A stretch of 56,093 bases of DNA, taken from Candidatus Nitrosopelagicus sp. (lineage in GTDB: Archaea; Thermoproteota; Nitrososphaeria; Nitrososphaerales; Nitrosopumilaceae). The position numbers were made by a program, and so were the translations under genes. Of the stretch, positions 1 through 56,093 are shown in pieces. The stretch's first letter is position 1; each line of letters opens with the position of its first letter. The notes below the pieces were generated by a model. The model had not been told where the DNA came from, made no database searches, and saw only the letters and a list, made by a program, of their open reading frames with translations. Location of the stretch: NCBI GenBank assembly GCA_028345575.1, contig JAOMDR010000005.1, positions 1 to 56,093 on the forward strand, in the 5' to 3' direction.

Positions 1-75
1 GGAATTATAGACGCCTACATAGCGGATCTTTTCATTTGAATCTAGTAATGCATTACAAAGTTTACCGTAGTCCAT
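1..75 (-). CDS. N-terminal fragment of a hypothetical protein (DUF6659-like), cut by the window edge
   Basis: Twenty-five codons from an ATG at 75 run leftwards off the window. The visible peptide contains SNEKIRYVGVYNS. This resembles SNDIRYAGVFNE near the start of the protein at 36742-37128, so the two are probably paralogues. I associate this pattern with the thaumarchaeal family DUF6659, but from memory only. A TTATAA box at 103-108 could serve as its promoter. The function is unknown and most of the gene lies outside the window. Confidence 0.5.
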   Translation of the reverse strand, partial: MDYGKLCNALLDSNEKIRYVGVYNS

Positions 76-150
76 AACAAAAGAGTTTAACAAGTAAATG
101 CGTTATAAGCTTTTCATTTCTTTTAATACGTTAATTTATAATTTTAAAAT

Positions 151-498
151 ATGAAATTTGTCGATATTCCTGATTCAAAAAGAATTGAACGTGATCCTGA
201 TGGCAGAAATTTGATTTTTTCTGATGGGAAAATAACACAAGATGGTGTGGAGATTAAACAAATTGAGTTATTACATTATAAAATTAAAACAGATCAAAAT
301 TTGGGTGAATATTCAATCATCACTGCATTAGTTGATACGGATAAAGGCCAAATCGAAATACTTTATGATGAAGGTTATAGGGGAGATGATGCATTAAATG
401 ACTCTGCAACTATGCTTGTACAAAATTTAGGTTTATCTGGATTGATACTTCGTAGTTTAATTTCATTAAAAAATGAACTTGAAAAAATTGAAAAGTAA
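151..498 (+). CDS. hypothetical protein, 115 aa
   Basis: An intact reading frame starts at an ATG 26 nt downstream of a TATA-like TTTTAATA at 121-128, consistent with a leaderless transcript. The product is soluble and acidic. It looks like a small beta-rich domain (residues 5-75) followed by an amphipathic helix ending in KNELEKIEK. It has no Cys, signal or membrane segment. The next gene starts inside its last codons, so they are probably cotranscribed. I do not recognise the family. Confidence 0.75.
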   Translation: MKFVDIPDSKRIERDPDGRNLIFSDGKITQDGVEIKQIELLHYKIKTDQNLGEYSIITALVDTDKGQIEILYDEGYRGDDALNDSATMLVQNLGLSGLILRSLISLKNELEKIEK

Positions 499-640
499 AA
501 ATTATCATTACAAGTTATCTACGGATGATAAAAAACCAAAGTGTGCGTTATGTGATAATGATTGTTCATATTATTGTAACATGAATGATCTATATTATTG
601 TGAAAAACACGTTATTGGTCATGATGAAAATGAATCTTGA
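473..640 (+). CDS. small Cys-rich (zinc-finger-like) protein, 55 aa
   Basis: An ATG at 473 opens a 55-codon frame that overlaps the end of the preceding gene by 26 nt. The peptide has a basic N-terminus (MNLKKLKSKNYHYK), then CALCDNDCSYYC and, after a spacer, YYCEKHVIGH. These Cys and His residues look like a small zinc-binding knuckle. The Cys spacing and the overlap with the upstream gene support a real gene. The partner and role are unknown. Similar mini-proteins occur elsewhere in the window, for example at 14421 and 44183. Confidence 0.6.
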   Translation: MNLKKLKSKNYHYKLSTDDKKPKCALCDNDCSYYCNMNDLYYCEKHVIGHDENES

Positions 641-673
641 TTGTTTATTACACAGTGATTTTATCTCTTTACG

Positions 674-922
674 TTGGACGACAGTTTTAGGAATCAGTGT
701 ATTGATAAAATTGCACTAAAGATAACTGATGAAAAAATTCCTACCGATGAACCATCCTCTGAAACCCTTGAGTATTTACAAAAATTTGCAATTACTCTTG
801 GTGTAGATATTTCAAATACTGAAGAGGTAGTTAATGAAGCATTTTTGTACATTGCAATGAAAAATGCTAAAGATATTGATCCTTTAACCAAAGGTGATGA
901 GTTTGGTGCAGGATTTAGTTAA
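674..922 (+). CDS. hypothetical acidic protein, 82 aa
   Basis: The frame begins at a TTG (674) placed 27 nt after a TTTATTA box at 644-650, which supports this non-ATG start. The product is acidic and largely helical (TLEYLQKFAITLGV, NEAFLYIAMKNAK), with no motif I recognise. Its stop overlaps by 4 nt the stop region of the convergent small gene on the other strand. The start is the least certain part. Confidence 0.6.
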   Translation: MDDSFRNQCIDKIALKITDEKIPTDEPSSETLEYLQKFAITLGVDISNTEEVVNEAFLYIAMKNAKDIDPLTKGDEFGAGFS

Positions 923-1044
923 CTGTTTAATGATTTGAATTTTTTAATTGCTTCTTTTGCTATCTCTTCTGCACTTTTTTCATCAAACTTTGTGGGATCA
1001 TCATTGGCAAAATGTTCATGATCCTTGTCTTTCTTTTCTTTCAT
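919..1044 (-). CDS. small highly charged protein, 41 aa
   Basis: This 41-codon gene starts at an ATG at 1044. It encodes a very charged peptide beginning MKEKKDKDHEHFANDD, with a predicted amphipathic helix (EEIAKEAIKKFKSL) at the C-terminus. It is divergent from thrS. A TTATAA at 1070-1075 lies 28 nt from its start and also 28 nt from the thrS ATG. That symmetric spacing is the main reason to accept it as a gene. The function is unknown. Confidence 0.6.
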   Translation of the reverse strand: MKEKKDKDHEHFANDDPTKFDEKSAEEIAKEAIKKFKSLNS

Positions 1045-1069
1045 GGTATGATATGACACTCTAAGTAAA

Positions 1070-1075
1070 TTATAA
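1070..1075. promoter_or_regulatory. single palindromic TATA box shared by two divergent genes
   Basis: TTATAA is its own reverse complement. Its centre is about 28 nt from the ATG of the 41-aa gene (1044, minus strand) and about 28 nt from the thrS ATG (1100, plus strand). Both distances fit leaderless archaeal transcripts. No other TATA-like element at the right distance was seen for either gene. Confidence 0.6.
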
Positions 1076-1099
1076 GTTGTGGCAACCATTCCAGTCATT

Positions 1100-2950
1100 A
1101 TGAGAATACTACAACTTCATTGTGATAATATCTCGTATGAAGCAACGAAAAAAGAGATAAAATCTGCTGAAGATATTGAACCTAAACCTGTTTCAATTGA
1201 TGAAGTTGTAGTTTGTTTTGTTGCCGTAGAAAATGGTGATGACAATGATGTAGCATTGAATGCGATTTCTCAAATTAAAGTATCAATGCAAAAAATTGGC
1301 TGTAAGAAATTATTGTTGTATCCTTATGCACATTTGAGCTCTGAATTGGCAGCTCCATCTACTGCATTATCCATTTTGAAACTAATGGAATCTGAATCTC
1401 AAGACTTGGAAGTTAGTCGTGCACCATTTGGCTGGACTAAGTCATATAATGTCAAAGTAAAGGGTCATCCATTAGCTGAAAGTTCCAAAGTAATTACAGC
1501 TGGTGATAAAAAAGAAAACACTTCAACTGCATTGGAATCTGAATCAAAAATAAAATCATACTGGTTTATTCTATCTCCTGATGGAACTATGGTTGAGTTT
1601 GATAAATTTAATTTTTCAAAACATAAAAAATTAGAAAAACTTGCAAAATATGAATCTGATAAAAACCGAAATGTTGACCAACCTCCTCCACATGTAGCAT
1701 TAATGAAAAAACTTGCAATTGCTGACTACGAGTCTGCATCTGATCATGGCAATATGAGATTTTTTCCAAATGGACGTCTCATAAAATCACTCCTAGAACA
1801 ATATGTAACAAATAAAGTAAAAGACTATGGTGGATATGAGGTAGAGACTCCAATTATGTATGACTCGCACCATCCTAGCATGCAGAGTTATTTTAACAGA
1901 TTTCCTGCAAGACAATACAACATTAATGCAGATGGAAAACAATTATTCTTAAGATTTGCAGCCTGCTTTGGACAATTCTTGATAGCACATGACATGCAAA
2001 TCTCTTACAAAAATTTACCATACCGGCTCTATGAAATGACTCGATACAGCTTTAGACGTGAGCAGTCTGGAGAATTAGTAGGTCTTAGACGGTTACGTGC
2101 ATTTACAATGCCTGATTGCCATGCATTTTGTAAAGACATTCCACAAGCTGTAGAGGAGTTTAGAACTCGCTTTGATTTATCTAGAGATGTTTTGAAAAAT
2201 GTTGGCATTGAAAAAGATGATTATGAAATGGCTATACGATTTACAGAAGATTTTTACAATGAAAATAAAGAATTAATCTCAGAGTTGGTCAAAAAATTAG
2301 ACAAACCTGTACTTGTTGAGATGTGGAAAGAACGATTCTTTTACTTTGTTTTAAAATGGGAATTCAACTATATTGATAATTTAGGAAAGGCATCTGCATT
2401 ATCAACTGATCAAATTGATGTTGAAAATGGTAAGAGATATGGAATTGAGTTCGTTGATGAAAATAACTCTACAATACATCCCATAATTCTACATAATTCC
2501 CCTAGTGGTGCAATTGAACGTGTCATATACGCTCTACTTGAAAAATGTGCTACTGATGCTAAAGAAGGAAGAAAACCAATGTTCCCATTATGGCTTGCTC
2601 CAACTCAAGTTCGTATAATTCCTTTAACTGATGATTTCTTAGAATTTTCACAAAAACTCTCTGAAAAATTAACTGCGCAAAATATCCGTGTAGACATTGA
2701 TGACAGAAATGAATCCATTGGAAAACGTATTCGTGAATCTGAAAAAGAATGGATTAGATATGTACTTGTGATTGGAGAAAAAGAGGTCGGTTCTGAGAAT
2801 CTAAGTGTTCGTGACAGGACACAACGTGATGTGAGAGAAATATCATTTGATAATTTTATAGAAGAAATTACTAAACAAAATGATGGAAAGCCACATTCCA
2901 CTCTAAACTTACCTCCACTTTTATCAAAAAGACCAATTATCCAAGTTTAA
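1100..2950 (+). CDS. thrS: threonyl-tRNA synthetase, archaeal type
   Basis: This enzyme charges tRNA-Thr with threonine in the cytoplasm. The N-terminal 140 or so residues (MRILQLHCDNISYE...) match the archaeal D-aminoacyl-deacylase-like editing domain rather than the bacterial TGS/SAD editing domains. The class II catalytic core follows, with motif 2 in YEMTRYSFRREQSGELVGLRRLRAF and motif 3 near SPSGAIERVIYALLEK. A C-terminal anticodon-binding domain begins near PLWLAPTQVRIIPL. Length (616 aa) is normal. A GTG lies in frame at 1079, but the ATG at 1100 matches the family N-terminus and sits about 28 nt from the TATA box at 1070-1075, so I chose it. Confidence 0.96.
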   Translation: MRILQLHCDNISYEATKKEIKSAEDIEPKPVSIDEVVVCFVAVENGDDNDVALNAISQIKVSMQKIGCKKLLLYPYAHLSSELAAPSTALSILKLMESESQDLEVSRAPFGWTKSYNVKVKGHPLAESSKVITAGDKKENTSTALESESKIKSYWFILSPDGTMVEFDKFNFSKHKKLEKLAKYESDKNRNVDQPPPHVALMKKLAIADYESASDHGNMRFFPNGRLIKSLLEQYVTNKVKDYGGYEVETPIMYDSHHPSMQSYFNRFPARQYNINADGKQLFLRFAACFGQFLIAHDMQISYKNLPYRLYEMTRYSFRREQSGELVGLRRLRAFTMPDCHAFCKDIPQAVEEFRTRFDLSRDVLKNVGIEKDDYEMAIRFTEDFYNENKELISELVKKLDKPVLVEMWKERFFYFVLKWEFNYIDNLGKASALSTDQIDVENGKRYGIEFVDENNSTIHPIILHNSPSGAIERVIYALLEKCATDAKEGRKPMFPLWLAPTQVRIIPLTDDFLEFSQKLSEKLTAQNIRVDIDDRNESIGKRIRESEKEWIRYVLVIGEKEVGSENLSVRDRTQRDVREISFDNFIEEITKQNDGKPHSTLNLPPLLSKRPIIQV

Positions 2951-2978
2951 TGGATGATTTATCATTCCTTCTTTGTGG

Positions 2979-2986
2979 TTAAATAC
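2979..2986 (+). promoter_or_regulatory. TATA box of the 28-aa mini-gene
   Basis: TTAAATAC is centred 25 nt upstream of the ATG at 3007. The distance fits a leaderless archaeal promoter and gives independent support for the very short reading frame that follows. Confidence 0.45.
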
Positions 2987-3006
2987 AAATTCTGTGACAA
3001 TAATTC

Positions 3007-3093
3007 ATGCATGGAAAGTTACTAATCTGTACTGATTGTGGTGAATCTCATAATTTCTGTTTATGTGATGACTCTTCATGCCAGTCTGATTAA
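3007..3093 (+). CDS. Cys-rich mini-protein, 28 aa
   Basis: ATG to TAA encodes 28 residues with the pattern CTDC ... CLC ... C. Five cysteines in so short a peptide suggest a metal-binding knuckle. A TATA-like element 25 nt upstream and the location between thrS and the ureohydrolase gene, in the same direction, make it a plausible independent gene. No homologue comes to mind. The cysteine content is the only coding argument, so confidence is moderate. Confidence 0.45.
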   Translation: MHGKLLICTDCGESHNFCLCDDSSCQSD

Positions 3094-3134
3094 TTGGGCA
3101 TTACTTTATTTTAAAGTGAATTGAAATCTGTATA

Positions 3135-4001
3135 ATGAGTTACTCTGATTTGTATCTGACTAGTTCTCCGAAGATTATATCTCCTGCAGATGATTCTGAA
3201 CCTGTAGCGACATTATTTGGAATTCCATTTGATTCAACTCATTCGTACAAACCTGGATGTCGTTTTGGTCCTGATGTAATTCGTGATGCGTTTAATAATA
3301 TTGAAATTTTTATGCCAGAATTTGGTGTTGATTTAGAACAGGTTAACATTAAAGATTTGGGAAATTTAGAACATACAGTCGTTGCTCAAAATATGATTGA
3401 CATGGTTAGAAAGACTACTGATGAATTGAAAGATACATCAAACCAATTAATCATTCTTGGAGGGGAACATTCACTTACTTATGGTAGTTACTTGAGCTAT
3501 CCTAAGGATACTGGATATGTTGTGTTTGACGCACATTATGATCTGAGAGATGAATATGCAGGTACTAAATTAAGTCATGCTGCATATTTGAGACGAATTG
3601 TTGAAGAACGTGGCTCTGAAAATATAATTCATGTTGGGGCTCGTGCATTTGTAAAAGAAGAATTGGAGTATCTTACTGAAAATAATATTCAAACTATCTC
3701 TGATTCTGAAATCAAAAATGGAAATGGTCCAAAATTATTAGAAAAATTAACTGAAAAGTTTGAAAATCTCTATGTTAGTATTGATCTTGATGTATTAGAT
3801 CCTGCTTTTGCTCCTGGTGTTGGAAATCCTGAAGCAATCGGAATTACTTCTCGTGAACTACATGACATGGTAATTACTTTAAAAAATAAAAAAATTAAAG
3901 CTGCAGATATTGTTGAATTAAATCCTATGTTTGATAATGGCGCTACTGCATCTTTAGCTGCCAGAATGATTTCAATAATAATTTCAATGAATCAAAAGTG
4001 A
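3135..4001 (+). CDS. speB: agmatinase-like ureohydrolase (arginase family)
   Basis: This dimanganese hydrolase should release urea from a guanidino substrate; in archaea that is most often agmatine, giving putrescine. The metal ligands are visible: H112 in GGEHS, D132, H134 and D136 in FDAHYD, and D217 and D219 in SIDLDVLDPAFAPG. The length of 288 aa is typical. Sequence alone does not separate agmatinase from arginase or guanidinobutyrase. The phosphatidyltransferase gene follows after 9 nt, so they may be cotranscribed. An A/T-rich TATA region around 3104-3115 precedes the ATG. Confidence 0.88.
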   Translation: MSYSDLYLTSSPKIISPADDSEPVATLFGIPFDSTHSYKPGCRFGPDVIRDAFNNIEIFMPEFGVDLEQVNIKDLGNLEHTVVAQNMIDMVRKTTDELKDTSNQLIILGGEHSLTYGSYLSYPKDTGYVVFDAHYDLRDEYAGTKLSHAAYLRRIVEERGSENIIHVGARAFVKEELEYLTENNIQTISDSEIKNGNGPKLLEKLTEKFENLYVSIDLDVLDPAFAPGVGNPEAIGITSRELHDMVITLKNKKIKAADIVELNPMFDNGATASLAARMISIIISMNQK

Positions 4002-4010
4002 GGAAATGTA

Positions 4011-4577
4011 TTGTTAAATAATTTACGTGATTCTTTAAAACCGGTATTACAAAAAATTGGAAAATCTTTTGCAGCTACGGGATTATCTCCAAATGTATTT
4101 ACTGGCATTGGTTTGGCATTAGCATTTGTTGCATCAATGATTTATGGAATTGGATTTGAATATTCATTACTTCTAGGTGGAATTGCATTATTGGCCTCTG
4201 GTTTCTTTGACATTGTTGATGGGCAGGTTGCTCGTTATGCAAATAAAATGTCAAAATCTGGAGGATTTTTGGATTCAATATTTGATAAAATTGCAGAAGT
4301 TGCAATCTTTTTTGGAATATTAATTGGAAATTATACTGAACCCTATTTGGTATTTGCCGCCATCACTCTTTCCTTATTGGTTAGTTATGCACGTGCAAAG
4401 GCTGATGCTGCAGGAATAAAGATGCAAGGAATTGGAATTGGTGAACGTGCAGAAAGGTTACTTGTTATTGCTATAATAGGAATGATTGGTTTTATGGAAA
4501 TTGCAGTAATTATAGTAATAATTATTGCTGGAATAACTCTAGCTCAAAGAATTTCCGTTTTAATGAAAAATAGATAA
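4011..4577 (+). CDS. CDP-alcohol phosphatidyltransferase family membrane protein
   Basis: This integral membrane enzyme transfers a phosphoalcohol onto a CDP-activated lipid. The family signature DxxDGxxAR(x8)GxxxDxxxD is complete: D67, D70, G71, A74, R75, G84, D88 and D92. Hydrophobic segments lie around residues 30-65, 95-125 and 148-180. In archaea this family includes archaetidylinositol-phosphate synthase and archaetidylglycerol-phosphate synthase; the head group is not decided here. The TTG start is preceded by GAGGAAAT, a Shine-Dalgarno-like stretch just after the upstream stop codon. Confidence 0.88.
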   Translation: MLNNLRDSLKPVLQKIGKSFAATGLSPNVFTGIGLALAFVASMIYGIGFEYSLLLGGIALLASGFFDIVDGQVARYANKMSKSGGFLDSIFDKIAEVAIFFGILIGNYTEPYLVFAAITLSLLVSYARAKADAAGIKMQGIGIGERAERLLVIAIIGMIGFMEIAVIIVIIIAGITLAQRISVLMKNR

Positions 4578-4578
4578 C

Positions 4579-4869
4579 TTATCCACGAAGTTTTGTATGT
4601 TTACGTCTCTGATCTGCTGAACGAATTTTTAGAACTTTGAAATGTATTGCACATGAAATACAATACCATTTAGTAACTTTTGGTGCAGCAATATATGCTC
4701 CTTGTGCACGTAATTCTTTTGCCAATTGATGTTCTACTAAACTTAGACGTGAAGTAACTTTTTTTGCTTTATCTTTTGGAACAGTTCCTGCACAATTGAC
4801 ACATTGAATTGTACCCGAAGAACCTTTTCCTCCTTTTCGTCTACCTCTACTTGCACGCTTTGATGGCAT
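4579..4869 (-). CDS. rps26e: 30S ribosomal protein S26e
   Basis: This is a eukaryote-like small-subunit protein found only in some archaea, including Thaumarchaeota. The 96-aa product is strongly basic at the N-terminus (MPSKRASRGRRKGGKG). It has the zinc-binding pairs CVNC and CISC at the expected distance, plus VPKDKA, which is diagnostic of S26e. TATATAAA at 4891-4898 is centred 26 nt from the ATG. It converges with the phosphatidyltransferase gene with one base between the stops. Confidence 0.95.
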   Translation of the reverse strand: MPSKRASRGRRKGGKGSSGTIQCVNCAGTVPKDKAKKVTSRLSLVEHQLAKELRAQGAYIAAPKVTKWYCISCAIHFKVLKIRSADQRRKHTKLRG

Positions 4870-4890
4870 GTTAGAAATTCAAATCTTCGA

Positions 4891-4898
4891 TATATAAA
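4891..4898 (-). promoter_or_regulatory. TATA box of rps26e
   Basis: On the minus strand the sequence reads TTTATATA. Its centre is about 26 nt from the rps26e ATG at 4869, the distance expected for a leaderless archaeal message. It is a clear TATA match in an otherwise A/T-rich gap. Confidence 0.5.
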
Positions 4899-4952
4899 GT
4901 GAGATATTATCTCTCAAAAAAACAATTTAAAGATCAAGAATAATTACGAATT

Positions 4953-5057
4953 ATGACTGGACTGTGTGAAAAATGCTTTGCTTCTAATATTGAAGTAAAA
5001 TTTGTTAAAGGAAAAACACTTTGTTCTAATTGTGCAAATAAGGATTCAAATAAGTAG
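4953..5057 (+). CDS. Cys-rich mini-protein (zinc-ribbon-like), 34 aa
   Basis: ATG to TAG encodes 34 residues with two CxxC pairs: CEKC near residue 5 and CSNC near residue 24, separated by a basic beta-like stretch (IEVKFVKGKT). This is the layout of a minimal zinc ribbon. TTTAAA at 4926-4931 lies about 25 nt upstream of the ATG. The gene is divergent from rps26e. Its partner and function are unknown. Confidence 0.55.
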   Translation: MTGLCEKCFASNIEVKFVKGKTLCSNCANKDSNK

Positions 5058-5081
5058 TACAAACCACAATTTTTGCTCATT

Positions 5082-5954
5082 ATGAAAGTTGGAATATTTT
5101 CTCATTGTACGATTGATACGATTATTTATGAAAATGAACAATATGATGCTCCTGGAGGTCCTGCTAGCTATTGCTCATTAACTGCACGAAAACAAAAACA
5201 TGATGTCAATCTATACACCAAATTTGGTCCAAATTATCCTTTAGAAGATTTTTTCAAAGAAAATAAAATCAACACTCCTACTGCATTATCTTCACAATCT
5301 ACTACTCGATTTAAAATTGAATTAAATGGCTCTGATAGAAAACTCTTCGTGGAAAATATGTGTGAGGAAATTAATTTTATAGAAAATGATAATGATGGAG
5401 TAATAATTAGTCCTGTATATGATGAAATTTCTTTAGAAACATATTTGCAAATTAAAAACTCTGATAATTTTTCTTTTTTAGATCCTCAAGGTTTTCTAAG
5501 AGAAAAAAATTCTAATAATGAAATCTCACTAAAAAGAACCTTGCTTGATCTTAACAACATAAATGCTATCAAGATGAATCCTGATGAATTACGTGCATTA
5601 ACTGGTCTTACAGGTAATGATGGAATTAAACAACTACAAAAACTTGGAATTGAATATGTAATTTATACAAATAAACAAGAAATATCTCTACTTGTAAAAG
5701 ATAAGTTGTATACAATTTACTTACCAAAAATTAATTTGACTGATACAACTGGAATTGGAGATATTTTTTGTTCTACATTCGTTTGCACTATGTTAAAAGA
5801 AAAAGACTTTCTATGGGCATTATCTTTTGCAGGTGGAGCGGCACAATCTGCCTTGGAATCAAAGGCATTTGGTCTCGAAAAAGTTCCAGAAAAAAATGCA
5901 TTAGAAAGTAATGGTTCTTATTTTTATAATATTGTGGAGTTTAAACAGATCTAA
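5082..5954 (+). CDS. PfkB-family sugar/nucleoside kinase
   Basis: A 290-aa ribokinase-fold kinase. The C-terminal PfkB signature is clear as DTTGIGDIFCSTF, containing the catalytic Asp and the GxGD anion hole. PGGPASY near residue 28 matches the N-terminal substrate-binding glycines. MNPDELRALTG is the usual mid-domain NxxE-like helix. The substrate cannot be told from sequence. An in-frame TTG lies at 5073, but the ATG at 5082 gives the standard family start (MKVGIFSHCTIDTI). The NAD kinase-like gene follows 31 nt downstream on the same strand. Confidence 0.87.
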   Translation: MKVGIFSHCTIDTIIYENEQYDAPGGPASYCSLTARKQKHDVNLYTKFGPNYPLEDFFKENKINTPTALSSQSTTRFKIELNGSDRKLFVENMCEEINFIENDNDGVIISPVYDEISLETYLQIKNSDNFSFLDPQGFLREKNSNNEISLKRTLLDLNNINAIKMNPDELRALTGLTGNDGIKQLQKLGIEYVIYTNKQEISLLVKDKLYTIYLPKINLTDTTGIGDIFCSTFVCTMLKEKDFLWALSFAGGAAQSALESKAFGLEKVPEKNALESNGSYFYNIVEFKQI

Positions 5955-5985
5955 CATATATTGTGCATAACAAAATAATCTATCT

Positions 5986-7005
5986 ATGCATGTTGGAATA
6001 TTTGGAACTGGACTGACTGATTCATCTGAAAAATTTCTCAAAAAAATATTAGATGAAAATAATATCTCATCATTAAAAATTGGAACAAAATCTAAGAATA
6101 AAAAACCTGACTGTGTATTTGTTCTTGGAGGCGATAAGGGTGTTAGAAATTATTTTCATCGTACATTTGATTCATCCATTCCTGTTTTGGGAATCAATGA
6201 ATCTGAATCTGATGGATTTCTTTCCCAACTTGATTTGAAACAACTTCCATCATTAATCTCTCGTATCAAAAAAATGGATTTTGAGACTGAACAGGTAACT
6301 AGATTGGGTGTAAAAATTGATGGAAAAAATGTTTACCCTGTACTAAACGATGTTGCAGTTTTCTCGTCTCGAAGTGCTATGTTGATGGAGCATACTCTGA
6401 GAGTTAATGGTGACGAAGTATGGCATGATAGTAGTGATGGATTAATAATATCAACTCCAATTGGCTCTTCTGCATATTCAATGTCTGCAGGAGGTCCTGT
6501 AATTTTTCAAGATTCAGATGTATTTGGAATAATTTCTGTAAACTCTCTTGATATTACTAGACGTCCATTGATTGTATCTAATTCAAGTGTAATTGAAGTT
6601 GATGAAGTTTCATCAAGATTACATTGTGAAGTTGTTCTGGATGGATTGGATCGTTATAAAGTAAAAAACTCTGTAGAAGCTACAAATTATGAACCTTCTG
6701 CAAAAATCATTCGTCTAAAAAAAGATACAACCGCCATCTCTGCTATCGCTAAGAAAGTTAAACTTGCTGAAGAATTATTCAACATGCCACCAAGCTCAAA
6801 ATTACTTCTTAAAATTTTAGAGTATGAAGGTTCTATGAGTCAAAAAGAATTGGTGAAAAAAACATTATTGCCTGATAGAACTGTACGTTTAGCGATGAGT
6901 CATCTGTTAGAAAAAGGATATGTCAAAAAGAAAGTTTCCATTAGAGACTCACGTCAGAAAATATATGAAATATCAAAATTGATTAATTCTGATTTGCAGC
7001 AGTAG
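5986..7005 (+). CDS. nadK: NAD kinase with C-terminal winged-helix domain
   Basis: Residues 1-255 form an ATP-NAD kinase domain: LGGD (catalytic D50), LNDVAV (N121, D122) and DGLIISTPIGSSAYSMSAGG (151-170), the classic NAD-binding loop. The usual GGDGT is GGDKG here. Residues 265-335 are a separate winged helix-turn-helix (LLKILEYEGSMSQKELVKKT, then RTVRLAMSHLLEKGYVKKK), MarR/ArsR-like. The reaction would be NAD + ATP to NADP. The fused domain suggests DNA binding or regulation coupled to NAD(P), which is inference. The 3' end overlaps the convergent pyrG gene by 23 nt. Confidence 0.87.
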   Translation: MHVGIFGTGLTDSSEKFLKKILDENNISSLKIGTKSKNKKPDCVFVLGGDKGVRNYFHRTFDSSIPVLGINESESDGFLSQLDLKQLPSLISRIKKMDFETEQVTRLGVKIDGKNVYPVLNDVAVFSSRSAMLMEHTLRVNGDEVWHDSSDGLIISTPIGSSAYSMSAGGPVIFQDSDVFGIISVNSLDITRRPLIVSNSSVIEVDEVSSRLHCEVVLDGLDRYKVKNSVEATNYEPSAKIIRLKKDTTAISAIAKKVKLAEELFNMPPSSKLLLKILEYEGSMSQKELVKKTLLPDRTVRLAMSHLLEKGYVKKKVSIRDSRQKIYEISKLINSDLQQ

Positions 7006-8584
7006 TGAATGCTTTGAATACGTGTTCTGGATATCCGGGTCTACTGTTAAATTCTGGATGGAATTGAACCCCTACAAAAAATTTATGAGATGGAATTTCT
7101 AAGATCTCCATTCTTCTTCCTCCATCACTTTCGCCTGAAAAGATCATACCTTTTTGTGCAAATTCATCTAAATATTTTGTATTAAATTCATATCTATGCC
7201 TGTGTCTTTTTGAAATTTTATCTTGACCGTAGATTTTATTTGCTATTGTATCTGGCTTTACGTTAATATCATTTGCACCTAATCTCAATGAACCGCCCAT
7301 ATCTGTAACCCCATCTTGTTCTGGGAGTAAGTCTATTATTGGATTATTAGTATTTTGTTCAATTTCTGTTGAATTTGCATCTGTATGTTGACAAACATTT
7401 CTTGCAAATGAAACTGCTGCTAATTGAAATCCAAAACATATTCCAAGATATGGTATATTTTGTTCCCTTGCAAAATTTGCAGTTTTTATTATTCCTTCTG
7501 AACCTCTAGTACCAAATCCTCCTGGAACTAGTATTCCGTTATATTTGAATAATGTATCCACATTTCCATTAATGTTTTCTGAGTCAATCCAATCTATTGT
7601 AATCTTTTTTCCAAGTGACGCAGCTGCGTGTTTTAATGCATGATTTACACTAACGTAACTATCTGCAAGTGTTACATATTTTCCCACCATTGCAATCTTG
7701 ATTGGTTCTCCTTCATTTTGTAATGAATTAACTATTTTATTCCATGTATCCCAGTTTTGAGATGCATTAACATATCCCATCTTGTTGAATTTTTTAAAAA
7801 TTACATCTACCAAACCCTGTTCATACAGAATTTCTGGAACTTGAAAAATTGAATCAACATCATGACATGAAAATACATCATTATTTGTAACATTTGTAAA
7901 CATTGAAATTTTATTTCTTGTTTTATCTTGTAATGGCATGGAACATCGTACACAAAGTAAGTCGGGTTGAATTCCAATTCTTCGTAGCTCCTGAACACTA
8001 TGTTGTGTTGGTTTGGTCTTTTGTTCTCCAACTACATCTAATGATGGTGCTAATGTGACATGAACAAAAATCACATTTTCTGAACCTTCTTCAACTCTGA
8101 TTTGTCTTAATGCCTCCAAAAATGGTAAACTTTCGATATCTCCTACCGTTCCACCACACTCTACTACTAGTATTTCTAATTCCTCATCTGTTGCAATTTT
8201 TTTAATTCTATCTTTTATTGCATCTGTGACATGTGGTATAATTTGAACACATGCTCCCAAATATTCTCCTTTTCGTTCGGATTCTATAACACTTGAATAG
8301 ATTTGTGCAGTTGTAATGTTATGTGATTTTGGTATGTCTTGATTCAAAAATCTTTCATAATTTCCTATATCCATATCACATTCTCCACCATCATCTGTTA
8401 CGAAGACTTCACCGTGTGCAATTGGATTCATTGTGCCTGCATCATAATTTAGGTATGGGTCAATTTTGATACATGACACTTTTTGATCTGATAACTGTAA
8501 TAATTTACAAATTGATGATGAAACTACACCTTTACCTAAACCAGACATAACTCCACCTGTAACAAAAATAAACTTTGTCTGCAT
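6983..8584 (-). CDS. pyrG: CTP synthase
   Basis: This enzyme converts UTP to CTP using glutamine nitrogen. The N-terminal synthetase domain starts with FIFVTGGVMSGLGKGVV (P-loop), followed by DPYLNYDAGTMNP and GEVFVTDDGGECDMDIGNYERF. The C-terminal class I glutaminase domain has the nucleophile Cys in LGICFGFQ, the oxyanion glycines in PGGFGTRG, and the His-Glu of VQFHPEF. Length is 533 aa, as usual. A GTG lies 15 nt upstream in frame, but ATG 8584 matches the family start. AATAAAAAC upstream, about 24 nt away, may be its own TATA box; otherwise it is the last gene of the trp operon. Confidence 0.97.
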   Translation of the reverse strand: MQTKFIFVTGGVMSGLGKGVVSSSICKLLQLSDQKVSCIKIDPYLNYDAGTMNPIAHGEVFVTDDGGECDMDIGNYERFLNQDIPKSHNITTAQIYSSVIESERKGEYLGACVQIIPHVTDAIKDRIKKIATDEELEILVVECGGTVGDIESLPFLEALRQIRVEEGSENVIFVHVTLAPSLDVVGEQKTKPTQHSVQELRRIGIQPDLLCVRCSMPLQDKTRNKISMFTNVTNNDVFSCHDVDSIFQVPEILYEQGLVDVIFKKFNKMGYVNASQNWDTWNKIVNSLQNEGEPIKIAMVGKYVTLADSYVSVNHALKHAAASLGKKITIDWIDSENINGNVDTLFKYNGILVPGGFGTRGSEGIIKTANFAREQNIPYLGICFGFQLAAVSFARNVCQHTDANSTEIEQNTNNPIIDLLPEQDGVTDMGGSLRLGANDINVKPDTIANKIYGQDKISKRHRHRYEFNTKYLDEFAQKGMIFSGESDGGRRMEILEIPSHKFFVGVQFHPEFNSRPGYPEHVFKAFTTAANQN

Positions 8585-8624
8585 TTTTTTCTTAAACACT
8601 TCTAGTTTTTATTCGTTTATTTCA

Positions 8625-9425
8625 TTATCTGGTTCTGTTTTTTAGTTTTTTTGTGAATGTCGCAATCCTTGTTTGAACCTTATTTGCAGGGGTATTTTCA
8701 ATAATCTTTATGTTTGCACTACCTACTATCACTGCATCCGCTCCTGATGACACATATTTTTGAACATCCTTTTCAGTAGATACTCCAAATCCTATGCCTA
8801 CTGGAATTTTCCCTTTTGCAGTGTTTTTTGTATTCTTGAGTGCATCTAGTGTATACTTGTGAATTTTAGTTTGAACTCCTGTTGTACCAAAAACTGCAAC
8901 CATGTAAAGAAACCCTGATGTGGATTTGATAATTTGTTTTAATCGATCTTTTTCTGTATTTGGTGATACCAGAAATATTGTATCCATTCCTATTTTTTTA
9001 GCCGCTTTAACATACTCTTTTGATTCTTCTATCGCCATGTCTGGTAAAATCAATCCATCAATACCTGCTTGTTTTGCTCGTAAAATAAATTTTAGATATG
9101 TCTGGTTATACAGGATGTTCGTGTATGTCATTAATACCAATGGTATGTTTGATTCTTTACGTATTTTTTTTACAATTGCAAAGAAATTTTCAATTTTTGT
9201 TCCACCGTTTAATGATTCTGTACTTGCCATCTGAATTGTTGGTCCATCTGCAATTGGGTCTGAAAATGGAAACCCCAACTCAATAATATCTGAACCTCCT
9301 TGAATTAATCCTCTTACTGCGGCCAGTGTAGTTTTTTCTGATGGATATCCTGCCATAATGTATGAGATTAAAGCGGTCTCATTTTGTAATTTTAATTGAT
9401 TAAATTTTTCTTTTATTCTTGACAT
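8625..9425 (-). CDS. trpA: tryptophan synthase alpha subunit
   Basis: This subunit cleaves indole-3-glycerol phosphate to indole and glyceraldehyde 3-phosphate in the TrpAB complex. The catalytic Glu is in [11 protein letters not shown] and the catalytic Asp in [18 protein letters not shown] and GIGFGVST are further TIM-barrel signature loops. Length (266 aa) is typical. It overlaps trpB by 26 nt (9400-9425), so translation is probably coupled. It is the last trp gene; pyrG follows after 40 nt. Confidence 0.97.
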
Positions 9426-10596
9426 TTTTGGCCAAATACTCCTTTACAATATCGATGTCTTTATCGCCTCTACCTGATAAGGTAACTACAATTGATTCTG
9501 TATTTTTCATCTTCTTTGAAATTTTAATTGCATGTGCTATGGCATGTGCTGATTCTAATGCAGGAATAATTCCTTCTGTTCTTGTAAGGATTAAAAATGC
9601 ATCAATCACTTCGTCATCAGTAACTGCTTTGTATTCAACTCGATTTTCGTCTTTAAGGAATGCATGTTCAGGTCCAACTCCTGGATAATCTAATCCCGCA
9701 GAAATACTATGTGTTTCACTAATTTGACCATCTTTATCTTGCATTAGATAAGTCATCATTCCGTGTAAGACTCCTTTTTTACCTGCCGTGAGAGGAGCTG
9801 AATGTAATTTTGTTTTTACCCCTTTTCCACCGGCTTCTATTCCTATAATTTTGGCATTTGTATCTATTAGTGGGTAAAATGTTCCTATTGCATTAGAGCC
9901 TCCTCCTACGCATGCAATTACTGCATTTGGAATTTTCTTCATCTGTTTTTTAATTTCTACTCCAATTACTGCTTGAAAATCTCTTACCATCAGAGGATAT
10001 GGGTGTGGTCCTACTGCAGAACCTAACAAATAATATGTTGAATCCACATTTGTAATCCAATCTCTCATTGCTTCATTTATTGCATCTTTCAATGTCTTTG
10101 AACCTGATTTCACTGCGTGCACTTTAGCACCTAATAATTCCATTCTGAAAACATTTTGTTTTTGACGTAACGTATCTACATACCCCATGTAAATTTCAGC
10201 TTTTAATCCTAAACTCGCGCATGCCATTGCAGTTGCTACTCCGTGTTGACCTGCTCCTGTTTCTGCAATAATTCTTTTTTTACCCATGCGTTTAGCAAGT
10301 AATGCTTGTCCCAACGTGTTATTGATTTTATGAGCTCCTCCATGTAACAAATCTTCTCTTTTCAAATAGATTTTTGCTCCACCTATTGTTTTTGTAAGAT
10401 TTCTTGCAAAATAGATTGGAGTTGGTCTTCCTGCATAATCAATTAACAATCTTCCAAGTTCTTTTTTAAAATTTTTATCATTTCTGATCTTGAGATAATT
10501 TTTTTCTAATTCTTCTATTGCTGGCGCAAGCGTTTCTGGAATATATTTTCCTCCAAATTCGCCAAACCGTCCGTCTTTTGGTATTCCTATTTTCAT
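9400..10596 (-). CDS. trpB: tryptophan synthase beta subunit (TrpB1 type)
   Basis: This PLP enzyme joins indole and serine. The PLP lysine is in [25 protein letters not shown], the loop that positions the substrate carboxylate, and the phosphate-binding [10 protein letters not shown] are present, as is GRGDKD near the C-terminus. It resembles the TrpA-dependent TrpB1 form and is 398 aa long. It overlaps trpC by 4 nt upstream and trpA by 26 nt downstream. The trpF gene that often lies just before trpB in archaea is absent. Confidence 0.97.
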
Positions 10597-11366
10597 ATGG
10601 AATTCACTAATCCTCTAACTGTTTGTTCAATGTTGTCATTTTTCATTATTGCTGTTCCTATAAGATACCCTTTTGCACCGCATTTATGAAGAAAGCGAAT
10701 ATCATCTTTTGACTCAATTCCACTCTCGGAAATGATAATTTTAGATGAATTTGATTTTTCTAGTATGTCTTTAGTTGTGTTTAAATCAATTTTCAAGGTA
10801 TCTAAATTACGATTATTTATTCCAATAATATCTGCATTAGTTTTACAAGCATTTTCAAACTCATCTGATGTATGAGCTTCGACAATCACTTTTACTCCAT
10901 TTTTATGCCCATACTCGATTAACTCATCCATTTCAGTTACCATTTTTTTATCGAAAAGAGATTGTATAAGTAAAAAGTAATCTGCACCTATTTTTTTAGC
11001 AGCGTCGATTTGTATTTTATCGATTGTTATATCTTTCATCAACATTGGAATTTTAACAACTTTTCTAACTTTCATAAAAAGTTCAGGTGATCCATCAAAC
11101 AAAAATGGCTGAGTTAATACCGATAATGCCGATGCTCCTCCGTTAACCATTTGCATTGCAATGTCTACGGGGTCTGATACTTTTCTAATATTGCCTAATG
11201 CGGGTGATGAAAATTTTACTTCTGTAATCAACGGTGCATGCTGTGAATTGATTATAGTTTCACCTAAATCAATTCCTGAATTTGATAATGATTCTGAAAT
11301 ACTATAAACTCCATTCTCAATTGCTTTTCTAGAGTTATTGACAAGTTTCTCTAAAATATTTTCCAT
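10593..11366 (-). CDS. trpC: indole-3-glycerol-phosphate synthase
   Basis: A TIM-barrel enzyme that closes the indole ring from carboxyphenylaminodeoxyribulose phosphate. Visible signatures are [14 protein letters not shown] (catalytic Lys), VLMKDI-like [23 protein letters not shown] and ISESGI. The length of 257 aa covers only TrpC, so this is not a TrpC-TrpF fusion. I take the ATG at 11366, which follows the trpD stop by one base; a TTG lies 9 nt further upstream. It overlaps trpB by 4 nt. Confidence 0.95.
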
Positions 11367-11367
11367 A

Positions 11368-12387
11368 TTATTCAAACTCCTCTAGTTTATCTGATGCATT
11401 ATTCTCTTTTGTAAACTGTTTTAATTTATCAAACGCTTTTCCGCTATCTATTGTCTGTCGAGCTAATTCTATACCTTCTTCAAACTTGTTACATATTCCT
11501 CCTACAAGAAGTCCTCCCGCAGAATTTAATATTGTAATTTCTTTCATCGTTTTATTTGATGTATTATTCAATACTTTGACAAATGAATCTATGGCATCTT
11601 TTTTTGTTGTAATTTGAATATCCGATATGTTTCCTTTTTCCATGCTATATTTACTAGGATCAATAACGAACTCTGTAATCTCTTCATTTTTTAATAAACA
11701 TGCTTTGTTTTTTGATGTCGTTGAAAGTTCATCCATCCCATCATCAGATCTTACTGTTAACACTGTATCTGAAAAATTCTTTTGCATAATCTTTGCAATT
11801 CTTTCAATGTAATTATCTGCAAAAACTCCTATCATTTGATGTCTTACTTTCGCTGGATTGCATAATGGACCTAAAAGATTAAACGCTGTTCTTTTACCGA
11901 TAATTTTTCTAGCTGGGGCGACATTTTTCATAGCAGGATGAAATTTTGGTGCAAACATGAATCCTATTCCTATTTTCTCAATCATTTCTTCTACAACCCA
12001 TGGTTCTGAATTCAAATCAAATCCAAAATATTCGAAAATATCTGCACTGCCTGATATGCCTGAAACCGAACGATTTCCATGTTTAGCAACACTTCCTCCT
12101 GCTCCTGCGATAACAAATGATGCAGTTGTGGAAATGTTGAACGTCTGTAAATTATCTCCTCCTGTACCACATACATCAATTAAGTTTCCATGGCAAAGTG
12201 GATTGATATTCACTGAATACTCTTTCATTTTTGTAAACATTGCACGTAATTCTTCATTTGTTTCGCCCTTGTTCGATAAATCTTTGAGAAATTCTGCAAT
12301 TTCATTATCACTATTTTTTCCATTTAGGATTTCACTCATTACTGTTGACATTTCGTCAAATGATAAATCTCCATTAATTTTTTTCAT
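11368..12387 (-). CDS. trpD: anthranilate phosphoribosyltransferase
   Basis: This enzyme transfers phosphoribose from PRPP to anthranilate. The PRPP loop DVCGTGGDN (near residue 70), the anthranilate-binding KHGNRSVSG and the metal-binding TVRSDDGMDELS are all intact. The length of 339 aa is standard. The N-terminus lies inside the end of trpG (14-nt overlap) and the stop is one base from the trpC ATG, so the genes are tightly packed in one operon. Confidence 0.96.
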   Translation of the reverse strand: MKKINGDLSFDEMSTVMSEILNGKNSDNEIAEFLKDLSNKGETNEELRAMFTKMKEYSVNINPLCHGNLIDVCGTGGDNLQTFNISTTASFVIAGAGGSVAKHGNRSVSGISGSADIFEYFGFDLNSEPWVVEEMIEKIGIGFMFAPKFHPAMKNVAPARKIIGKRTAFNLLGPLCNPAKVRHQMIGVFADNYIERIAKIMQKNFSDTVLTVRSDDGMDELSTTSKNKACLLKNEEITEFVIDPSKYSMEKGNISDIQITTKKDAIDSFVKVLNNTSNKTMKEITILNSAGGLLVGGICNKFEEGIELARQTIDSGKAFDKLKQFTKENNASDKLEEFE

Positions 12388-12973
12388 ATTTTTCTACCTT
12401 TTTTATGAAATTTGAAAATATCTTTGATCCTTCATCTGTTAATATCGATTCTGGATGGAATTGAACTCCTTCGATTAGATATTCTTTATGACTTACCCCC
12501 ATCACCTCTCCGTCATCTTCTGCAACCGCGGTAATTTTTAAGGAATTTGGTATGATAGTTTTTTCTCCTACAAGTGAATGATACCTAGTTGCTCTAAATG
12601 GATTTTTTACTCCTACGAACAATGATTCATCAGTATGTTTAACTTGACTTGTTTTTCCATGACGAATATTTTCTGCATTGACAACCTTTCCACCAAAACA
12701 TGAAATAATTCCTTGATGTCCAAGGCAAACTCCTAAAATTGGTTTTTTTGGCCCAAGCTCGGTAATTACTTTTTTACAAATTCCAAAATATCTTTCATCA
12801 TCCGGCGTTCCTGGTCCGGGAGAAATAATTATGGCATCATAATCTGAATCTTCAATATTTTCTATTGTCACTTTATCATTTCTAATGACATCTGATGTTA
12901 CCCCTAACTCACCTAACCTCTGAGCAATATTGTATACAAAAGAATCATAATTATCGATAATTAGAAATTTCAT
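12374..12973 (-). CDS. trpG: anthranilate synthase, glutamine amidotransferase subunit
   Basis: This subunit supplies ammonia to TrpE from glutamine. It is a class I amidotransferase of 199 aa with ISPGPGTPDD, nucleophile Cys in LGVCLGHQGI and the His-Glu pair in VQFHPESILT. It could also serve p-aminobenzoate synthesis, but its position between trpE and trpD fits tryptophan. It overlaps trpE by 4 nt and trpD by 14 nt. Confidence 0.95.
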   Translation of the reverse strand: MKFLIIDNYDSFVYNIAQRLGELGVTSDVIRNDKVTIENIEDSDYDAIIISPGPGTPDDERYFGICKKVITELGPKKPILGVCLGHQGIISCFGGKVVNAENIRHGKTSQVKHTDESLFVGVKNPFRATRYHSLVGEKTIIPNSLKITAVAEDDGEVMGVSHKEYLIEGVQFHPESILTDEGSKIFSNFIKKVEKYEKN

Positions 12974-14370
12974 TTTGAAGCCTCCTTCAAGGCGGTAATC
13001 ATTGCATTTGCTTTATGTTCTGTTTCTTTGAATTCATTTTCTGCAATTGAATCGAATACAATTCCAGCTCCTGCTTGTACAAATCCTTTATCCTTACCTG
13101 CAAAAATACTCCTAATCGCTATTGCAAAATCACAACATCCATTAAATGAAAAATAACCTACAGCTCCTGCATATGTTTCTCTTCGTATTGGTTCTAATTC
13201 CTGAATTATTTCCATCGCTCGTACTTTTGGTGCACCTGATACTGTTCCTGCTGGAAAAACTGCTTGAAAAGCATCATACATGTCATTTTTCTCGCTCAAT
13301 TTACCCACCACGTGCGTCACTATGTGTTGAACATGGCTAAATCTCTTAATTTTCATTAATTCTTTTACCTTTACCGTTCCATAATCACAAACCCTTCCAA
13401 TATCATTTCTACCCAAATCTACAAGCATAGTATGTTCGGCAAGTTCTTTTTCATCACTTAATAATTCCTCTTTCAGTTTTTGATTTTTCTCCTCATCGTC
13501 AGTAATTTTTCTTGTACCTGCTATTGGAAATGTTTCTACATCTTTTCCAGTTACCCTCAATAACATTTCTGGACTTGAACCAATTATTATGTCATTTTTC
13601 ATTTTTAGATGAAACATATATGGTGAAGGATTTAACTTTCGAAGTTTTTCATACACTCTGAGATAATCTCCTTTTCCTTCAAATGAAAATCGTCTAGAAA
13701 GAACAACTTGAAATACGTCACCACTGTGAACATATTCTTTTGCTTTTTTTACAATATTCTCAAATTCATCTTTATTCAGATTTGAATTGATGTTTGACAT
13801 TCCAAATGCACCTAAATCTCCATCTGTTTTCTTTATGTCATCTTTTCTATTTTCATCATAATAAAAATAGAAAAACTGTTTCTTTTTATTATCATAGAGT
13901 ATGCCATCGTTGTAAATTCCAAATTCCATTATTGATTTTTCTAAATCTCTATTACCTGGTATATCTTCAAACAATCTGATTGCATCATAATCGATATTTC
14001 CTACAGCTCCTCCCAAATATCGATAAGACATGTCATCTGTTTTCTTTATTAATTTCTTGATTTCTTCTAGAGGTGTATCTGTTTGAATTGTTTCTATTTT
14101 CCCCTTTCTATCTTGAATTGTTATTCTGTCAAAGTAACCTTTCACAATTAATTCTGGGTCAAATCCCATGATGGATGTCTCTGAAAGTTCATCAGGCCCT
14201 TCTAATGATTCAAACAAAAAAGAATGCTCATAGTTTCTTGATATTTTGTTGTAAACGTCAAATGGCTGGGTTTCAGTGTACACTAGAGGAATCTTAGAAA
14301 TGCTGTGTTTTCCAAAGGTGTTCACCCATAGGCATGCTATTAGAATACGGTATTTAAACTCTAAATACAT
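12970..14370 (-). CDS. trpE: anthranilate synthase component I
   Basis: This is the first step of tryptophan synthesis: chorismate to anthranilate, with TrpG. The chorismate-binding core is complete: SSPEMLLRV, PIAGTRK, LVDLGRNDIGRV, FPAGTVSGAPKVRAMEII and QAGAGIVFDS. FLFESLEG near residue 50 is the region where tryptophan feedback inhibitors bind in related enzymes. The ATG at 14370 lies 25 nt from a TATA box at 14392-14398, but an in-frame GTG at 14325 would remove 15 residues of unusual N-terminus and follows another TATA-like TTTAAATA, so the start is open. The operon order is trpEGDCBA. Confidence 0.94.
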   Translation of the reverse strand: MYLEFKYRILIACLWVNTFGKHSISKIPLVYTETQPFDVYNKISRNYEHSFLFESLEGPDELSETSIMGFDPELIVKGYFDRITIQDRKGKIETIQTDTPLEEIKKLIKKTDDMSYRYLGGAVGNIDYDAIRLFEDIPGNRDLEKSIMEFGIYNDGILYDNKKKQFFYFYYDENRKDDIKKTDGDLGAFGMSNINSNLNKDEFENIVKKAKEYVHSGDVFQVVLSRRFSFEGKGDYLRVYEKLRKLNPSPYMFHLKMKNDIIIGSSPEMLLRVTGKDVETFPIAGTRKITDDEEKNQKLKEELLSDEKELAEHTMLVDLGRNDIGRVCDYGTVKVKELMKIKRFSHVQHIVTHVVGKLSEKNDMYDAFQAVFPAGTVSGAPKVRAMEIIQELEPIRRETYAGAVGYFSFNGCCDFAIAIRSIFAGKDKGFVQAGAGIVFDSIAENEFKETEHKANAMITALKEASK

Positions 14371-14391
14371 ATTACAGTAAAGTACGGTACC

Positions 14392-14398
14392 TTTATAT
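14392..14398. promoter_or_regulatory. shared TATA box between trpE and a zinc-finger mini-gene
   Basis: TTTATAT on the plus strand reads ATATAAA on the minus strand. Its centre (14395) lies 26 nt from the plus-strand ATG at 14421 and 25 nt from the minus-strand ATG at 14370. It is almost exactly midway and is the only good TATA match for the plus gene. A second TATA-like TTTAAATA (minus strand, 14351-14358) could drive a shorter trpE. Confidence 0.55.
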
Positions 14399-14420
14399 CG
14401 AATGTGATTATACTGGCAGT

Positions 14421-14618
14421 ATGAGTCAGTTAGTTTATTCTGGAAAATCTGCCTTAATTCAAGATTTTATTTTAAAGACAGACCACGTATTTTTGAGAAC
14501 AGATGCACATGAAATGAATTGCTATGTTTGTAAAAAAGGAATTGAAGATGGAACGTCACTTACTGCGAAAACTCTTGATTCAAAAAATATAATGTTATGT
14601 GAAAAGCATTTTGAATAA
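14421..14618 (+). CDS. small zinc-finger-like protein, 65 aa
   Basis: An intact 65-codon gene. The C-terminal half carries CYVCKKGI ... CEKHFE, a CxxC plus CxxH arrangement that looks like a treble-clef or B-box-like zinc site. The N-terminal half is a short basic/hydrophobic stretch without motif. A TATA box is centred 26 nt before the ATG. It converges with ilvD, with the stops adjacent. The function is unknown. Confidence 0.7.
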   Translation: MSQLVYSGKSALIQDFILKTDHVFLRTDAHEMNCYVCKKGIEDGTSLTAKTLDSKNIMLCEKHFE

Positions 14619-16307
14619 TTAATATTCTGCGGGTTTTGTGATGGCGCCATTTGCTGCAGATCCTACAAGTGATGCAAACTTTGCAAGTGCACCTGTGGTG
14701 TAGTTTGGTACGGGTCTTCTCCATTGTTCTTTTCTAACATCTAACTCTTCATCAGATACGTGTAGGTTAAGTGAATTATCTTCTAATTTGATTGATATTT
14801 TATCCCCATTTTTCACAAGTGCTATTGGTCCTCCAACAAATGCTTCTGGTGCAACATGTCCTACCATGAATCCACGTGTTCCACCTGAAAATCTACCATC
14901 TGTTACCATTGCAACTTTCTTTCCTAGTCCTTGACCTACAAGGGCCGCAGTTGTTGATAACATTTCTCTCATTCCCGGACCTCCTTTAGGTCCTTCATAT
15001 CTGATAACTACTACATCTCCTTCATCTATCTCGCCTTTTGAAACTGCTTCAAATGCATATTCTTCTCTATCGTAAACCTTTGCTGTTCCTGTAAATTCTT
15101 TCATTTCAACTCCTGCAGTTTTAATCACTCCGCCTTCTGGTGCCAATGTACCTTTTAGAATTACTGCAGTACCCACTTCATGTATTGGTTGTTCTACTGA
15201 TTTGACAATTTGTTGTTCTGGAGCTTCAGTTATAGACAATTCTTCTAAATTTTGTTTAATTGTTTTACCTGTGACCGTCATTGAATCTCCATGTATCAAA
15301 TTCTTGTCTAATAGTTTTTTCATAATTAATGGTATTCCTCCGATTTTATCTAAACTGTTCATTACATAATTTCCTCCAGGTTTCATGTCTGCAAGATGTG
15401 GTGTCTTTTTCCTAATTCTTTCAAAATCATCATATGTGAGATTAATTCCTGCCTCGTTTGCCATTGCCAATAAATGCAAAATTCCATTAGTTGATCCTCC
15501 AACTGCATTTAACATTGTAATTGAATTTTCAAATGCCTCGAATGTCACAATATCCAGTGGTTTTATGCCTAATTGAAGTAAATTTGCACATGCTTTTCCA
15601 GTTTCAAATACTATTTTGTTTCGTCTATCATCTTCTGCTGGAGGACTTGCACTTCCAGGCAATGATAATCCGATAACTTCTGATATTGATGCCATTGTAT
15701 TTGCAGTAAACATACCTCCACACGAACCGGCATTAGGACATGCTACATTTTCAATATTTTCTAACTCTTCTGCAGAAATTTTTCCTGCATCGTATGATCC
15801 AACAGCTTCGTAAACATCCACTACTGTTAACTCTCGTCCATCTAACATTCCAGGCATAATTGTTCCTCCATAAACAAATACTGAAGGTATGTTGAGTCTT
15901 ATCATTCCCATCATTGTTCCTGGAAGACTCTTGTCACATCCTGCTATTCCAACTAATGCATCGTATTGATGAGCTCTTACCATTAGTTCAATTGAATCTG
16001 CAATCACTTCTCTGCTGATTAATGATGATTTCATTCCTTCGTGACCCATTGCAATTCCGTCACTCACTGCAATTGTACTAAATTCTCTTGGTGTTGCACC
16101 TCCATCAGTTACTCCTTGTTTTGCTTGTTGAGCAAGATTTGGAAGATGTATGTTACAAGGAGTTGCCTCATTACCTGTATGACATACTCCGACAAATGAT
16201 TTGCTTAAATCTTCATTTGTGAGTCCCATTGCCTTATACATTGCACGATGAGGAGCTCGAGCTGTACCTTCAACAACATTTCTACTTGAAATTTTCATCT
16301 TACTCAC
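14619..16307 (-). CDS. ilvD: dihydroxy-acid dehydratase
   Basis: This iron-sulfur enzyme of valine, leucine and isoleucine synthesis dehydrates 2,3-dihydroxy acids to 2-keto acids. Cluster cysteines are seen in [20 protein letters not shown] and [34 protein letters not shown] and DGGVI-like EGGVIKTAG are C-terminal signatures. The length of 562 aa is normal. The GTG start overlaps the stop of the upstream membrane-protein gene by 4 nt (GTGA), which favours it over the ATG 9 nt later. Confidence 0.97.
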
Positions 16308-16903
16308 AATCTATTGATTGCTTGTGCATTTAACTCTGCTAGCTGTTTGTCAATAGCTAATTGGTCTTCATTTCCGTATGTGATAAGAATTCTGTCATCT
16401 TCTTGAATTACATATTGTCTTATGTCTTTAACCAGTTGTTGATTAATGTAAAACTTTAATGAATAATCCTCATTATTACAAAACTGTCTTCCATCTGGGA
16501 AAACAAAACAATTTTCGTCAACACCAACACTCATTGAATTGAATAAAAATTCAAGTTCCACTCCTGTAGAATGTCTGTGTATTGTATCTCCATCTTGATT
16601 TTCAAAGTGAATCCACGGTGTTTTTACCTGATAATTCGGTGTTGAAAAGTCAAATTTATCGCCAAATATGCTGACTAACAGAGATGCATGAATATGCTCG
16701 TCTCCTAATTTTCCAGCATTTTCGGGGGCTCCTGGGACATTGTTTGTTGAAGTAACAAATTCGTAACAAGCAAATGCAACAATAACTCCAATCATAGATA
16801 AAATTCCTAAAGCTTTAAGATTTCTCATTCGATACTGTGAGGATCTCTTGCTTGCAAATCCTTCACGCTCTTCCTCTCTCTTTTCACGTCTGTTCTTACC
16901 CAT
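16304..16903 (-). CDS. conserved hypothetical membrane-anchored protein with His-rich extracellular domain
   Basis: A 199-aa protein with a very charged cytoplasmic N-terminus ([15 protein letters not shown]), one transmembrane helix at about residues 30-48 ([20 protein letters not shown]) and an extracellular domain. That domain has GDEHIHASL and DTIHRHSTG, which look able to bind a metal, and a Cys pair ([13 protein letters not shown]) that may be a disulfide. I believe similar proteins occur in other Thaumarchaeota, but the function is unknown. It is translationally coupled to ilvD by a GTGA overlap. That may reflect only shared transcription. Confidence 0.75.
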
Positions 16904-16981
16904 TGTTCATTTCAAATTTATCAATTAAATAAATCAATCAATCCGTATCATTTTTAGTATCATTGAGTCTATGCATCTGTA

Positions 16982-17383
16982 ATGACCATATTTACCGAAA
17001 TAATTGAAGGTAAGAGACCTGGTTTTATTATTTTTGAAGATGAAAATCATGTTGCAATTTTAGATAAATATCCGATTGACACTGGACATTCTCTAGTTAT
17101 CCCAAAAAAACCATATGAGAAAATTATAGATATGCCAAAAAATGAAGTGGCTGAATTGTTCTCATTGGTTCCTGAAATTGCAAATGCGATTCTTAAAGCT
17201 ACAGGGGCTGTTGCATTTAGTATTGCACAAAATAATGGCAAAGAGGCAAAACAAATCATTCCTCATGTACACATACACATTATTCCTCGCTATGCAGATA
17301 AAGCCACCATGTGGACAAAAAGAGAAATTCCTGCGGATGATGAATTATCCAATTTACAACAAAAAATTAAAAATTCTTTCTAA
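16982..17383 (+). CDS. HIT family nucleotide-binding protein
   Basis: A 133-aa histidine-triad protein of the HINT/Fhit-like branch, which hydrolyses or transfers nucleotide phosphoramidates or dinucleoside polyphosphates. The triad is HVHIHIIPR (H95, H97, H99), and TGHSLVIPKKP matches the conserved mid-domain strand. The true substrate is not known. It converges with the release factor gene, with a 4-nt overlap of the 3' ends. Confidence 0.92.
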   Translation: MTIFTEIIEGKRPGFIIFEDENHVAILDKYPIDTGHSLVIPKKPYEKIIDMPKNEVAELFSLVPEIANAILKATGAVAFSIAQNNGKEAKQIIPHVHIHIIPRYADKATMWTKREIPADDELSNLQQKIKNSF

Positions 17384-18657
17384 CTACGATTTGGATTATA
17401 ACGAAGTATGGCTGCTATATTTCCTAAACTACCAAGCATTACTCCGTGTTCTGTTTTTCCTGAAATAACCTCTACTTTAGTTCCCGTTTGAGCCGCAGTT
17501 AATGCGATATAGTCTACAAGATCTTGATCAATTATTTCAAAATCAATTGCTTTACATTTTGAACATGCTATATTCTTCATTTCAGTTTTTCTCGCAATTC
17601 TTTTTCCATATTCGATAAGTTCATCTTCTACATTTGAACATCTTTTACATGTTTTTTGAATTCGACTCATATTGATATCATCTGAGATAATCACCATTCC
17701 TGCAATATTGTTTTTTAACATCCCAATTACTTCTTTTAGACCATAACTTCCTAATCCTGAATTTGTATTAATTTCTTGAAATAATTTTTCAATTATTTTT
17801 TTCTCTTCTACCATTCTAAAGTTTGATAAAATATCTGAACACTTTGCAAATGCTTCTCTTATTCCTTCTGCACCTGAATATGATGCATCAATTGTGGCGA
17901 TGATATTGTTTTGTAATCTATACTCCAGATACTCTTTATTCACAAACTCCTCTTTTGTTGGACCTGGACCTGATACTATTAGCCCTTTTACTTGATAGAT
18001 GTCAATAAAATATTCTCTAGTTATTTCTGCAACTCTGTTAAAGTAATATTGTAATTCCATTTCTCTTAATTTCTGAAATCGTTTTGCTGATTGTCCTCCT
18101 TGTCTATGTTTTCCTGCAACTCCTGAACCTGTTTGTTTCAAAACTTCTAATTTATCTCCATGCAATAATCCCCACCCTGCATCTTTTGCATCAATTGCCA
18201 ATAATCCAATAATGTTATCATCTTGTAACATGTCTTTCAAAATGTCAGTATGAAAATGATCATCACATCTGTATAATGATGTAGTTAGATCTTTAGGTGG
18301 ATCTATTTCGTATATTTTTACAACTTCACTTCCTGGTGGACCCCCTCCTTCTCGTGGAAGTGCGCCACAAAATACCACTAATCCTTTTTCTGGTGTTTTT
18401 TTGTACAGTTTCAATCTTTGCTGTACTTTAGATAATGAATCTACTACGTGTGTTCTAGTTAAATCAGATTTTATATTGTCCGCAGTACCTTGTTCTTCTC
18501 TTAGTTGTGTCATTACTTCATGAAGTTGTTGACCTTTTGGAATATACACCGTGATAAGTTCAGTTCCACGACCTGAATGTTGAGTTAACTCTTCCAATGT
18601 CTTTCTAATCTTGTACATTTTCACAGAATCTACATTCTGAACTTCAAATTTTCCCAT
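17380..18657 (-). CDS. prf1: peptide chain release factor aRF1
   Basis: This factor recognises all three stop codons and triggers peptide release at the ribosome. Stop-codon recognition motifs NIKS (61-64) and YRCDDHF (the YxCxxxF motif, 129-135) are present, as is GGQ (187-189) in the peptidyl-transferase-reaching domain. The C-terminal domain has a zinc-finger-like set of cysteines (CKRC, CSKC). The length of 425 aa is typical of archaeal RF1. Confidence 0.97.
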   Translation of the reverse strand: MGKFEVQNVDSVKMYKIRKTLEELTQHSGRGTELITVYIPKGQQLHEVMTQLREEQGTADNIKSDLTRTHVVDSLSKVQQRLKLYKKTPEKGLVVFCGALPREGGGPPGSEVVKIYEIDPPKDLTTSLYRCDDHFHTDILKDMLQDDNIIGLLAIDAKDAGWGLLHGDKLEVLKQTGSGVAGKHRQGGQSAKRFQKLREMELQYYFNRVAEITREYFIDIYQVKGLIVSGPGPTKEEFVNKEYLEYRLQNNIIATIDASYSGAEGIREAFAKCSDILSNFRMVEEKKIIEKLFQEINTNSGLGSYGLKEVIGMLKNNIAGMVIISDDINMSRIQKTCKRCSNVEDELIEYGKRIARKTEMKNIACSKCKAIDFEIIDQDLVDYIALTAAQTGTKVEVISGKTEHGVMLGSLGNIAAILRYNPNRS

Positions 18658-18726
18658 TTTCTAATAGTCCTTGACTCAGAATATTAACATTAGTGATTGT
18701 TCTCACCTTGACGGATTTTTAGTTGA

Positions 18727-18930
18727 TTATTCAATTTTTGAAAATATTACTGATTTTGTTTTAAAATCAATCTTCTCAACTTTGTAACCTGCTTTGAATA
18801 CTGCTGAATCACTTGGCACTGGAAGTTTTTTTCCAATTATTTCGTTAATTTCTATGAATGTTAGAGTAATATTCCCGGTTTTATTCATTAAGAATTCTTC
18901 CAAAGCCACATATTTTGTTTCGCCATCCAT
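18727..18930 (-). CDS. DUF7662-like small protein, 67 aa
   Basis: The pattern KYVALEEFLMNKTGNITLTF followed by EINEIIGKKLP and, at the end, AGYKVEKIDFKTKSVIF resembles the domain I know as DUF7662. That domain occurs in bacterial and archaeal accessory proteins. Here the middle Trp/His-rich part of the domain appears to be missing, so this is a compact or degenerate version. It has no membrane segment. It lies upstream of aRF1 on the same strand, 69 nt away. Confidence 0.6.
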   Translation of the reverse strand: MDGETKYVALEEFLMNKTGNITLTFIEINEIIGKKLPVPSDSAVFKAGYKVEKIDFKTKSVIFSKIE

Positions 18931-19048
18931 AGGTGATTTTAGAATGTGACGTTAATATTCCATGTCCTGATTTCTTATCCATGATTGATCATTTAACTAA
19001 CATACCTATTTTTTTAACTTTTTTTAGGGGACATACTATCTAAGAATA

Positions 19049-19231
19049 ATGACTAATTCGGATGACGAACGATATGAAACAATATCTATTGAATCAAAAG
19101 TTAGAGAAGGAGTATTTCATAAAGTTGTGAAAGATTTAGAAACTGGAAAAGCCGTTTCTTGTTCTTGTAAATGCTGGAGTAAGGGAAACAAGCCTTGTTA
19201 TGGTATGAAAACTATTGGTTACGATGGCTAA
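19049..19231 (+). CDS. Cys-rich hypothetical protein, 60 aa
   Basis: A 60-codon gene with a charged beta-like N-terminal half (YETISIESKVREGVFHKVV) and a Cys cluster, CSCKCWSKGNKPC, in the C-terminal third. The cysteines could form one zinc site. A T-rich TATA-like element lies about 26 nt upstream. No family is recognised. Confidence 0.6.
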   Translation: MTNSDDERYETISIESKVREGVFHKVVKDLETGKAVSCSCKCWSKGNKPCYGMKTIGYDG

Positions 19232-19275
19232 ATTCTATTAATTCATGCAACCTTTCTTGAGTTGAAATATTAATT

Positions 19276-19926
19276 TTATGAGTTTCCAAGCTTTTGAAAT
19301 GCCTGTTCAAATTTTTCAAATGGTTGTGCACCGATTATTCGATATATCTCATTATCATTAAATATCAAAAATGAAGGTGTTGCATTGATGCCAATTTCTC
19401 GACCAAATTTTTCATTATCCAAAACTTTCTGTCTAAACTCCGATTTTCCTAAACATTGACTAAAATCATCCAGATTCATTTCTAAATCTCTGGCAAATCC
19501 TAGTAAAATATTTTCAGTTATCCATCCTGTATTTTCTCCTCCCCAATTATTATACAATGTATTGTGATATTCCCAAAACTTGTTTTGTTTTTGTGCACAA
19601 TAGACTGCCTCAGATGCCAAAATTGATTGTTCACCATTCAATGGAAAATCTTTATAGATAAAATTCACATTATTTGTTTTGATATATTCATCGGTAATCT
19701 TCTTCATTGTTTCATCATGAAATTTATAACAAAAAGTACATTGGTAGTCTCCAAATTCAACTATTGTAATCTTGGCATTCGGATTGCCCATTATGATTGA
19801 TCCTTCAATTAGATTCTCTTTGGTTAAAACTGATGAATTGCCTGAGTCTTGCTCTAAGTTACTAACAAGTCCAATTCCTATGAGCATTCCAATAATAATC
19901 GGTATTGCTAAAAAATAGATCTTCAT
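19276..19926 (-). CDS. membrane-anchored DsbA-like thioredoxin-fold protein
   Basis: A 216-aa extracytoplasmic thiol-disulfide oxidoreductase of the DsbA/thioredoxin_4 type. Residues 4-22 are an uncleaved signal anchor. GNPNAKITIVEFGDYQCTFC contains the CxxC active site (CTFC), and NATPSFLIF carries the cis-proline loop. KFWEYH and NNWGGENTGW are shared with the protein at 53692, so the two are paralogues. It probably forms or isomerises disulfides in exported proteins. It is divergent from cbtB, and they share a TATA element. Confidence 0.9.
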   Translation of the reverse strand: MKIYFLAIPIIIGMLIGIGLVSNLEQDSGNSSVLTKENLIEGSIIMGNPNAKITIVEFGDYQCTFCYKFHDETMKKITDEYIKTNNVNFIYKDFPLNGEQSILASEAVYCAQKQNKFWEYHNTLYNNWGGENTGWITENILLGFARDLEMNLDDFSQCLGKSEFRQKVLDNEKFGREIGINATPSFLIFNDNEIYRIIGAQPFEKFEQAFQKLGNS

Positions 19927-19950
19927 ACAATGAGCCGGTTTTTAATTACT

Positions 19951-19958
19951 TTTAAATA
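19951..19958. promoter_or_regulatory. shared TATA box between the DsbA-like gene and cbtB
   Basis: TTTAAATA (minus strand TATTTAAA) is centred 26-27 nt before the cbtB ATG at 19981 and 28 nt before the minus-strand ATG at 19926. No other well-placed TATA was seen for either gene. Confidence 0.55.
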
Positions 19959-19980
19959 GATAAGTTTCTTCAAAAAATCA

Positions 19981-20193
19981 ATGTCACAGGAACAAACTAC
20001 AATTACTAATTCAGGTGTTTCTAAAATTGCAATTGCTGTATTGGCGCTTGTATTTGGATTTGGATTATTCATAGTAGGTTTTGATCAAGGACATATTTTC
20101 AGTGTAGTTATGGGTGAACAAGCATTTGATGAAATGTTCATACATGAATTAACACATGATATGAGACATGCCGCTGGTTTCCCTTGCCATTAA
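19981..20193 (+). CDS. cbtB: CbtB-like small membrane protein
   Basis: A 70-aa protein with one transmembrane helix (about residues 16-36) and a C-terminal metal-binding tail, HELTHDMRHAAGFPCH. This matches the CbtB family (PF09489) proposed to act in cobalt uptake with CbtA. No CbtA gene follows; the next genes are two HTH proteins. A cobalt role would suit an organism that uses cobalamin, and an adenosyltransferase gene is at 31465. No cobalamin riboswitch fits in the 54-nt upstream gap. Confidence 0.8.
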   Translation: MSQEQTTITNSGVSKIAIAVLALVFGFGLFIVGFDQGHIFSVVMGEQAFDEMFIHELTHDMRHAAGFPCH

Positions 20194-20267
20194 TTCATTC
20201 TATAATCTCATTCTAAATTCTAAGAATATATAATGTGTCTTAAATATACTTTATTTATGAAACATTC

Positions 20268-20606
20268 ATGGCTAAACGAATAACTTTACCTCAATTAAAA
20301 AAATATGATGTAACTCAGAAAGTTATTGAAATGTTAGCTGATGCAGAATCCCGTGCAATTATTTTCTCAATTATCCGAAAAGGAAAAACTGCTGCAGAAT
20401 TATCTGAAAAACATAAAATTCCTTTAAGTTCCGTTTATAAAAAAATCTCTGATTTGGAAGAGCTAACATTAATCCATGTAGACAGCTGGCAAATTTCTGA
20501 AAAAGGTCGTAGATTCAAGGTTTACCGGAGTAGAATAAAGGATGCCGAGATAAGTATAAAAAAACCTGAGGCATCATTAACCTTGACTCCAAATGACGCC
20601 AAATAA
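20268..20606 (+). CDS. winged helix-turn-helix transcription factor, first of a tandem pair
   Basis: A 112-aa protein with one winged-helix domain: RAIIFSIIRKGKTAAELSEKHKIPLSSVYKKISDLEEL places the recognition helix at about residues 58-70. The wing region ends KVYRSRIKDAEISI. It is similar to the next protein (YDVTQKVIEML versus YDITQKIMDSL; VYRSRI versus LYKSRI), so the pair arose by duplication. TTAAATAT is centred about 25 nt upstream. Targets and ligand are unknown; the fold is ArsR/TrmB-like. Confidence 0.82.
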   Translation: MAKRITLPQLKKYDVTQKVIEMLADAESRAIIFSIIRKGKTAAELSEKHKIPLSSVYKKISDLEELTLIHVDSWQISEKGRRFKVYRSRIKDAEISIKKPEASLTLTPNDAK

Positions 20607-20973
20607 TACAAAGAAAAGCATTGTTCGTGAGGCGCTTCCTAAGCCAAATATTTTACAATTAAGTGAATATGATATAACTCAAAAAATCATGGATTCATTA
20701 ACTAATGCATGTCACCGTTCAGTATTATTTTCAATAACTAAAGATTCAAAAGATGCCCCAAAAATCGCTGAAGAGTTAAACATATCCTTATCTGCAGTTT
20801 ACAAAACTTTGGTAAAACTTGAAGAATTAACATTGGTGGAAATTGAAAAATTCAATTTTGTGGAAGGTAAAAAAGTTAAACTCTACAAGAGTAGAATTGG
20901 AAGAGCTGAAATCACATTTGACGATAACGATGCAACTTTACACCTCTATCCAAACAGCCCCGATAAGAAATAA
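20593..20973 (+). CDS. winged helix-turn-helix transcription factor, second of a tandem pair
   Basis: A 126-aa paralogue of the preceding protein. It keeps the same helix-turn-helix (KIAEELNISLSAVYKTLVKLEEL) and C-terminal strand (KLYKSRIGRAEITF). Its ATG lies inside the end of the upstream gene (14-nt overlap), so translation is probably coupled and the two may form a heterodimer. The GNAT gene follows after 9 nt and may be in the same operon. Confidence 0.82.
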   Translation: MTPNNTKKSIVREALPKPNILQLSEYDITQKIMDSLTNACHRSVLFSITKDSKDAPKIAEELNISLSAVYKTLVKLEELTLVEIEKFNFVEGKKVKLYKSRIGRAEITFDDNDATLHLYPNSPDKK

Positions 20974-20982
20974 TGTCCATTC

Positions 20983-21417
20983 ATGGTTGAAATCAACATA
21001 TTAAAATTAAATTTTAATGATAAAGATTTTTTACATATCCGACATATACGTAAATCTGTTTTTAACACTGAATTAGGAATTTCAGAATCTGAATTATTTG
21101 ATAAACATGATGAAACATGTGATCATTTTTTGATATTTGATGGAAGAAAAATTGCTGGTTCTGTGAGAATTCGTTCTATGGATGCCGCTATAAAGCTCGA
21201 GCGGATGGCTATCCTTAAAGAGTTTAGAACAAAAAATTATGGAAAAAATTGTATTTTACAAATAAAGGAATATTATTCTGCAAAAAACATCTCTCAAATA
21301 ATATTGGATTCCATATACTCTGTAAGGGGATTCTACAAAAAGTGTGGTTTTACTGAAGAAGGAGAGATATTCCAAAGAGTTGGAATTGATCACATTCGAA
21401 TGTCGTTAACGTTCTAG
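20983..21417 (+). CDS. GNAT family N-acetyltransferase
   Basis: A 144-aa acyltransferase fold resembling the ElaA branch: FLIFDGRKIAGSVRIR (strands 2-3), KLERMAILKEFRTKNYGKNCI (acetyl-CoA pyrophosphate loop, a variant of the usual RxxGxG) and FYKKCGFTEEGEIFQRVGIDH. The substrate is unknown. It lies 9 nt after the second HTH gene. Confidence 0.83.
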   Translation: MVEINILKLNFNDKDFLHIRHIRKSVFNTELGISESELFDKHDETCDHFLIFDGRKIAGSVRIRSMDAAIKLERMAILKEFRTKNYGKNCILQIKEYYSAKNISQIILDSIYSVRGFYKKCGFTEEGEIFQRVGIDHIRMSLTF

Positions 21418-21470
21418 TCTATTTAGAAAACACCCGATTGATTATTATCTCATAAAAAAATGCAGAAAAT

Positions 21471-21887
21471 ATGAATGCAGAACTTTCTACAAGTAAACTT
21501 CATGACATTGCACATTTGGGTATGCGTGCAACTATTGGCGTTATCTTTATAGTTCATGGATTTGGAAAATTTGGAAATCCTGGATTCGGTGGATGGATAT
21601 CTAGTATGGGTATTCCTGCAGAAATGCAAATTCCTATAGCACTAGCTGAATTTGTACCTGGAATTTTACTCTTAATTGGAGTTCTAACAAGATTATCTGG
21701 TGCATTACTATCGATAGTAATGCTTGGAGCAATCTTTCTTGTTAAAGGTGCAACTAGTCTTACGGGTGACAAGGGTTATGAATTTGATTTGATTCTTCTT
21801 GCTGCAAGTCTAGTGATAATTGTTAGCGGTCCTGGTAGAATCTCTATCTCACATCTAATCAAAAAGATTCCTAGAGTATTACAATAG
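21471..21887 (+). CDS. DoxX family membrane protein
   Basis: A 138-aa protein with four hydrophobic segments, matching the DoxX/DoxD family: MRATIGVIFIVHGFGKF, then ALAEFVPGILLLIGVLTRLSG, then LSIVMLGAIFLVKG and LILLAASLVIIVSGPGRISI. Family members are linked to thiosulfate or quinone oxidation or redox stress, but most are uncharacterised. It converges with purP, with 2 nt between the stops. Confidence 0.87.
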   Translation: MNAELSTSKLHDIAHLGMRATIGVIFIVHGFGKFGNPGFGGWISSMGIPAEMQIPIALAEFVPGILLLIGVLTRLSGALLSIVMLGAIFLVKGATSLTGDKGYEFDLILLAASLVIIVSGPGRISISHLIKKIPRVLQ

Positions 21888-21889
21888 TT

Positions 21890-22915
21890 CTAGGTAACAA
21901 TTTTTTCTACTTGATTTTTTTCTTCAGCAATCTTGATTTCTCTTGCAATTCTTTTTCCCATACTCATATTTTCATTGAATAATAACGAATAGTAGGGTGA
22001 ACCATCCATGTAGATGTTAGTTCCTGCAACAATTCTTGCTGAAAATTCAAATGATGTAAATTTAGCATTTTCATCATATACTCCTTCAATACAAAATGGA
22101 CCATTCATGCCAGGAGATACAACTCTTTTTGCTGCTTCAACAAAATTTTCGCCCATCTTATACACTTCATCTAATAATGATTCTCTCAAAACTAGAGGAC
22201 TATTACCAATTACGTTAAATGATGGAACTTTTTTTGATTTTAATTGCTGTTCTGATGGAATTCTACCTAGACCTTCAATATCTGATTCGTGTCTTTGATC
22301 AACTCCAAAGAATTCTAATTCATTAGTTAATGGAGAGTAAAAGAATTGCAAATAGGCAAGAACACCTGCTGCATATTCTTGAATGTAAAGTGTTTCATCT
22401 TTTGAGATTACTCCTTCAGAAATTAACTGATTTCTTTTTGTATTGTAATCTTCTTCATTGGCTGCCATGAAATAGCCTTTACCTCCTGCTGCACCTTGTC
22501 TTTTCACAATTACCAATTTTTCAATATCTTTTGGTTCTGTTACGGGTTTTGGCATTGGAAGGGTTGCTTCTCTCATGAGTTGTTCCTTCATGGTTCTATC
22601 TGATTCCCATCTTAGAATCCATTTATTTCCAAAAATTGGCACCGTAATGGATTCAATTTCTTCAGAGCTCATTTGGGCAATTAATGTTCCATGAGGAATT
22701 AATATTGCATCTTGTTCTTTGAGTTTATCTTGTATTTTTACATCTAGTATCTCGGAGAATTTTTCAACTATTATCAATTCATCAATAAACTTGAATCGTC
22801 TGTATAATTTCTCACGTTTTTTTTCACAAACAAGTATTGTTTTGAATCCTTCATCTTTCGCACCTTTCAAAACTTGTAAAGAACAGTGTGACCCTAAAGT
22901 GGCGATGCTTGTCAA
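21890..22915 (-). CDS. purP: FAICAR synthetase PurP (formate-dependent)
   Basis: This archaeal enzyme of purine synthesis makes FAICAR from AICAR, formate and ATP, replacing the folate-dependent PurH step. The 341-aa ATP-grasp protein begins IATLGSHCSLQVLKGAKDEGF, a PurP hallmark. It has the ATP-grasp loop VKRQGAAGGKGYF, and FSARIVAGTNIYMDGSPYY near the C-terminus. The start is a TTG at 22915. Thaumarchaeota have purP, so the assignment fits the other archaeal traits here. Confidence 0.93.
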   Translation of the reverse strand: MTSIATLGSHCSLQVLKGAKDEGFKTILVCEKKREKLYRRFKFIDELIIVEKFSEILDVKIQDKLKEQDAILIPHGTLIAQMSSEEIESITVPIFGNKWILRWESDRTMKEQLMREATLPMPKPVTEPKDIEKLVIVKRQGAAGGKGYFMAANEEDYNTKRNQLISEGVISKDETLYIQEYAAGVLAYLQFFYSPLTNELEFFGVDQRHESDIEGLGRIPSEQQLKSKKVPSFNVIGNSPLVLRESLLDEVYKMGENFVEAAKRVVSPGMNGPFCIEGVYDENAKFTSFEFSARIVAGTNIYMDGSPYYSLLFNENMSMGKRIAREIKIAEEKNQVEKIVT

Positions 22916-22949
22916 GAGTAATTCTTCTTATCTGATTGGCTTTTTGAAT

Positions 22950-23156
22950 CTATTCCCTAGATAATCTGGTTGACACATATTGAAAGATCTCATCAATTAG
23001 CTCAATTTTTGCTTCAGATTCTAGATCTTCAGGAATAGTTTTTGCTAGAAAATCATACATCGATGCCTGATCTTCCAACTCTCCCCACTCTTTTCTAAGT
23101 GAATATGTGGCAATAGCCCCTGATATGTAGGCAATAGCTTGCTCTCGCGTATTCAT
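22950..23156 (-). CDS. small helical hypothetical protein, 68 aa
   Basis: A 68-codon gene upstream of purP on the same strand (34 nt gap). The product is predicted to be all-helical (REQAIAYISGAIATYSLRKEW, then IELIDEIFQYVSTRLSRE), acidic and without cysteine. It is likely cotranscribed with purP. The family is not recognised. Confidence 0.65.
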   Translation of the reverse strand: MNTREQAIAYISGAIATYSLRKEWGELEDQASMYDFLAKTIPEDLESEAKIELIDEIFQYVSTRLSRE

Positions 23157-23231
23157 ACACTGTCAATTATACTCTAAAATAAAAATTATAAACCAAATGT
23201 AAAATAAACCCAAAAAATTACTTTAAACTAA

Positions 23232-24542
23232 ATGATTGGAACTGAATTAGGAGATCTAAGACGAACACACCATTCAACTGAATTAAGTTCACTGAGTGAA
23301 GGTACAGAGGTGGTTGTTATGGGATGGGTTGTAACAGTTCGCGGTCATGGAAATATTGTATTTGCTACAATTCGTGACAAATTAGGAAATATTCAGATTA
23401 TTACAAAAAGTGGAGAATGTGATGATGACATACGTGAAAAACTGTCCCATCTAAAAGAACATTCATCAATTGCAGTAATTGGTAAAACTAGAAAAAATGA
23501 AAAATCCCCTACCGGAATTGAGGTAGTTCCAAGTGAGATGAGAGTGTTCTCAGAAGTTGAAAAAATCCCGCCATTTGAGCCGTATGCAAAAACTGTGAAA
23601 AATATTGATACCCGATTAGAAGTAAGGGCAATTGATCTAAGACGAAATGTTTTACAAAAAATATTTCTTGCAAGAAGTGTCACATTGAAAGCACTACGAG
23701 ATTATTTTGGAAAAGAAGATTTTGTTGAAATTAATACTCCAAAAATGATTGCTACAGCTACAGAAGGCGGTGCAGCATTATTTCCAATCTTTTATTACAA
23801 TAAAGAAGCATTCTTAGCTCAGAGCCCACAACTTTACAAAGAACAATTAACAATGAGTTTTGAAAAAGTTTTTGAAATTGCCCCAATATTTAGAGCAGAA
23901 CCTTCTAGAACAAATCGACATTTGTCTGAAGCAATTTCCATTGATTTTGAAGAAGCATATGTTGATTACAATGATGTAATGGATAGAATAGAAGACCTAA
24001 TCAAAAATTGCATTTCTACGGTTCAAAATTTTGTAAAAGAAAATCCAGACGTTGAATTTAACGTTCCAGATATTCCGGATAAAATTCCACGTTACAAATA
24101 TGCTGAATTAATTGAAAAGATGCAGGCTGCGGGGGTAAAGGCTCAATGGGGTGATGATTTGTATCCCAAAAACCTACAAAAAATCGGTTTAACTGGATTT
24201 TACTTCATTATTGACTGGCCAATGGGTCCAAAACCTTTCTATGTTAAAGTAAAGAAAGATGATGAAAAAATATCTGAATCATTTGATTTGATGTGGGGAG
24301 ATTTGGAATTATCTTCTGGAAGCACAAGAATTGAAAAGAAATCTGAATTAGAGGATAGAATGAAGAATAAAGGCATGAAAACTGAGGCATTTGATTACCA
24401 TCTTAACATATTTGATTTCGGTGTTCCACCTCATGCTGGATGTGGAATCGGTCTTGAAAGATTAATGATGGCTCTTACTGGAACTGAAAATATTCGAGAT
24501 ACAACGTTCTACCCTAGAGATGTCGACAGACTAACGCCTTAA
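23232..24542 (+). CDS. aspS: aspartyl-tRNA synthetase (archaeal type, probably non-discriminating)
   Basis: It charges tRNA-Asp and, if non-discriminating, also tRNA-Asn with aspartate. The N-terminal OB-fold anticodon domain (residues 1-105) is followed by a class II core: FVEINTPKMIATATEGGAALF (motif 1 region), QSPQLYKEQL, FRAEPSRTNRHLSEAISIDFE (motif 2) and GCGIGLERLMMALTG (motif 3). Length is 436 aa, without the bacterial insertion domain. At the two OB-fold positions used to tell the types apart I read neither the His/Pro nor the Trp/Lys pair clearly, so context decides: gatC-gatA-gatB follow directly. Confidence 0.94.
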   Translation: MIGTELGDLRRTHHSTELSSLSEGTEVVVMGWVVTVRGHGNIVFATIRDKLGNIQIITKSGECDDDIREKLSHLKEHSSIAVIGKTRKNEKSPTGIEVVPSEMRVFSEVEKIPPFEPYAKTVKNIDTRLEVRAIDLRRNVLQKIFLARSVTLKALRDYFGKEDFVEINTPKMIATATEGGAALFPIFYYNKEAFLAQSPQLYKEQLTMSFEKVFEIAPIFRAEPSRTNRHLSEAISIDFEEAYVDYNDVMDRIEDLIKNCISTVQNFVKENPDVEFNVPDIPDKIPRYKYAELIEKMQAAGVKAQWGDDLYPKNLQKIGLTGFYFIIDWPMGPKPFYVKVKKDDEKISESFDLMWGDLELSSGSTRIEKKSELEDRMKNKGMKTEAFDYHLNIFDFGVPPHAGCGIGLERLMMALTGTENIRDTTFYPRDVDRLTP

Positions 24543-24586
24543 TCGTCCTAGCAAAATAATATCTATGGGATATTTTACTTCAAAAC

Positions 24587-24853
24587 ATGGTTGATGAAGA
24601 AGAAATAATCCGAGTAGCAGAATTAATGAAAATTGATCTAGAAGAACATGGTGAACACGTAAGCCGTGTAAAAAAAATGCTCGAATATTTTGATATTTTA
24701 GACCAAATTGATCTATCTTCTGAAGAAATCACTGCTCAACAAAAATTATTAAACGAATTACGAAAAGATGAATTTATTCCAAATGATAAAAAATTAATTG
24801 AATCATTAAAAAACTTCCGTGAACATTATGTTCGTGCTCCAAAGATGAATTAG
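24587..24853 (+). CDS. gatC: glutamyl/aspartyl-tRNA amidotransferase subunit C
   Basis: A small 88-aa subunit that tethers GatA to GatB. The profile EEIIRVAELMKIDLEEHGEH ... FDILDQIDLS followed by a C-terminal LKNFREHYVRAPKM is standard GatC. It starts 44 nt after aspS, and gatA begins at the base after its stop codon. In archaea the GatCAB complex turns Asp-tRNA(Asn) into Asn-tRNA(Asn), since GatDE handles Gln-tRNA. Confidence 0.93.
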   Translation: MVDEEEIIRVAELMKIDLEEHGEHVSRVKKMLEYFDILDQIDLSSEEITAQQKLLNELRKDEFIPNDKKLIESLKNFREHYVRAPKMN

Positions 24854-26302
24854 ATGAACCTTAACACTTCTATTCTAAAATACATCGAAGATGTGAAATC
24901 TGGAATTTTTACTGTTGAAGAGTTTACCGCTGAAACTTTACAACGAATTAAGGATGTAGATGGAGATGTACATGCATATCTATCATTAAACGATTCTGTA
25001 TTAAACGACGCAAAACTAATTGATCAAAAAATAGCATCTGGAGAAAAAATTGGCCAATGCTATGGATTCCCTATTTCAATCAAAGATAACATTTGCATCA
25101 CCGGTACTAAAACTACATGTGCTTCAAAAATATTAGAAAATTTTATCGCGCCATACACTGCCACGGTTATAAATCGCTTACAGAATGAAGATGCAGTAAT
25201 TACTGGTAAAACAAATTTGGATGAATTTGCTATGGGCTTGACTACTGAATTTAGTGCATTTGGTCCTACAAAAAATCCTTGGAATTTAGACTATGTGCCA
25301 GGAGGATCTTCAGGCGGAAGTGCTGCATCTGTTGCTGCAAATGAGTGTCTTGCATCATTAGGTTCGGATACCGGAGGATCTGTTAGAAACCCTGCTAGTT
25401 TTTGTTCAGTTGTAGGTCTAAAACCAACATATGGATTAATCAGCAGATATGGTTTGATTTCTTATGCAAATAGTATTGAACAGATTGGTCCAATGACAAA
25501 AACTGTAAAAGATTCTGCATTTTTGTTAAACGTAATTGCAGGTCAAGATGCTAATGATGACACCACAATTAATAATGATAATGTGAATTATCTTGAAGAT
25601 ATCGAAGATGGAATTGAAGGTAAGAAAATTGGAATTATAAAAGAAATGACTACGTCTGATGGTTTAAGCTCAGAAGTTTCTACAGCTACAAAAGATGCCA
25701 TAGGTGATTTTGAGAGTTTAGGTGCTTCGTGTGAAGAAGTAACACTTCCTACCATCCCATATACAGTTGCTGCATATTATACGATAACTTCAACTGAAGC
25801 GGGTAGTAATTTAGCGCGTTATGATAACATACGTTATGGTTATGAATTAGAATCAGAAGGCTATGAATACAATTCTTACATATCTAAATCACGGGCAAAA
25901 TTTGGACCAGAAGTAACACGTAGAATTATTCTAGGCGGGTTTGTACCATCTGCAGGGCATGCCGGCAAATATTTCTTAAAGGCACTAAAAGTGAAATCAA
26001 AATTAATCTCTGAAATCAATAAAGCGTTTGAAAAATTTGATTATCTTATTTCACCTACTGCACCTGTACAGCCATTTAAATTTGGAGAAAAAATTGATGA
26101 TCCTGTAACGCTAATGTTGTTAGATTACAATACCGTTACTGCAAATCTTACTGGCAAGCCTGCAATTTCCGTTCCATACCGTGTGATTAATGGACTTCCT
26201 ATAGGAATGCAGATTATGGCAAATAGTTTGAACGAAAAGTTACTATTCCAATCTGCATATGCATTAGAATCAAAGACTAATTTGCCGGAGGTTCCATTAT
26301 GA
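24854..26302 (+). CDS. gatA: glutamyl/aspartyl-tRNA amidotransferase subunit A
   Basis: The amidase subunit, which releases ammonia from glutamine. The Ser-cisSer-Lys triad regions are visible: K in PISIKDNI, and PGGSSGGSAASVAAN, with the nucleophile Ser following in SDTGGSVRNPASFC. The length of 482 aa is normal. The ATG directly follows the gatC stop, and its TGA overlaps the gatB ATG (ATGA). Confidence 0.97.
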   Translation: MNLNTSILKYIEDVKSGIFTVEEFTAETLQRIKDVDGDVHAYLSLNDSVLNDAKLIDQKIASGEKIGQCYGFPISIKDNICITGTKTTCASKILENFIAPYTATVINRLQNEDAVITGKTNLDEFAMGLTTEFSAFGPTKNPWNLDYVPGGSSGGSAASVAANECLASLGSDTGGSVRNPASFCSVVGLKPTYGLISRYGLISYANSIEQIGPMTKTVKDSAFLLNVIAGQDANDDTTINNDNVNYLEDIEDGIEGKKIGIIKEMTTSDGLSSEVSTATKDAIGDFESLGASCEEVTLPTIPYTVAAYYTITSTEAGSNLARYDNIRYGYELESEGYEYNSYISKSRAKFGPEVTRRIILGGFVPSAGHAGKYFLKALKVKSKLISEINKAFEKFDYLISPTAPVQPFKFGEKIDDPVTLMLLDYNTVTANLTGKPAISVPYRVINGLPIGMQIMANSLNEKLLFQSAYALESKTNLPEVPL

Positions 26303-27705
26303 CAAAAATAGGACTGGAAATCCACTGTCAACTAACAAAGTTAGAGAGTAAATTATTTTGTTCATGTAAGGCAAATTATCGGGAGTTTGAACCAAATCAC
26401 AACATTTGCCCTGTATGTATGGGGTTGCCAGGTTCATTACCTAGATTAAATCAAAAAGCAGTTGAATCTGCAACCAGTATTGCACTTGCTTTAACTTGTG
26501 ATACGCCTGAAAAAATTGCATTTTTTAGGAAAAATTATTTTTATCCAGATTTACCAAAAAATTTTCAAATTACACAACTCAATGTTTATGGAGATATGAG
26601 TGTGGGGGGAGAGGGTTATGTCAGTGTAGAAGATAAAAAAATTAAGATTAGACGTATTCAATTAGAAGAAGATCCTGGACGAATCATTTACGAGGGTGCA
26701 TCTGAAAGAACCAAAATCACGCTTGTAGATTACAATCGTGCCGGAACTCCACTAGTTGAAATTGTGACAGACCCTGATTTTGAAAGCCCACGTCAAGTTA
26801 GAGTATTTTTGAATATTTTATCGGATTTACTAGAAAACCTAGGAGTTGCAGAACCAGGTTTGGAAGGTGCAATGCGTGCAGATGGAAATGTTTCAATTGA
26901 AGGGGGAAATAAAGTTGAAATTAAAAATATAGGTTCATTTCATGATCTCGAAAAAGCATTACATTTTGAAATTACACGACAACAAAGTTTGTTTGAGAGA
27001 GATATCGAAATTGCTCAAGAAACTAGACACTGGGATGATAGAAGAAAGATAACAGTTAGTTCTAGAAGTAAAGAAGAAGATCAAGACTATAGATATTTCT
27101 TAGAAAATGATATTCCGTGGGTAAAAATTGATCAAAGTACAAGAGATAGATTAAAAGAAAATATGCCTGAGAGTATTAGTTCTAAAAAAGAAAGATATAT
27201 TGAAAAATTCGATATAGCACCACAGGTTGCAGACATTATTGCATCAGACAGATACTATTCAAAATTATTTGAAAATGCATACTCTGATAACAACGCAAAA
27301 GATATTGCAAATCTAATAACAACTGACGTTATAGGATTTATTGATACCAAAGAAAAACAACAAAACTCAAAGATTACTTCTAAACACCTATCTGACTTGG
27401 TTGATGCGATAAATTCGAAAACAATAACTAGAAATTCTGCAAAAGTTGCACTTCAAGAAATTGTGAAATCTGGTAAAGATACAAAATTTGTATTGGATGA
27501 AATGGATTTGGGTCAAGTTTCGGATTCATCTGAAATTGATACTATAATATCTAAAATTTTTGAAGATGAAAAACAGGCAGTAATTGATGCAAAAGAACGT
27601 CCTGAAACAGTGAATTTCCTAGTTGGGAAAGTAATGCAGAAAACAAAAGGTAAAGCTGATCCTGCTAAAACACTTGAATTGATCAAATCAAAACTAAATC
27701 AATAG
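26299..27705 (+). CDS. gatB: glutamyl/aspartyl-tRNA amidotransferase subunit B
   Basis: The tRNA-binding kinase subunit, which phosphorylates Asp-tRNA before amidation. IGLEIHCQLTKLESKLFCSC and CPVCMGLPGSLP carry the zinc-site cysteines. LEEDPGRI and DYNRAGTPLVEIVTDPDF form the active site. The C-terminal helical and YqeY-like tail domains are present up to residue 468. It is the last gene of the aspS-gatCAB cluster and converges with hisI. Confidence 0.97.
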   Translation: MTKIGLEIHCQLTKLESKLFCSCKANYREFEPNHNICPVCMGLPGSLPRLNQKAVESATSIALALTCDTPEKIAFFRKNYFYPDLPKNFQITQLNVYGDMSVGGEGYVSVEDKKIKIRRIQLEEDPGRIIYEGASERTKITLVDYNRAGTPLVEIVTDPDFESPRQVRVFLNILSDLLENLGVAEPGLEGAMRADGNVSIEGGNKVEIKNIGSFHDLEKALHFEITRQQSLFERDIEIAQETRHWDDRRKITVSSRSKEEDQDYRYFLENDIPWVKIDQSTRDRLKENMPESISSKKERYIEKFDIAPQVADIIASDRYYSKLFENAYSDNNAKDIANLITTDVIGFIDTKEKQQNSKITSKHLSDLVDAINSKTITRNSAKVALQEIVKSGKDTKFVLDEMDLGQVSDSSEIDTIISKIFEDEKQAVIDAKERPETVNFLVGKVMQKTKGKADPAKTLELIKSKLNQ

Positions 27706-27708
27706 ATT

Positions 27709-28041
27709 CTAAGATTTCATATCGTTATGAAAACAGGTTTGTTCTCCAAGATGACATGCAGGACCTGATGGTTCCACCAAGTAAATTATTGCATCTGAAT
27801 CACAATCCACGAGTATTTTTTTTACTTTCTGTGTATTTCCAGATTCTTCACCTTTCATCCATAGTTTATTTCTAGAACGACTCCAAAACCATGAATTTCC
27901 AGTTTTTTTAGTTAGTTCTAGTGATTCTTTGTTTGTGTATGCTAGGGTAAGTACGTCTTTTGAATCTGAATCTTGAACAATTACTGGAACAAGTCCATCT
28001 CCTTTTTCAAAATCAATATTTTCAATTTCTTTTACTGTCAT
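27709..28041 (-). CDS. hisI: phosphoribosyl-AMP cyclohydrolase
   Basis: The third step of histidine synthesis. The 110-aa monofunctional enzyme carries the metal-binding CDSDAIIYLVEPSGPACH and GEQTCF, and SWFWSRSRNKLWMKGEESGN, all typical of HisI. No HisE domain is fused. It overlaps the upstream ornithine-cyclodeaminase-like gene by 4 nt and is isolated from other his genes here. Confidence 0.95.
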   Translation of the reverse strand: MTVKEIENIDFEKGDGLVPVIVQDSDSKDVLTLAYTNKESLELTKKTGNSWFWSRSRNKLWMKGEESGNTQKVKKILVDCDSDAIIYLVEPSGPACHLGEQTCFHNDMKS

Positions 28042-29261
28042 CTCTTACCTCCAATTTGATTTGCAACCATTGGCAGAAATGCACCTACATCAGATACAAT
28101 TCCTAATGCTTGCCACGTTCCTCTATCCATAAGTTTCGTCACAGTTGGTTGATTGATATCAATTACGATTACCTTGACATTTGCTGGAAGCATGTTGCCT
28201 GTAGCAATTGAATGTAGCATTGTTGATACCATGATGACCATATTTGCATCCTTCAAAACTTTTTTGTATTCTTTTTGAGCTACTGCAATATCTGTAATTA
28301 CATCTGGTAATGGTCCGTCATCTCTCAATGAGCCTGCTAAAACAAATGGGATTTTTTTCTTAATACATTCATACATTATTCCACGTGTTAATTTTTTCTG
28401 CTGCACCATTTTCTTTAGTGAACCTGCTTTGAATACTGAGTTTATGGCATCCATATGATTTCTATGACCTCTTACTGCCAGTGTTCCATCTTTAACTTTC
28501 ATTCCTAATGAAGTGCCAAGTGTTGCATATTCAACATCATGTACTGCCAGTGCATTTCCTGCCAATACAGCATTTATGTGTCCTGATTTAACCAATTTTG
28601 CAACGGCATCTGCTGCACCAGTGTGTACTATTGCGGGGCCACCAACTAAAACAATCTTCCCACCGTCTTTTTTTGTACGAATGATATCTTCTGCAACCTT
28701 ACGTGCAATATGTTGAGTTGGTCTTTCACTCGAACTTCCACTTCCCATGAATTGAAAAACATTCATTCCTTCTCTTGGACGTTCAGGGGTTGTAACTTTA
28801 ATTCCATCTTCTCCGACAACTACTTTGTCTCCCTTTCTAACTTCTCTAATTGGTACACATGCTGCTTTGTTTCCTTTTACGATGATACATTTATCCATCA
28901 TCATATTATCCACGTTAATCCATTTGTTATTATGATAAATTGATGTATGATTATTTGTTGTACTGTAGAAATTATCTGGAAATACCATGTTTTTGATAGC
29001 TGTTTTTGTTTTACATTTTTTCTGGGTTTTTGTAGTTGCACCTTCTCTATGTAGTGCCGTCATTATTTCATTCAGATGTGAACTATTTTTTCCAATAACT
29101 CGTAATTTTGCATAACTTTCATCTGTTTTCAGTTTTCCAACTGAAATTTTCATAACTTCAAATTTCCCTTCAAGATCCATCACTCTATCAAAGATTTTTG
29201 TTAAAACCAATGAATCTATGAGGTGACCTCTAACTTCGATGATTTTAGAATATTTGTTCAT
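28038..29261 (-). CDS. archaeal ornithine cyclodeaminase-type protein (LOR/SDH domain, TIGR00300 family)
   Basis: A 407-aa protein. The N-terminal 100 or so residues (IIEVRGHLIDSLVLTKIFDRVMD...) match the LOR/SDH conserved domain. The C-terminal part has Rossmann-like signatures VLVGGPAIVHTGA, MIMVSTMLHSIATGNMLP and VIVIDINQPTVTKLMDRG. This is the TIGR00300 family, of which a methanogen member was shown to convert ornithine to proline and ammonia. That activity is likely here, but the family is broad. It is cotranscribed with hisI by a 4-nt overlap. Confidence 0.85.
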   Translation of the reverse strand: MNKYSKIIEVRGHLIDSLVLTKIFDRVMDLEGKFEVMKISVGKLKTDESYAKLRVIGKNSSHLNEIMTALHREGATTKTQKKCKTKTAIKNMVFPDNFYSTTNNHTSIYHNNKWINVDNMMMDKCIIVKGNKAACVPIREVRKGDKVVVGEDGIKVTTPERPREGMNVFQFMGSGSSSERPTQHIARKVAEDIIRTKKDGGKIVLVGGPAIVHTGAADAVAKLVKSGHINAVLAGNALAVHDVEYATLGTSLGMKVKDGTLAVRGHRNHMDAINSVFKAGSLKKMVQQKKLTRGIMYECIKKKIPFVLAGSLRDDGPLPDVITDIAVAQKEYKKVLKDANMVIMVSTMLHSIATGNMLPANVKVIVIDINQPTVTKLMDRGTWQALGIVSDVGAFLPMVANQIGGKR

Positions 29262-29293
29262 CTTAGTATGATAATAGATGGCATTAATAAAAT

Positions 29294-29641
29294 CTACACA
29301 GGTAAAGCTACTTTGCCTTTGTACTCTACAATGTTATCTTTTTTCAATAATTCTACAATGTTATCTTTTTGTTCTTGGTTAAGACTCTGAACTAGTGATT
29401 TTGAGGTACCTTTTGAATCACATATTGCGATAATATATCCACTAGAATCAGTTAACACGAATCCGGATGATTCATCAACTACTGCATAGAGATTTTCTTC
29501 CCCAACAGGTTCCCAAACATTGGTTTTGTTATCTCTTAATGCTAAAGCTGGCATTGCTCTATCATTTGATATTGAGTTTAGATATGCACGTGATGCCTCA
29601 ACTCTTTTTTGACCCATCTTTAACGCTTGGAAATATTGCAT
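29294..29641 (-). CDS. hypothetical protein, 115 aa
   Basis: An intact gene beginning MQYFQALKMGQKRVEASRAYL. The middle is beta-rich with a repeated diad (FVLTDSSGYIIAICDSKGTS) that looks like a small sensory or roadblock-type fold. The C-terminus is a charged helix with DNIVELLKKDNIVEYKGK. There are no signal, membrane or zinc motifs. A TTTATATC element (minus strand, around 29664-29671) lies about 26 nt upstream. The family is not recognised. Confidence 0.75.
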   Translation of the reverse strand: MQYFQALKMGQKRVEASRAYLNSISNDRAMPALALRDNKTNVWEPVGEENLYAVVDESSGFVLTDSSGYIIAICDSKGTSKSLVQSLNQEQKDNIVELLKKDNIVEYKGKVALPV

Positions 29642-29651
29642 ATGATAGAAA

Positions 29652-29671
29652 TATTATAAAAGCGATATAAA
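29652..29671. promoter_or_regulatory. crossing TATA boxes of two divergent hypothetical genes
   Basis: TATTATAAAA at 29652-29661 is centred about 27 nt from the plus-strand ATG at 29683. GATATAAA at 29664-29671, read on the minus strand as TTTATATC, is about 26 nt from the minus-strand ATG at 29641. Each gene's TATA lies inside the other's upstream region, so the two promoters overlap. Confidence 0.5.
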
Positions 29672-29682
29672 TTAACAATTCT

Positions 29683-29997
29683 ATGCCCCTACTAAATACA
29701 ACAATAATGCGTTTAAATGAAATTACAACTCTGGTTGAAGATAAATCAGGTTTAACATCCGAAAATGAATCGCTCATAAAACAAATTTTTCAAGAAATTA
29801 ATGAAAATGGGGAAAGGTATGATGTTGATGAAATTGAATCATGGTTTGAAAACGAAGGTAGTTGGAATATAAAAGAAGTTAGATCACGAATTGTAAATAT
29901 TTCACATTATGCACAATCAAAATTTGAACAAACAAATAAGTTTAGAATTGTAGATGATACTTGTAATGACGGCGACTCATGTAGTTGTGGTAATTAA
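29683..29997 (+). CDS. hypothetical protein with Cys-rich C-terminus, 104 aa
   Basis: A 104-aa acidic protein with a helical body (NESLIKQIFQEINENGERYDVDEIESWFENEG resembles a short wHTH-like arrangement) and a C-terminal CNDGDSCSCGN tail. The tail has three Cys that might bind metal. The TATA box is about 27 nt upstream. It converges with a small coiled-coil gene, with a 4-nt overlap. The family is not recognised. Confidence 0.7.
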   Translation: MPLLNTTIMRLNEITTLVEDKSGLTSENESLIKQIFQEINENGERYDVDEIESWFENEGSWNIKEVRSRIVNISHYAQSKFEQTNKFRIVDDTCNDGDSCSCGN

Positions 29998-30227
29998 TTA
30001 GATTCTATCTGTTTTAACAATCTTGAAACAATCTCTGCATTATCTTCACGTTCTTTGGTAATTTGTTCTAATCTTAAATTTTGATTTTCAGTTCTAATTT
30101 TTTTACTAATAATTTTAAAATATTCTGCATCCAAATCATTATTGGATTGAAGACGTTTTATAATCTCAAATAAAATCCCAATTAATTCATTTTGTGCTTT
30201 TATCAATTCATCATTATTTTCAGACAT
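29994..30227 (-). CDS. hypothetical coiled-coil protein, 77 aa
   Basis: A 77-aa protein, nearly all helical and charged (ELIKAQNELIGILFEIIKRLQSNN, then ISKKIRTENQNLRLEQITKEREDN), with heptad-like hydrophobics. It probably oligomerises. It lies downstream of the HD-domain gene on the same strand with a 28-nt gap. The function is unknown. Confidence 0.65.
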   Translation of the reverse strand: MSENNDELIKAQNELIGILFEIIKRLQSNNDLDAEYFKIISKKIRTENQNLRLEQITKEREDNAEIVSRLLKQIESN

Positions 30228-30255
30228 GTTGCTACACTAAAAAGTAAATTTGTAT

Positions 30256-30780
30256 TTATTTTAAGATGTCCATTAAGATCTTCTTTACATCTGGATCCAT
30301 TATTTGTTCAACTGCAGAAATGATGAATGGTTTGACTTTTTCAGGATCTGTATCTTTTTCATATATTTTTGCCTGTAGTGCCATCTCTAGTTTATCTAAT
30401 TCATGAACCAATTTTGATTCAGGTGATTTTCTAACTAAAAACTCATTCCAAATATTCGTATACTCCTCCTGAATTTTTTGTGGAAGAGATTCTAAAATTT
30501 CACTCATCGCATAGGTTTCTAATTCAGATTTTTTATCATATCCGATTTGTTCAGGCATAAAATCTCCGATTTTTGATTCAGCCCAATCATGTAAGATGGT
30601 CATTTTAAGCACTTTTTCAGAATTAAGAGATTTCATATCTGACAATACCATAGACATTACCGACATCATGTAGGAATGTTCTGCAACTGACTCTGAATCC
30701 TCTAATCCTACTTTTATCTTCCATCCAGACCGCGGTAATTTTTTTAATTCTGCAATCTGAAAAAAGAATTCAGAAATCAT
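30256..30780 (-). CDS. HD-domain phosphohydrolase (YfbR/HDDC2-like)
   Basis: A 174-aa HD hydrolase: ESVAEHSYMMSVM (first His), MTILHDWAESKIGD (the HD pair plus a Glu), and VHELDKLEMALQA (last Asp). This pattern is that of 5'-deoxyribonucleotidases related to YfbR and HDDC2, which dephosphorylate nucleoside monophosphates. The substrate is not certain. The length and order of ligands are as expected. Confidence 0.87.
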   Translation of the reverse strand: MISEFFFQIAELKKLPRSGWKIKVGLEDSESVAEHSYMMSVMSMVLSDMKSLNSEKVLKMTILHDWAESKIGDFMPEQIGYDKKSELETYAMSEILESLPQKIQEEYTNIWNEFLVRKSPESKLVHELDKLEMALQAKIYEKDTDPEKVKPFIISAVEQIMDPDVKKILMDILK

Positions 30781-30816
30781 AATGTCTTATTTAATTTCGT
30801 TTTAATAGGTTCTTTG

Positions 30817-31398
30817 TTATGATGTTATATCCATAAATCTTTCATTCATGAAAACTTTTTCAAATTCTTTATTATTTTTAGATTTATTTTTCAAATTGGG
30901 CATTACATTTACAGCTTTTTGAAGAAATTTTAGAAATTGTTCAATATTGTTTAGTTTTAAAAAATTTGATGCCATATCATACAAAACATCCCCATTTTCA
31001 GGATAAATATTCAATAATTTTATACATATTGAGTTAGATTCAGTGAACTTGTCTAATTTTTTTAAAATACGCAATTTATGATATAACACAATCGTCTCAT
31101 TAGGATTCTTGCTCAATAAATCATCACAAATTTCTATCGCTTTATCCAATTCCTTGGTTTTTCTTAATATTGAAATTTTATTTATCAATACGGTTTTATC
31201 GTTAGGACTATTTTGTAGGAATTTGTCATAACATGATAATGCTTCCGAATATTTTTTTAATTTACTAAAAGAATAGCCTTTATTGTTTAAAGCGATTGAA
31301 TTATTGGGTTCCTTTTCTAAAACTATTTGATATTTCTCAATAGCTTCTTGAAATTTTTTTTTAAGAAATAATTCATTTCCTTCATTTAGTTCAATCAT
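30817..31398 (-). CDS. tetratricopeptide-repeat protein
   Basis: A 193-aa protein made of five or so TPR units. Examples are FQEAIEKYQIVLEKEPNNSIAL, YSEALSCYDKFLQNSPNDKTV and LDKAIEICDDLLSKNPNETIV, each with the 34-residue helix-turn-helix pattern. It has no signal or enzymatic domain, so it is probably a protein-protein interaction scaffold. Partners are unknown. Confidence 0.85.
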   Translation of the reverse strand: MIELNEGNELFLKKKFQEAIEKYQIVLEKEPNNSIALNNKGYSFSKLKKYSEALSCYDKFLQNSPNDKTVLINKISILRKTKELDKAIEICDDLLSKNPNETIVLYHKLRILKKLDKFTESNSICIKLLNIYPENGDVLYDMASNFLKLNNIEQFLKFLQKAVNVMPNLKNKSKNNKEFEKVFMNERFMDITS

Positions 31399-31464
31399 GA
31401 TAATATCGTTGGCACCATGTAAATTTTAACATACCCTTAATACGTATGCGTTATCCAAAATTTT

Positions 31465-32001
31465 ATGAAGATATACACCAAGACAGGAGATGAAGGTAAA
31501 ACATCATTATTCGATAATTCACGAGTCTGGAAATCTGATGAACGTATCATGTCATACGGTGCAATTGATGAATTAAATTCATCACTTGGAATTGCATTAT
31601 CTCTCGAATTAGATCCGGAAATTAAGGACATTTTGATTAAAATTCAAAATGATCTATTTATCGTTGGGTCAGACCTTGCAAATCCAAATATGTCTGATAA
31701 AAAAATCCGAACAACTCCTGAAATGATCACATTCTTAGAACAAAAAATCGATTTACTGGAACCTCAACTGGAACCTTTGACTAGTTTTATTCTTCCTGGA
31801 GGAACATTGTTGGCATCAATTATTCATTTATCCAGAACAATATCTAGGAGGGCAGAAACTCATGTAGTAGCACTGTCTAAAAATGAAGAAATAAACCGTG
31901 ATGCAGCAATATACTTGAATAGACTTTCAGATCTAATGTTCGTATTAGCGCGTTCAATTAACAACCGAAAGAAAATCCCCGATATAGTTTGGAATCCTTG
32001 A
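31465..32001 (+). CDS. pduO: cob(I)alamin adenosyltransferase, PduO type
   Basis: This enzyme attaches the adenosyl group to cobalamin to make coenzyme B12. The 178-aa product starts with MKIYTKTGDEGKTSLFDNSRV, the PduO ATP-binding signature, and has ISRRAETHVVALS and YLNRLSDLMFVLAR, the conserved C-terminal helices. Adenosylcobalamin is used by methylmalonyl-CoA mutase in Thaumarchaeota. TTAATA lies about 25 nt upstream of the ATG. tRNA-Phe follows on the same strand. Confidence 0.95.
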   Translation: MKIYTKTGDEGKTSLFDNSRVWKSDERIMSYGAIDELNSSLGIALSLELDPEIKDILIKIQNDLFIVGSDLANPNMSDKKIRTTPEMITFLEQKIDLLEPQLEPLTSFILPGGTLLASIIHLSRTISRRAETHVVALSKNEEINRDAAIYLNRLSDLMFVLARSINNRKKIPDIVWNP

Positions 32002-32042
32002 AAGGATACGCTTTAATTTCAATTAATTCGCAAGTTTTTCAT

Positions 32043-32116
32043 GCCGAGGTAGCTCAGCCTGGGAGAGCACCACGCTGAAGACGTGGCTGTCGGGAGTTCA
32101 AATCACCCCCTCGGCA
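32043..32116 (+). tRNA. tRNA-Phe(GAA), integration site of the following island
   Basis: A complete cloverleaf of 74 nt with no encoded CCA. Acceptor arms are GCCGAGG and CCTCGGC, with A as the discriminator base. The D-stem is GCTC/GAGC. The anticodon stem is CCACG/CGTGG around loop CTGAAGA, giving anticodon GAA. The T-loop is TTCAAAT. The T-stem GGGAG/CACCC has one A-A mismatch (positions 52 and 62). The last 11 bases and the following TT are repeated exactly at 35520-35532, which marks the gene as an attachment site. The downstream T-run CTACTTTTTG is a likely terminator. Confidence 0.95.
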
Positions 32117-32118
32117 TT
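32106..32118. other. attL-like direct repeat at the tRNA-Phe 3' end
   Basis: CCCCCTCGGCATT is the end of the T-stem, acceptor strand and discriminator of tRNA-Phe plus two bases. The same 13 bases recur at 35520-35532. The similarity extends weakly to the left through the T-loop (TTCAAAT here, GTCAAAAA there). This is the usual geometry of tRNA-targeted integration. Confidence 0.7.
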
Positions 32119-32139
32119 CTACTTTTTGTTCAATGCCGA
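32111..32139. repeat. inverted repeat TCGGCATT ... AATGCCGA at the left island edge
   Basis: An 8-bp perfect inverted repeat pairs the tRNA acceptor end (32111-32118) with 32132-32139 across a 13-nt T-rich loop. As RNA it would be a hairpin at the tRNA 3' trailer; as DNA it may be a recombinase binding site. GTTCAATGCCG (32128-32138) also appears inverted, as CGGCATTGAAC, at 35494-35504 near the right edge. Confidence 0.5.
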
Positions 32140-32180
32140 CTCACAATAAAAAATCAAACAAATCGTTCAAAACCTATCCC

Positions 32181-32202
32181 CGGCATTCTACTCTTTGTTC
32201 AA
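32181..32202. repeat. second, partial copy of the tRNA 3' junction (old att scar)
   Basis: This 22-nt stretch, beginning CGGCATTCTACTC, matches 32112-32133 at 21 of 22 positions. That segment covers the last bases of tRNA-Phe and 15 nt beyond. The copies are 69 nt apart. The repeat suggests a second integration or excision event at the same tRNA end, leaving a short remnant between 32119 and 32180. Confidence 0.6.
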
Positions 32203-32226
32203 ATCCCTTTTTTCAAAATCTACTTA

Positions 32227-32248
32227 AGAAATTCAGTTAAGAATTTCT
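32227..32248. repeat. hairpin-forming inverted repeat inside the left island edge
   Basis: AGAAATTC (32227-32234) and GAATTTCT (32241-32248) are perfect complements around the 6-nt loop AGTTAA. The element lies in the 333-nt stretch between the adenosyltransferase gene and the first island gene, which otherwise holds only the tRNA and the att-like repeats. It may be a terminator for the minus-strand gene at 32334 or a protein-binding site. Confidence 0.45.
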
Positions 32249-32333
32249 AGATAAAAAGGAGGGATATGAGCAAAGTGAACCAACCCCACTCCCGACGCCT
32301 AATTTTTTTACTCGTTCTTGACTACCTGAACGT

Positions 32334-33377
32334 TTAGAGCCAATGCTTGTCACTTTCGTCTTGCCTTAAAGCTTGAACTTCTAGTAGTTGGGATTTTTGT
32401 TCTTCATTAAATTCAGTTACAAGACCCTTAAGATTTTCTTGAAAGGCATCATTATCCTTCCAGTCGTTTACATTAAATGCAGTCATGAGAGAATAAAATG
32501 CATTTTGTTTTTCACCCAACTCCAATTCTATGAATGATTTGGTGTACCAGTCAACAGCATTGCCAGGTTCAAATCTCATGGCATATGTTAAGTGTTGTAA
32601 TGCCTTTGATTTGTAACGTAAAACATCCTCTTTGTTATGATTCTTGTTAGTCTCTTCTACATCGGACCATTGTTGATAATATACTATATACGCACGACTA
32701 ATCTCTGCTCTCTTTTTAGAGTCGTAAGAATTTTCTAAAATACGTTGAGCTTTTAATAGATAGTCTCCTGCAGATTTCATAATTTCACATCTTGCATTAT
32801 AAGAGAATTTCTCTGACCCGTCCTTTACCCCTGTTATTGCCATTATGCTAATTGTTGTAGATACTTCTAGTAAGAGTTCAATATTCTTGCTATTTTTTAG
32901 CATTGCAGGTTTTAGAAATTCCTCTAATAATGAATTACATTTTTCCCACGTAAAGCTTTTGCTAGGTTCTTTATCACCTTCACCAAAATTAGTCCAATAT
33001 GCACTCCATGTTTTGTACGATTCAAGTAAAAAATCAACATTATCTCTCCAGTTTGCATCATCATTTGCCATGATAAGCTGAGATATGTCTACTGCATTTT
33101 CCAACTGTTGAGGATTTGCAAGAGTTTTCATTTTTAGTGTGGCTATGGTTGGATCTGCAAATTCTGGATCCATTTCCTTAAGAATTTCTAATGCGTTAGA
33201 TAAATCATCTGTGTGTATCATGCAAGTAGCCTTAAGCAGATCATAGTGAAATTTTTCAATCTTATCTAATGAATCATATTTTTCATATATTTCATCTATT
33301 GATTTTATTGCCTCAAAATGATCTCCATTTCTTGCTAATTTTTCTAGGACTTCGATATATTCCGGTGTAAAATACAA
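32334..33377 (-). CDS. TPR-like helical repeat protein of the island, 347 aa
   Basis: Starts at a TTG (33377); an A/T-rich TATA-like region lies about 26 nt upstream. The whole protein is predicted to be alpha-helical with repeat-like units, for example HFEAIKSIDEIYEKYDSLDKIEKFHYDLLKAT, LSNALEILKEMDPEF and KALQHLTYAMRFEPGNAVDWYTKSFIELELGEKQNAFYSLMTAF. The last of these is a good TPR pair. It has no signal, membrane segment or catalytic motif. Within the island it faces away from the four-gene operon. The function is unknown; scaffolding or peptide binding is plausible. Confidence 0.72.
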   Translation of the reverse strand: MYFTPEYIEVLEKLARNGDHFEAIKSIDEIYEKYDSLDKIEKFHYDLLKATCMIHTDDLSNALEILKEMDPEFADPTIATLKMKTLANPQQLENAVDISQLIMANDDANWRDNVDFLLESYKTWSAYWTNFGEGDKEPSKSFTWEKCNSLLEEFLKPAMLKNSKNIELLLEVSTTISIMAITGVKDGSEKFSYNARCEIMKSAGDYLLKAQRILENSYDSKKRAEISRAYIVYYQQWSDVEETNKNHNKEDVLRYKSKALQHLTYAMRFEPGNAVDWYTKSFIELELGEKQNAFYSLMTAFNVNDWKDNDAFQENLKGLVTEFNEEQKSQLLEVQALRQDESDKHWL

Positions 33378-33505
33378 TGTTTGAAATAATTGATTTAATT
33401 TTATATTAAAAGCGGAAGGTCAATTTTGAACCTTCCAGTTCGAATTTTACCTGTCGGTATTTTTTATGTCTTCCCAGATAATAATCAACTATTTCTTAAT
33501 CGTGT

Positions 33506-33601
33506 ATGAATCACATAGAAATCAAACTCTTGAGGAAAATTCAAGAAGAAAGAAGAAAGAAGCAACGTGGAGAACAGATGGAGTTGTTCAACAATGAGTG
33601 A
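33506..33601 (+). CDS. basic mini-protein, 31 aa, first gene of the island operon
   Basis: ATG at 33506 to TGA at 33599-33601 encodes a single charged helix, MNHIEIKLLRKIQEERRKKQ and on to MELFNNE. Its last codons overlap the next gene's ATG in the string ATGAGTGA. The same kind of junction is repeated two genes later, which argues that this frame is translated. An A/T-rich AGATAATAATC lies about 26 nt upstream. The peptide could be a coupling leader or a small regulator. Confidence 0.45.
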   Translation: MNHIEIKLLRKIQEERRKKQRGEQMELFNNE

Positions 33602-33827
33602 TAAGCCATCGGATGATTATGTGAAAGAGATGATGTGTTGTGACAACGCAGATTGTGTTCTGGAAACACAACAAAATCCATCTGCATCCAGGTTCACAGA
33701 ATCATATCATTGTAAAAATTGTAAGAAGACCATTGTGTATTACATCATACTTGAAAGATATGAGAGGTATGGCAAATTTGGAAATCTAGAATATGAGAGA
33801 AATTTGTGGGGTGTTGAATATGAGTAG
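33594..33827 (+). CDS. zinc-finger-like protein of the island, 77 aa
   Basis: I place the start at the ATG at 33594, not the in-frame GTG at 33567, because the ATG overlaps the upstream stop by 8 nt. The cysteines MMCCDNADC and YHCKNCKK give a possible four-Cys zinc site separated by a polar loop. A C-terminal helix rich in aromatic and basic residues follows (YYIILERYERYGKFG). The stop overlaps the next ATG in ATGAGTAG. The role is unknown. Confidence 0.65.
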   Translation: MSDKPSDDYVKEMMCCDNADCVLETQQNPSASRFTESYHCKNCKKTIVYYIILERYERYGKFGNLEYERNLWGVEYE

Positions 33828-34308
33828 ATCTGATAGATGGGATGATAGAGAAGCAAAATGGGATGAAACATCTTTCCATATCGGGGAGCGAACTCCTTCT
33901 AATTCCATCATTTATTGGCAGAGAAACTACCTATTGAACAAAAACAATGAAGATAATCCTGAACCAATAGATTTTCTTAGAGCCATGAAAGAATTGGCAA
34001 ATTTACAATTATCCAAATCTAATGAGGATGTGAATATGATCTATTTTGAAAGAACTGATACTGGAGATTCGATACGATTTATCTATATTTTTGGATGCTG
34101 GTATGTTGTAAGTGACTGGCAGGATGAAAGTGTATATGAAACAAAATTTGTCTATGTTGCAAGATTAACCAACAAACAAACCTCCACCATAGCGAGACTG
34201 TGGTTTGAAGACCAACCTTGGACCGGCTTTGTAGATGCGTGGAGAGTTTTGAGAGCCAACATTGACGGTAAACTTGACATCGGTGATTTAATTGGTGATA
34301 ATCCATAA
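33820..34308 (+). CDS. hypothetical Trp-rich protein of the island, 162 aa
   Basis: The chosen ATG (33820) overlaps the upstream stop by 8 nt; a longer in-frame start at 33793 is less likely. The protein is rich in Trp and Tyr (SIIYWQRNYLL, FIYIFGCWYVVSDWQDE, RLWFEDQPWTGFVDAWRVLRA) and seems to have a central beta-sheet. It has no membrane segment or known motif. Its stop shares a base with the next ATG (TAATG). I do not recognise the family. Confidence 0.7.
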   Translation: MSRSDRWDDREAKWDETSFHIGERTPSNSIIYWQRNYLLNKNNEDNPEPIDFLRAMKELANLQLSKSNEDVNMIYFERTDTGDSIRFIYIFGCWYVVSDWQDESVYETKFVYVARLTNKQTSTIARLWFEDQPWTGFVDAWRVLRANIDGKLDIGDLIGDNP

Positions 34309-34865
34309 TGAACAAAAAAGAAAAGATATTCTATTTGGGAATTATTTTTGCAATCATAATCTATGTAACTGCACATGTTAGTAATGGTCAGAACTCTGAT
34401 GAATTAAAAAAATGGTCTTTGATTGGAATTGTAATTGCAGTACTTCTTGGATTTGTTATATCCTCTCATTATGCCAGCAAATCTAGGAAAAGATGTGATC
34501 CGTTTAGTGATTCGTATCGAAAAGGAACATACTCGACGTCATTACTGGATAAAATATATGATATTTTGAGATGCGTACGTATTCCAAGGAATCACAAATC
34601 AAAAGAAAAGACCTATTCTGGAGATTATTCACAAGGATATACAAAACAAAAAACTTCCGAACCTACATACTATGATATCTTGGGCATTACAAAGTTTGCT
34701 ACAGAGCAGGAGATTAAAAATGCATTTAGAAAACAAATTTTAAAATTCCATTCGGACAAGAATCACATTGATGAAGCAGATGAGTATGTTAAATTACTTT
34801 ATATGATTAGAGACACATTACTTTCATCTGAAAAACGATTCGTTTATGATGCAAATAGGAATTAG
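34308..34865 (+). CDS. two-TM membrane protein with C-terminal J-like domain (HSD instead of HPD)
   Basis: 185 aa. Transmembrane helices lie at about residues 8-25 and 36-55. They are followed by a basic linker and a J domain from residue 121: YYDILGITKFATEQEIKNAFRKQILKFHSDKNH ... YMIRDTLLSSEKRFVYDANR. All helices of a DnaJ domain are recognisable, but the invariant HPD loop reads HSD (148-150). The membrane topology would put the J domain in the cytoplasm. It probably no longer stimulates Hsp70 in the usual way. It is the last gene of the island operon. Confidence 0.78.
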   Translation: MNKKEKIFYLGIIFAIIIYVTAHVSNGQNSDELKKWSLIGIVIAVLLGFVISSHYASKSRKRCDPFSDSYRKGTYSTSLLDKIYDILRCVRIPRNHKSKEKTYSGDYSQGYTKQKTSEPTYYDILGITKFATEQEIKNAFRKQILKFHSDKNHIDEADEYVKLLYMIRDTLLSSEKRFVYDANRN

Positions 34866-34886
34866 CATCGTGTAAAAAAGATTTAT

Positions 34887-35399
34887 TCATTCACTCGTTT
34901 TTAAAATTTTTCTTACGTTATCATACGCTTCTAATAATTTTTCTCCATTTCCTGTTATTGTATATACTTGTATATTATGACCCGTTAGATTAGTTTGAAT
35001 CCTGCTGATTGGATTATCTTTTTTCCATTCTTTAATTTCTCTTTCATCTTCTTTTTTAGCGTCTCTATGTGTAACCAACTTTAATTCGTCCATTGTTTCA
35101 AGATATTTAGCTAACATACTAGATCCTCCACCACTCTCAAGTAAAAGTGGTTTTGTAATGCCAAGCAATTTTGATTTCTCTGGATCTTCACATGTCAATA
35201 TTCTCTTGATTCCTGCTTTTGTTACAATCGCTTTAGGTTTACTTTTGTCGTTTTGAAAATCCTTCATAATGTTCAATATGGAATGGAATATCTGAGCATT
35301 TTGCAAAATTTTGTCTTGTTCTTCCATGTTGTTACGTGTATACGAATTAATTAAAAATTTTGTAACTGTTGTTTTTTCTCGATGTGTCAGATTTGACAT
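34887..35399 (-). CDS. winged-helix (PadR/MarR-like) protein of the island
   Basis: 170 aa from the ATG at 35399; an in-frame longer start at 35453 gives an odd N-terminus. A helical region (residues 1-60) is followed by IVTKAGIKRILTCEDPEKSKLLGITKPLLLESGGGSSMLAKYLETMDELKLVTHR, a winged-helix with recognition helix near the SSMLAKYLETM stretch, and a C-terminal wing TITGNGEKLLEAYDNVRKIL. It is probably the island's transcriptional regulator, facing the operon convergently. The TATA for it is not clear. Confidence 0.68.
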   Translation of the reverse strand: MSNLTHREKTTVTKFLINSYTRNNMEEQDKILQNAQIFHSILNIMKDFQNDKSKPKAIVTKAGIKRILTCEDPEKSKLLGITKPLLLESGGGSSMLAKYLETMDELKLVTHRDAKKEDEREIKEWKKDNPISRIQTNLTGHNIQVYTITGNGEKLLEAYDNVRKILKTSE

Positions 35400-35493
35400 T
35401 ATGATTATGATGGAATGGGGAAAAGACCCTCCGATTGTGATGAAATGGCACAATTATTGGCAGGATATTTCTATTCGGTATTCGCGTTTGAAA

Positions 35494-35504
35494 CGGCATT
35501 GAAC
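35494..35504. repeat. inverted copy of the left-edge 11-mer near the right island edge
   Basis: CGGCATTGAAC is the exact reverse complement of 32128-32138, 16 nt inside the right att copy. The left copy lies 10 nt inside the left one. Part of the match (CGGCATT) is shared with the tRNA end, so it may be a recombinase arm site or simply another piece of duplicated att. Confidence 0.45.
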
Positions 35505-35519
35505 AGGTCGTCAAAAAGC

Positions 35520-35532
35520 CCCCCTCGGCATT
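35520..35532. other. attR-like direct repeat (copy of the tRNA-Phe 3' end)
   Basis: CCCCCTCGGCATT is identical to 32106-32118 and is preceded by GTCAAAAAGC, weakly similar to the tRNA T-loop. No tRNA body is attached. It marks the right boundary of the island, just before the promoter of the Lys-rich protein gene. Confidence 0.7.
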
Positions 35533-35589
35533 ATAATTCTTCATAGTGAAATATTTAATAAGATGATATTCTGATTTTCATCGAATCAC

Positions 35590-35814
35590 ATGGTAGAAAA
35601 GAAAAAAACCACAAAGAAAGATGCAAAAAAGACTACAAAGAAAGCATCTAAAAAGACTACAAAGAAAGCATCTAAAAAGAAATCAAACTCTGAACCTTTG
35701 GATTCAGGAATAGTGATTGTTGATGATGATTTATCAGTAGATAAAGAAAGTGAACGTGAAGAAAGACGTGCATATTTAGAAGAAGCCCGCTCTCAAGAAG
35801 CAAGTTCAGATTAG
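35590..35814 (+). CDS. Lys-rich, histone H1-like protein with tandem repeat, 74 aa
   Basis: The N-terminal half is made of KKTTKKASK units (KKTTKKDAKKTTKKASKKTTKKASKKK in pieces), like bacterial and eukaryal H1 tails, and should bind nucleic acid. The C-terminal half is acidic (VDKESEREERRAYLEEARSQ). Two exact 24-nt tandem repeats at 35631-35678 encode the repeat, so it can expand or contract. It starts 58 nt right of the island boundary. The function is inferred from composition only. Confidence 0.75.
   Translation: MVEKKKTTKKDAKKTTKKASKKTTKKASKKKSNSEPLDSGIVIVDDDLSVDKESEREERRAYLEEARSQEASSD
35631..35678 (+). repeat. two exact tandem copies of a 24-nt coding repeat
   Basis: Both copies begin GACTACAAAGAAAGCATCTA and are identical over 24 nt, encoding eight residues (TTKKASKK). 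The repeat is in frame, so slippage would change protein length without a frameshift. Confidence 0.85.
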
Positions 35815-35848
35815 AAATACTTTTCACATACAATATGATGCCTAATTC

Positions 35849-36088
35849 ATGAAAGCATTATGCATGATTACTGTGAAACCTGGCATGGTGGATAAAGTGG
35901 TTCAAATTTTGAGGAAAAAAAGAAAAATCTCTAAAGACATAATGGTTGTAACTGGACGGGCAGACATATCTGTAATTTTGAACTCATCAATAGATGAGAT
36001 TAACAATGTTGTGATTGATTTAAAAAATGTAAATGAAATTGTTAATACTGAAACACTAATTGAAGTAGAGGTGGATTTAGGATGGTAA
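35849..36088 (+). CDS. stand-alone Lrp/AsnC ligand-binding (RAM) domain protein, first of a pair
   Basis: 79 aa, covering only the C-terminal RAM fold of Lrp-type regulators: KALCMITVKPGMVDKVVQIL, VVTGRADISVIL and IVNTETLIEVEV. No DNA-binding helix-turn-helix is present. Such single-domain proteins may sense amino acids and modulate full-length Lrp proteins. It overlaps the next gene by 7 nt. Confidence 0.8.
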   Translation: MKALCMITVKPGMVDKVVQILRKKRKISKDIMVVTGRADISVILNSSIDEINNVVIDLKNVNEIVNTETLIEVEVDLGW

Positions 36089-36303
36089 GGGCTGTGATAC
36101 TTGTAAAATCTCCAAAAAAATTGATAGCTGCAAGATTAAGAAAAATAAATAGAATTACAGAATCATTCCCTGTTAGTGGTCAATTTGATGCAGTGGCAGT
36201 GATTGACGTTGAAGAATTATCTGAAATTAAAGATGTTACCACCGAAATACAAAAAATTCCAGGTGTTGAACGAACTGAAACTATGGTTGAAGTAAATCCA
36301 TAA
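36082..36303 (+). CDS. stand-alone Lrp/AsnC ligand-binding (RAM) domain protein, second of a pair
   Basis: 73 aa and again only a RAM domain: RAVILVKSPKKLIAARLRKI, VSGQFDAVAVIDV and VERTETMVEVNP. It lies in the same operon as the preceding gene with overlapping ends and probably forms a hetero-oligomer with it. The ligand is unknown. Confidence 0.78.
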   Translation: MVRAVILVKSPKKLIAARLRKINRITESFPVSGQFDAVAVIDVEELSEIKDVTTEIQKIPGVERTETMVEVNP

Positions 36304-36335
36304 AATCTTATATCTAATAATGTTGTTTATGGGGT

Positions 36336-36755
36336 ATGAACATTAAACGAATTGGAAATATAATATTAGAAGTAAAAGATTTGGATGCATCGATTAAATT
36401 TTATCACGAGGTTTTAGGAATGCCAATAAAAAATGAAAGACGGAATTGGGTGGATTTAGGTCAGCAATCCGGAGGAATTTTGAGTTTACATCCTGCATCA
36501 ATTACAACATCTCATACAAGTTCAACAAAAGAAAATGGAATTTTAATTGGATTAACTATCGGAGATTTAAATTCTGCGATGGATGAATTATCGGCTGCGA
36601 AGATAGAAATATTTCGAGATATTCAAGAAAGACAAGCGGGTAAGAATGCAATTATTTTAGATCCTGATGGATATATGATTTCTTTATTTGAACCTGATTT
36701 CTCAGAAAGTAAAGACAAACAAACTTCAGGATATGTGGGATTTACGCCCGAGTAA
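36336..36755 (+). CDS. glyoxalase/VOC superfamily protein
   Basis: 139 aa with the VOC beta-alpha-beta-beta-beta pattern: IGNIILEVKDLDASIKFYHEVLGMPI and NAIILDPDGYMISLFEPD. Members bind a metal and act as lyases, isomerases or antibiotic-binding proteins; the substrate cannot be told here. A CTTATATC TATA box lies about 26 nt before the ATG. It converges with the DUF6659-like gene, with a 14-nt overlap of the 3' ends. Confidence 0.85.
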   Translation: MNIKRIGNIILEVKDLDASIKFYHEVLGMPIKNERRNWVDLGQQSGGILSLHPASITTSHTSSTKENGILIGLTIGDLNSAMDELSAAKIEIFRDIQERQAGKNAIILDPDGYMISLFEPDFSESKDKQTSGYVGFTPE

Positions 36756-37128
36756 TTATTTTTTTTATTTTATTTACTAAGAGGGTATTTGATTTATTTT
36801 TTTTATTAATTGTGACATAGTATGTTATCCCATTTTTATAAAATAATAGAATATTAATTTTTTTATGAGTTATTGAAATAAATTCCACAGAACCTAATGT
36901 TTTTGATGTTTCCCCCCTTAATCTCATCATCGAGGCAATCGCAAAAAATTCATGGCGTACTAAATCTGGAGAAAAAATGGGTTTCACACCTGGTCTAATT
37001 TTTCCAGATATTGTACGACCATATTCATTGAAAACTCCGGCATAGCGTATATCGTTGGAAATTGATAGAATTTGTTCACATTTTATCCTATTCTGTGTAA
37101 CAGTTTTTGTCCAAGATTGACGGTTCAT
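36742..37128 (-). CDS. DUF6659-like hypothetical protein, 128 aa
   Basis: 128 aa, basic, with ISNDIRYAGVFNEYGRTISGKIRPGVKP near the N-terminus and beta-hairpin-like KKINILLFYKNGITYYVTIN in the second half. It resembles the truncated protein at the left window edge (IRYVGVYN). I link it to the thaumarchaeal DUF6659 family from memory. There are no membrane or catalytic motifs. The function is unknown. Confidence 0.7.
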   Translation of the reverse strand: MNRQSWTKTVTQNRIKCEQILSISNDIRYAGVFNEYGRTISGKIRPGVKPIFSPDLVRHEFFAIASMMRLRGETSKTLGSVEFISITHKKINILLFYKNGITYYVTINKKNKSNTLLVNKIKKIITRA

Positions 37129-37183
37129 ACATGTCTAAAATATTCCATAATTAATAAACCACATTAAATATTGATTTTTCAAA

Positions 37184-37363
37184 TTGAATATTATTCCTAA
37201 AGAAAAAATTAACCAAATACTTCAATCCGACGCCATTAATTATCTTGAGACTTCTGAGAGACTAATTCTCAAAAATATATTGGAAAAGGAAACAATCACT
37301 GAATCCGAGATTACCAATTTAGATAAAATTCTTCAAAAATATAAAAAATTTATTAGAAATTAG
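37184..37363 (+). CDS. hypothetical helical protein, 59 aa (TTG start)
   Basis: Sixty codons from TTG 37184 to TAG. The product is amphipathic-helical and charged (ERLILKNILEKETITESEITNLDKILQKYKKFIR). No ATG lies in frame upstream. The sustained reading frame in A/T-rich sequence and the helix periodicity support coding, but the start is uncertain. It converges with the next gene, with an 11-nt overlap. Confidence 0.45.
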   Translation: MNIIPKEKINQILQSDAINYLETSERLILKNILEKETITESEITNLDKILQKYKKFIRN

Positions 37364-37736
37364 ATTGTGATGATTTTTTCTCTGATTTCTCAATCTGTTT
37401 TTTTAACTCAAGATTTTCTTTGAGTAGCTTATCATTTGCTTCCTTTAGGAGTGAAAATGATTTTTCTTTATTGTAAAGTGGATGACCTGGAGGGAATATT
37501 GATTCAGAACCATTCAGTAAACCGTCTGCATATTGACGAAACATTTGATTGAAATCTTCAAGATTTGGCATCATGGAAGCATTTCTTTGATTAAATTTCT
37601 CTCGAATTTCCTTAATTCCTGTAACTCCGGTAGGAGGTCTGCTTGTAGGAGGGTAACGTACGGAATTTTCAAGACCGTGATTTACATCAGCTGCATTAAA
37701 TGGTGTTTTTTTCTGATTAAAGAATCCCATATCCAT
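37353..37736 (-). CDS. hypothetical protein with C-terminal coiled coil, 127 aa
   Basis: I use the ATG at 37736. It lies about 25 nt from a minus-strand TAAAATAT, while an in-frame TTG is at 37757. A Pro-rich, likely disordered N-terminal part (RYPPTSRPPTGVTG) precedes NLEDFNQMFRQYADGLLNG and a coiled-coil tail (LLKEANDKLLKENLELKKQIEKSEKK). There is no recognised domain. It is probably an interaction or assembly factor. Confidence 0.7.
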   Translation of the reverse strand: MDMGFFNQKKTPFNAADVNHGLENSVRYPPTSRPPTGVTGIKEIREKFNQRNASMMPNLEDFNQMFRQYADGLLNGSESIFPPGHPLYNKEKSFSLLKEANDKLLKENLELKKQIEKSEKKSSQSNF

Positions 37737-37828
37737 ACTATGAAGGCTTTTGAACAATATTTTAGCATTCGTATAGTGCCTTTGTGCTCAAATTGTGAAT
37801 AAACGTCGATTTTTAGTCATATTCTTCT

Positions 37829-37851
37829 GATCGCAGATCCTTATAGCGATC
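37829..37851. promoter_or_regulatory. inverted repeat flanking a TATA box (candidate operator)
   Basis: GATCGC (37829-37834) and GCGATC (37846-37851) are perfect inverted arms around 11 nt that contain CTTATA. The TATA is centred 27 nt before the ATG at 37870. A repressor bound here would cover the TATA box. Confidence 0.4.
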
Positions 37852-37869
37852 ATGAATTTGGATTGATTC

Positions 37870-38019
37870 ATGCAAAGCAATAAAGTGAAACGTTGTCTAA
37901 AATGTGAAAAGATAATCAGAGACAACGAATTACATAAAATTGTAATGTATGTTGTAGAAGAACAATTCACCGAACATCACTATGAACATGTAGAATGTCC
38001 AGATAAATTTACCATTTAA
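37870..38019 (+). CDS. small Cys-rich protein, 49 aa
   Basis: 49 residues with CLKC near the N-terminus and a late C (HVECPDKF) plus several His (EHHYEH), enough for one zinc site. It has a TATA box at the right distance, framed by an inverted repeat. It converges with the cyclase gene, with a 4-nt overlap. The family is not recognised. Confidence 0.55.
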   Translation: MQSNKVKRCLKCEKIIRDNELHKIVMYVVEEQFTEHHYEHVECPDKFTI

Positions 38020-38834
38020 TCCGAATGATAGTAAACCGGGTATAACTCTCCAGTTTCCCTGCTATGATATTTCCATTCATCTTCACCCCATATCTTTTTT
38101 GAAAATTCTTTTCGTAATGAAGGATGAATTCTGTTGTAGACATCTTCACCTATGAGTATTTCTTGAGGTTTCGCTTTCCCTTGAATTTTTGCTGCAATAT
38201 TCATAGCAGGGCCTAAAAGATCTACATGTGATTTTTCAGCATCAGACCCATATCTGACAATCATATTAGTTCCAAAGTCAATGCCAATTTTTACAAATAA
38301 ATCTGGATAGTCGTATTGATTCAAAATTGGATTAATACCTTCTTGAATAATCTTAATCATTGATTTTCCCGCACTAATTGCATTATCTGCAGCAATCAAA
38401 GAGCTTGCATGAACAAAATATCCAATTACCGCATCCCCTACAAATTTTAAAACAAATCCGCCATGATGTTTAACAGCAAATGCCATTTCTTGTGCAAATG
38501 AACTAATTATTATTGCAACTTTTTCTTCAGGTAATGTTAACGTAATATCCGTAGACCCTACCAAATCAACATACATTACAACCATGGATTGTTTTTCATG
38601 TACATGTTGCCTAAGATATGCATCGGATCTATCTACCGTCGCATCATATTCTATCCCTTTTTTTAATGAACTCCAAATTCTTTTTTGAGTTTCTTGAATC
38701 ATTGTTTCAGAATCTATTACCTTCTCATCACTCTTTCCAAGCATCATATCCACCACACTACCTTTTTGACTGGTGTCTTCTTGTTCTGAACTTGTAGAAG
38801 GTAATACCGAATCTTCTTTATTTCCCATTATCAT
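38016..38834 (-). CDS. class III adenylate/guanylate cyclase-like protein
   Basis: 272 aa. A nucleotidyl cyclase homology domain spans about residues 80-240: VVMYVDLVGST (first metal Asp, D90), LKFVGDAVIGYF (second metal Asp, D134), and AMNIAAKIQGKAKPQEILIGEDVY. It would make cAMP or cGMP from ATP or GTP if active. The N-terminal 60 or so residues are polar, Ser/Glu-rich and probably disordered. It has no membrane segment. The methyltransferase-like gene lies upstream on the same strand, 22 nt away. Confidence 0.85.
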   Translation of the reverse strand: MIMGNKEDSVLPSTSSEQEDTSQKGSVVDMMLGKSDEKVIDSETMIQETQKRIWSSLKKGIEYDATVDRSDAYLRQHVHEKQSMVVMYVDLVGSTDITLTLPEEKVAIIISSFAQEMAFAVKHHGGFVLKFVGDAVIGYFVHASSLIAADNAISAGKSMIKIIQEGINPILNQYDYPDLFVKIGIDFGTNMIVRYGSDAEKSHVDLLGPAMNIAAKIQGKAKPQEILIGEDVYNRIHPSLRKEFSKKIWGEDEWKYHSRETGELYPVYYHSD

Positions 38835-38856
38835 ATTCTTAAAAAATTACTGTGTT

Positions 38857-39675
38857 TTATCCTTTTTTTGTGAAAACATACGGTGTCTCAAATTCTTGAT
38901 CCATAGTCCAATAAGTTGGTAGTGAAATTGTAGATACAACCGTTAATTCAAATTTTCGGATGGAGGTCCCCCACCCAAAATGTGTCGTATCTCTCGAGAA
39001 TTCTCGATGTGAGTGACTTCCAGTAAGTACAAATGATGAATTAGTAATATGTGAAGATTCTAGCGCATTCTGAATAACGGATTCTGCTAAGACCTCTCCA
39101 ATTTCTGGAACGCCACCTATCACAAAAATAGTTTTTTTTGATGGAATTTTTTTGAAATCATAACATGTTGCATCAGAACATACTGGGTTAAAATCAACCC
39201 CTGTTTTCTTTGACAGATTTTCCTGCATGCTTACCAAATTTTCATCAATTTCAATTGATATCGAGTCTAGACCCAAGACTTTTCCACAATATGCAATTCT
39301 GCCATCGCCAGACCCAATATCGATAATTTGTTCAAATCCAAAAGTTTGGGCATTTAATGCCAAGCCCCATGCAGATAACATCCATGTAGGATAAAATGGC
39401 GCATAGCTGGCATCGTGTTTGATGCTATCAATCCAATAATTATTCAAATCTCCTTCAAAAATTGTATAATCTTTCTTAGAAATTTTTTCAGATATATGAT
39501 TTGAATAAATGGGATTGGCGTCAAGAAATTTACGTAATAAGAAAAGTTGTTGGCTTTCTATTTTGAGGTCTGGATTAGGCAAATCGGGTAAAATTTCAGT
39601 AGTATGACTATTTCCTTTGTACACTTTTACAAATTCATGTTTTAACTCACACACACTCTTAGAATATGTTTCCAT
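38857..39675 (-). CDS. class I SAM-dependent methyltransferase-like protein
   Basis: 272 aa with a Rossmann methyltransferase core: IIDIGSGDGRIAYCGKVLGLDSISIEIDENL (motif I and the acidic loop) and TIFVIGGVPEIGEVL (motif IV region). A 95-residue N-terminal extension without known motif precedes it. The substrate is unknown. Its promoter overlaps that of the divergent gene at 39715 (start codons 40 nt apart). Cotranscription with the cyclase gene downstream is likely. Confidence 0.75.
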   Translation of the reverse strand: METYSKSVCELKHEFVKVYKGNSHTTEILPDLPNPDLKIESQQLFLLRKFLDANPIYSNHISEKISKKDYTIFEGDLNNYWIDSIKHDASYAPFYPTWMLSAWGLALNAQTFGFEQIIDIGSGDGRIAYCGKVLGLDSISIEIDENLVSMQENLSKKTGVDFNPVCSDATCYDFKKIPSKKTIFVIGGVPEIGEVLAESVIQNALESSHITNSSFVLTGSHSHREFSRDTTHFGWGTSIRKFELTVVSTISLPTYWTMDQEFETPYVFTKKG

Positions 39676-39714
39676 AAATGATTACAATTTAAGGAAGTAA
39701 TTAAAAGAAATCAT

Positions 39715-40560
39715 GTGAGAATAGGTAATCCGACAAACAATGAATTCATTTTAGAATTAAATAACATCAATGATAAAATCCAATCCGAATATCTAAAAAA
39801 AATTATTCATACAACAAGAAGTGTAGACTGTGATGTAATGTTAGGTGATAGTACCACTAAAAAAGTTGAAACATTTGATATCAAAAATGTAGAGGTATTT
39901 TTTGGTGGATTTGAATCATATCTCTCTGAATGGAATTCTCAAGGAGTTACATATTCTTCAGATGAGGATCTAAGACGTATATTTACAAAAGCTGAAATAA
40001 GAATTGGTGATTATATTTTATCATTGCATATATCGTTACAATATCATGTATTACTATATTACAAACCAATACAAAGAGTGATAGAATTACAAAAAAAACT
40101 AGCAGAACTAATTGATAGTAATGGTAATTCTGAATCAAAATATGAAGAAGAAGGAGAGAGGTTAATAATTGAAAAATTAAACGAGTTAGGGTTCAAAGAC
40201 ATGCCAAAACAAGAATTATTTGAATTATTTTATAACGACGAAGAATTAGCAAAAAAAATTAAAAAAATGATAGATGATTCACAACCAGAGGTAGTAGATG
40301 TTCAAGGTCAGAAAAATGAACTATTCAGAGAATTAGATAATTTATTGATAGAAACATTTCATACAACATCCGTAATGATTGATGAACAAAAACTTGTAAA
40401 TGGCGAAGAAGGATGTCTATGCAACATAGATTTAGAATTTGTTGACAACGGTGCAAAACAAGGATTAGTAGATGCCGCACTTATAGATGAAAAAAATAAA
40501 ATTCTAATCAAACGAAACATTACAAAAATTTTAGATGTAGTTTTAGAAATTAATTCTTAA
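39715..40560 (+). CDS. hypothetical acidic protein, 281 aa
   Basis: It starts at a GTG (39715) about 25 nt after ATTTAAG. There are two parts. One is an N-terminal beta-rich half (VDCDVMLGDSTTKKVETFDI, YILSLHISLQYHVLLYY). The other is a helical acidic middle (ELFELFYNDEELAKKIKKMIDD), ending with CLCNIDLEFVDNG and a terminal strand-helix. There is no membrane segment or active-site motif. I do not recognise the family. It is divergent from the methyltransferase-like gene. Confidence 0.7.
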   Translation: MRIGNPTNNEFILELNNINDKIQSEYLKKIIHTTRSVDCDVMLGDSTTKKVETFDIKNVEVFFGGFESYLSEWNSQGVTYSSDEDLRRIFTKAEIRIGDYILSLHISLQYHVLLYYKPIQRVIELQKKLAELIDSNGNSESKYEEEGERLIIEKLNELGFKDMPKQELFELFYNDEELAKKIKKMIDDSQPEVVDVQGQKNELFRELDNLLIETFHTTSVMIDEQKLVNGEEGCLCNIDLEFVDNGAKQGLVDAALIDEKNKILIKRNITKILDVVLEINS

Positions 40561-40605
40561 TCAAGGGTACATAGGCTTAATGCCTTGGGGAGTTGTACCT
40601 CTTGA
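40561..40605. other. two-tier hairpin, candidate structured RNA or terminator
   Basis: Outer arms TCAAG-GGTACA (40561-40571) and TGTACC-T-CTTGA (40594-40605) pair over 11 bp with one bulge. Inside, AGGC (40573-40576) and GCCT (40582-40585) close a TTAAT loop. It starts at the base after the stop of the 281-aa gene, and no long T-run follows, so it is not a typical archaeal terminator. The 159-nt gap to the deaminase start holds nothing else but a TATA-like TTATTTAC. Confidence 0.5.
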
Positions 40606-40719
40606 CTAATAATCTACATCTTGATCGCACATATTTAGGGATTATGAAAAAATTAGGCACGAATTAAAAAATTAATTCATTTCAAACAATTATTTACTGA
40701 TTGAATGTGCAACAAGTCC

Positions 40720-41928
40720 ATGACGGTAACATATGACGATGTTGTGAAAGCAAGAGAGACTCAAAGTAAAGTGATTCGAAAGACAACTTTAGTATTTTCT
40801 GAAACATTTAGTAAAATCTGTGGAGCTAACGTATATCTAAAAAATGAGTATGAGCAAAAAACTGGCTCATTTAAAATTCGTGGCGCATATTATAAAATTA
40901 AATCATTAACTGATGAAGAAAAAAATAATGGTGTGGTTGCTGCATCTGCAGGAAATCATTCTCAAGGAGTTGCATTTGCATCTCATATAGAAAATATTCC
41001 ATGTACAATCGTGATGCCAAAAACTGCATCTCCTGCAAAGGTAGCTGCAACAAAAGGCTATGGCGCCAAGGTAGTACTTGAAGGCTCAACATATGACGAA
41101 TCATGGGCCCATGCTCAAAAAATATCTTCAGAAACAAACGCAACAATAATTCATGCTTTTGACGATTTACATGTAATTGCAGGTCAAGGAGTTATTGGAT
41201 TAGAAATAATCGAACAATTACCAAACGTAGATGAAATTTATGTTCCAATCGGAGGGGGAGGATTGGTTGCAGGAATAATAACTGCAGTTAAAGAAAAAAA
41301 TCCAAATGTGAAAATAATTGGGGTTGAATCAAGCGCATATCCGGCAATGAAAAAATCGATAGAAAACAATACACTTGAAACCGTTAGTGGAGATACCACT
41401 ATTGCGGATGGAATTTCTGTAAAGACTCCAGGAAAAATAACTTTTGACATAGTTAAGCAAAGGATTGATGAAATTGTAACGGTGGATGATAGAGATATAA
41501 TCAATGCAATGTTTCTGTTGATGGAACGTTCTAAAGCTGTTGTCGAACCTGCCGGCGCAGTAGCGCTTGCATATATTTTAAAACATAAACCCGAACCTGG
41601 AAAAACAGTGGTTCCAATTTTATGTGGCGGCAATATTGACATGTATTTGTTAGGACAGATTGTTTCTAAAGGACTATCAGGAATGGGAAGAATGTTAAAA
41701 ATTTCAGTTCTTTTAAAAGATAAACCAGGTGCATTAAAGGAATTGGTAGATGAAATATCTTCAATCAATGTAAATATTGTAGAAGTGATCCACGATAGAT
41801 TGAGTACGGATGTCAGTGCAGGTTCTGCAGGAGTTACGATTAGTCTTGAAACTGAAGATCAAAATCAGTCAAATGAATTGATCAATCACTTACAAGAACG
41901 AGATATTAAATTTCAGGTAATATCTTAA
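40720..41928 (+). CDS. ilvA: threonine ammonia-lyase (biosynthetic)
   Basis: This PLP enzyme deaminates threonine to 2-oxobutyrate for isoleucine. The PLP lysine is in KTGSFKIRGAY. AGNHSQGVAFA, IGGGGLVAGI and the C-terminal ACT domain (LLKDKPGALKELVDEISSINVN) follow in the usual order. The ACT domain suggests allosteric control, probably by isoleucine or valine. I chose ATG 40720, with TTATTTAC about 26 nt upstream; an in-frame ATG at 40705 adds five residues. Stop codons of ilvA and purE overlap. Confidence 0.94.
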   Translation: MTVTYDDVVKARETQSKVIRKTTLVFSETFSKICGANVYLKNEYEQKTGSFKIRGAYYKIKSLTDEEKNNGVVAASAGNHSQGVAFASHIENIPCTIVMPKTASPAKVAATKGYGAKVVLEGSTYDESWAHAQKISSETNATIIHAFDDLHVIAGQGVIGLEIIEQLPNVDEIYVPIGGGGLVAGIITAVKEKNPNVKIIGVESSAYPAMKKSIENNTLETVSGDTTIADGISVKTPGKITFDIVKQRIDEIVTVDDRDIINAMFLLMERSKAVVEPAGAVALAYILKHKPEPGKTVVPILCGGNIDMYLLGQIVSKGLSGMGRMLKISVLLKDKPGALKELVDEISSINVNIVEVIHDRLSTDVSAGSAGVTISLETEDQNQSNELINHLQERDIKFQVIS

Positions 41929-42536
41929 CGAAACTTTTTTTTCACAAATTTGGATAGACCTAGTTTTTTTAGTTCTTCAGATTCCTTCAGTACAGAAGTG
42001 TATTGGTCAAATTTATGCTTCTTTAATTTTGTTTTAATTTCAGGATATGAATTTCCAAGAATCTTTAATGCATAAATTCCTGCATTAGATGCTTTATTCA
42101 CACCCACAGCTACAACAGGGGAACCCGTAGGCATTTCTGAGATAGATAAAAGAGAATCAAGACCTCCAAATGCAGAGTATTTGTTTTTTTCAGTTTTTTT
42201 CATTTGTTTATCGTTGTACACCATTATTGGAACCCCTATTACAGGAATAGTTGTATGTGATGCTATCATACCCGGAAGATGCGCGGCACCACCTGCACCT
42301 GCAATAATCACTTTGAATTTACTCTTTTCAGCATGTTTTGCATATTCATCTAATCTTTCAGGAGTTCGATGTGCAGAAATAATTTGATCTTCATGAGATA
42401 TTGAAAACGAATCTAATATCTCAGCTGCACCATGCATTATACGACTATCAGAGCTTGAACCCATGATTATTCCGACAAGGGGTTTTTTTGTTACCAATAA
42501 TTTTTCATGCTTTTTCCTATTTTTAAACAATTTCAA
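41925..42536 (-). CDS. purE: N5-carboxyaminoimidazole ribonucleotide mutase
   Basis: It converts N5-CAIR to CAIR in purine synthesis. Signatures are VGIIMGSSSDSRIM (phosphate and substrate loop), ISAHRTPERL (catalytic His) and GAGGAAHLPGMIASHT. It is class I PurE with a short basic N-terminal extension, and the start is a TTG at 42536. It is divergent from purK, which acts just before it. Start codons are 50 nt apart. Confidence 0.94.
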   Translation of the reverse strand: MKLFKNRKKHEKLLVTKKPLVGIIMGSSSDSRIMHGAAEILDSFSISHEDQIISAHRTPERLDEYAKHAEKSKFKVIIAGAGGAAHLPGMIASHTTIPVIGVPIMVYNDKQMKKTEKNKYSAFGGLDSLLSISEMPTGSPVVAVGVNKASNAGIYALKILGNSYPEIKTKLKKHKFDQYTSVLKESEELKKLGLSKFVKKKFR

Positions 42537-42585
42537 TCAAAAATTCTCGGCTAAACTATTAGTAATACAAAATTTGTTTTACAGT

Positions 42586-43731
42586 ATGAGTAAAATTTTA
42601 GGGATAATTGGCGGAGGTCAATTAGGAATGATGCTTACAGAAGCCGCACAAAATTTGGAGGACATATCAAAAATAATAGTTTTAGATCCTACTGAAAATT
42701 GCCCTGCAGCAAAAGTTGGAGCTCAACAAATCATTGCAGATTTTAAAGACGAATCAGCAATAAGAAAATTATCCGAATTATCAGATATCATAACTTATGA
42801 AATTGAATCTGGTAATAGCGATGTTTTAAAAAAATTGGAAGAATACACCGAAATCAATCCATCTCCAGATACATTAAAAATTATTCAAGACAAATTGCTT
42901 CAAAAGCAATTTTTAAAAGAAAATGGGATTGCAGTTGCAGATTTTAAAAAAGTTGAAAATAAAGGAGAAATAAATGAAATGATAGATAAAATGGGACTTC
43001 CATTATTATTGAAAACAAGAAGAGATGCATACGATGGAAGAGGAAATTATAAAATCAATTCAAAATCAGACATAGATGATGCATTAGATTTATTTTCAGG
43101 TAAATCTTTGATGGTAGAAAAATTTGTAAAATTTGAAAAAGAAGTTTCAGTTATAGCTGCAAGAAATACAAAAGGAGAAATCGCAACATATCCTGTAGTA
43201 GAAAACATTCATGAGAATAATATTTTAAGAACTACAATTGCCCCTGGACGAGTTTCAGAAAATGTAAAAAAACAAGCAGAAGAAATTGCTGAAAAAACTA
43301 TGGAGGTATTACATGGAGCCGGTGTTTTTGGCATAGAAATGTTTGTTACTAAAGATGATGAAATTTTAATAAACGAAATTGCTCCACGGGTTCATAATTC
43401 AGGCCACCATACATTACAATCATGTAACACATCACAGTTTGAACAACACCTTAGAGCCATTTTAGGGATGGATTTAGGAGATTCATCAATAAAAACACCT
43501 ACAATAATGTACAATATTTTGGGACCTAAAACATTTCAAGGGGAATATAATGTACTGATAAAAAAACAAGACAATATTCATCTGAAAATGTATGGAAAAT
43601 TGGAATCAAAACCTCAACGGAAAATTGGTCATGTGAATATAGTGGATAAAGAAAATTTAGGAATCGAAGAATTATTTATTCAAGTAGAAGATCTAAAGAG
43701 AAATCTGGTCATTGAACCAAAAAAAACCTAG
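42586..43731 (+). CDS. purK: 5-(carboxyamino)imidazole ribonucleotide synthase
   Basis: The ATP- and bicarbonate-dependent partner of PurE. The 381-aa ATP-grasp protein starts MSKILGIIGGGQLGMMLTEAA, exactly the family N-terminus, so upstream in-frame ATGs are not used. Further signatures are LKTRRDAYDGRGNYKI, EVSVIAARN, and ENEIAPRVHNSGHHT-like NEIAPRVHNSGHHT with SQFEQHLRAI. Length and order are normal. Confidence 0.95.
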   Translation: MSKILGIIGGGQLGMMLTEAAQNLEDISKIIVLDPTENCPAAKVGAQQIIADFKDESAIRKLSELSDIITYEIESGNSDVLKKLEEYTEINPSPDTLKIIQDKLLQKQFLKENGIAVADFKKVENKGEINEMIDKMGLPLLLKTRRDAYDGRGNYKINSKSDIDDALDLFSGKSLMVEKFVKFEKEVSVIAARNTKGEIATYPVVENIHENNILRTTIAPGRVSENVKKQAEEIAEKTMEVLHGAGVFGIEMFVTKDDEILINEIAPRVHNSGHHTLQSCNTSQFEQHLRAILGMDLGDSSIKTPTIMYNILGPKTFQGEYNVLIKKQDNIHLKMYGKLESKPQRKIGHVNIVDKENLGIEELFIQVEDLKRNLVIEPKKT

Positions 43732-43785
43732 TACTGGTTCCAAAACGCCAAAATGGTTTATTAATACTTGATTTCAAAAATCAAT

Positions 43786-44175
43786 ATGTTACTAAAAGCA
43801 TCGGTAGTAATTACTGGAATAGCCATTGGATTGTTAGTACTCTATGGTGCAGATGTTGCAGTTGCAATGAGTAATCCAGACCATGAAGGGTTCTTGCCAT
43901 TAAATGACATGCAAAGAGGCATGGGACTGGGAGGACCAGCATTAATTTTACCAATAATTGCATTCTTCATATCTATTAAAGAATCATCTAAAGGATTGGG
44001 GGGAATGATCATAATTGCAGGTGTTCTAATTTTAATCGGAGGATTAGCAATGGTCGGAAGTCCTGCCCCTGAAGGAGTAGATAGAGACCCAATATCATCA
44101 ATTGCGATGTTATTTGCACCTGGAATTTTCCAAATTGTATTAGGTGCAATAAAAATAAAAAAGTCGTCAAATTAG
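43786..44175 (+). CDS. conserved hypothetical membrane protein, 129 aa
   Basis: Four hydrophobic segments (about residues 5-27, 50-65, 72-92 and 106-122) with a short extracytoplasmic loop (NPDHEGFLPLNDMQRGMG). It has no charged residues in the helices and no motif I know. The ATG follows a TTTATTAAT box by about 26 nt; an earlier in-frame TTG is ignored. It probably belongs to a thaumarchaeal family. The small zinc-ribbon gene starts 7 nt after its stop. Confidence 0.68.
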   Translation: MLLKASVVITGIAIGLLVLYGADVAVAMSNPDHEGFLPLNDMQRGMGLGGPALILPIIAFFISIKESSKGLGGMIIIAGVLILIGGLAMVGSPAPEGVDRDPISSIAMLFAPGIFQIVLGAIKIKKSSN

Positions 44176-44182
44176 ATTTCAC

Positions 44183-44317
44183 ATGCAAAAATGTGAAAAA
44201 TGCGGAGAAAACACTAGTAACGGTTATGATTGTGAGCATACTAAATTCGAAGAGTATTGCAAAGAATGTTACACCGAACTACATTATTACATAACTGAGA
44301 AAAAAGATAATGAGTGA
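44183..44317 (+). CDS. zinc-ribbon-like mini-protein, 44 aa
   Basis: 44 codons with two pairs, CEKC near the N-terminus and CKEC near residue 26, plus a Cys-His (DCEH) between them. It fits a small treble-clef or ribbon. It lies 7 nt after a membrane-protein gene and overlaps the dedA gene by 8 nt, so it should be translated within that operon. Its role there is unknown. Confidence 0.6.
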   Translation: MQKCEKCGENTSNGYDCEHTKFEEYCKECYTELHYYITEKKDNE

Positions 44318-44840
44318 ATTACAAGTATTAGTTCAATGGATTGCAGATTTACTTTCTGAATATCTGTATATAGGCGTCTTTGTTGCAGCGTTAATTGAAA
44401 CGATAATTCCGCCAATTCCAACTATGGCTGTATTTCCAACAGCAGGATTCATTGCATCACAAAATGGTCTAAGTGTTGCAGAGGCAATACTATTAGGCAT
44501 TGTAGGAGGATTAGGTGCATCAATTGGTTCAACTGGGATTTATTTAATCGCTTTAAAACTAGGTAGAACTGCATTACTGAAATATCTAAACAAAGTTAGA
44601 ATTTCTGAAAAAAAATTAGACCGAGTTGAAAGATGGTTTGAGAAATATGGGGATAAAGCAGTTCTTTTTGGCAGGATGGTTCCAGTGTTTAGAGAAATGA
44701 TTTCAGTTCCAGCAGGATTATTGAAAATGAATATCAAAAAATTTTTGTTGTATACAATACTAGGTTCATGCGGATGGGGAGTTACAATGGTACTAATAGG
44801 TTATTTCTTTGGATTAACTGCCTTTGAGATGATCATATAG
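44310..44840 (+). CDS. DedA/SNARE-associated family membrane protein
   Basis: 176 aa with four or five membrane segments. The diagnostic stretch FGRMVPVFREMISVPAGLLKM is the conserved re-entrant region of DedA proteins, which flip phospholipids or couple proton flow. ETIIPPIPTMAVFPTAGF carries the other half of the family signature. It overlaps the upstream zinc mini-gene by 8 nt. The substrate here is unknown. Confidence 0.9.
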   Translation: MSELQVLVQWIADLLSEYLYIGVFVAALIETIIPPIPTMAVFPTAGFIASQNGLSVAEAILLGIVGGLGASIGSTGIYLIALKLGRTALLKYLNKVRISEKKLDRVERWFEKYGDKAVLFGRMVPVFREMISVPAGLLKMNIKKFLLYTILGSCGWGVTMVLIGYFFGLTAFEMII

Positions 44841-44880
44841 CTTAACATAAGTTAAAAAATAGAAAAAATTAACAATTAAC

Positions 44881-45567
44881 ATGAAAGCGATAATTTTAGC
44901 AGGAGGTAGAGGGAAAAGATTACGACCAATTACAGATAAAATTCCAAAACCACTAATCCTAATTAATAATAAACCACTAATTGAACGCACTATAAAATAT
45001 TTAAAAAAATATGATATAACCGAAATCATAATTTCAAGCGGGTATAAATCAAATTTAATAGAAAAATTTCTTAAGAAGAAGAAAAATTTTGGATGTGAGA
45101 TAATATTTTCAAATGAAAAAACACCCTTAGGTACAGGTGGCGCCATTAAAAAAGCACTAAGACATGTTGATGAAGAATCATTTCTAGTACTAAATGGAGA
45201 TATCATCACAAATATAGATCTAAGAAAAATTCTAAGAAAACCAAACACAATTGCTTCAAATGAATTAAAAACAAAGTTTGGTACAATGAGTATTAAAAAT
45301 AATAAAATTTTAAAATTTAATGAGAAAAAAGATGTAACTGACGTTTGGATGAATCCCGGGATATATCATCTTTCAAAAGATATTGCAAAATTAATTCCAA
45401 AAAAAGGAAGTTTGGAAGAAATAGTTTTTCCAAAAATGGTAAGAAATAAGACGTTAGAAACGGTGAAATTCAAGAATGTGCTATGGTTTTCAATAGATTC
45501 TCATAAAGATATAGAAGAATGTTCAAAAGAAATAAAATTGAAAAAATATTCTAAATATTTCACATGA
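44881..45567 (+). CDS. sugar-1-phosphate nucleotidyltransferase
   Basis: 228 aa of the NTP_transferase fold: MKAIILAGGRGKRLRPITDKIPKPLILINN (nucleotide loop with Lys), GTGGAIKKAL and LVLNGDIITNID (metal Asp). It activates a sugar 1-phosphate (glucose, mannose or similar) as NDP-sugar. The exact sugar is not certain. It is the first gene of a four-gene overlapping operon; TTAAAAAATAG lies about 26 nt upstream. Confidence 0.87.
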   Translation: MKAIILAGGRGKRLRPITDKIPKPLILINNKPLIERTIKYLKKYDITEIIISSGYKSNLIEKFLKKKKNFGCEIIFSNEKTPLGTGGAIKKALRHVDEESFLVLNGDIITNIDLRKILRKPNTIASNELKTKFGTMSIKNNKILKFNEKKDVTDVWMNPGIYHLSKDIAKLIPKKGSLEEIVFPKMVRNKTLETVKFKNVLWFSIDSHKDIEECSKEIKLKKYSKYFT

Positions 45568-46541
45568 GCAGATTATCTTACAGTCTAGGGTCATTACTTT
45601 CAATTGAGGAAGTTTTAGAGTGTTCAAAAAAACTAAATGAGATTAACCCCGAAGTTATGTGGATTCCTGAAACTTGGGGGATGGAAAATTTTTCAATGTT
45701 GGGACTTGCATCTAAGGAAAATACATTTTCAAAAATTGGTTCATCGATCATAAACATCTATTCCAGAAGTCCAAGCTTAATTGCAATGGGCGCATCTACT
45801 ATAGACACAATTTCAAATGGGCGATTAATACTAGGACTCGGCACAAGCAGTGTGCCAATTGTAGAAGATTTTCACGGCAATTCATTTGAATCACCAGTGC
45901 AAAGAATGAAAGAATATGTCGAAATCATACGCATGGCATTACGTGGCGAAAAAATAAATTATTCTGGAAAGATTTTTTCATTGAAAGATTTTTCACTGTT
46001 AACAAAACCCGTAAGAAAAGAAATTCCAATCTACTTGGCGGCTATTAATCAAAAAATGGTCGAAATGACATGGGATATTGCAGATGGAGTGATATTTTAT
46101 CTAAGACCAAAAAATGAAATGAAAGAAACGATTTCAAGAATGCAAAAAAAGAAAAAAATAGATACATCATTACAGATAATCACATGTATTAGCGATGAAC
46201 AAGAAAAAGCTAGAAACCGTGCCAAGAAGACTCTGAGTTTTTACATCGCAGTAGGAAAAATTTATCGAGAATTTTTACAATCAACAGGATATTCTAAAGA
46301 AATACAAGTTATTTATGAGGAATATAAAAAAGGTGGGTTGGCAGGTTTAGATAAATTTGTTCCAGAAAAAATGTTAGATGATCTATGTATTGCCGGAACA
46401 CCGGATACTGCAGTAAAAAAATTAAATGAATTTCGAGATATAGGTATAGACTTGCCTATTATTCAATTTAATCCAATAGGTAATGTAAAAGAATCATTTG
46501 AATTATTAACTAAAACATTTTCGGGAAAGTCAAATGAATAA
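45564..46541 (+). CDS. LLM-class (F420-type) flavin-dependent oxidoreductase
   Basis: 325 aa. Core signatures are IPETWGMENFSMLGLAS, IINIYSRSPSLIAMGASTIDTISNGRLILGLGTSS, and YLAAINQKMVEMTWDIADGVIF. These match luciferase-like/F420-dependent reductases. The substrate is unknown. The ATG overlaps the upstream stop by 4 nt (ATGA). Adjacent genes (thiolase-like plus DUF35) point to acyl-CoA metabolism, which is inference. Confidence 0.85.
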   Translation: MSRLSYSLGSLLSIEEVLECSKKLNEINPEVMWIPETWGMENFSMLGLASKENTFSKIGSSIINIYSRSPSLIAMGASTIDTISNGRLILGLGTSSVPIVEDFHGNSFESPVQRMKEYVEIIRMALRGEKINYSGKIFSLKDFSLLTKPVRKEIPIYLAAINQKMVEMTWDIADGVIFYLRPKNEMKETISRMQKKKKIDTSLQIITCISDEQEKARNRAKKTLSFYIAVGKIYREFLQSTGYSKEIQVIYEEYKKGGLAGLDKFVPEKMLDDLCIAGTPDTAVKKLNEFRDIGIDLPIIQFNPIGNVKESFELLTKTFSGKSNE

Positions 46542-47640
46542 AGTAGCGATAGTAAGTACAGGACAAACAAAATTTTCAAAAGATAACGGCGATGTTGAAA
46601 AATTACTTTTTGAATCAGCAAGTAACTGTATTCAATCTACAAATAATTGTGATTTAAAAGACGTAGAAGGAGTTATTGTTTCTACAAATAACAATTCAAA
46701 ATATCTCGGCGCAATTTTATCTGAAACTATGGGTATACGTCCAAAAATCTCACATTCAATTGAACATCTTTGTAGTTCTGGCACAAACGCCATCATCTCT
46801 GCGTATGCATACATTTCTTCAGGATTATCCGATATAATGCTAATTTCTGGTGCAGAATCAGCAACTAATCCTGGACAAGTTTTAGAATGGGATAAATCTA
46901 GAGGAAGTCTCGAACATCCAATCTATTGGGGTTCAATGCTAACAAAATCTCATAAAAGAAAATTTGAGACAACAGAAGAAGAATTAGCTATCGTATCTGC
47001 TAAAAACCATAAACAAGCAATGGATAATCCATTTGCATATAGTAATGAACCTAGAACGATATCCGAAGTGATGAATTCAAAACAAATTACCGAGGACCTT
47101 AGAATTTTAGACTGTTCACGTTCATGTTCAGGAAGTTCATCAATTTTATTGGCGTCTGAAGAGAAAGCCAAAGCATTATCTGATCAACCAGTGTGGATAA
47201 CGGGTATTGGACAAAAAACTATGTCTGCAAGCTTTACCAAAAATATTCTTGGAGAAATTGAAAGTACTAGAATAGCTGCAGATTCTACATATAAAATGGC
47301 AAAAATTGAACCGAGGAATATCGATGTGGCAGAAGTACATGATGCATTTTCGGTTTGTGAATTAATGGCTATATCTGAATTAGGTATGACATCAAATGAA
47401 AAAAGTGGAGAGTTTGTTAGAAATTTGTTCAATACTGAAAATAGAATGATAAATCCGCGCGGAGGATTGATTGGGGCAGGGCACCCATTAGGAGCTACAG
47501 GAATATCTCAAACAATTGAAATTACAAACCAACTTCAAGGTAAATCCGACAGACGTCAAATTTCTAATGCAGAAACAGGATTAATTCATAATATGTCTGC
47601 AGCAGGAACATCAAGCTCAATCATGGTATTACAAAATTGA
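46534..47640 (+). CDS. thiolase-like (SCP2-type) protein
   Basis: 368 aa of the thiolase superfamily. HLCSSGTNAIISAYAYISSG contains the nucleophile Cys, EVHDAFSVCEL the catalytic His region, and GGLIGAGHPLGATGISQ the C-terminal His loop. The SCP2/DitF-like subgroup usually works with a DUF35 partner, and the DUF35 gene follows with a 4-nt overlap. The acyl substrate is unknown. The real reaction may be acyl transfer rather than beta-ketothiolysis. Confidence 0.88.
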   Translation: MNKVAIVSTGQTKFSKDNGDVEKLLFESASNCIQSTNNCDLKDVEGVIVSTNNNSKYLGAILSETMGIRPKISHSIEHLCSSGTNAIISAYAYISSGLSDIMLISGAESATNPGQVLEWDKSRGSLEHPIYWGSMLTKSHKRKFETTEEELAIVSAKNHKQAMDNPFAYSNEPRTISEVMNSKQITEDLRILDCSRSCSGSSSILLASEEKAKALSDQPVWITGIGQKTMSASFTKNILGEIESTRIAADSTYKMAKIEPRNIDVAEVHDAFSVCELMAISELGMTSNEKSGEFVRNLFNTENRMINPRGGLIGAGHPLGATGISQTIEITNQLQGKSDRRQISNAETGLIHNMSAAGTSSSIMVLQN

Positions 47641-47960
47641 TATTTTTTGAGGAACAATTGAAAAAGGGAGTTTTCCAGATATGTTATTGTAAAAAGTGTA
47701 ATAATACAATATGGCCCCCTAGAGAAATTTGTCACATATGTAATAGTAAATCTGATTGGAAAAAATCTACAAATTTTGGAAAAATATTGGAATTTTCAAA
47801 AAAAGAATCTATGTATTTTGGATTAATCGAAATTGATGATGGAATACGTATTTTGGGCAACATAACATCCACCTCATCACCGAAAGTGGGGCAACTGGTT
47901 AGAATGAATGTGTCATTTAACTCAAAACCTAATTATTCATTTATTGTTGAAAACAATTAG
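47637..47960 (+). CDS. DUF35 OB-fold/zinc-ribbon protein, thiolase partner
   Basis: 107 aa. The N-terminal rubredoxin-like zinc ribbon, CYCKKCNNTIWPPREICHICNS, has two CxxC pairs. The C-terminal OB fold (GKILEFSKKESMYFGLIEIDDGIRILGNI, VGQLVRMNVSF) is typical of DUF35, which channels CoA intermediates between thiolase and synthase. The TTG start overlaps the upstream stop. It ends the four-gene operon. Confidence 0.85.
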   Translation: MIFFEEQLKKGVFQICYCKKCNNTIWPPREICHICNSKSDWKKSTNFGKILEFSKKESMYFGLIEIDDGIRILGNITSTSSPKVGQLVRMNVSFNSKPNYSFIVENN

Positions 47961-48017
47961 TAATAGGTCATTACAGAATAACCTGCATTACTATATTCAA
48001 TAATATGAACAAAATTC

Positions 48018-48575
48018 ATGAGATCTAACTTAAAAATTGAAAATAAAACAAAATTACTTAATTTTAAAAAAATTGCGCAAACGAGAAGACAAAGAGGATA
48101 TAATTGGGAAGATACACTAGTAAAACGATTCAATAAACTGGAAAACTGGAAAGCCTTTAGACTAGGATCTCCTAGCGTTGCATTGCCAGATATTTTATGT
48201 GTTAATAATGAAGATAGCATAATATTCACGATTGAAGCTAAATCTGGAACGGGCACCACATTAACAGTGCCATTTGATCAGATAACTCGATGCTTAAGTT
48301 GGACAAATAATTTTACAGTGTATAAAACACGAAAAGTTGTTCTCGCATTCAAATTTCTATCAAAAAAGAGAATTGGAGTAGGTCAATATGAAAAAAGAGA
48401 GTTAAGAGAATTTTACAAAACATGGAATGAAAAAAAGATACCTACAGACATAGTATGCAAATACGATGGCATGACATATTCATTAATTCATGGTAAAAAG
48501 GAAAAAATGGATTTAGTCGATTATAAAATGCCATTCATATCTAGACATCAAAAAATAGCTTCAAGAGAAGATTAG
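48018..48575 (+). CDS. Hjc-like Holliday-junction resolvase
   Basis: 185 aa. RQRGYNWEDTLVKRFNKLENWKAFRLGSPSVALPDILCV then FTIEAKSGTG reproduces the archaeal Hjc fold. The catalytic pattern is E (in WEDTL), D (LPDIL) and ExK (IEAK). A C-terminal extension of about 70 residues goes beyond usual Hjc length (near 130), so it may be a relative with an extra domain. CTATATTC is centred about 25 nt upstream. No recombination genes lie nearby. Confidence 0.8.
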   Translation: MRSNLKIENKTKLLNFKKIAQTRRQRGYNWEDTLVKRFNKLENWKAFRLGSPSVALPDILCVNNEDSIIFTIEAKSGTGTTLTVPFDQITRCLSWTNNFTVYKTRKVVLAFKFLSKKRIGVGQYEKRELREFYKTWNEKKIPTDIVCKYDGMTYSLIHGKKEKMDLVDYKMPFISRHQKIASRED

Positions 48576-48630
48576 CACTATTAGAAGAAAATTTGTCTTT
48601 ATTTATTAATGCCAAATTACTGAAAAATGT

Positions 48631-48990
48631 ATGAGTTTCTCAGATTTCATCGACGAACGTATGCTAATTAGCAAAAACGTCCTAGGCGATAAAGAAATGA
48701 AGATAAAGGTTATTGAAGTGTCTGATGAAACAACACCGTTGCAATGGAAATTTGGCGATAGAGTCAAAGTGACTAAAGTTATAATCACCATCAAGCATCT
48801 TAAAACACAAAAAATTGAAGAAGGAGAATTAGATATCGAAGAAGTGGAAAAGAGACTCGTCCAAGACAGACACTATACCTCAACAAACAGATGGGTTCCT
48901 ACAAAAGAAATTAAGAATGGATATGTTGTAAATTCTAGACATACCACTCTGATCAGCGATGCACATGCACTAGATATGATAGTATTCTAA
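48631..48990 (+). CDS. hypothetical protein, 119 aa
   Basis: 119 aa, mixed alpha/beta and charged: KIKVIEVSDETTPLQWKFGDRVKVTKVIITIKHL looks like a beta-barrel strand set. NRWVPTKEIKNGYVVNSRHTTLISDAHALDM is the C-terminal part. No membrane or catalytic motif is seen. A TTTATTTATTAA box lies about 27 nt upstream of the ATG. The family is not recognised. Confidence 0.68.
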   Translation: MSFSDFIDERMLISKNVLGDKEMKIKVIEVSDETTPLQWKFGDRVKVTKVIITIKHLKTQKIEEGELDIEEVEKRLVQDRHYTSTNRWVPTKEIKNGYVVNSRHTTLISDAHALDMIVF

Positions 48991-49030
48991 TCGTCAGAAA
49001 CTTTAAGAACCTACTTTTTGAACAAAATTT

Positions 49031-49342
49031 ATGATAACAAAGGATATTTCAGTAGACGGTTCAGAATACAAATTAACTTTAACTGATCAAGTGTTGAATC
49101 AGGTTGATAATCTAAAAGCACTATACGCAACGGCAGCTGAAGATCCTGAAAGTTTTGAACAAGTAAGTTCAGAGATTTCTGCTGCAATTAATAATATTGC
49201 AGAATCAGTATCCCCTGATGTTTCAGATGGACATTTGGATGGACTCATACAAGAAGTTTTCAAAGCCGTTGAAGACAAAAAATCTGAAGTGGATAAACAA
49301 CTAAAAGATAAAGATTCTAAAATTTCAAAAAAGAAGAAATAG
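49031..49342 (+). CDS. hypothetical acidic protein, 103 aa
   Basis: 103 aa, helical and acidic in the middle (LNQVDNLKALYATAAEDPESFEQVSSEISAAINNIAE), with a Lys-rich tail (KQLKDKDSKISKKKK). It has no Cys or membrane segment. Its stop is next to the stop of the convergent gene. The family is unknown; it may be a binding or stress protein. Confidence 0.65.
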   Translation: MITKDISVDGSEYKLTLTDQVLNQVDNLKALYATAAEDPESFEQVSSEISAAINNIAESVSPDVSDGHLDGLIQEVFKAVEDKKSEVDKQLKDKDSKISKKKK

Positions 49343-49720
49343 TTATTTCAAATCTTTGGCAATATCGTATATTTTAAAAATCATTTTTTCATCTTGAAGT
49401 GAATTTATGATTGAATTTCTAATGTGTTTAACTCTCAACGGATCCTCAGAATAAACATCTTTAATTTTTTCAAGCTCTCCAATAAAATAATGATTTTCAA
49501 AATAGTTTTGTATTTTTTTCTGTAGTTTTGAAAATTCCGTATTTTTATCTGAAAATTCTTCTGATTTTCTAACTAAAACTCGCAATAAACCATTAATCTT
49601 AGTTAATTCCACATCCAATACAAAAAAATCTTCTTTAGAATCACCCAGATTTTTAATTATATCATAACTGCTTAAAATTTTCTTCATTAGATCATGAAAG
49701 TATTCATCAACTACAACCAT
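49343..49720 (-). CDS. hypothetical helical protein, 125 aa
   Basis: 125 aa, almost entirely alpha-helical (FHDLMKKILSSYDIIKNLG, FVLDVELTKINGLLRVLVRKSEEF, FSKLQKKIQNYFENHY). Leu/Ile spacing suggests a helical bundle or coiled coil. It has no signal or known motif. It converges with the gene at 49031. The role is unknown. Confidence 0.65.
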   Translation of the reverse strand: MVVVDEYFHDLMKKILSSYDIIKNLGDSKEDFFVLDVELTKINGLLRVLVRKSEEFSDKNTEFSKLQKKIQNYFENHYFIGELEKIKDVYSEDPLRVKHIRNSIINSLQDEKMIFKIYDIAKDLK

Positions 49721-49802
49721 ACTATAGACAAGAAAAAATTAGTTGTAAATCTTTACTTAGTGAATATTATGAAAATATGAGGTAAACATTATCAATCCAG
49801 CC

Positions 49803-49809
49803 TTTAAAT
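49803..49809 (+). promoter_or_regulatory. TATA box of thrC
   Basis: TTTAAAT is centred 28 nt before the thrC ATG at 49834. It gives a leaderless or near-leaderless start. Confidence 0.45.
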
Positions 49810-49833
49810 TAGTAGCAAAATAGGGTAAGAATC

Positions 49834-51177
49834 ATGCAACAGCAAGCAAAACTTGTATGTATTAATCCGAAATGTGGAAAAATATACCCAATAAGGTCAC
49901 TGGCTATAAAATGTGATTCATGTGAGTTTCTACTTGATGTAAAGTATGAGAATAAACCAAACCCAAATTTAAAAAATGTGTTTTATGAAAGACGAAATCC
50001 ACAAGGAAGTATTTACAATGAAAGTGGTGTTTGGAGATTTAGAGAATTATTAAATTTTTGTGAAATAGAAACAGAAGATATTGAACAATGTTCAAAACAT
50101 TTAGTCTCATTAGATGGAGCAGAAGGAAGACAGTCAAAACCATATCATATGAGCAAAGTTGCAGAATTTGTTGGAATTAATAATGAAAATGTGGTATTTC
50201 AGCCTGAAGGATACAATCCAAGTGGTTCGTTCAAGGATAATGGAATGTCTGCAGCAGTTACTCATGGAAAGATGATGGGTGCAAAAAAAATTATTTGTGC
50301 ATCTACAGGAAACACATCTGCATCGGCAGGCATGTTTGCTGCAAATGAAAATATGGATTGTGACGTATACATTCCAGATGGACAAATTGCACCGGGAAAA
50401 TTAAGTCAAGCATATCAATTTGGAACACAGATGGTAAAAGTTAATGGAAATTTTGATGATGCATTTACAAAATCATTGAAAGCAGCGGAAGAACCAGGAA
50501 GTTATACCGTAAATTCAGTAAATCCATTTAGAATAGAAGGTCAAAAAACAATTCCATACAGAGCACTAGAAGCACTAGATTGGGAAGTTCCAGACTGGTT
50601 GGTTTATCCAGGAGGTGCATTAGGAAATACATCAAGTTGTGGAAAAAGTTTAATGGAATTATACGAATGGGGATGGATTAAAAAAATTCCGCGTATAGCG
50701 GTAATTAATGCACGTGGAGCAAATACACTTTATCAATTATTTAATGGAATTTTTGATGAAGAAAAATTGAGATGGAACGATGGTGCCCCTAATTTTGAAT
50801 TAATTGAAAAATTCTATAATGAAATGAATGTGAATGAGGATCTTAAACCAAAAACTAAAGCAACTGCAATACAGATTGGAAAACCTTCAAACATTGCAAA
50901 AGGATTACGTGCTTTAGATTTCACCGATGGAATTGTAGAAGAAGTTACCGATAAAGAAATGCTTGATGGAATGTCCGTAGTAGGATTAAATGGGTTTGAT
51001 TGTGAAATGGCATCCGGTGCATCTGTTGCAGGGATAAAAAAGTTAAGAGATAAAGAAATTATTAAAAAAGATGATAAGGTTGTAGGGATTTTAACTGGAC
51101 GTCAAAAGGAACCACTCCTACCAATTGATTATCACAATAATCCCGAAAACAGATTTGCTAGACCACCAAAAATTTAG
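49834..51177 (+). CDS. thrC: threonine synthase
   Basis: This enzyme converts O-phosphohomoserine to threonine with PLP. The N-terminal zinc-ribbon region (CINPKCGK ... CDSC) is typical of archaeal ThrC. The PLP lysine is in NPSGSFKDNGM, followed by ASTGNTSASAG and PGGALGNTSS. The length of 447 aa is normal. Threonine made here can feed IlvA at 40720. Confidence 0.95.
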   Translation: MQQQAKLVCINPKCGKIYPIRSLAIKCDSCEFLLDVKYENKPNPNLKNVFYERRNPQGSIYNESGVWRFRELLNFCEIETEDIEQCSKHLVSLDGAEGRQSKPYHMSKVAEFVGINNENVVFQPEGYNPSGSFKDNGMSAAVTHGKMMGAKKIICASTGNTSASAGMFAANENMDCDVYIPDGQIAPGKLSQAYQFGTQMVKVNGNFDDAFTKSLKAAEEPGSYTVNSVNPFRIEGQKTIPYRALEALDWEVPDWLVYPGGALGNTSSCGKSLMELYEWGWIKKIPRIAVINARGANTLYQLFNGIFDEEKLRWNDGAPNFELIEKFYNEMNVNEDLKPKTKATAIQIGKPSNIAKGLRALDFTDGIVEEVTDKEMLDGMSVVGLNGFDCEMASGASVAGIKKLRDKEIIKKDDKVVGILTGRQKEPLLPIDYHNNPENRFARPPKI

Positions 51178-51227
51178 GCTCAAATAATAGAAAATCAGTT
51201 TTAGTTAATCTCAAGGCTTTAATACAA

Positions 51228-51261
51228 ACCACATCTAAATTAGATTAATCTGAAATGTGGT
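51228..51261. repeat. inverted repeat between thrC and the CNNM/CorC-type gene
   Basis: ACCACAT (51228-51234) and ATGTGGT (51255-51261) are perfect 7-bp arms around 20 nt. Within the spacer, AGATTAATCT (51242-51251) is itself a 10-bp palindrome. The element sits upstream of the TATA region for the next gene (near 51291-51300) and may be an operator or a terminator hairpin. Confidence 0.45.
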
Positions 51262-51324
51262 GTAACTACAATATATGACGAATAGGGTTCATTTTAATAA
51301 AATAAAATCATTAGAGGTTGTCAA

Positions 51325-52569
51325 ATGCAATTAGAGTTTGAGATACCATTACTGGTAGTTTTGATTGGACTTTCCGGTTTCTTTAGTGGACTAGAAGTAG
51401 CATTAGTCGGAGTTAGAATTTCAAAAATTGAACAAATGGTAAAAGATAAAGTGAAAGGTTCATCAACTCTTCTAAAATTAAAAACAAATCCTAGCCGCAT
51501 GATGGCCAGCGTTAATCTGGGAAATAATTTAGTAAATGTTGCATCCACTGCAATTGCAACAGACATTGCACTCAAAATATTTGGAAATGATGGTTTAGCA
51601 ATAGTGATTGGGATAATGACATTCCTCATACTAGTTTTTGGAGAAATAACACCAAAGACGTATTGTAATGCAAATGCCGCAAAAATTGCGGCAAGATATA
51701 GCAGAGTATTATTAGCATTCAGTTATGCATTTTATCCGGTAGTTAGAATTTTAGAAGCAATAACTAAAGGAATTATCAGTTTAACAGGAAGTAGTGACAA
51801 TCCACCAGGATTAACAGAAGACGAAATCAAAGGGGTGATTGATCAGGGATTAAAAGATAAAGCTATAGAAAAACAAGAAAGCGAACTAGTTCACGGAGCA
51901 CTGAATTTTGATGACATAGTAATTCGTTCAGTCATGACACCACGAACAAAAATGTTCATATTAAATTCTAAAAAAATATTGTTTGAAGCATTACCTGAAA
52001 TTAACAATAGTGGTTTTTCAAGAATTCCAGTATATTCAGAAAATAGCGATAACATAATAGGAATTGTACATGTCAGAGATGTTTTGAAATCATTAGAGCA
52101 AAATGAAAAAGTCGTATCACTTGAAAGTATAATGAGAGACCCAATTTTTGTATCACAAGAAAAGCGTGTTAGTGATTTGCTAAAAGAAATGCAAGGAAGG
52201 CAGACACACATGGCGATAGTTGTAGATGAATTTGGAGGGGTGGAAGGATGTGTCACACTAGAAGATTTACTTGAAGAGATTGTAGGTGAAATTCATGATG
52301 AAAAAGATACAGTGCAACAAGTATTCCAAAGTGAAGGAAATGATGTAATTTTAACTGATGGAGATATCGAGATTGATAAAATTAATGAAATTTTTAAAAC
52401 CAACATACCCGAAGGAGATGATTATTCTAGATTGAATGGACTCCTACATGAGAAATTACGAGACATACCAAAAGAAGGAGATAAAATTGAGATCGACGCT
52501 CTAAGAATAATGGTAGAAAAAGTTTCAAAAAATAAACCAGATAAAATTAGAATAGAGAAAATCAAATGA
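51325..52569 (+). CDS. CNNM/CorC-type transporter (DUF21, CBS pair, CorC_HlyC)
   Basis: 414 aa. The N-terminal DUF21 membrane domain spans about residues 1-170, with three hydrophobic helices and GEITPKT. Two CBS domains follow, each marked by a conserved phrase (MTPRTKMFIL ... IVHVRDVLKSL; MRDPIFVSQEK ... VVDEFGGVEGCVTLEDLLEEIVGEI). A C-terminal CorC_HlyC domain ends the protein. Relatives move Mg2+ or Co2+ with Na+. The transported ion here is not shown. Confidence 0.92.
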   Translation: MQLEFEIPLLVVLIGLSGFFSGLEVALVGVRISKIEQMVKDKVKGSSTLLKLKTNPSRMMASVNLGNNLVNVASTAIATDIALKIFGNDGLAIVIGIMTFLILVFGEITPKTYCNANAAKIAARYSRVLLAFSYAFYPVVRILEAITKGIISLTGSSDNPPGLTEDEIKGVIDQGLKDKAIEKQESELVHGALNFDDIVIRSVMTPRTKMFILNSKKILFEALPEINNSGFSRIPVYSENSDNIIGIVHVRDVLKSLEQNEKVVSLESIMRDPIFVSQEKRVSDLLKEMQGRQTHMAIVVDEFGGVEGCVTLEDLLEEIVGEIHDEKDTVQQVFQSEGNDVILTDGDIEIDKINEIFKTNIPEGDDYSRLNGLLHEKLRDIPKEGDKIEIDALRIMVEKVSKNKPDKIRIEKIK

Positions 52570-53619
52570 TTATTCTTTACTGAAATTAGATTCTAGTAAA
52601 TTTTTTTTCTCAGACATGCTAAATAATTTTTCAGTATGTTTGACAGCATCCTTATGTGATTTTTTAAACAACATTGCTTGTAATAGCATGTGGTTTTCAG
52701 GTATTACAATTCCTGTTTGATCATCAGAATACATCATTTGAATTGTATCATCAATTTTTTGTGTCATATTAGCATGTATGTGAATCATGTTTGTATCTTT
52801 AAAACTAAAATTTAATTTTTCTGCAAAATCTCTTATGTCTTTGGTTCCTTTCGCATTCCACAGTGTTGCAACACCGTATTCATTTTTGAATATATTATGA
52901 ATTTCATCAACAGATGGAGTATTTTCTTTGAATCGTATATCCATCATGTGTAAATGCATCTGTCTAGTAGGAACTTTAATTGCACGAATAAACAAAGGTG
53001 CATCTTTTCCAAAATAGGATTTTACATCATCTCCGTGATGTGGGCTCTGAGTTAATTCAATGGTATCAGGTACAACTTCATCTGTTTGTTCAATATCCGC
53101 CCATCTTCTTACTAATGTAACATCAAATCTTTTAATTGAATTTTCAAAATTTTTCCGTAAAGGTTGTAAAATACGGCCCATTCCAGTAACATTGCAGCTT
53201 CCTTGCATGACGTGTTTTTTCCCAATTGCATCATCGTAGTTTACTTTTGAGTTAAATAATAAATCAGAAACAGCATTTTCGCCATCTATGGTTTCACCAC
53301 CTTGGTAGATTGACAAAATATCTCTAGGTTCATAAAATAATTTTTTATTTTTGAAACCAATTCCGCCTGGAGACGCATCAATTACCAAATCAGATTCATC
53401 TAATGCAGATTCAATGTTTCCAGTTATAGTAAAATCAGAAAATGCATTTTGGTTTTTTTCTGGTACATATACCTTGAACCCTTTTTCTATAGCTTCATTT
53501 ACTTTTGAATCTGGAGAGTATTTTCCAACCCCAACCAACTCAATTTCAGGATCATCCTTTAGAAATTGGATTATACGACTGCCAATTGAACCATAACCAT
53601 TGACAAAGACTTTCTTCAT
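52570..53619 (-). CDS. gap: glyceraldehyde-3-phosphate dehydrogenase, archaeal type II
   Basis: 349 aa, class II archaeal GAPDH, mainly gluconeogenic in this group. NGYGSIGSRII is the nucleotide loop, and the catalytic Cys lies in GSCNVTGMGRIL. QSPHHGDDVKSYFG and RQMHLHMMDIRF are archaeal-specific stretches. The ATG at 53619 is preceded by minus-strand TTATAAAAG about 27 nt upstream; a TTG three bases before is possible. It converges with the CNNM/CorC gene, with no gap. Confidence 0.93.
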   Translation of the reverse strand: MKKVFVNGYGSIGSRIIQFLKDDPEIELVGVGKYSPDSKVNEAIEKGFKVYVPEKNQNAFSDFTITGNIESALDESDLVIDASPGGIGFKNKKLFYEPRDILSIYQGGETIDGENAVSDLLFNSKVNYDDAIGKKHVMQGSCNVTGMGRILQPLRKNFENSIKRFDVTLVRRWADIEQTDEVVPDTIELTQSPHHGDDVKSYFGKDAPLFIRAIKVPTRQMHLHMMDIRFKENTPSVDEIHNIFKNEYGVATLWNAKGTKDIRDFAEKLNFSFKDTNMIHIHANMTQKIDDTIQMMYSDDQTGIVIPENHMLLQAMLFKKSHKDAVKHTEKLFSMSEKKNLLESNFSKE

Positions 53620-53691
53620 CAATATTTGTTAGAGAATCCAGTCTTTTATAATTAATGGAAGGATTAAATCACATGATTTAGTCATTTTTTT

Positions 53692-54516
53692 GTGGAAGCG
53701 AAAGATTCAAACAAAGATTTTACATTTTCTATAGAGGGAAAAGAGTATACAATTTCAGAAAAAAATAATATTAACAAAAACAGTACCAAAGAAACTGCTA
53801 AAAAACAGACATTACATGTGCCATCCTTAACAATTGGTGCAATAATTTCTGGAATATGTATTGCAATTGTCGTATTTGGAATTGGAGATTTATCAGAATC
53901 ATCTGCACCATTAGTAGAAAAACAATTGACAGAAGAAGAAATTAAACCAGTACAAATTACAATGGATACATTTTTTGAAAATGGATCACCAATACTTGGA
54001 AATCCAAATGCAGAAATCACAGTAATCGAATTTGGGGATTATCAATGTCATTTTTGTAACGTGCATTTTCAAAATACTGAGCATAAAATTTTTGACGAGT
54101 ATGTGATGACTGGAAAAGTCAATGTTATCTTTAAAGATTATACAATTATTGGTCAAGATTCAGTAGGTGCAGCTCATGCAGCACATTGTGCTTCAGAACA
54201 AGGTAAGTTCTGGGAATATCATGACATATTATTTACTAATTGGAGCGGAGAAAATAACGGATGGGCAAGTAATGAAAATGTTCTAAGATTTGCAAGTGAG
54301 ATTGGATTAGACATGGATGCATTTGTTGAATGTAGTGTTGATAAACGATATGAACAAAAAATTGCTGCAAGTAATGGAGATGCACAGAAATTAGGAATAA
54401 CGGGAACGCCGGCATTTTATGTAATTTCATCCAATAGTCAGCAAGTGCAAACATTGTCTGGTGCACAACCATACGAAGTATTTGAAAGAGTTTTCAATTC
54501 TATGCTTGAAAATTAG
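53692..54516 (+). CDS. membrane-anchored DsbA-like thioredoxin-fold protein, long N-terminus
   Basis: 274 aa from a GTG. The cytoplasmic N-terminal part (about 43 residues, charged) is followed by one transmembrane helix (residues 44-65). Then comes a DsbA-like domain with GDYQCHFC (active-site CxxC) and GITGTPAFYVI (cis-Pro loop). It is a paralogue of the protein at 19276: both have GNPNAxIT, KFWEYH and ENxGW in the same order. It probably forms disulfides outside the membrane. GGATTAAATC lies about 27 nt upstream. Confidence 0.9.
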   Translation: MEAKDSNKDFTFSIEGKEYTISEKNNINKNSTKETAKKQTLHVPSLTIGAIISGICIAIVVFGIGDLSESSAPLVEKQLTEEEIKPVQITMDTFFENGSPILGNPNAEITVIEFGDYQCHFCNVHFQNTEHKIFDEYVMTGKVNVIFKDYTIIGQDSVGAAHAAHCASEQGKFWEYHDILFTNWSGENNGWASNENVLRFASEIGLDMDAFVECSVDKRYEQKIAASNGDAQKLGITGTPAFYVISSNSQQVQTLSGAQPYEVFERVFNSMLEN

Positions 54517-54588
54517 AAAATTTCTAATAGTATGAATAAGATCGCCAGAAAATTCATCAATACGTAAATCATATTTACTCTAGAAATC

Positions 54589-54595
54589 TTATATA
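54589..54595 (+). promoter_or_regulatory. TATA box of the HMG-CoA synthase gene
   Basis: TTATATA is centred 26 nt before the ATG at 54618. This favours 54618 over an ATG at 54604, whose frame ends after four codons (ATG GGG CAT AGC TAA). Confidence 0.5.
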
Positions 54596-54617
54596 CCCAC
54601 ATCATGGGGCATAGCTA

Positions 54618-56015
54618 ATGGCAGCAGGAATTGATGATATTTCAATTTACATTCCACGATTATTCATGGATGCAGGAGACTTTGCAAAAGCAAGAGGTCT
54701 TGATCCTCAAAAATTAGTTAAAGGATTAGGAGTTTCAAAGATGGCAATCGTAGATGCTAATCAAGATCCAGCATGTTTAGCTGCAAATGCATGTTTGAAA
54801 ATTATGCAGAAAAATAAACTATCACCAGAACAAATTGGAAGATTGTATGTTGCAACTGAATCATCTTTTGATGAATCTAAAGCAATGAATTCGTATGTTA
54901 TTGGAATGTTAGAACAAGTTTACGGAGCAGGTTCATTTCAACACTGCGGAGGAATTGAGTGTAAATTTGCATGTGTAAGTGGGTCTTATGCATTATATGA
55001 TAATACAAACTGGATTCGTGCAGGAGAATCTGAGGATAAAAATGCATTAGTTGTTGTATCAGATATTGCAAAATATGATTTAGGTTCTAGTGGTGAGATG
55101 ACACAGGGCGGAGGAGCAATTGCAATGTTGTTAAATGATTCACCAAGACTTTTAGAATTTGATCCTAAAGTAACATCAACATCAATTAAAAATGAATATG
55201 ACTTTTACAGACCATTCGGAAAAGAAACTCCAATTGTTCACGGTCAATATTCTAACTTACTATATCTAATTCAAGTTAAAAATGCACTAAATGATTACAA
55301 AAGAAAAGCACTAAAAACAGGATTAATAGAAATGAAAGATGGTCAGAGTATGCTCGACCATATAGATTATTTCAATATGCATTTACCTTATAGTAACATG
55401 GGAAAGAAAGCACTCGCATACTTAGTTCGACATGAATTAAGAAATACACCGAAATGGAAAGAAGTAATTGCAGAAATTGGGATGGAAGAACCAATACCAA
55501 ACGATCCACGAGGAACAATCGAATCAATTATTTCAGATTCAGAATTCATGGCAAAAGATAGTGAATTTACAAAGAGGTTTGCAAAAACAGACACATACCA
55601 GGAAATTTATGAAAGCAAAGTAGCAAGTTCATTGATTGCATCAAAGAGTATTGGAAACCTCTACACTGCATCACTGTACTTAGGATTCAGAAGCTGTTTA
55701 GAATATGAATTCCAGAAAGGCGTAAGTTTGGACGGAAAACGTTTTGGATTTGCATCATACGGAAGTGGTAGTAGTGCAATGGTATTCAGCGGAGTGATAC
55801 AACCAGAGCACCTAGAAATTGTAAAAGAAATGAATTTAGAAACAGAAATTGGAGAACGACAAAGATTGAGTTTATCAGATTATGAAGAACTACATGAGAA
55901 TAAACGTACACCAGACCAATCAATACTTAATGCAAAAAAAGAATTCATTTTAGAACATGTTGAACAAATTTCCTCAGATAAACGAGGGGAAAGAAGATAC
56001 GCATTTATTGAATAA
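54618..56015 (+). CDS. mvaS: hydroxymethylglutaryl-CoA synthase
   Basis: 465 aa. It condenses acetyl-CoA and acetoacetyl-CoA to HMG-CoA, the entry of the mevalonate route to archaeal lipids. It starts with DDISIYIPRLFMD and carries the thiolase-fold parts RLYVATESSFDESKAM, the catalytic Cys in IECKFACVSGSYAL, and the His region HLPYSNMGKKAL. The 465-aa length is closer to the longer bacterial/eukaryal enzymes than to the shorter archaeal ones (about 350 aa). This fits what I know of Thaumarchaeota. Confidence 0.93.
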   Translation: MAAGIDDISIYIPRLFMDAGDFAKARGLDPQKLVKGLGVSKMAIVDANQDPACLAANACLKIMQKNKLSPEQIGRLYVATESSFDESKAMNSYVIGMLEQVYGAGSFQHCGGIECKFACVSGSYALYDNTNWIRAGESEDKNALVVVSDIAKYDLGSSGEMTQGGGAIAMLLNDSPRLLEFDPKVTSTSIKNEYDFYRPFGKETPIVHGQYSNLLYLIQVKNALNDYKRKALKTGLIEMKDGQSMLDHIDYFNMHLPYSNMGKKALAYLVRHELRNTPKWKEVIAEIGMEEPIPNDPRGTIESIISDSEFMAKDSEFTKRFAKTDTYQEIYESKVASSLIASKSIGNLYTASLYLGFRSCLEYEFQKGVSLDGKRFGFASYGSGSSAMVFSGVIQPEHLEIVKEMNLETEIGERQRLSLSDYEELHENKRTPDQSILNAKKEFILEHVEQISSDKRGERRYAFIE

Positions 56016-56019
56016 ATCT

Positions 56020-56093
56020 ATGAGTGAAAGTTCGCCCATTAAAGATGCATTATACGCAAAAATAGATGGGATTGGACAAGGACAAATACATCA
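56020..56093 (+). CDS. N-terminal fragment of a hypothetical protein, cut by the window edge
   Basis: An ATG at 56020, 5 nt after the HMG-CoA synthase stop, opens a frame that runs to the end: MSESSPIKDALYAKIDGIGQ and on. It is likely in the same operon. Too little is visible to name it. Confidence 0.5.
   Translation, partial: MSESSPIKDALYAKIDGIGQGQIH

What the first reader, a model, noticed from the sequence alone, without database searches (positions are those of the whole stretch)
32043..35532. tRNA-Phe-bounded 3.4 kb island without a recognisable integrase
Seen: the 13 bases at the 3' end of tRNA-Phe (32106-32118) recur exactly at 35520-35532, with housekeeping genes on both sides. The six genes between are mostly unknown (TPR-like, mini-protein, zinc-finger-like, Trp-rich, membrane J-like, winged helix). 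Known: tRNA 3' ends are standard att sites. Inference: a mobile or non-autonomous element, perhaps carrying a defence or stress module. No recombinase is present, which is unusual.
Basis: partly seen in the sequence, partly recalled or inferred. Interest (0 to 1): 0.8.

Follow-up and report, generated by a model that had tools for sequence, protein, structure and literature searches.

The report
Integrase-less tRNA-Phe island in ammonia-oxidising archaeon
A 3.4-kb stretch of DNA sits site-specifically at the end of a tRNA gene in an ocean ammonia-oxidising archaeon, close relatives have the empty site, and a relative carries a different small insert with the same ends, which suggests a family of hitch-hiking elements moved by a recombinase they do not carry.

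Summary
The 13-mer CCCCCTCGGCATT at the tRNA-Phe 3' end (32106-32118) recurs at 35520-35532 and nowhere else in the 1.10-Mb assembly. Of 31 genus genomes (Nitrosopelagicus) 23 show the locus: 17 have no gene-sized insert, an 18th (G015) is empty on the contig that holds its tRNA, two have a ~70-bp relic, one breaks exactly at the repeat, and two are filled: the window and G014. Three near relatives join the 13-mer directly to the window's right-flank sequence, so 32119-35532 is a precise insertion.

New here: G014 carries a different 1.36-kb insert (other genes, also no integrase) at the same site, with the same 13-bp repeat and related ends. Copies of an 11-bp box, CGGCATTGAAC (9-11 of 11 matching), stand at the same spacings in both. 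The right-end signature is in 2 of 250 family genomes, only at these two ends. A decayed second junction at 32165-32203 suggests repeated use of the site.

Best reading: non-autonomous integrative elements recognised by a site-specific recombinase acting in trans. No helper was found. The cargo (TPR protein; mini/Zn-ribbon/Trp-rich/membrane-J operon; winged helix) has no defence match; its function is unknown.

The parts
32042..32117 (+). tRNA-Phe(GAA), target gene, left intact by the insertion
   Evidence: ARAGORN; Rfam
32106..32118 (+). left copy of the 13-bp direct repeat (att core, in the tRNA 3' end)
   Evidence: same 13-mer at the empty site in 7 relatives
32119..35532 (.). inserted DNA (3,414 bp, counting the right repeat copy)
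   Evidence: absent in G019, G017 and G015, which join the 13-mer to the sequence found at 35533 onward
32112..32122 (+). outer left box CGGCATTCTAC (9/11 to CGGCATTGAAC), overlaps the repeat
32128..32138 (-). inner left box, inverted, 11/11, starts 16 bp after the outer box
   Evidence: G014 has a 9/11 box at the same spacing
32165..32203 (+). second, decayed tRNA-end/left-end junction (31 of 39 identical to 32096-32134), 69 bp further in; relic of an earlier or tandem integration (inference)
   Evidence: boxes of 8-9/11 at 32165-, 32181+, 32197-
32334..33377 (-). TPR-like protein, 347 aa (TTG start); no relative in 250 family genomes
   Evidence: weak TPR-type matches below cut-off; AF2 model all helix but low confidence, pLDDT 56
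33506..33601 (+). mini-protein, 31 aa, first gene of the operon
33594..33827 (+). Zn-ribbon-like protein, 77 aa (cysteine pattern by eye); overlaps the mini-protein gene by 8 nt
   Evidence: weak DUF6487 match below cut-off
33820..34308 (+). Trp-rich protein, 162 aa; member of a small family seen in G074 and G119
34308..34865 (+). J-domain protein, 185 aa, with hydrophobic N-terminal part and HSD in place of HPD (both by eye)
34887..35399 (-). winged-helix-like protein, 170 aa
   Evidence: HTH_45 E 2.6e-4, below the curated cut-off; AF2 model unusable, pLDDT 43
35494..35504 (+). right box CGGCATTGAAC (11/11), starts 32 bp before the right core CGGCATT
   Evidence: identical and equally spaced in G014
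35520..35532 (+). right copy of the 13-bp direct repeat

Best explanation
32119-35532 is a non-autonomous integrative element in the 3' end of tRNA-Phe. SHOWN: a precise insertion at the 13-bp core, against empty sites in close relatives; a second element with unrelated cargo at the same core in G014; end boxes alike in sequence and equal in spacing in both elements; no integrase gene recognised in either. INFERRED: a site-specific recombinase, most likely a tyrosine integrase, encoded elsewhere (another element, plasmid or virus passing through the cell) binds the boxes of a circular form (attP) and the tRNA-Phe 3' end (attB), exchanges strands inside CCCCCTCGGCATT, and so inserts or removes the element without harming the tRNA. 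The ends are the moving part; the genes between are passengers that can be exchanged. The junction relic at 32165 suggests that the site was used more than once. How the element reaches a new cell is unknown.
For: Empty sites: 23 of 31 genus genomes hold the right-flank gene at strong match; 17 have tRNA-Phe beside it with no gene-sized insert (spacing varies by tens of bases, e.g. G024, G029), G015 shows tRNA, core and 32 b identical to the window's right flank, G025 and G004 have a short relic, G013 breaks at the repeat, G000 and G014 are filled. Second element: 1,360 bp between its repeats, same 13-bp repeat, ends 35/49 identical to the window's against a best of 29/49 in 200,000 random interior pairs; no cargo similarity better than E 0.013, which is the right box itself. 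The right-end signature GGCATTGAACAGN{5,30}GGCATT is in 2 of 250 family genomes, only at these two ends, with 0 reversed-pattern hits. CGGCATTGAAC with at most 1 mismatch: 2 in the island, 0 in 52,602 b outside it; right box to core 32 bp and left boxes 16 bp apart in both elements. No integrase in either element. Short att cores are usual in these archaea: median 17 bp, tRNA genes in 39 of 68 (PMC6563490, sections 5 and 6 read).
Against: No helper was found. G000's two integrases lie in modules whose repeated motif (TACCATTTGAG; C9, C13 by eye) is unlike the boxes, and exact box strings are absent from both loci. G014 has no PF00589 match at all. Metagenome contigs could not be scanned. Only two elements are known, and G014's inner left box is only 9/11. 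At up to 2 mismatches the box occurs 13 times outside the island and 4 times in it, at up to 3 mismatches 93 and 10 times, so a single box proves little. No circular form was seen.
Confidence: 0.62

Rival explanations
1. Grounded remnants: each element once carried its own integrase between the same ends, lost it after integration, and no longer moves.
For: A decayed second junction lies only 69 bp inside the left end, so something between was deleted or failed to persist. The site is empty in most relatives that show it.
Against: No PF00589 match in contig C37 even with stops read through. Repeats and right box are intact in both elements, the operon frames are intact, and both elements lack the gene.
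Confidence: 0.25
2. The filled locus was imported whole by homologous recombination between flanking housekeeping genes; the element itself may be old and immobile.
For: Flanks are conserved and syntenic; G000 and G014 flanks are 92% and 89% identical over about 600 and 700 bp, which I take to be enough for recombination.
Against: It explains spread, not the origin of two elements with related ends and unrelated cargo at the same base.
Confidence: 0.08
3. Casposon-like or other transposon insertion, the 13 bp being a target-site duplication.
For: Casposons occur in these archaea (PMC6563490) and a 13-bp duplication is near the size known for them (size recalled, not from a call).
Against: No Cas1 (PF01867) match in G000 or G014; one match, over the cut-off but partial and with a stop, in 31 genomes (G007). 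The inner boxes lie at unequal distances from the two repeat copies, so they are not terminal inverted repeats. Both insertions use the identical base and orientation.
Confidence: 0.03
4. Chance repeat beside a tRNA with ordinary gene content differences.
For: None beyond the shortness of the repeat.
Against: 0.002 copies expected genome-wide; exact empty sites.
Confidence: 0.01

Closest known systems
Cryptic integrated elements of Thaumarchaeota (Krupovic et al. 2019, PMC6563490; sections 5 and 6 and passages read)
   Same: tRNA 3'-end target, short direct repeat (8 bp upward, median 17), many unknown genes, sites verified by empty loci
   Different: That survey used three routes (ORFan-rich loci, MGE signature genes, integrases) and found no element in Ca. 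N. brevis. These two are small (3.4 and 1.4 kb) and have no recognised integrase
ssrA-specific genomic islands of Dehalococcoides (PMC3146451; abstract and passages read)
   Same: Cargo islands that share a 3'-end repeat and a conserved motif beside it; 16 of 31 hold the integration module
   Different: Serine recombinase system, tmRNA target, bacterial, tandem islands; here no helper is known
Additive flexible genomic islands and tycheposons of streamlined plankton (PMC10872708; passages read)
   Same: Small-genome plankton, tRNA-anchored variable cargo; the additive island is marked by repeats of the last 20 bp of tRNA-Lys
   Different: Tycheposons hold a tyrosine recombinase and are larger (4-200 kbp as given there)
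CALIN arrays and other hitcher elements (PMC11389934; passages read)
   Same: Cargo between recombination sites, recombinase supplied in trans
   Different: CALIN attC sites belong to integrons; neither integron integrase nor attC was tested for here

Membership tests
Site-specific tRNA-targeting integrative element | Direct repeat of the tRNA 3' end at both borders | tested here: met
Site-specific tRNA-targeting integrative element | Empty site in relatives with one core copy | tested here: met
Site-specific tRNA-targeting integrative element | Own integrase gene | tested here: not met
   PF00589 only on C9 and C13 of G000, none in G014 (serine recombinases were not searched genome-wide; no Pfam match to one in the cargo)
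Non-autonomous (trans-mobilised) integrative element / CIME | att-like ends shared with an autonomous element or helper | tested here: inconclusive
   ends alike in two integrase-less elements; no helper (unusable)
Non-autonomous (trans-mobilised) integrative element / CIME | Excision or transfer with a helper | not testable with these tools
   no reads or cells
Casposon | Cas1 (casposase) in the element or genome | tested here: not met
   none in G000 or G014 (assemblies 86% and 74% complete)
Casposon | Terminal inverted repeats next to the duplication | tested here: not met
   inverted boxes exist but at unequal distances from the repeats
Tycheposon | tRNA border plus tyrosine recombinase | tested here: not met
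   tRNA border yes, recombinase no
Defence island | Match to a known defence protein | tested here: not met
   PADLOC, five window proteins, no match; G014's 127-aa protein has weak coiled-coil-type matches (best JetC E 0.0014) that I do not trust

The most novel reading that the evidence does not exclude
Open-ocean ammonia-oxidising archaea have a tRNA-anchored cassette system: units as small as 1.4 kb, made only of passenger genes between box-bearing ends, are swapped in and out of one chromosomal site by a recombinase supplied in trans, an archaeal counterpart of integron cassettes that lets a streamlined 1.2-Mb genome sample genes without keeping the machinery.
Probability: 0.17. Interest if true: 0.78.

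Novelty: new variant of a known kind. Interest (0 to 1): 0.5.

Why it matters
How streamlined, abundant nitrifiers gain genes is open: Ca. N. brevis was the one of 21 thaumarchaea without an identifiable integrated element (PMC6563490, section 5), although two putative genomic islands had been reported in its genome, and a population study saw no strong organisation of its basin-specific genes into islands (both in PMC9239043, passages read). Elements of 1.4-3.4 kb without integrase are easy to miss. The end signature given here makes them searchable in metagenomes and names the site where a helper recombinase should act.

Tried and rejected
Cargo in viral contigs: TPR, Trp-rich and J proteins, no relative. 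Whole element and Trp-rich protein against phage records: no match; plasmid records were not searched. Left-end pattern with 2 mismatches in 31 genomes gave 7 hits besides the three in the two elements: for L218, L220 and L221 the context was read and no tRNA was found, likewise no tRNA in L213; L214-L216 carry the same matched sequence as L213 and were not examined. The own integrases as helper: no exact box strings in their loci, different repeated site. G014's cargo protein has matches in 202 of 250 family genomes, G014 included; the best other copy, G000 C34, was read by eye only, without a repeat search; the only tRNA in the 18 kb fetched around it is tRNA-Arg, about 7.5 kb away, so I do not count it as a third island. 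Trp-rich relatives in G074 and G119: no tRNA on those contigs. Structure models: winged helix pLDDT 43, TPR 56, too poor for a fold search, so none was run. DNA folding of the left end gave a hairpin (z -2.9, 2 of 200 shuffles as good; right end z -0.25), which I read as the inverted boxes, not as evidence of single-strand recombination. The Zn-ribbon and Trp-rich proteins were scanned without their first residue (the Trp-rich one also in 34, 50, 71 and 76). The J protein, Zn-ribbon and mini-protein were not searched in the family genomes. Eight of 31 genus genomes did not show the locus and are not counted.

Full report
Observation. The tRNA-Phe gene is at 32042-32117. The 13-mer at 32106-32118 recurs at 35520-35532; these are the only two exact copies in the 1,098,022-base own assembly, which is 86% complete. 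The expected number by base composition is 0.002.

Empty sites. The gene at 35849-36088, right of the island, was used to find the locus in 31 same-genus genomes. Strong matches (54-100% identity) were found in 23, the own genome included; weaker matches to other genes were set aside, and 8 genomes had no strong match. In 19 of the 23 ARAGORN finds tRNA-Phe in the same locus. Reading out of the tRNA gives 17 sites without a gene-sized insert, although the spacing varies by tens of bases (G024 and G029 are longer), and two (G025, G004) with an extra stretch of about 70 bp flanked by GGCATT. Of the other four, G000 is the window; G014 is filled; G015's left contig reads tRNA, CCCCCTCGGCATT and then 32 bases, to its end, that equal the window's right flank, so I call it empty, although its other contig looks chimeric; G013's contig stops at the base before the 13-mer and cannot be judged. 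The exact 13-mer stands at the empty site in 7 relatives. In G019, G017 and G015 it runs directly into ATAATTCTTCATA(A/G)TGAAATATTT, the sequence at 35533 of the window.

A second element. G014 (contig length equal to JAOLYB010000002.1, Candidatus Nitrosopelagicus sp. isolate AH-558-N14) has 1,360 bp between two copies of the same 13-mer at the same tRNA. It carries two ORFs: one of 296 aa as listed from its first start codon, which lies in the tRNA, of which I used a 247-aa part, and one of 127 aa. Neither matches an integrase family (31). The two elements share no cargo: the best blastn match between them is the right box (15 bp, E 0.013), then weak matches (E 0.047 upward); tblastx gives one match of E 0.28. 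The host flanks are 92% and 89% identical.

The ends. The first 22 and last 27 bases inside the repeats are 35/49 identical between the elements; 200,000 random interior pairs reached at most 29. The common unit is an 11-bp box, CGGCATTGAAC. In the window it stands at 35494 (+, 11/11), 32128 (-, 11/11), 32112 (+, 9/11, overlapping the core). In G014 the same three places hold 11/11, 9/11 and 10/11, at the same distances: right box 32 bp before the core CGGCATT, left pair 16 bp apart. Outside the island the window has no box with at most one mismatch in 52,602 bases, but 13 with up to two and 93 with up to three.

A junction relic. 32165-32203 is 31/39 identical to 32096-32134, the stretch that runs from the tRNA T-loop through the core into the left end; the next best place in the window is 25/39, at the right repeat; 35 of 189 million 39-base pairs within 3.5 kb reach 31. 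It keeps the three-box, 16-bp layout with boxes of 8-9/11. I read it as a decayed boundary of an earlier or tandem integration, now 69 bp from the functional one. This is inference; no right box lies between the two junctions.

Cargo. Four genes overlap in one operon: mini-protein 33506-33601, Zn-ribbon 33594-33827, Trp-rich 33820-34308, membrane-J 34308-34865. The J domain is clear. The Trp-rich protein has relatives in G074 and (two copies) G119, 26-27% identical in the alignment. In G074 a different Zn-ribbon-like protein lies directly upstream and a hydrophobic protein directly downstream of the relative (read by eye), the same order as here, although the two Zn-ribbons are not convincingly alignable (E 0.086). 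The TPR protein has no relative in 250 genomes. The winged-helix protein has two weak matches, one with stops. PADLOC gave no match for the window proteins scanned. Function remains a guess; a membrane-anchored, chaperone-linked module is as far as I would go.

Mechanism and who moves it. In the own genome PF00589 matches at C9 and C13 only, in modules with a Rep-like and a helix-turn-helix-like protein (names by eye). The C9 module's repeated site, TACCATTTGAG, is unlike the boxes, and no exact box string lies in either locus. G014 has no PF00589 match in a 74%-complete assembly; 7 of 31 genus genomes have one. Cas1 is not found in either genome. So the recombinase acts in trans or acted in the past. 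I prefer trans action (0.62) because two unrelated cargoes keep intact repeats and right boxes with no trace of an integrase, but loss after integration (0.25) is not excluded. Serine recombinases were not searched genome-wide.

Comparison. Thaumarchaeal integrated elements commonly use tRNA 3' ends and short cores (PMC6563490, sections 5-6 and passages). Islands without an integration module that share a target repeat with others are known in Dehalococcoides (PMC3146451, abstract and passages), and plankton have tRNA-anchored additive islands and tycheposons (PMC10872708, passages). I found no description of this element or its ends in the listings of searches of an open-access library, which misses most subscription papers. 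The archaeal tyrosine recombinase review was seen in passages only (PMC8371274).

Verdict. A real site-specific insertion, one of two with common ends; a new variant of a known kind, with an unknown mover.

Noticed in passing
L013 and L014 (G025, G004), just after tRNA-Phe: An extra stretch of about 70 bp flanked by GGCATT, holding what looks like an inverted piece of the tRNA T-arm (GATTTGAGACGCGC); perhaps the relic of another element at the same site.
   Followed up: partly
L205 8987-11894 and L206 1197-4402 (G000 contigs C9, C13): Two look-alike small integrase modules (integrase, helix-turn-helix-like, Rep-like) in the own genome; C9 has the repeat ATTACCATTTGAG 1.86 kb apart.
   Followed up: partly
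L034 4150-5088 (G015 contig C37): An ORF joins a synthetase-like protein to the tail of the lysine-rich ORF; probably a chimeric contig.
   Followed up: no
L240 and L241 (G119), L239 (G074): Trp-rich relatives lie in clusters of small genes with Zn-ribbons; in G119 (L240) also a weak CARF/HTH-like match and a weak PIN-toxin match.
   Followed up: partly
window 35590-35814: Lysine-rich ORF right of the island whose short repeat differs in copy number between relatives (by eye).
   Followed up: no
L187 (G002): A weak PF00589 match (below cut-off) lies close to a tRNA-Val gene; possibly another tRNA-targeted element.
   Followed up: no
L238 (G000 C34, place 36485-36859): Own-genome relative (45% over half the protein) of the G014 cargo protein; matches occur in 202 of 250 family genomes, so G014's passenger is kin of a common chromosomal protein.
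   Followed up: partly
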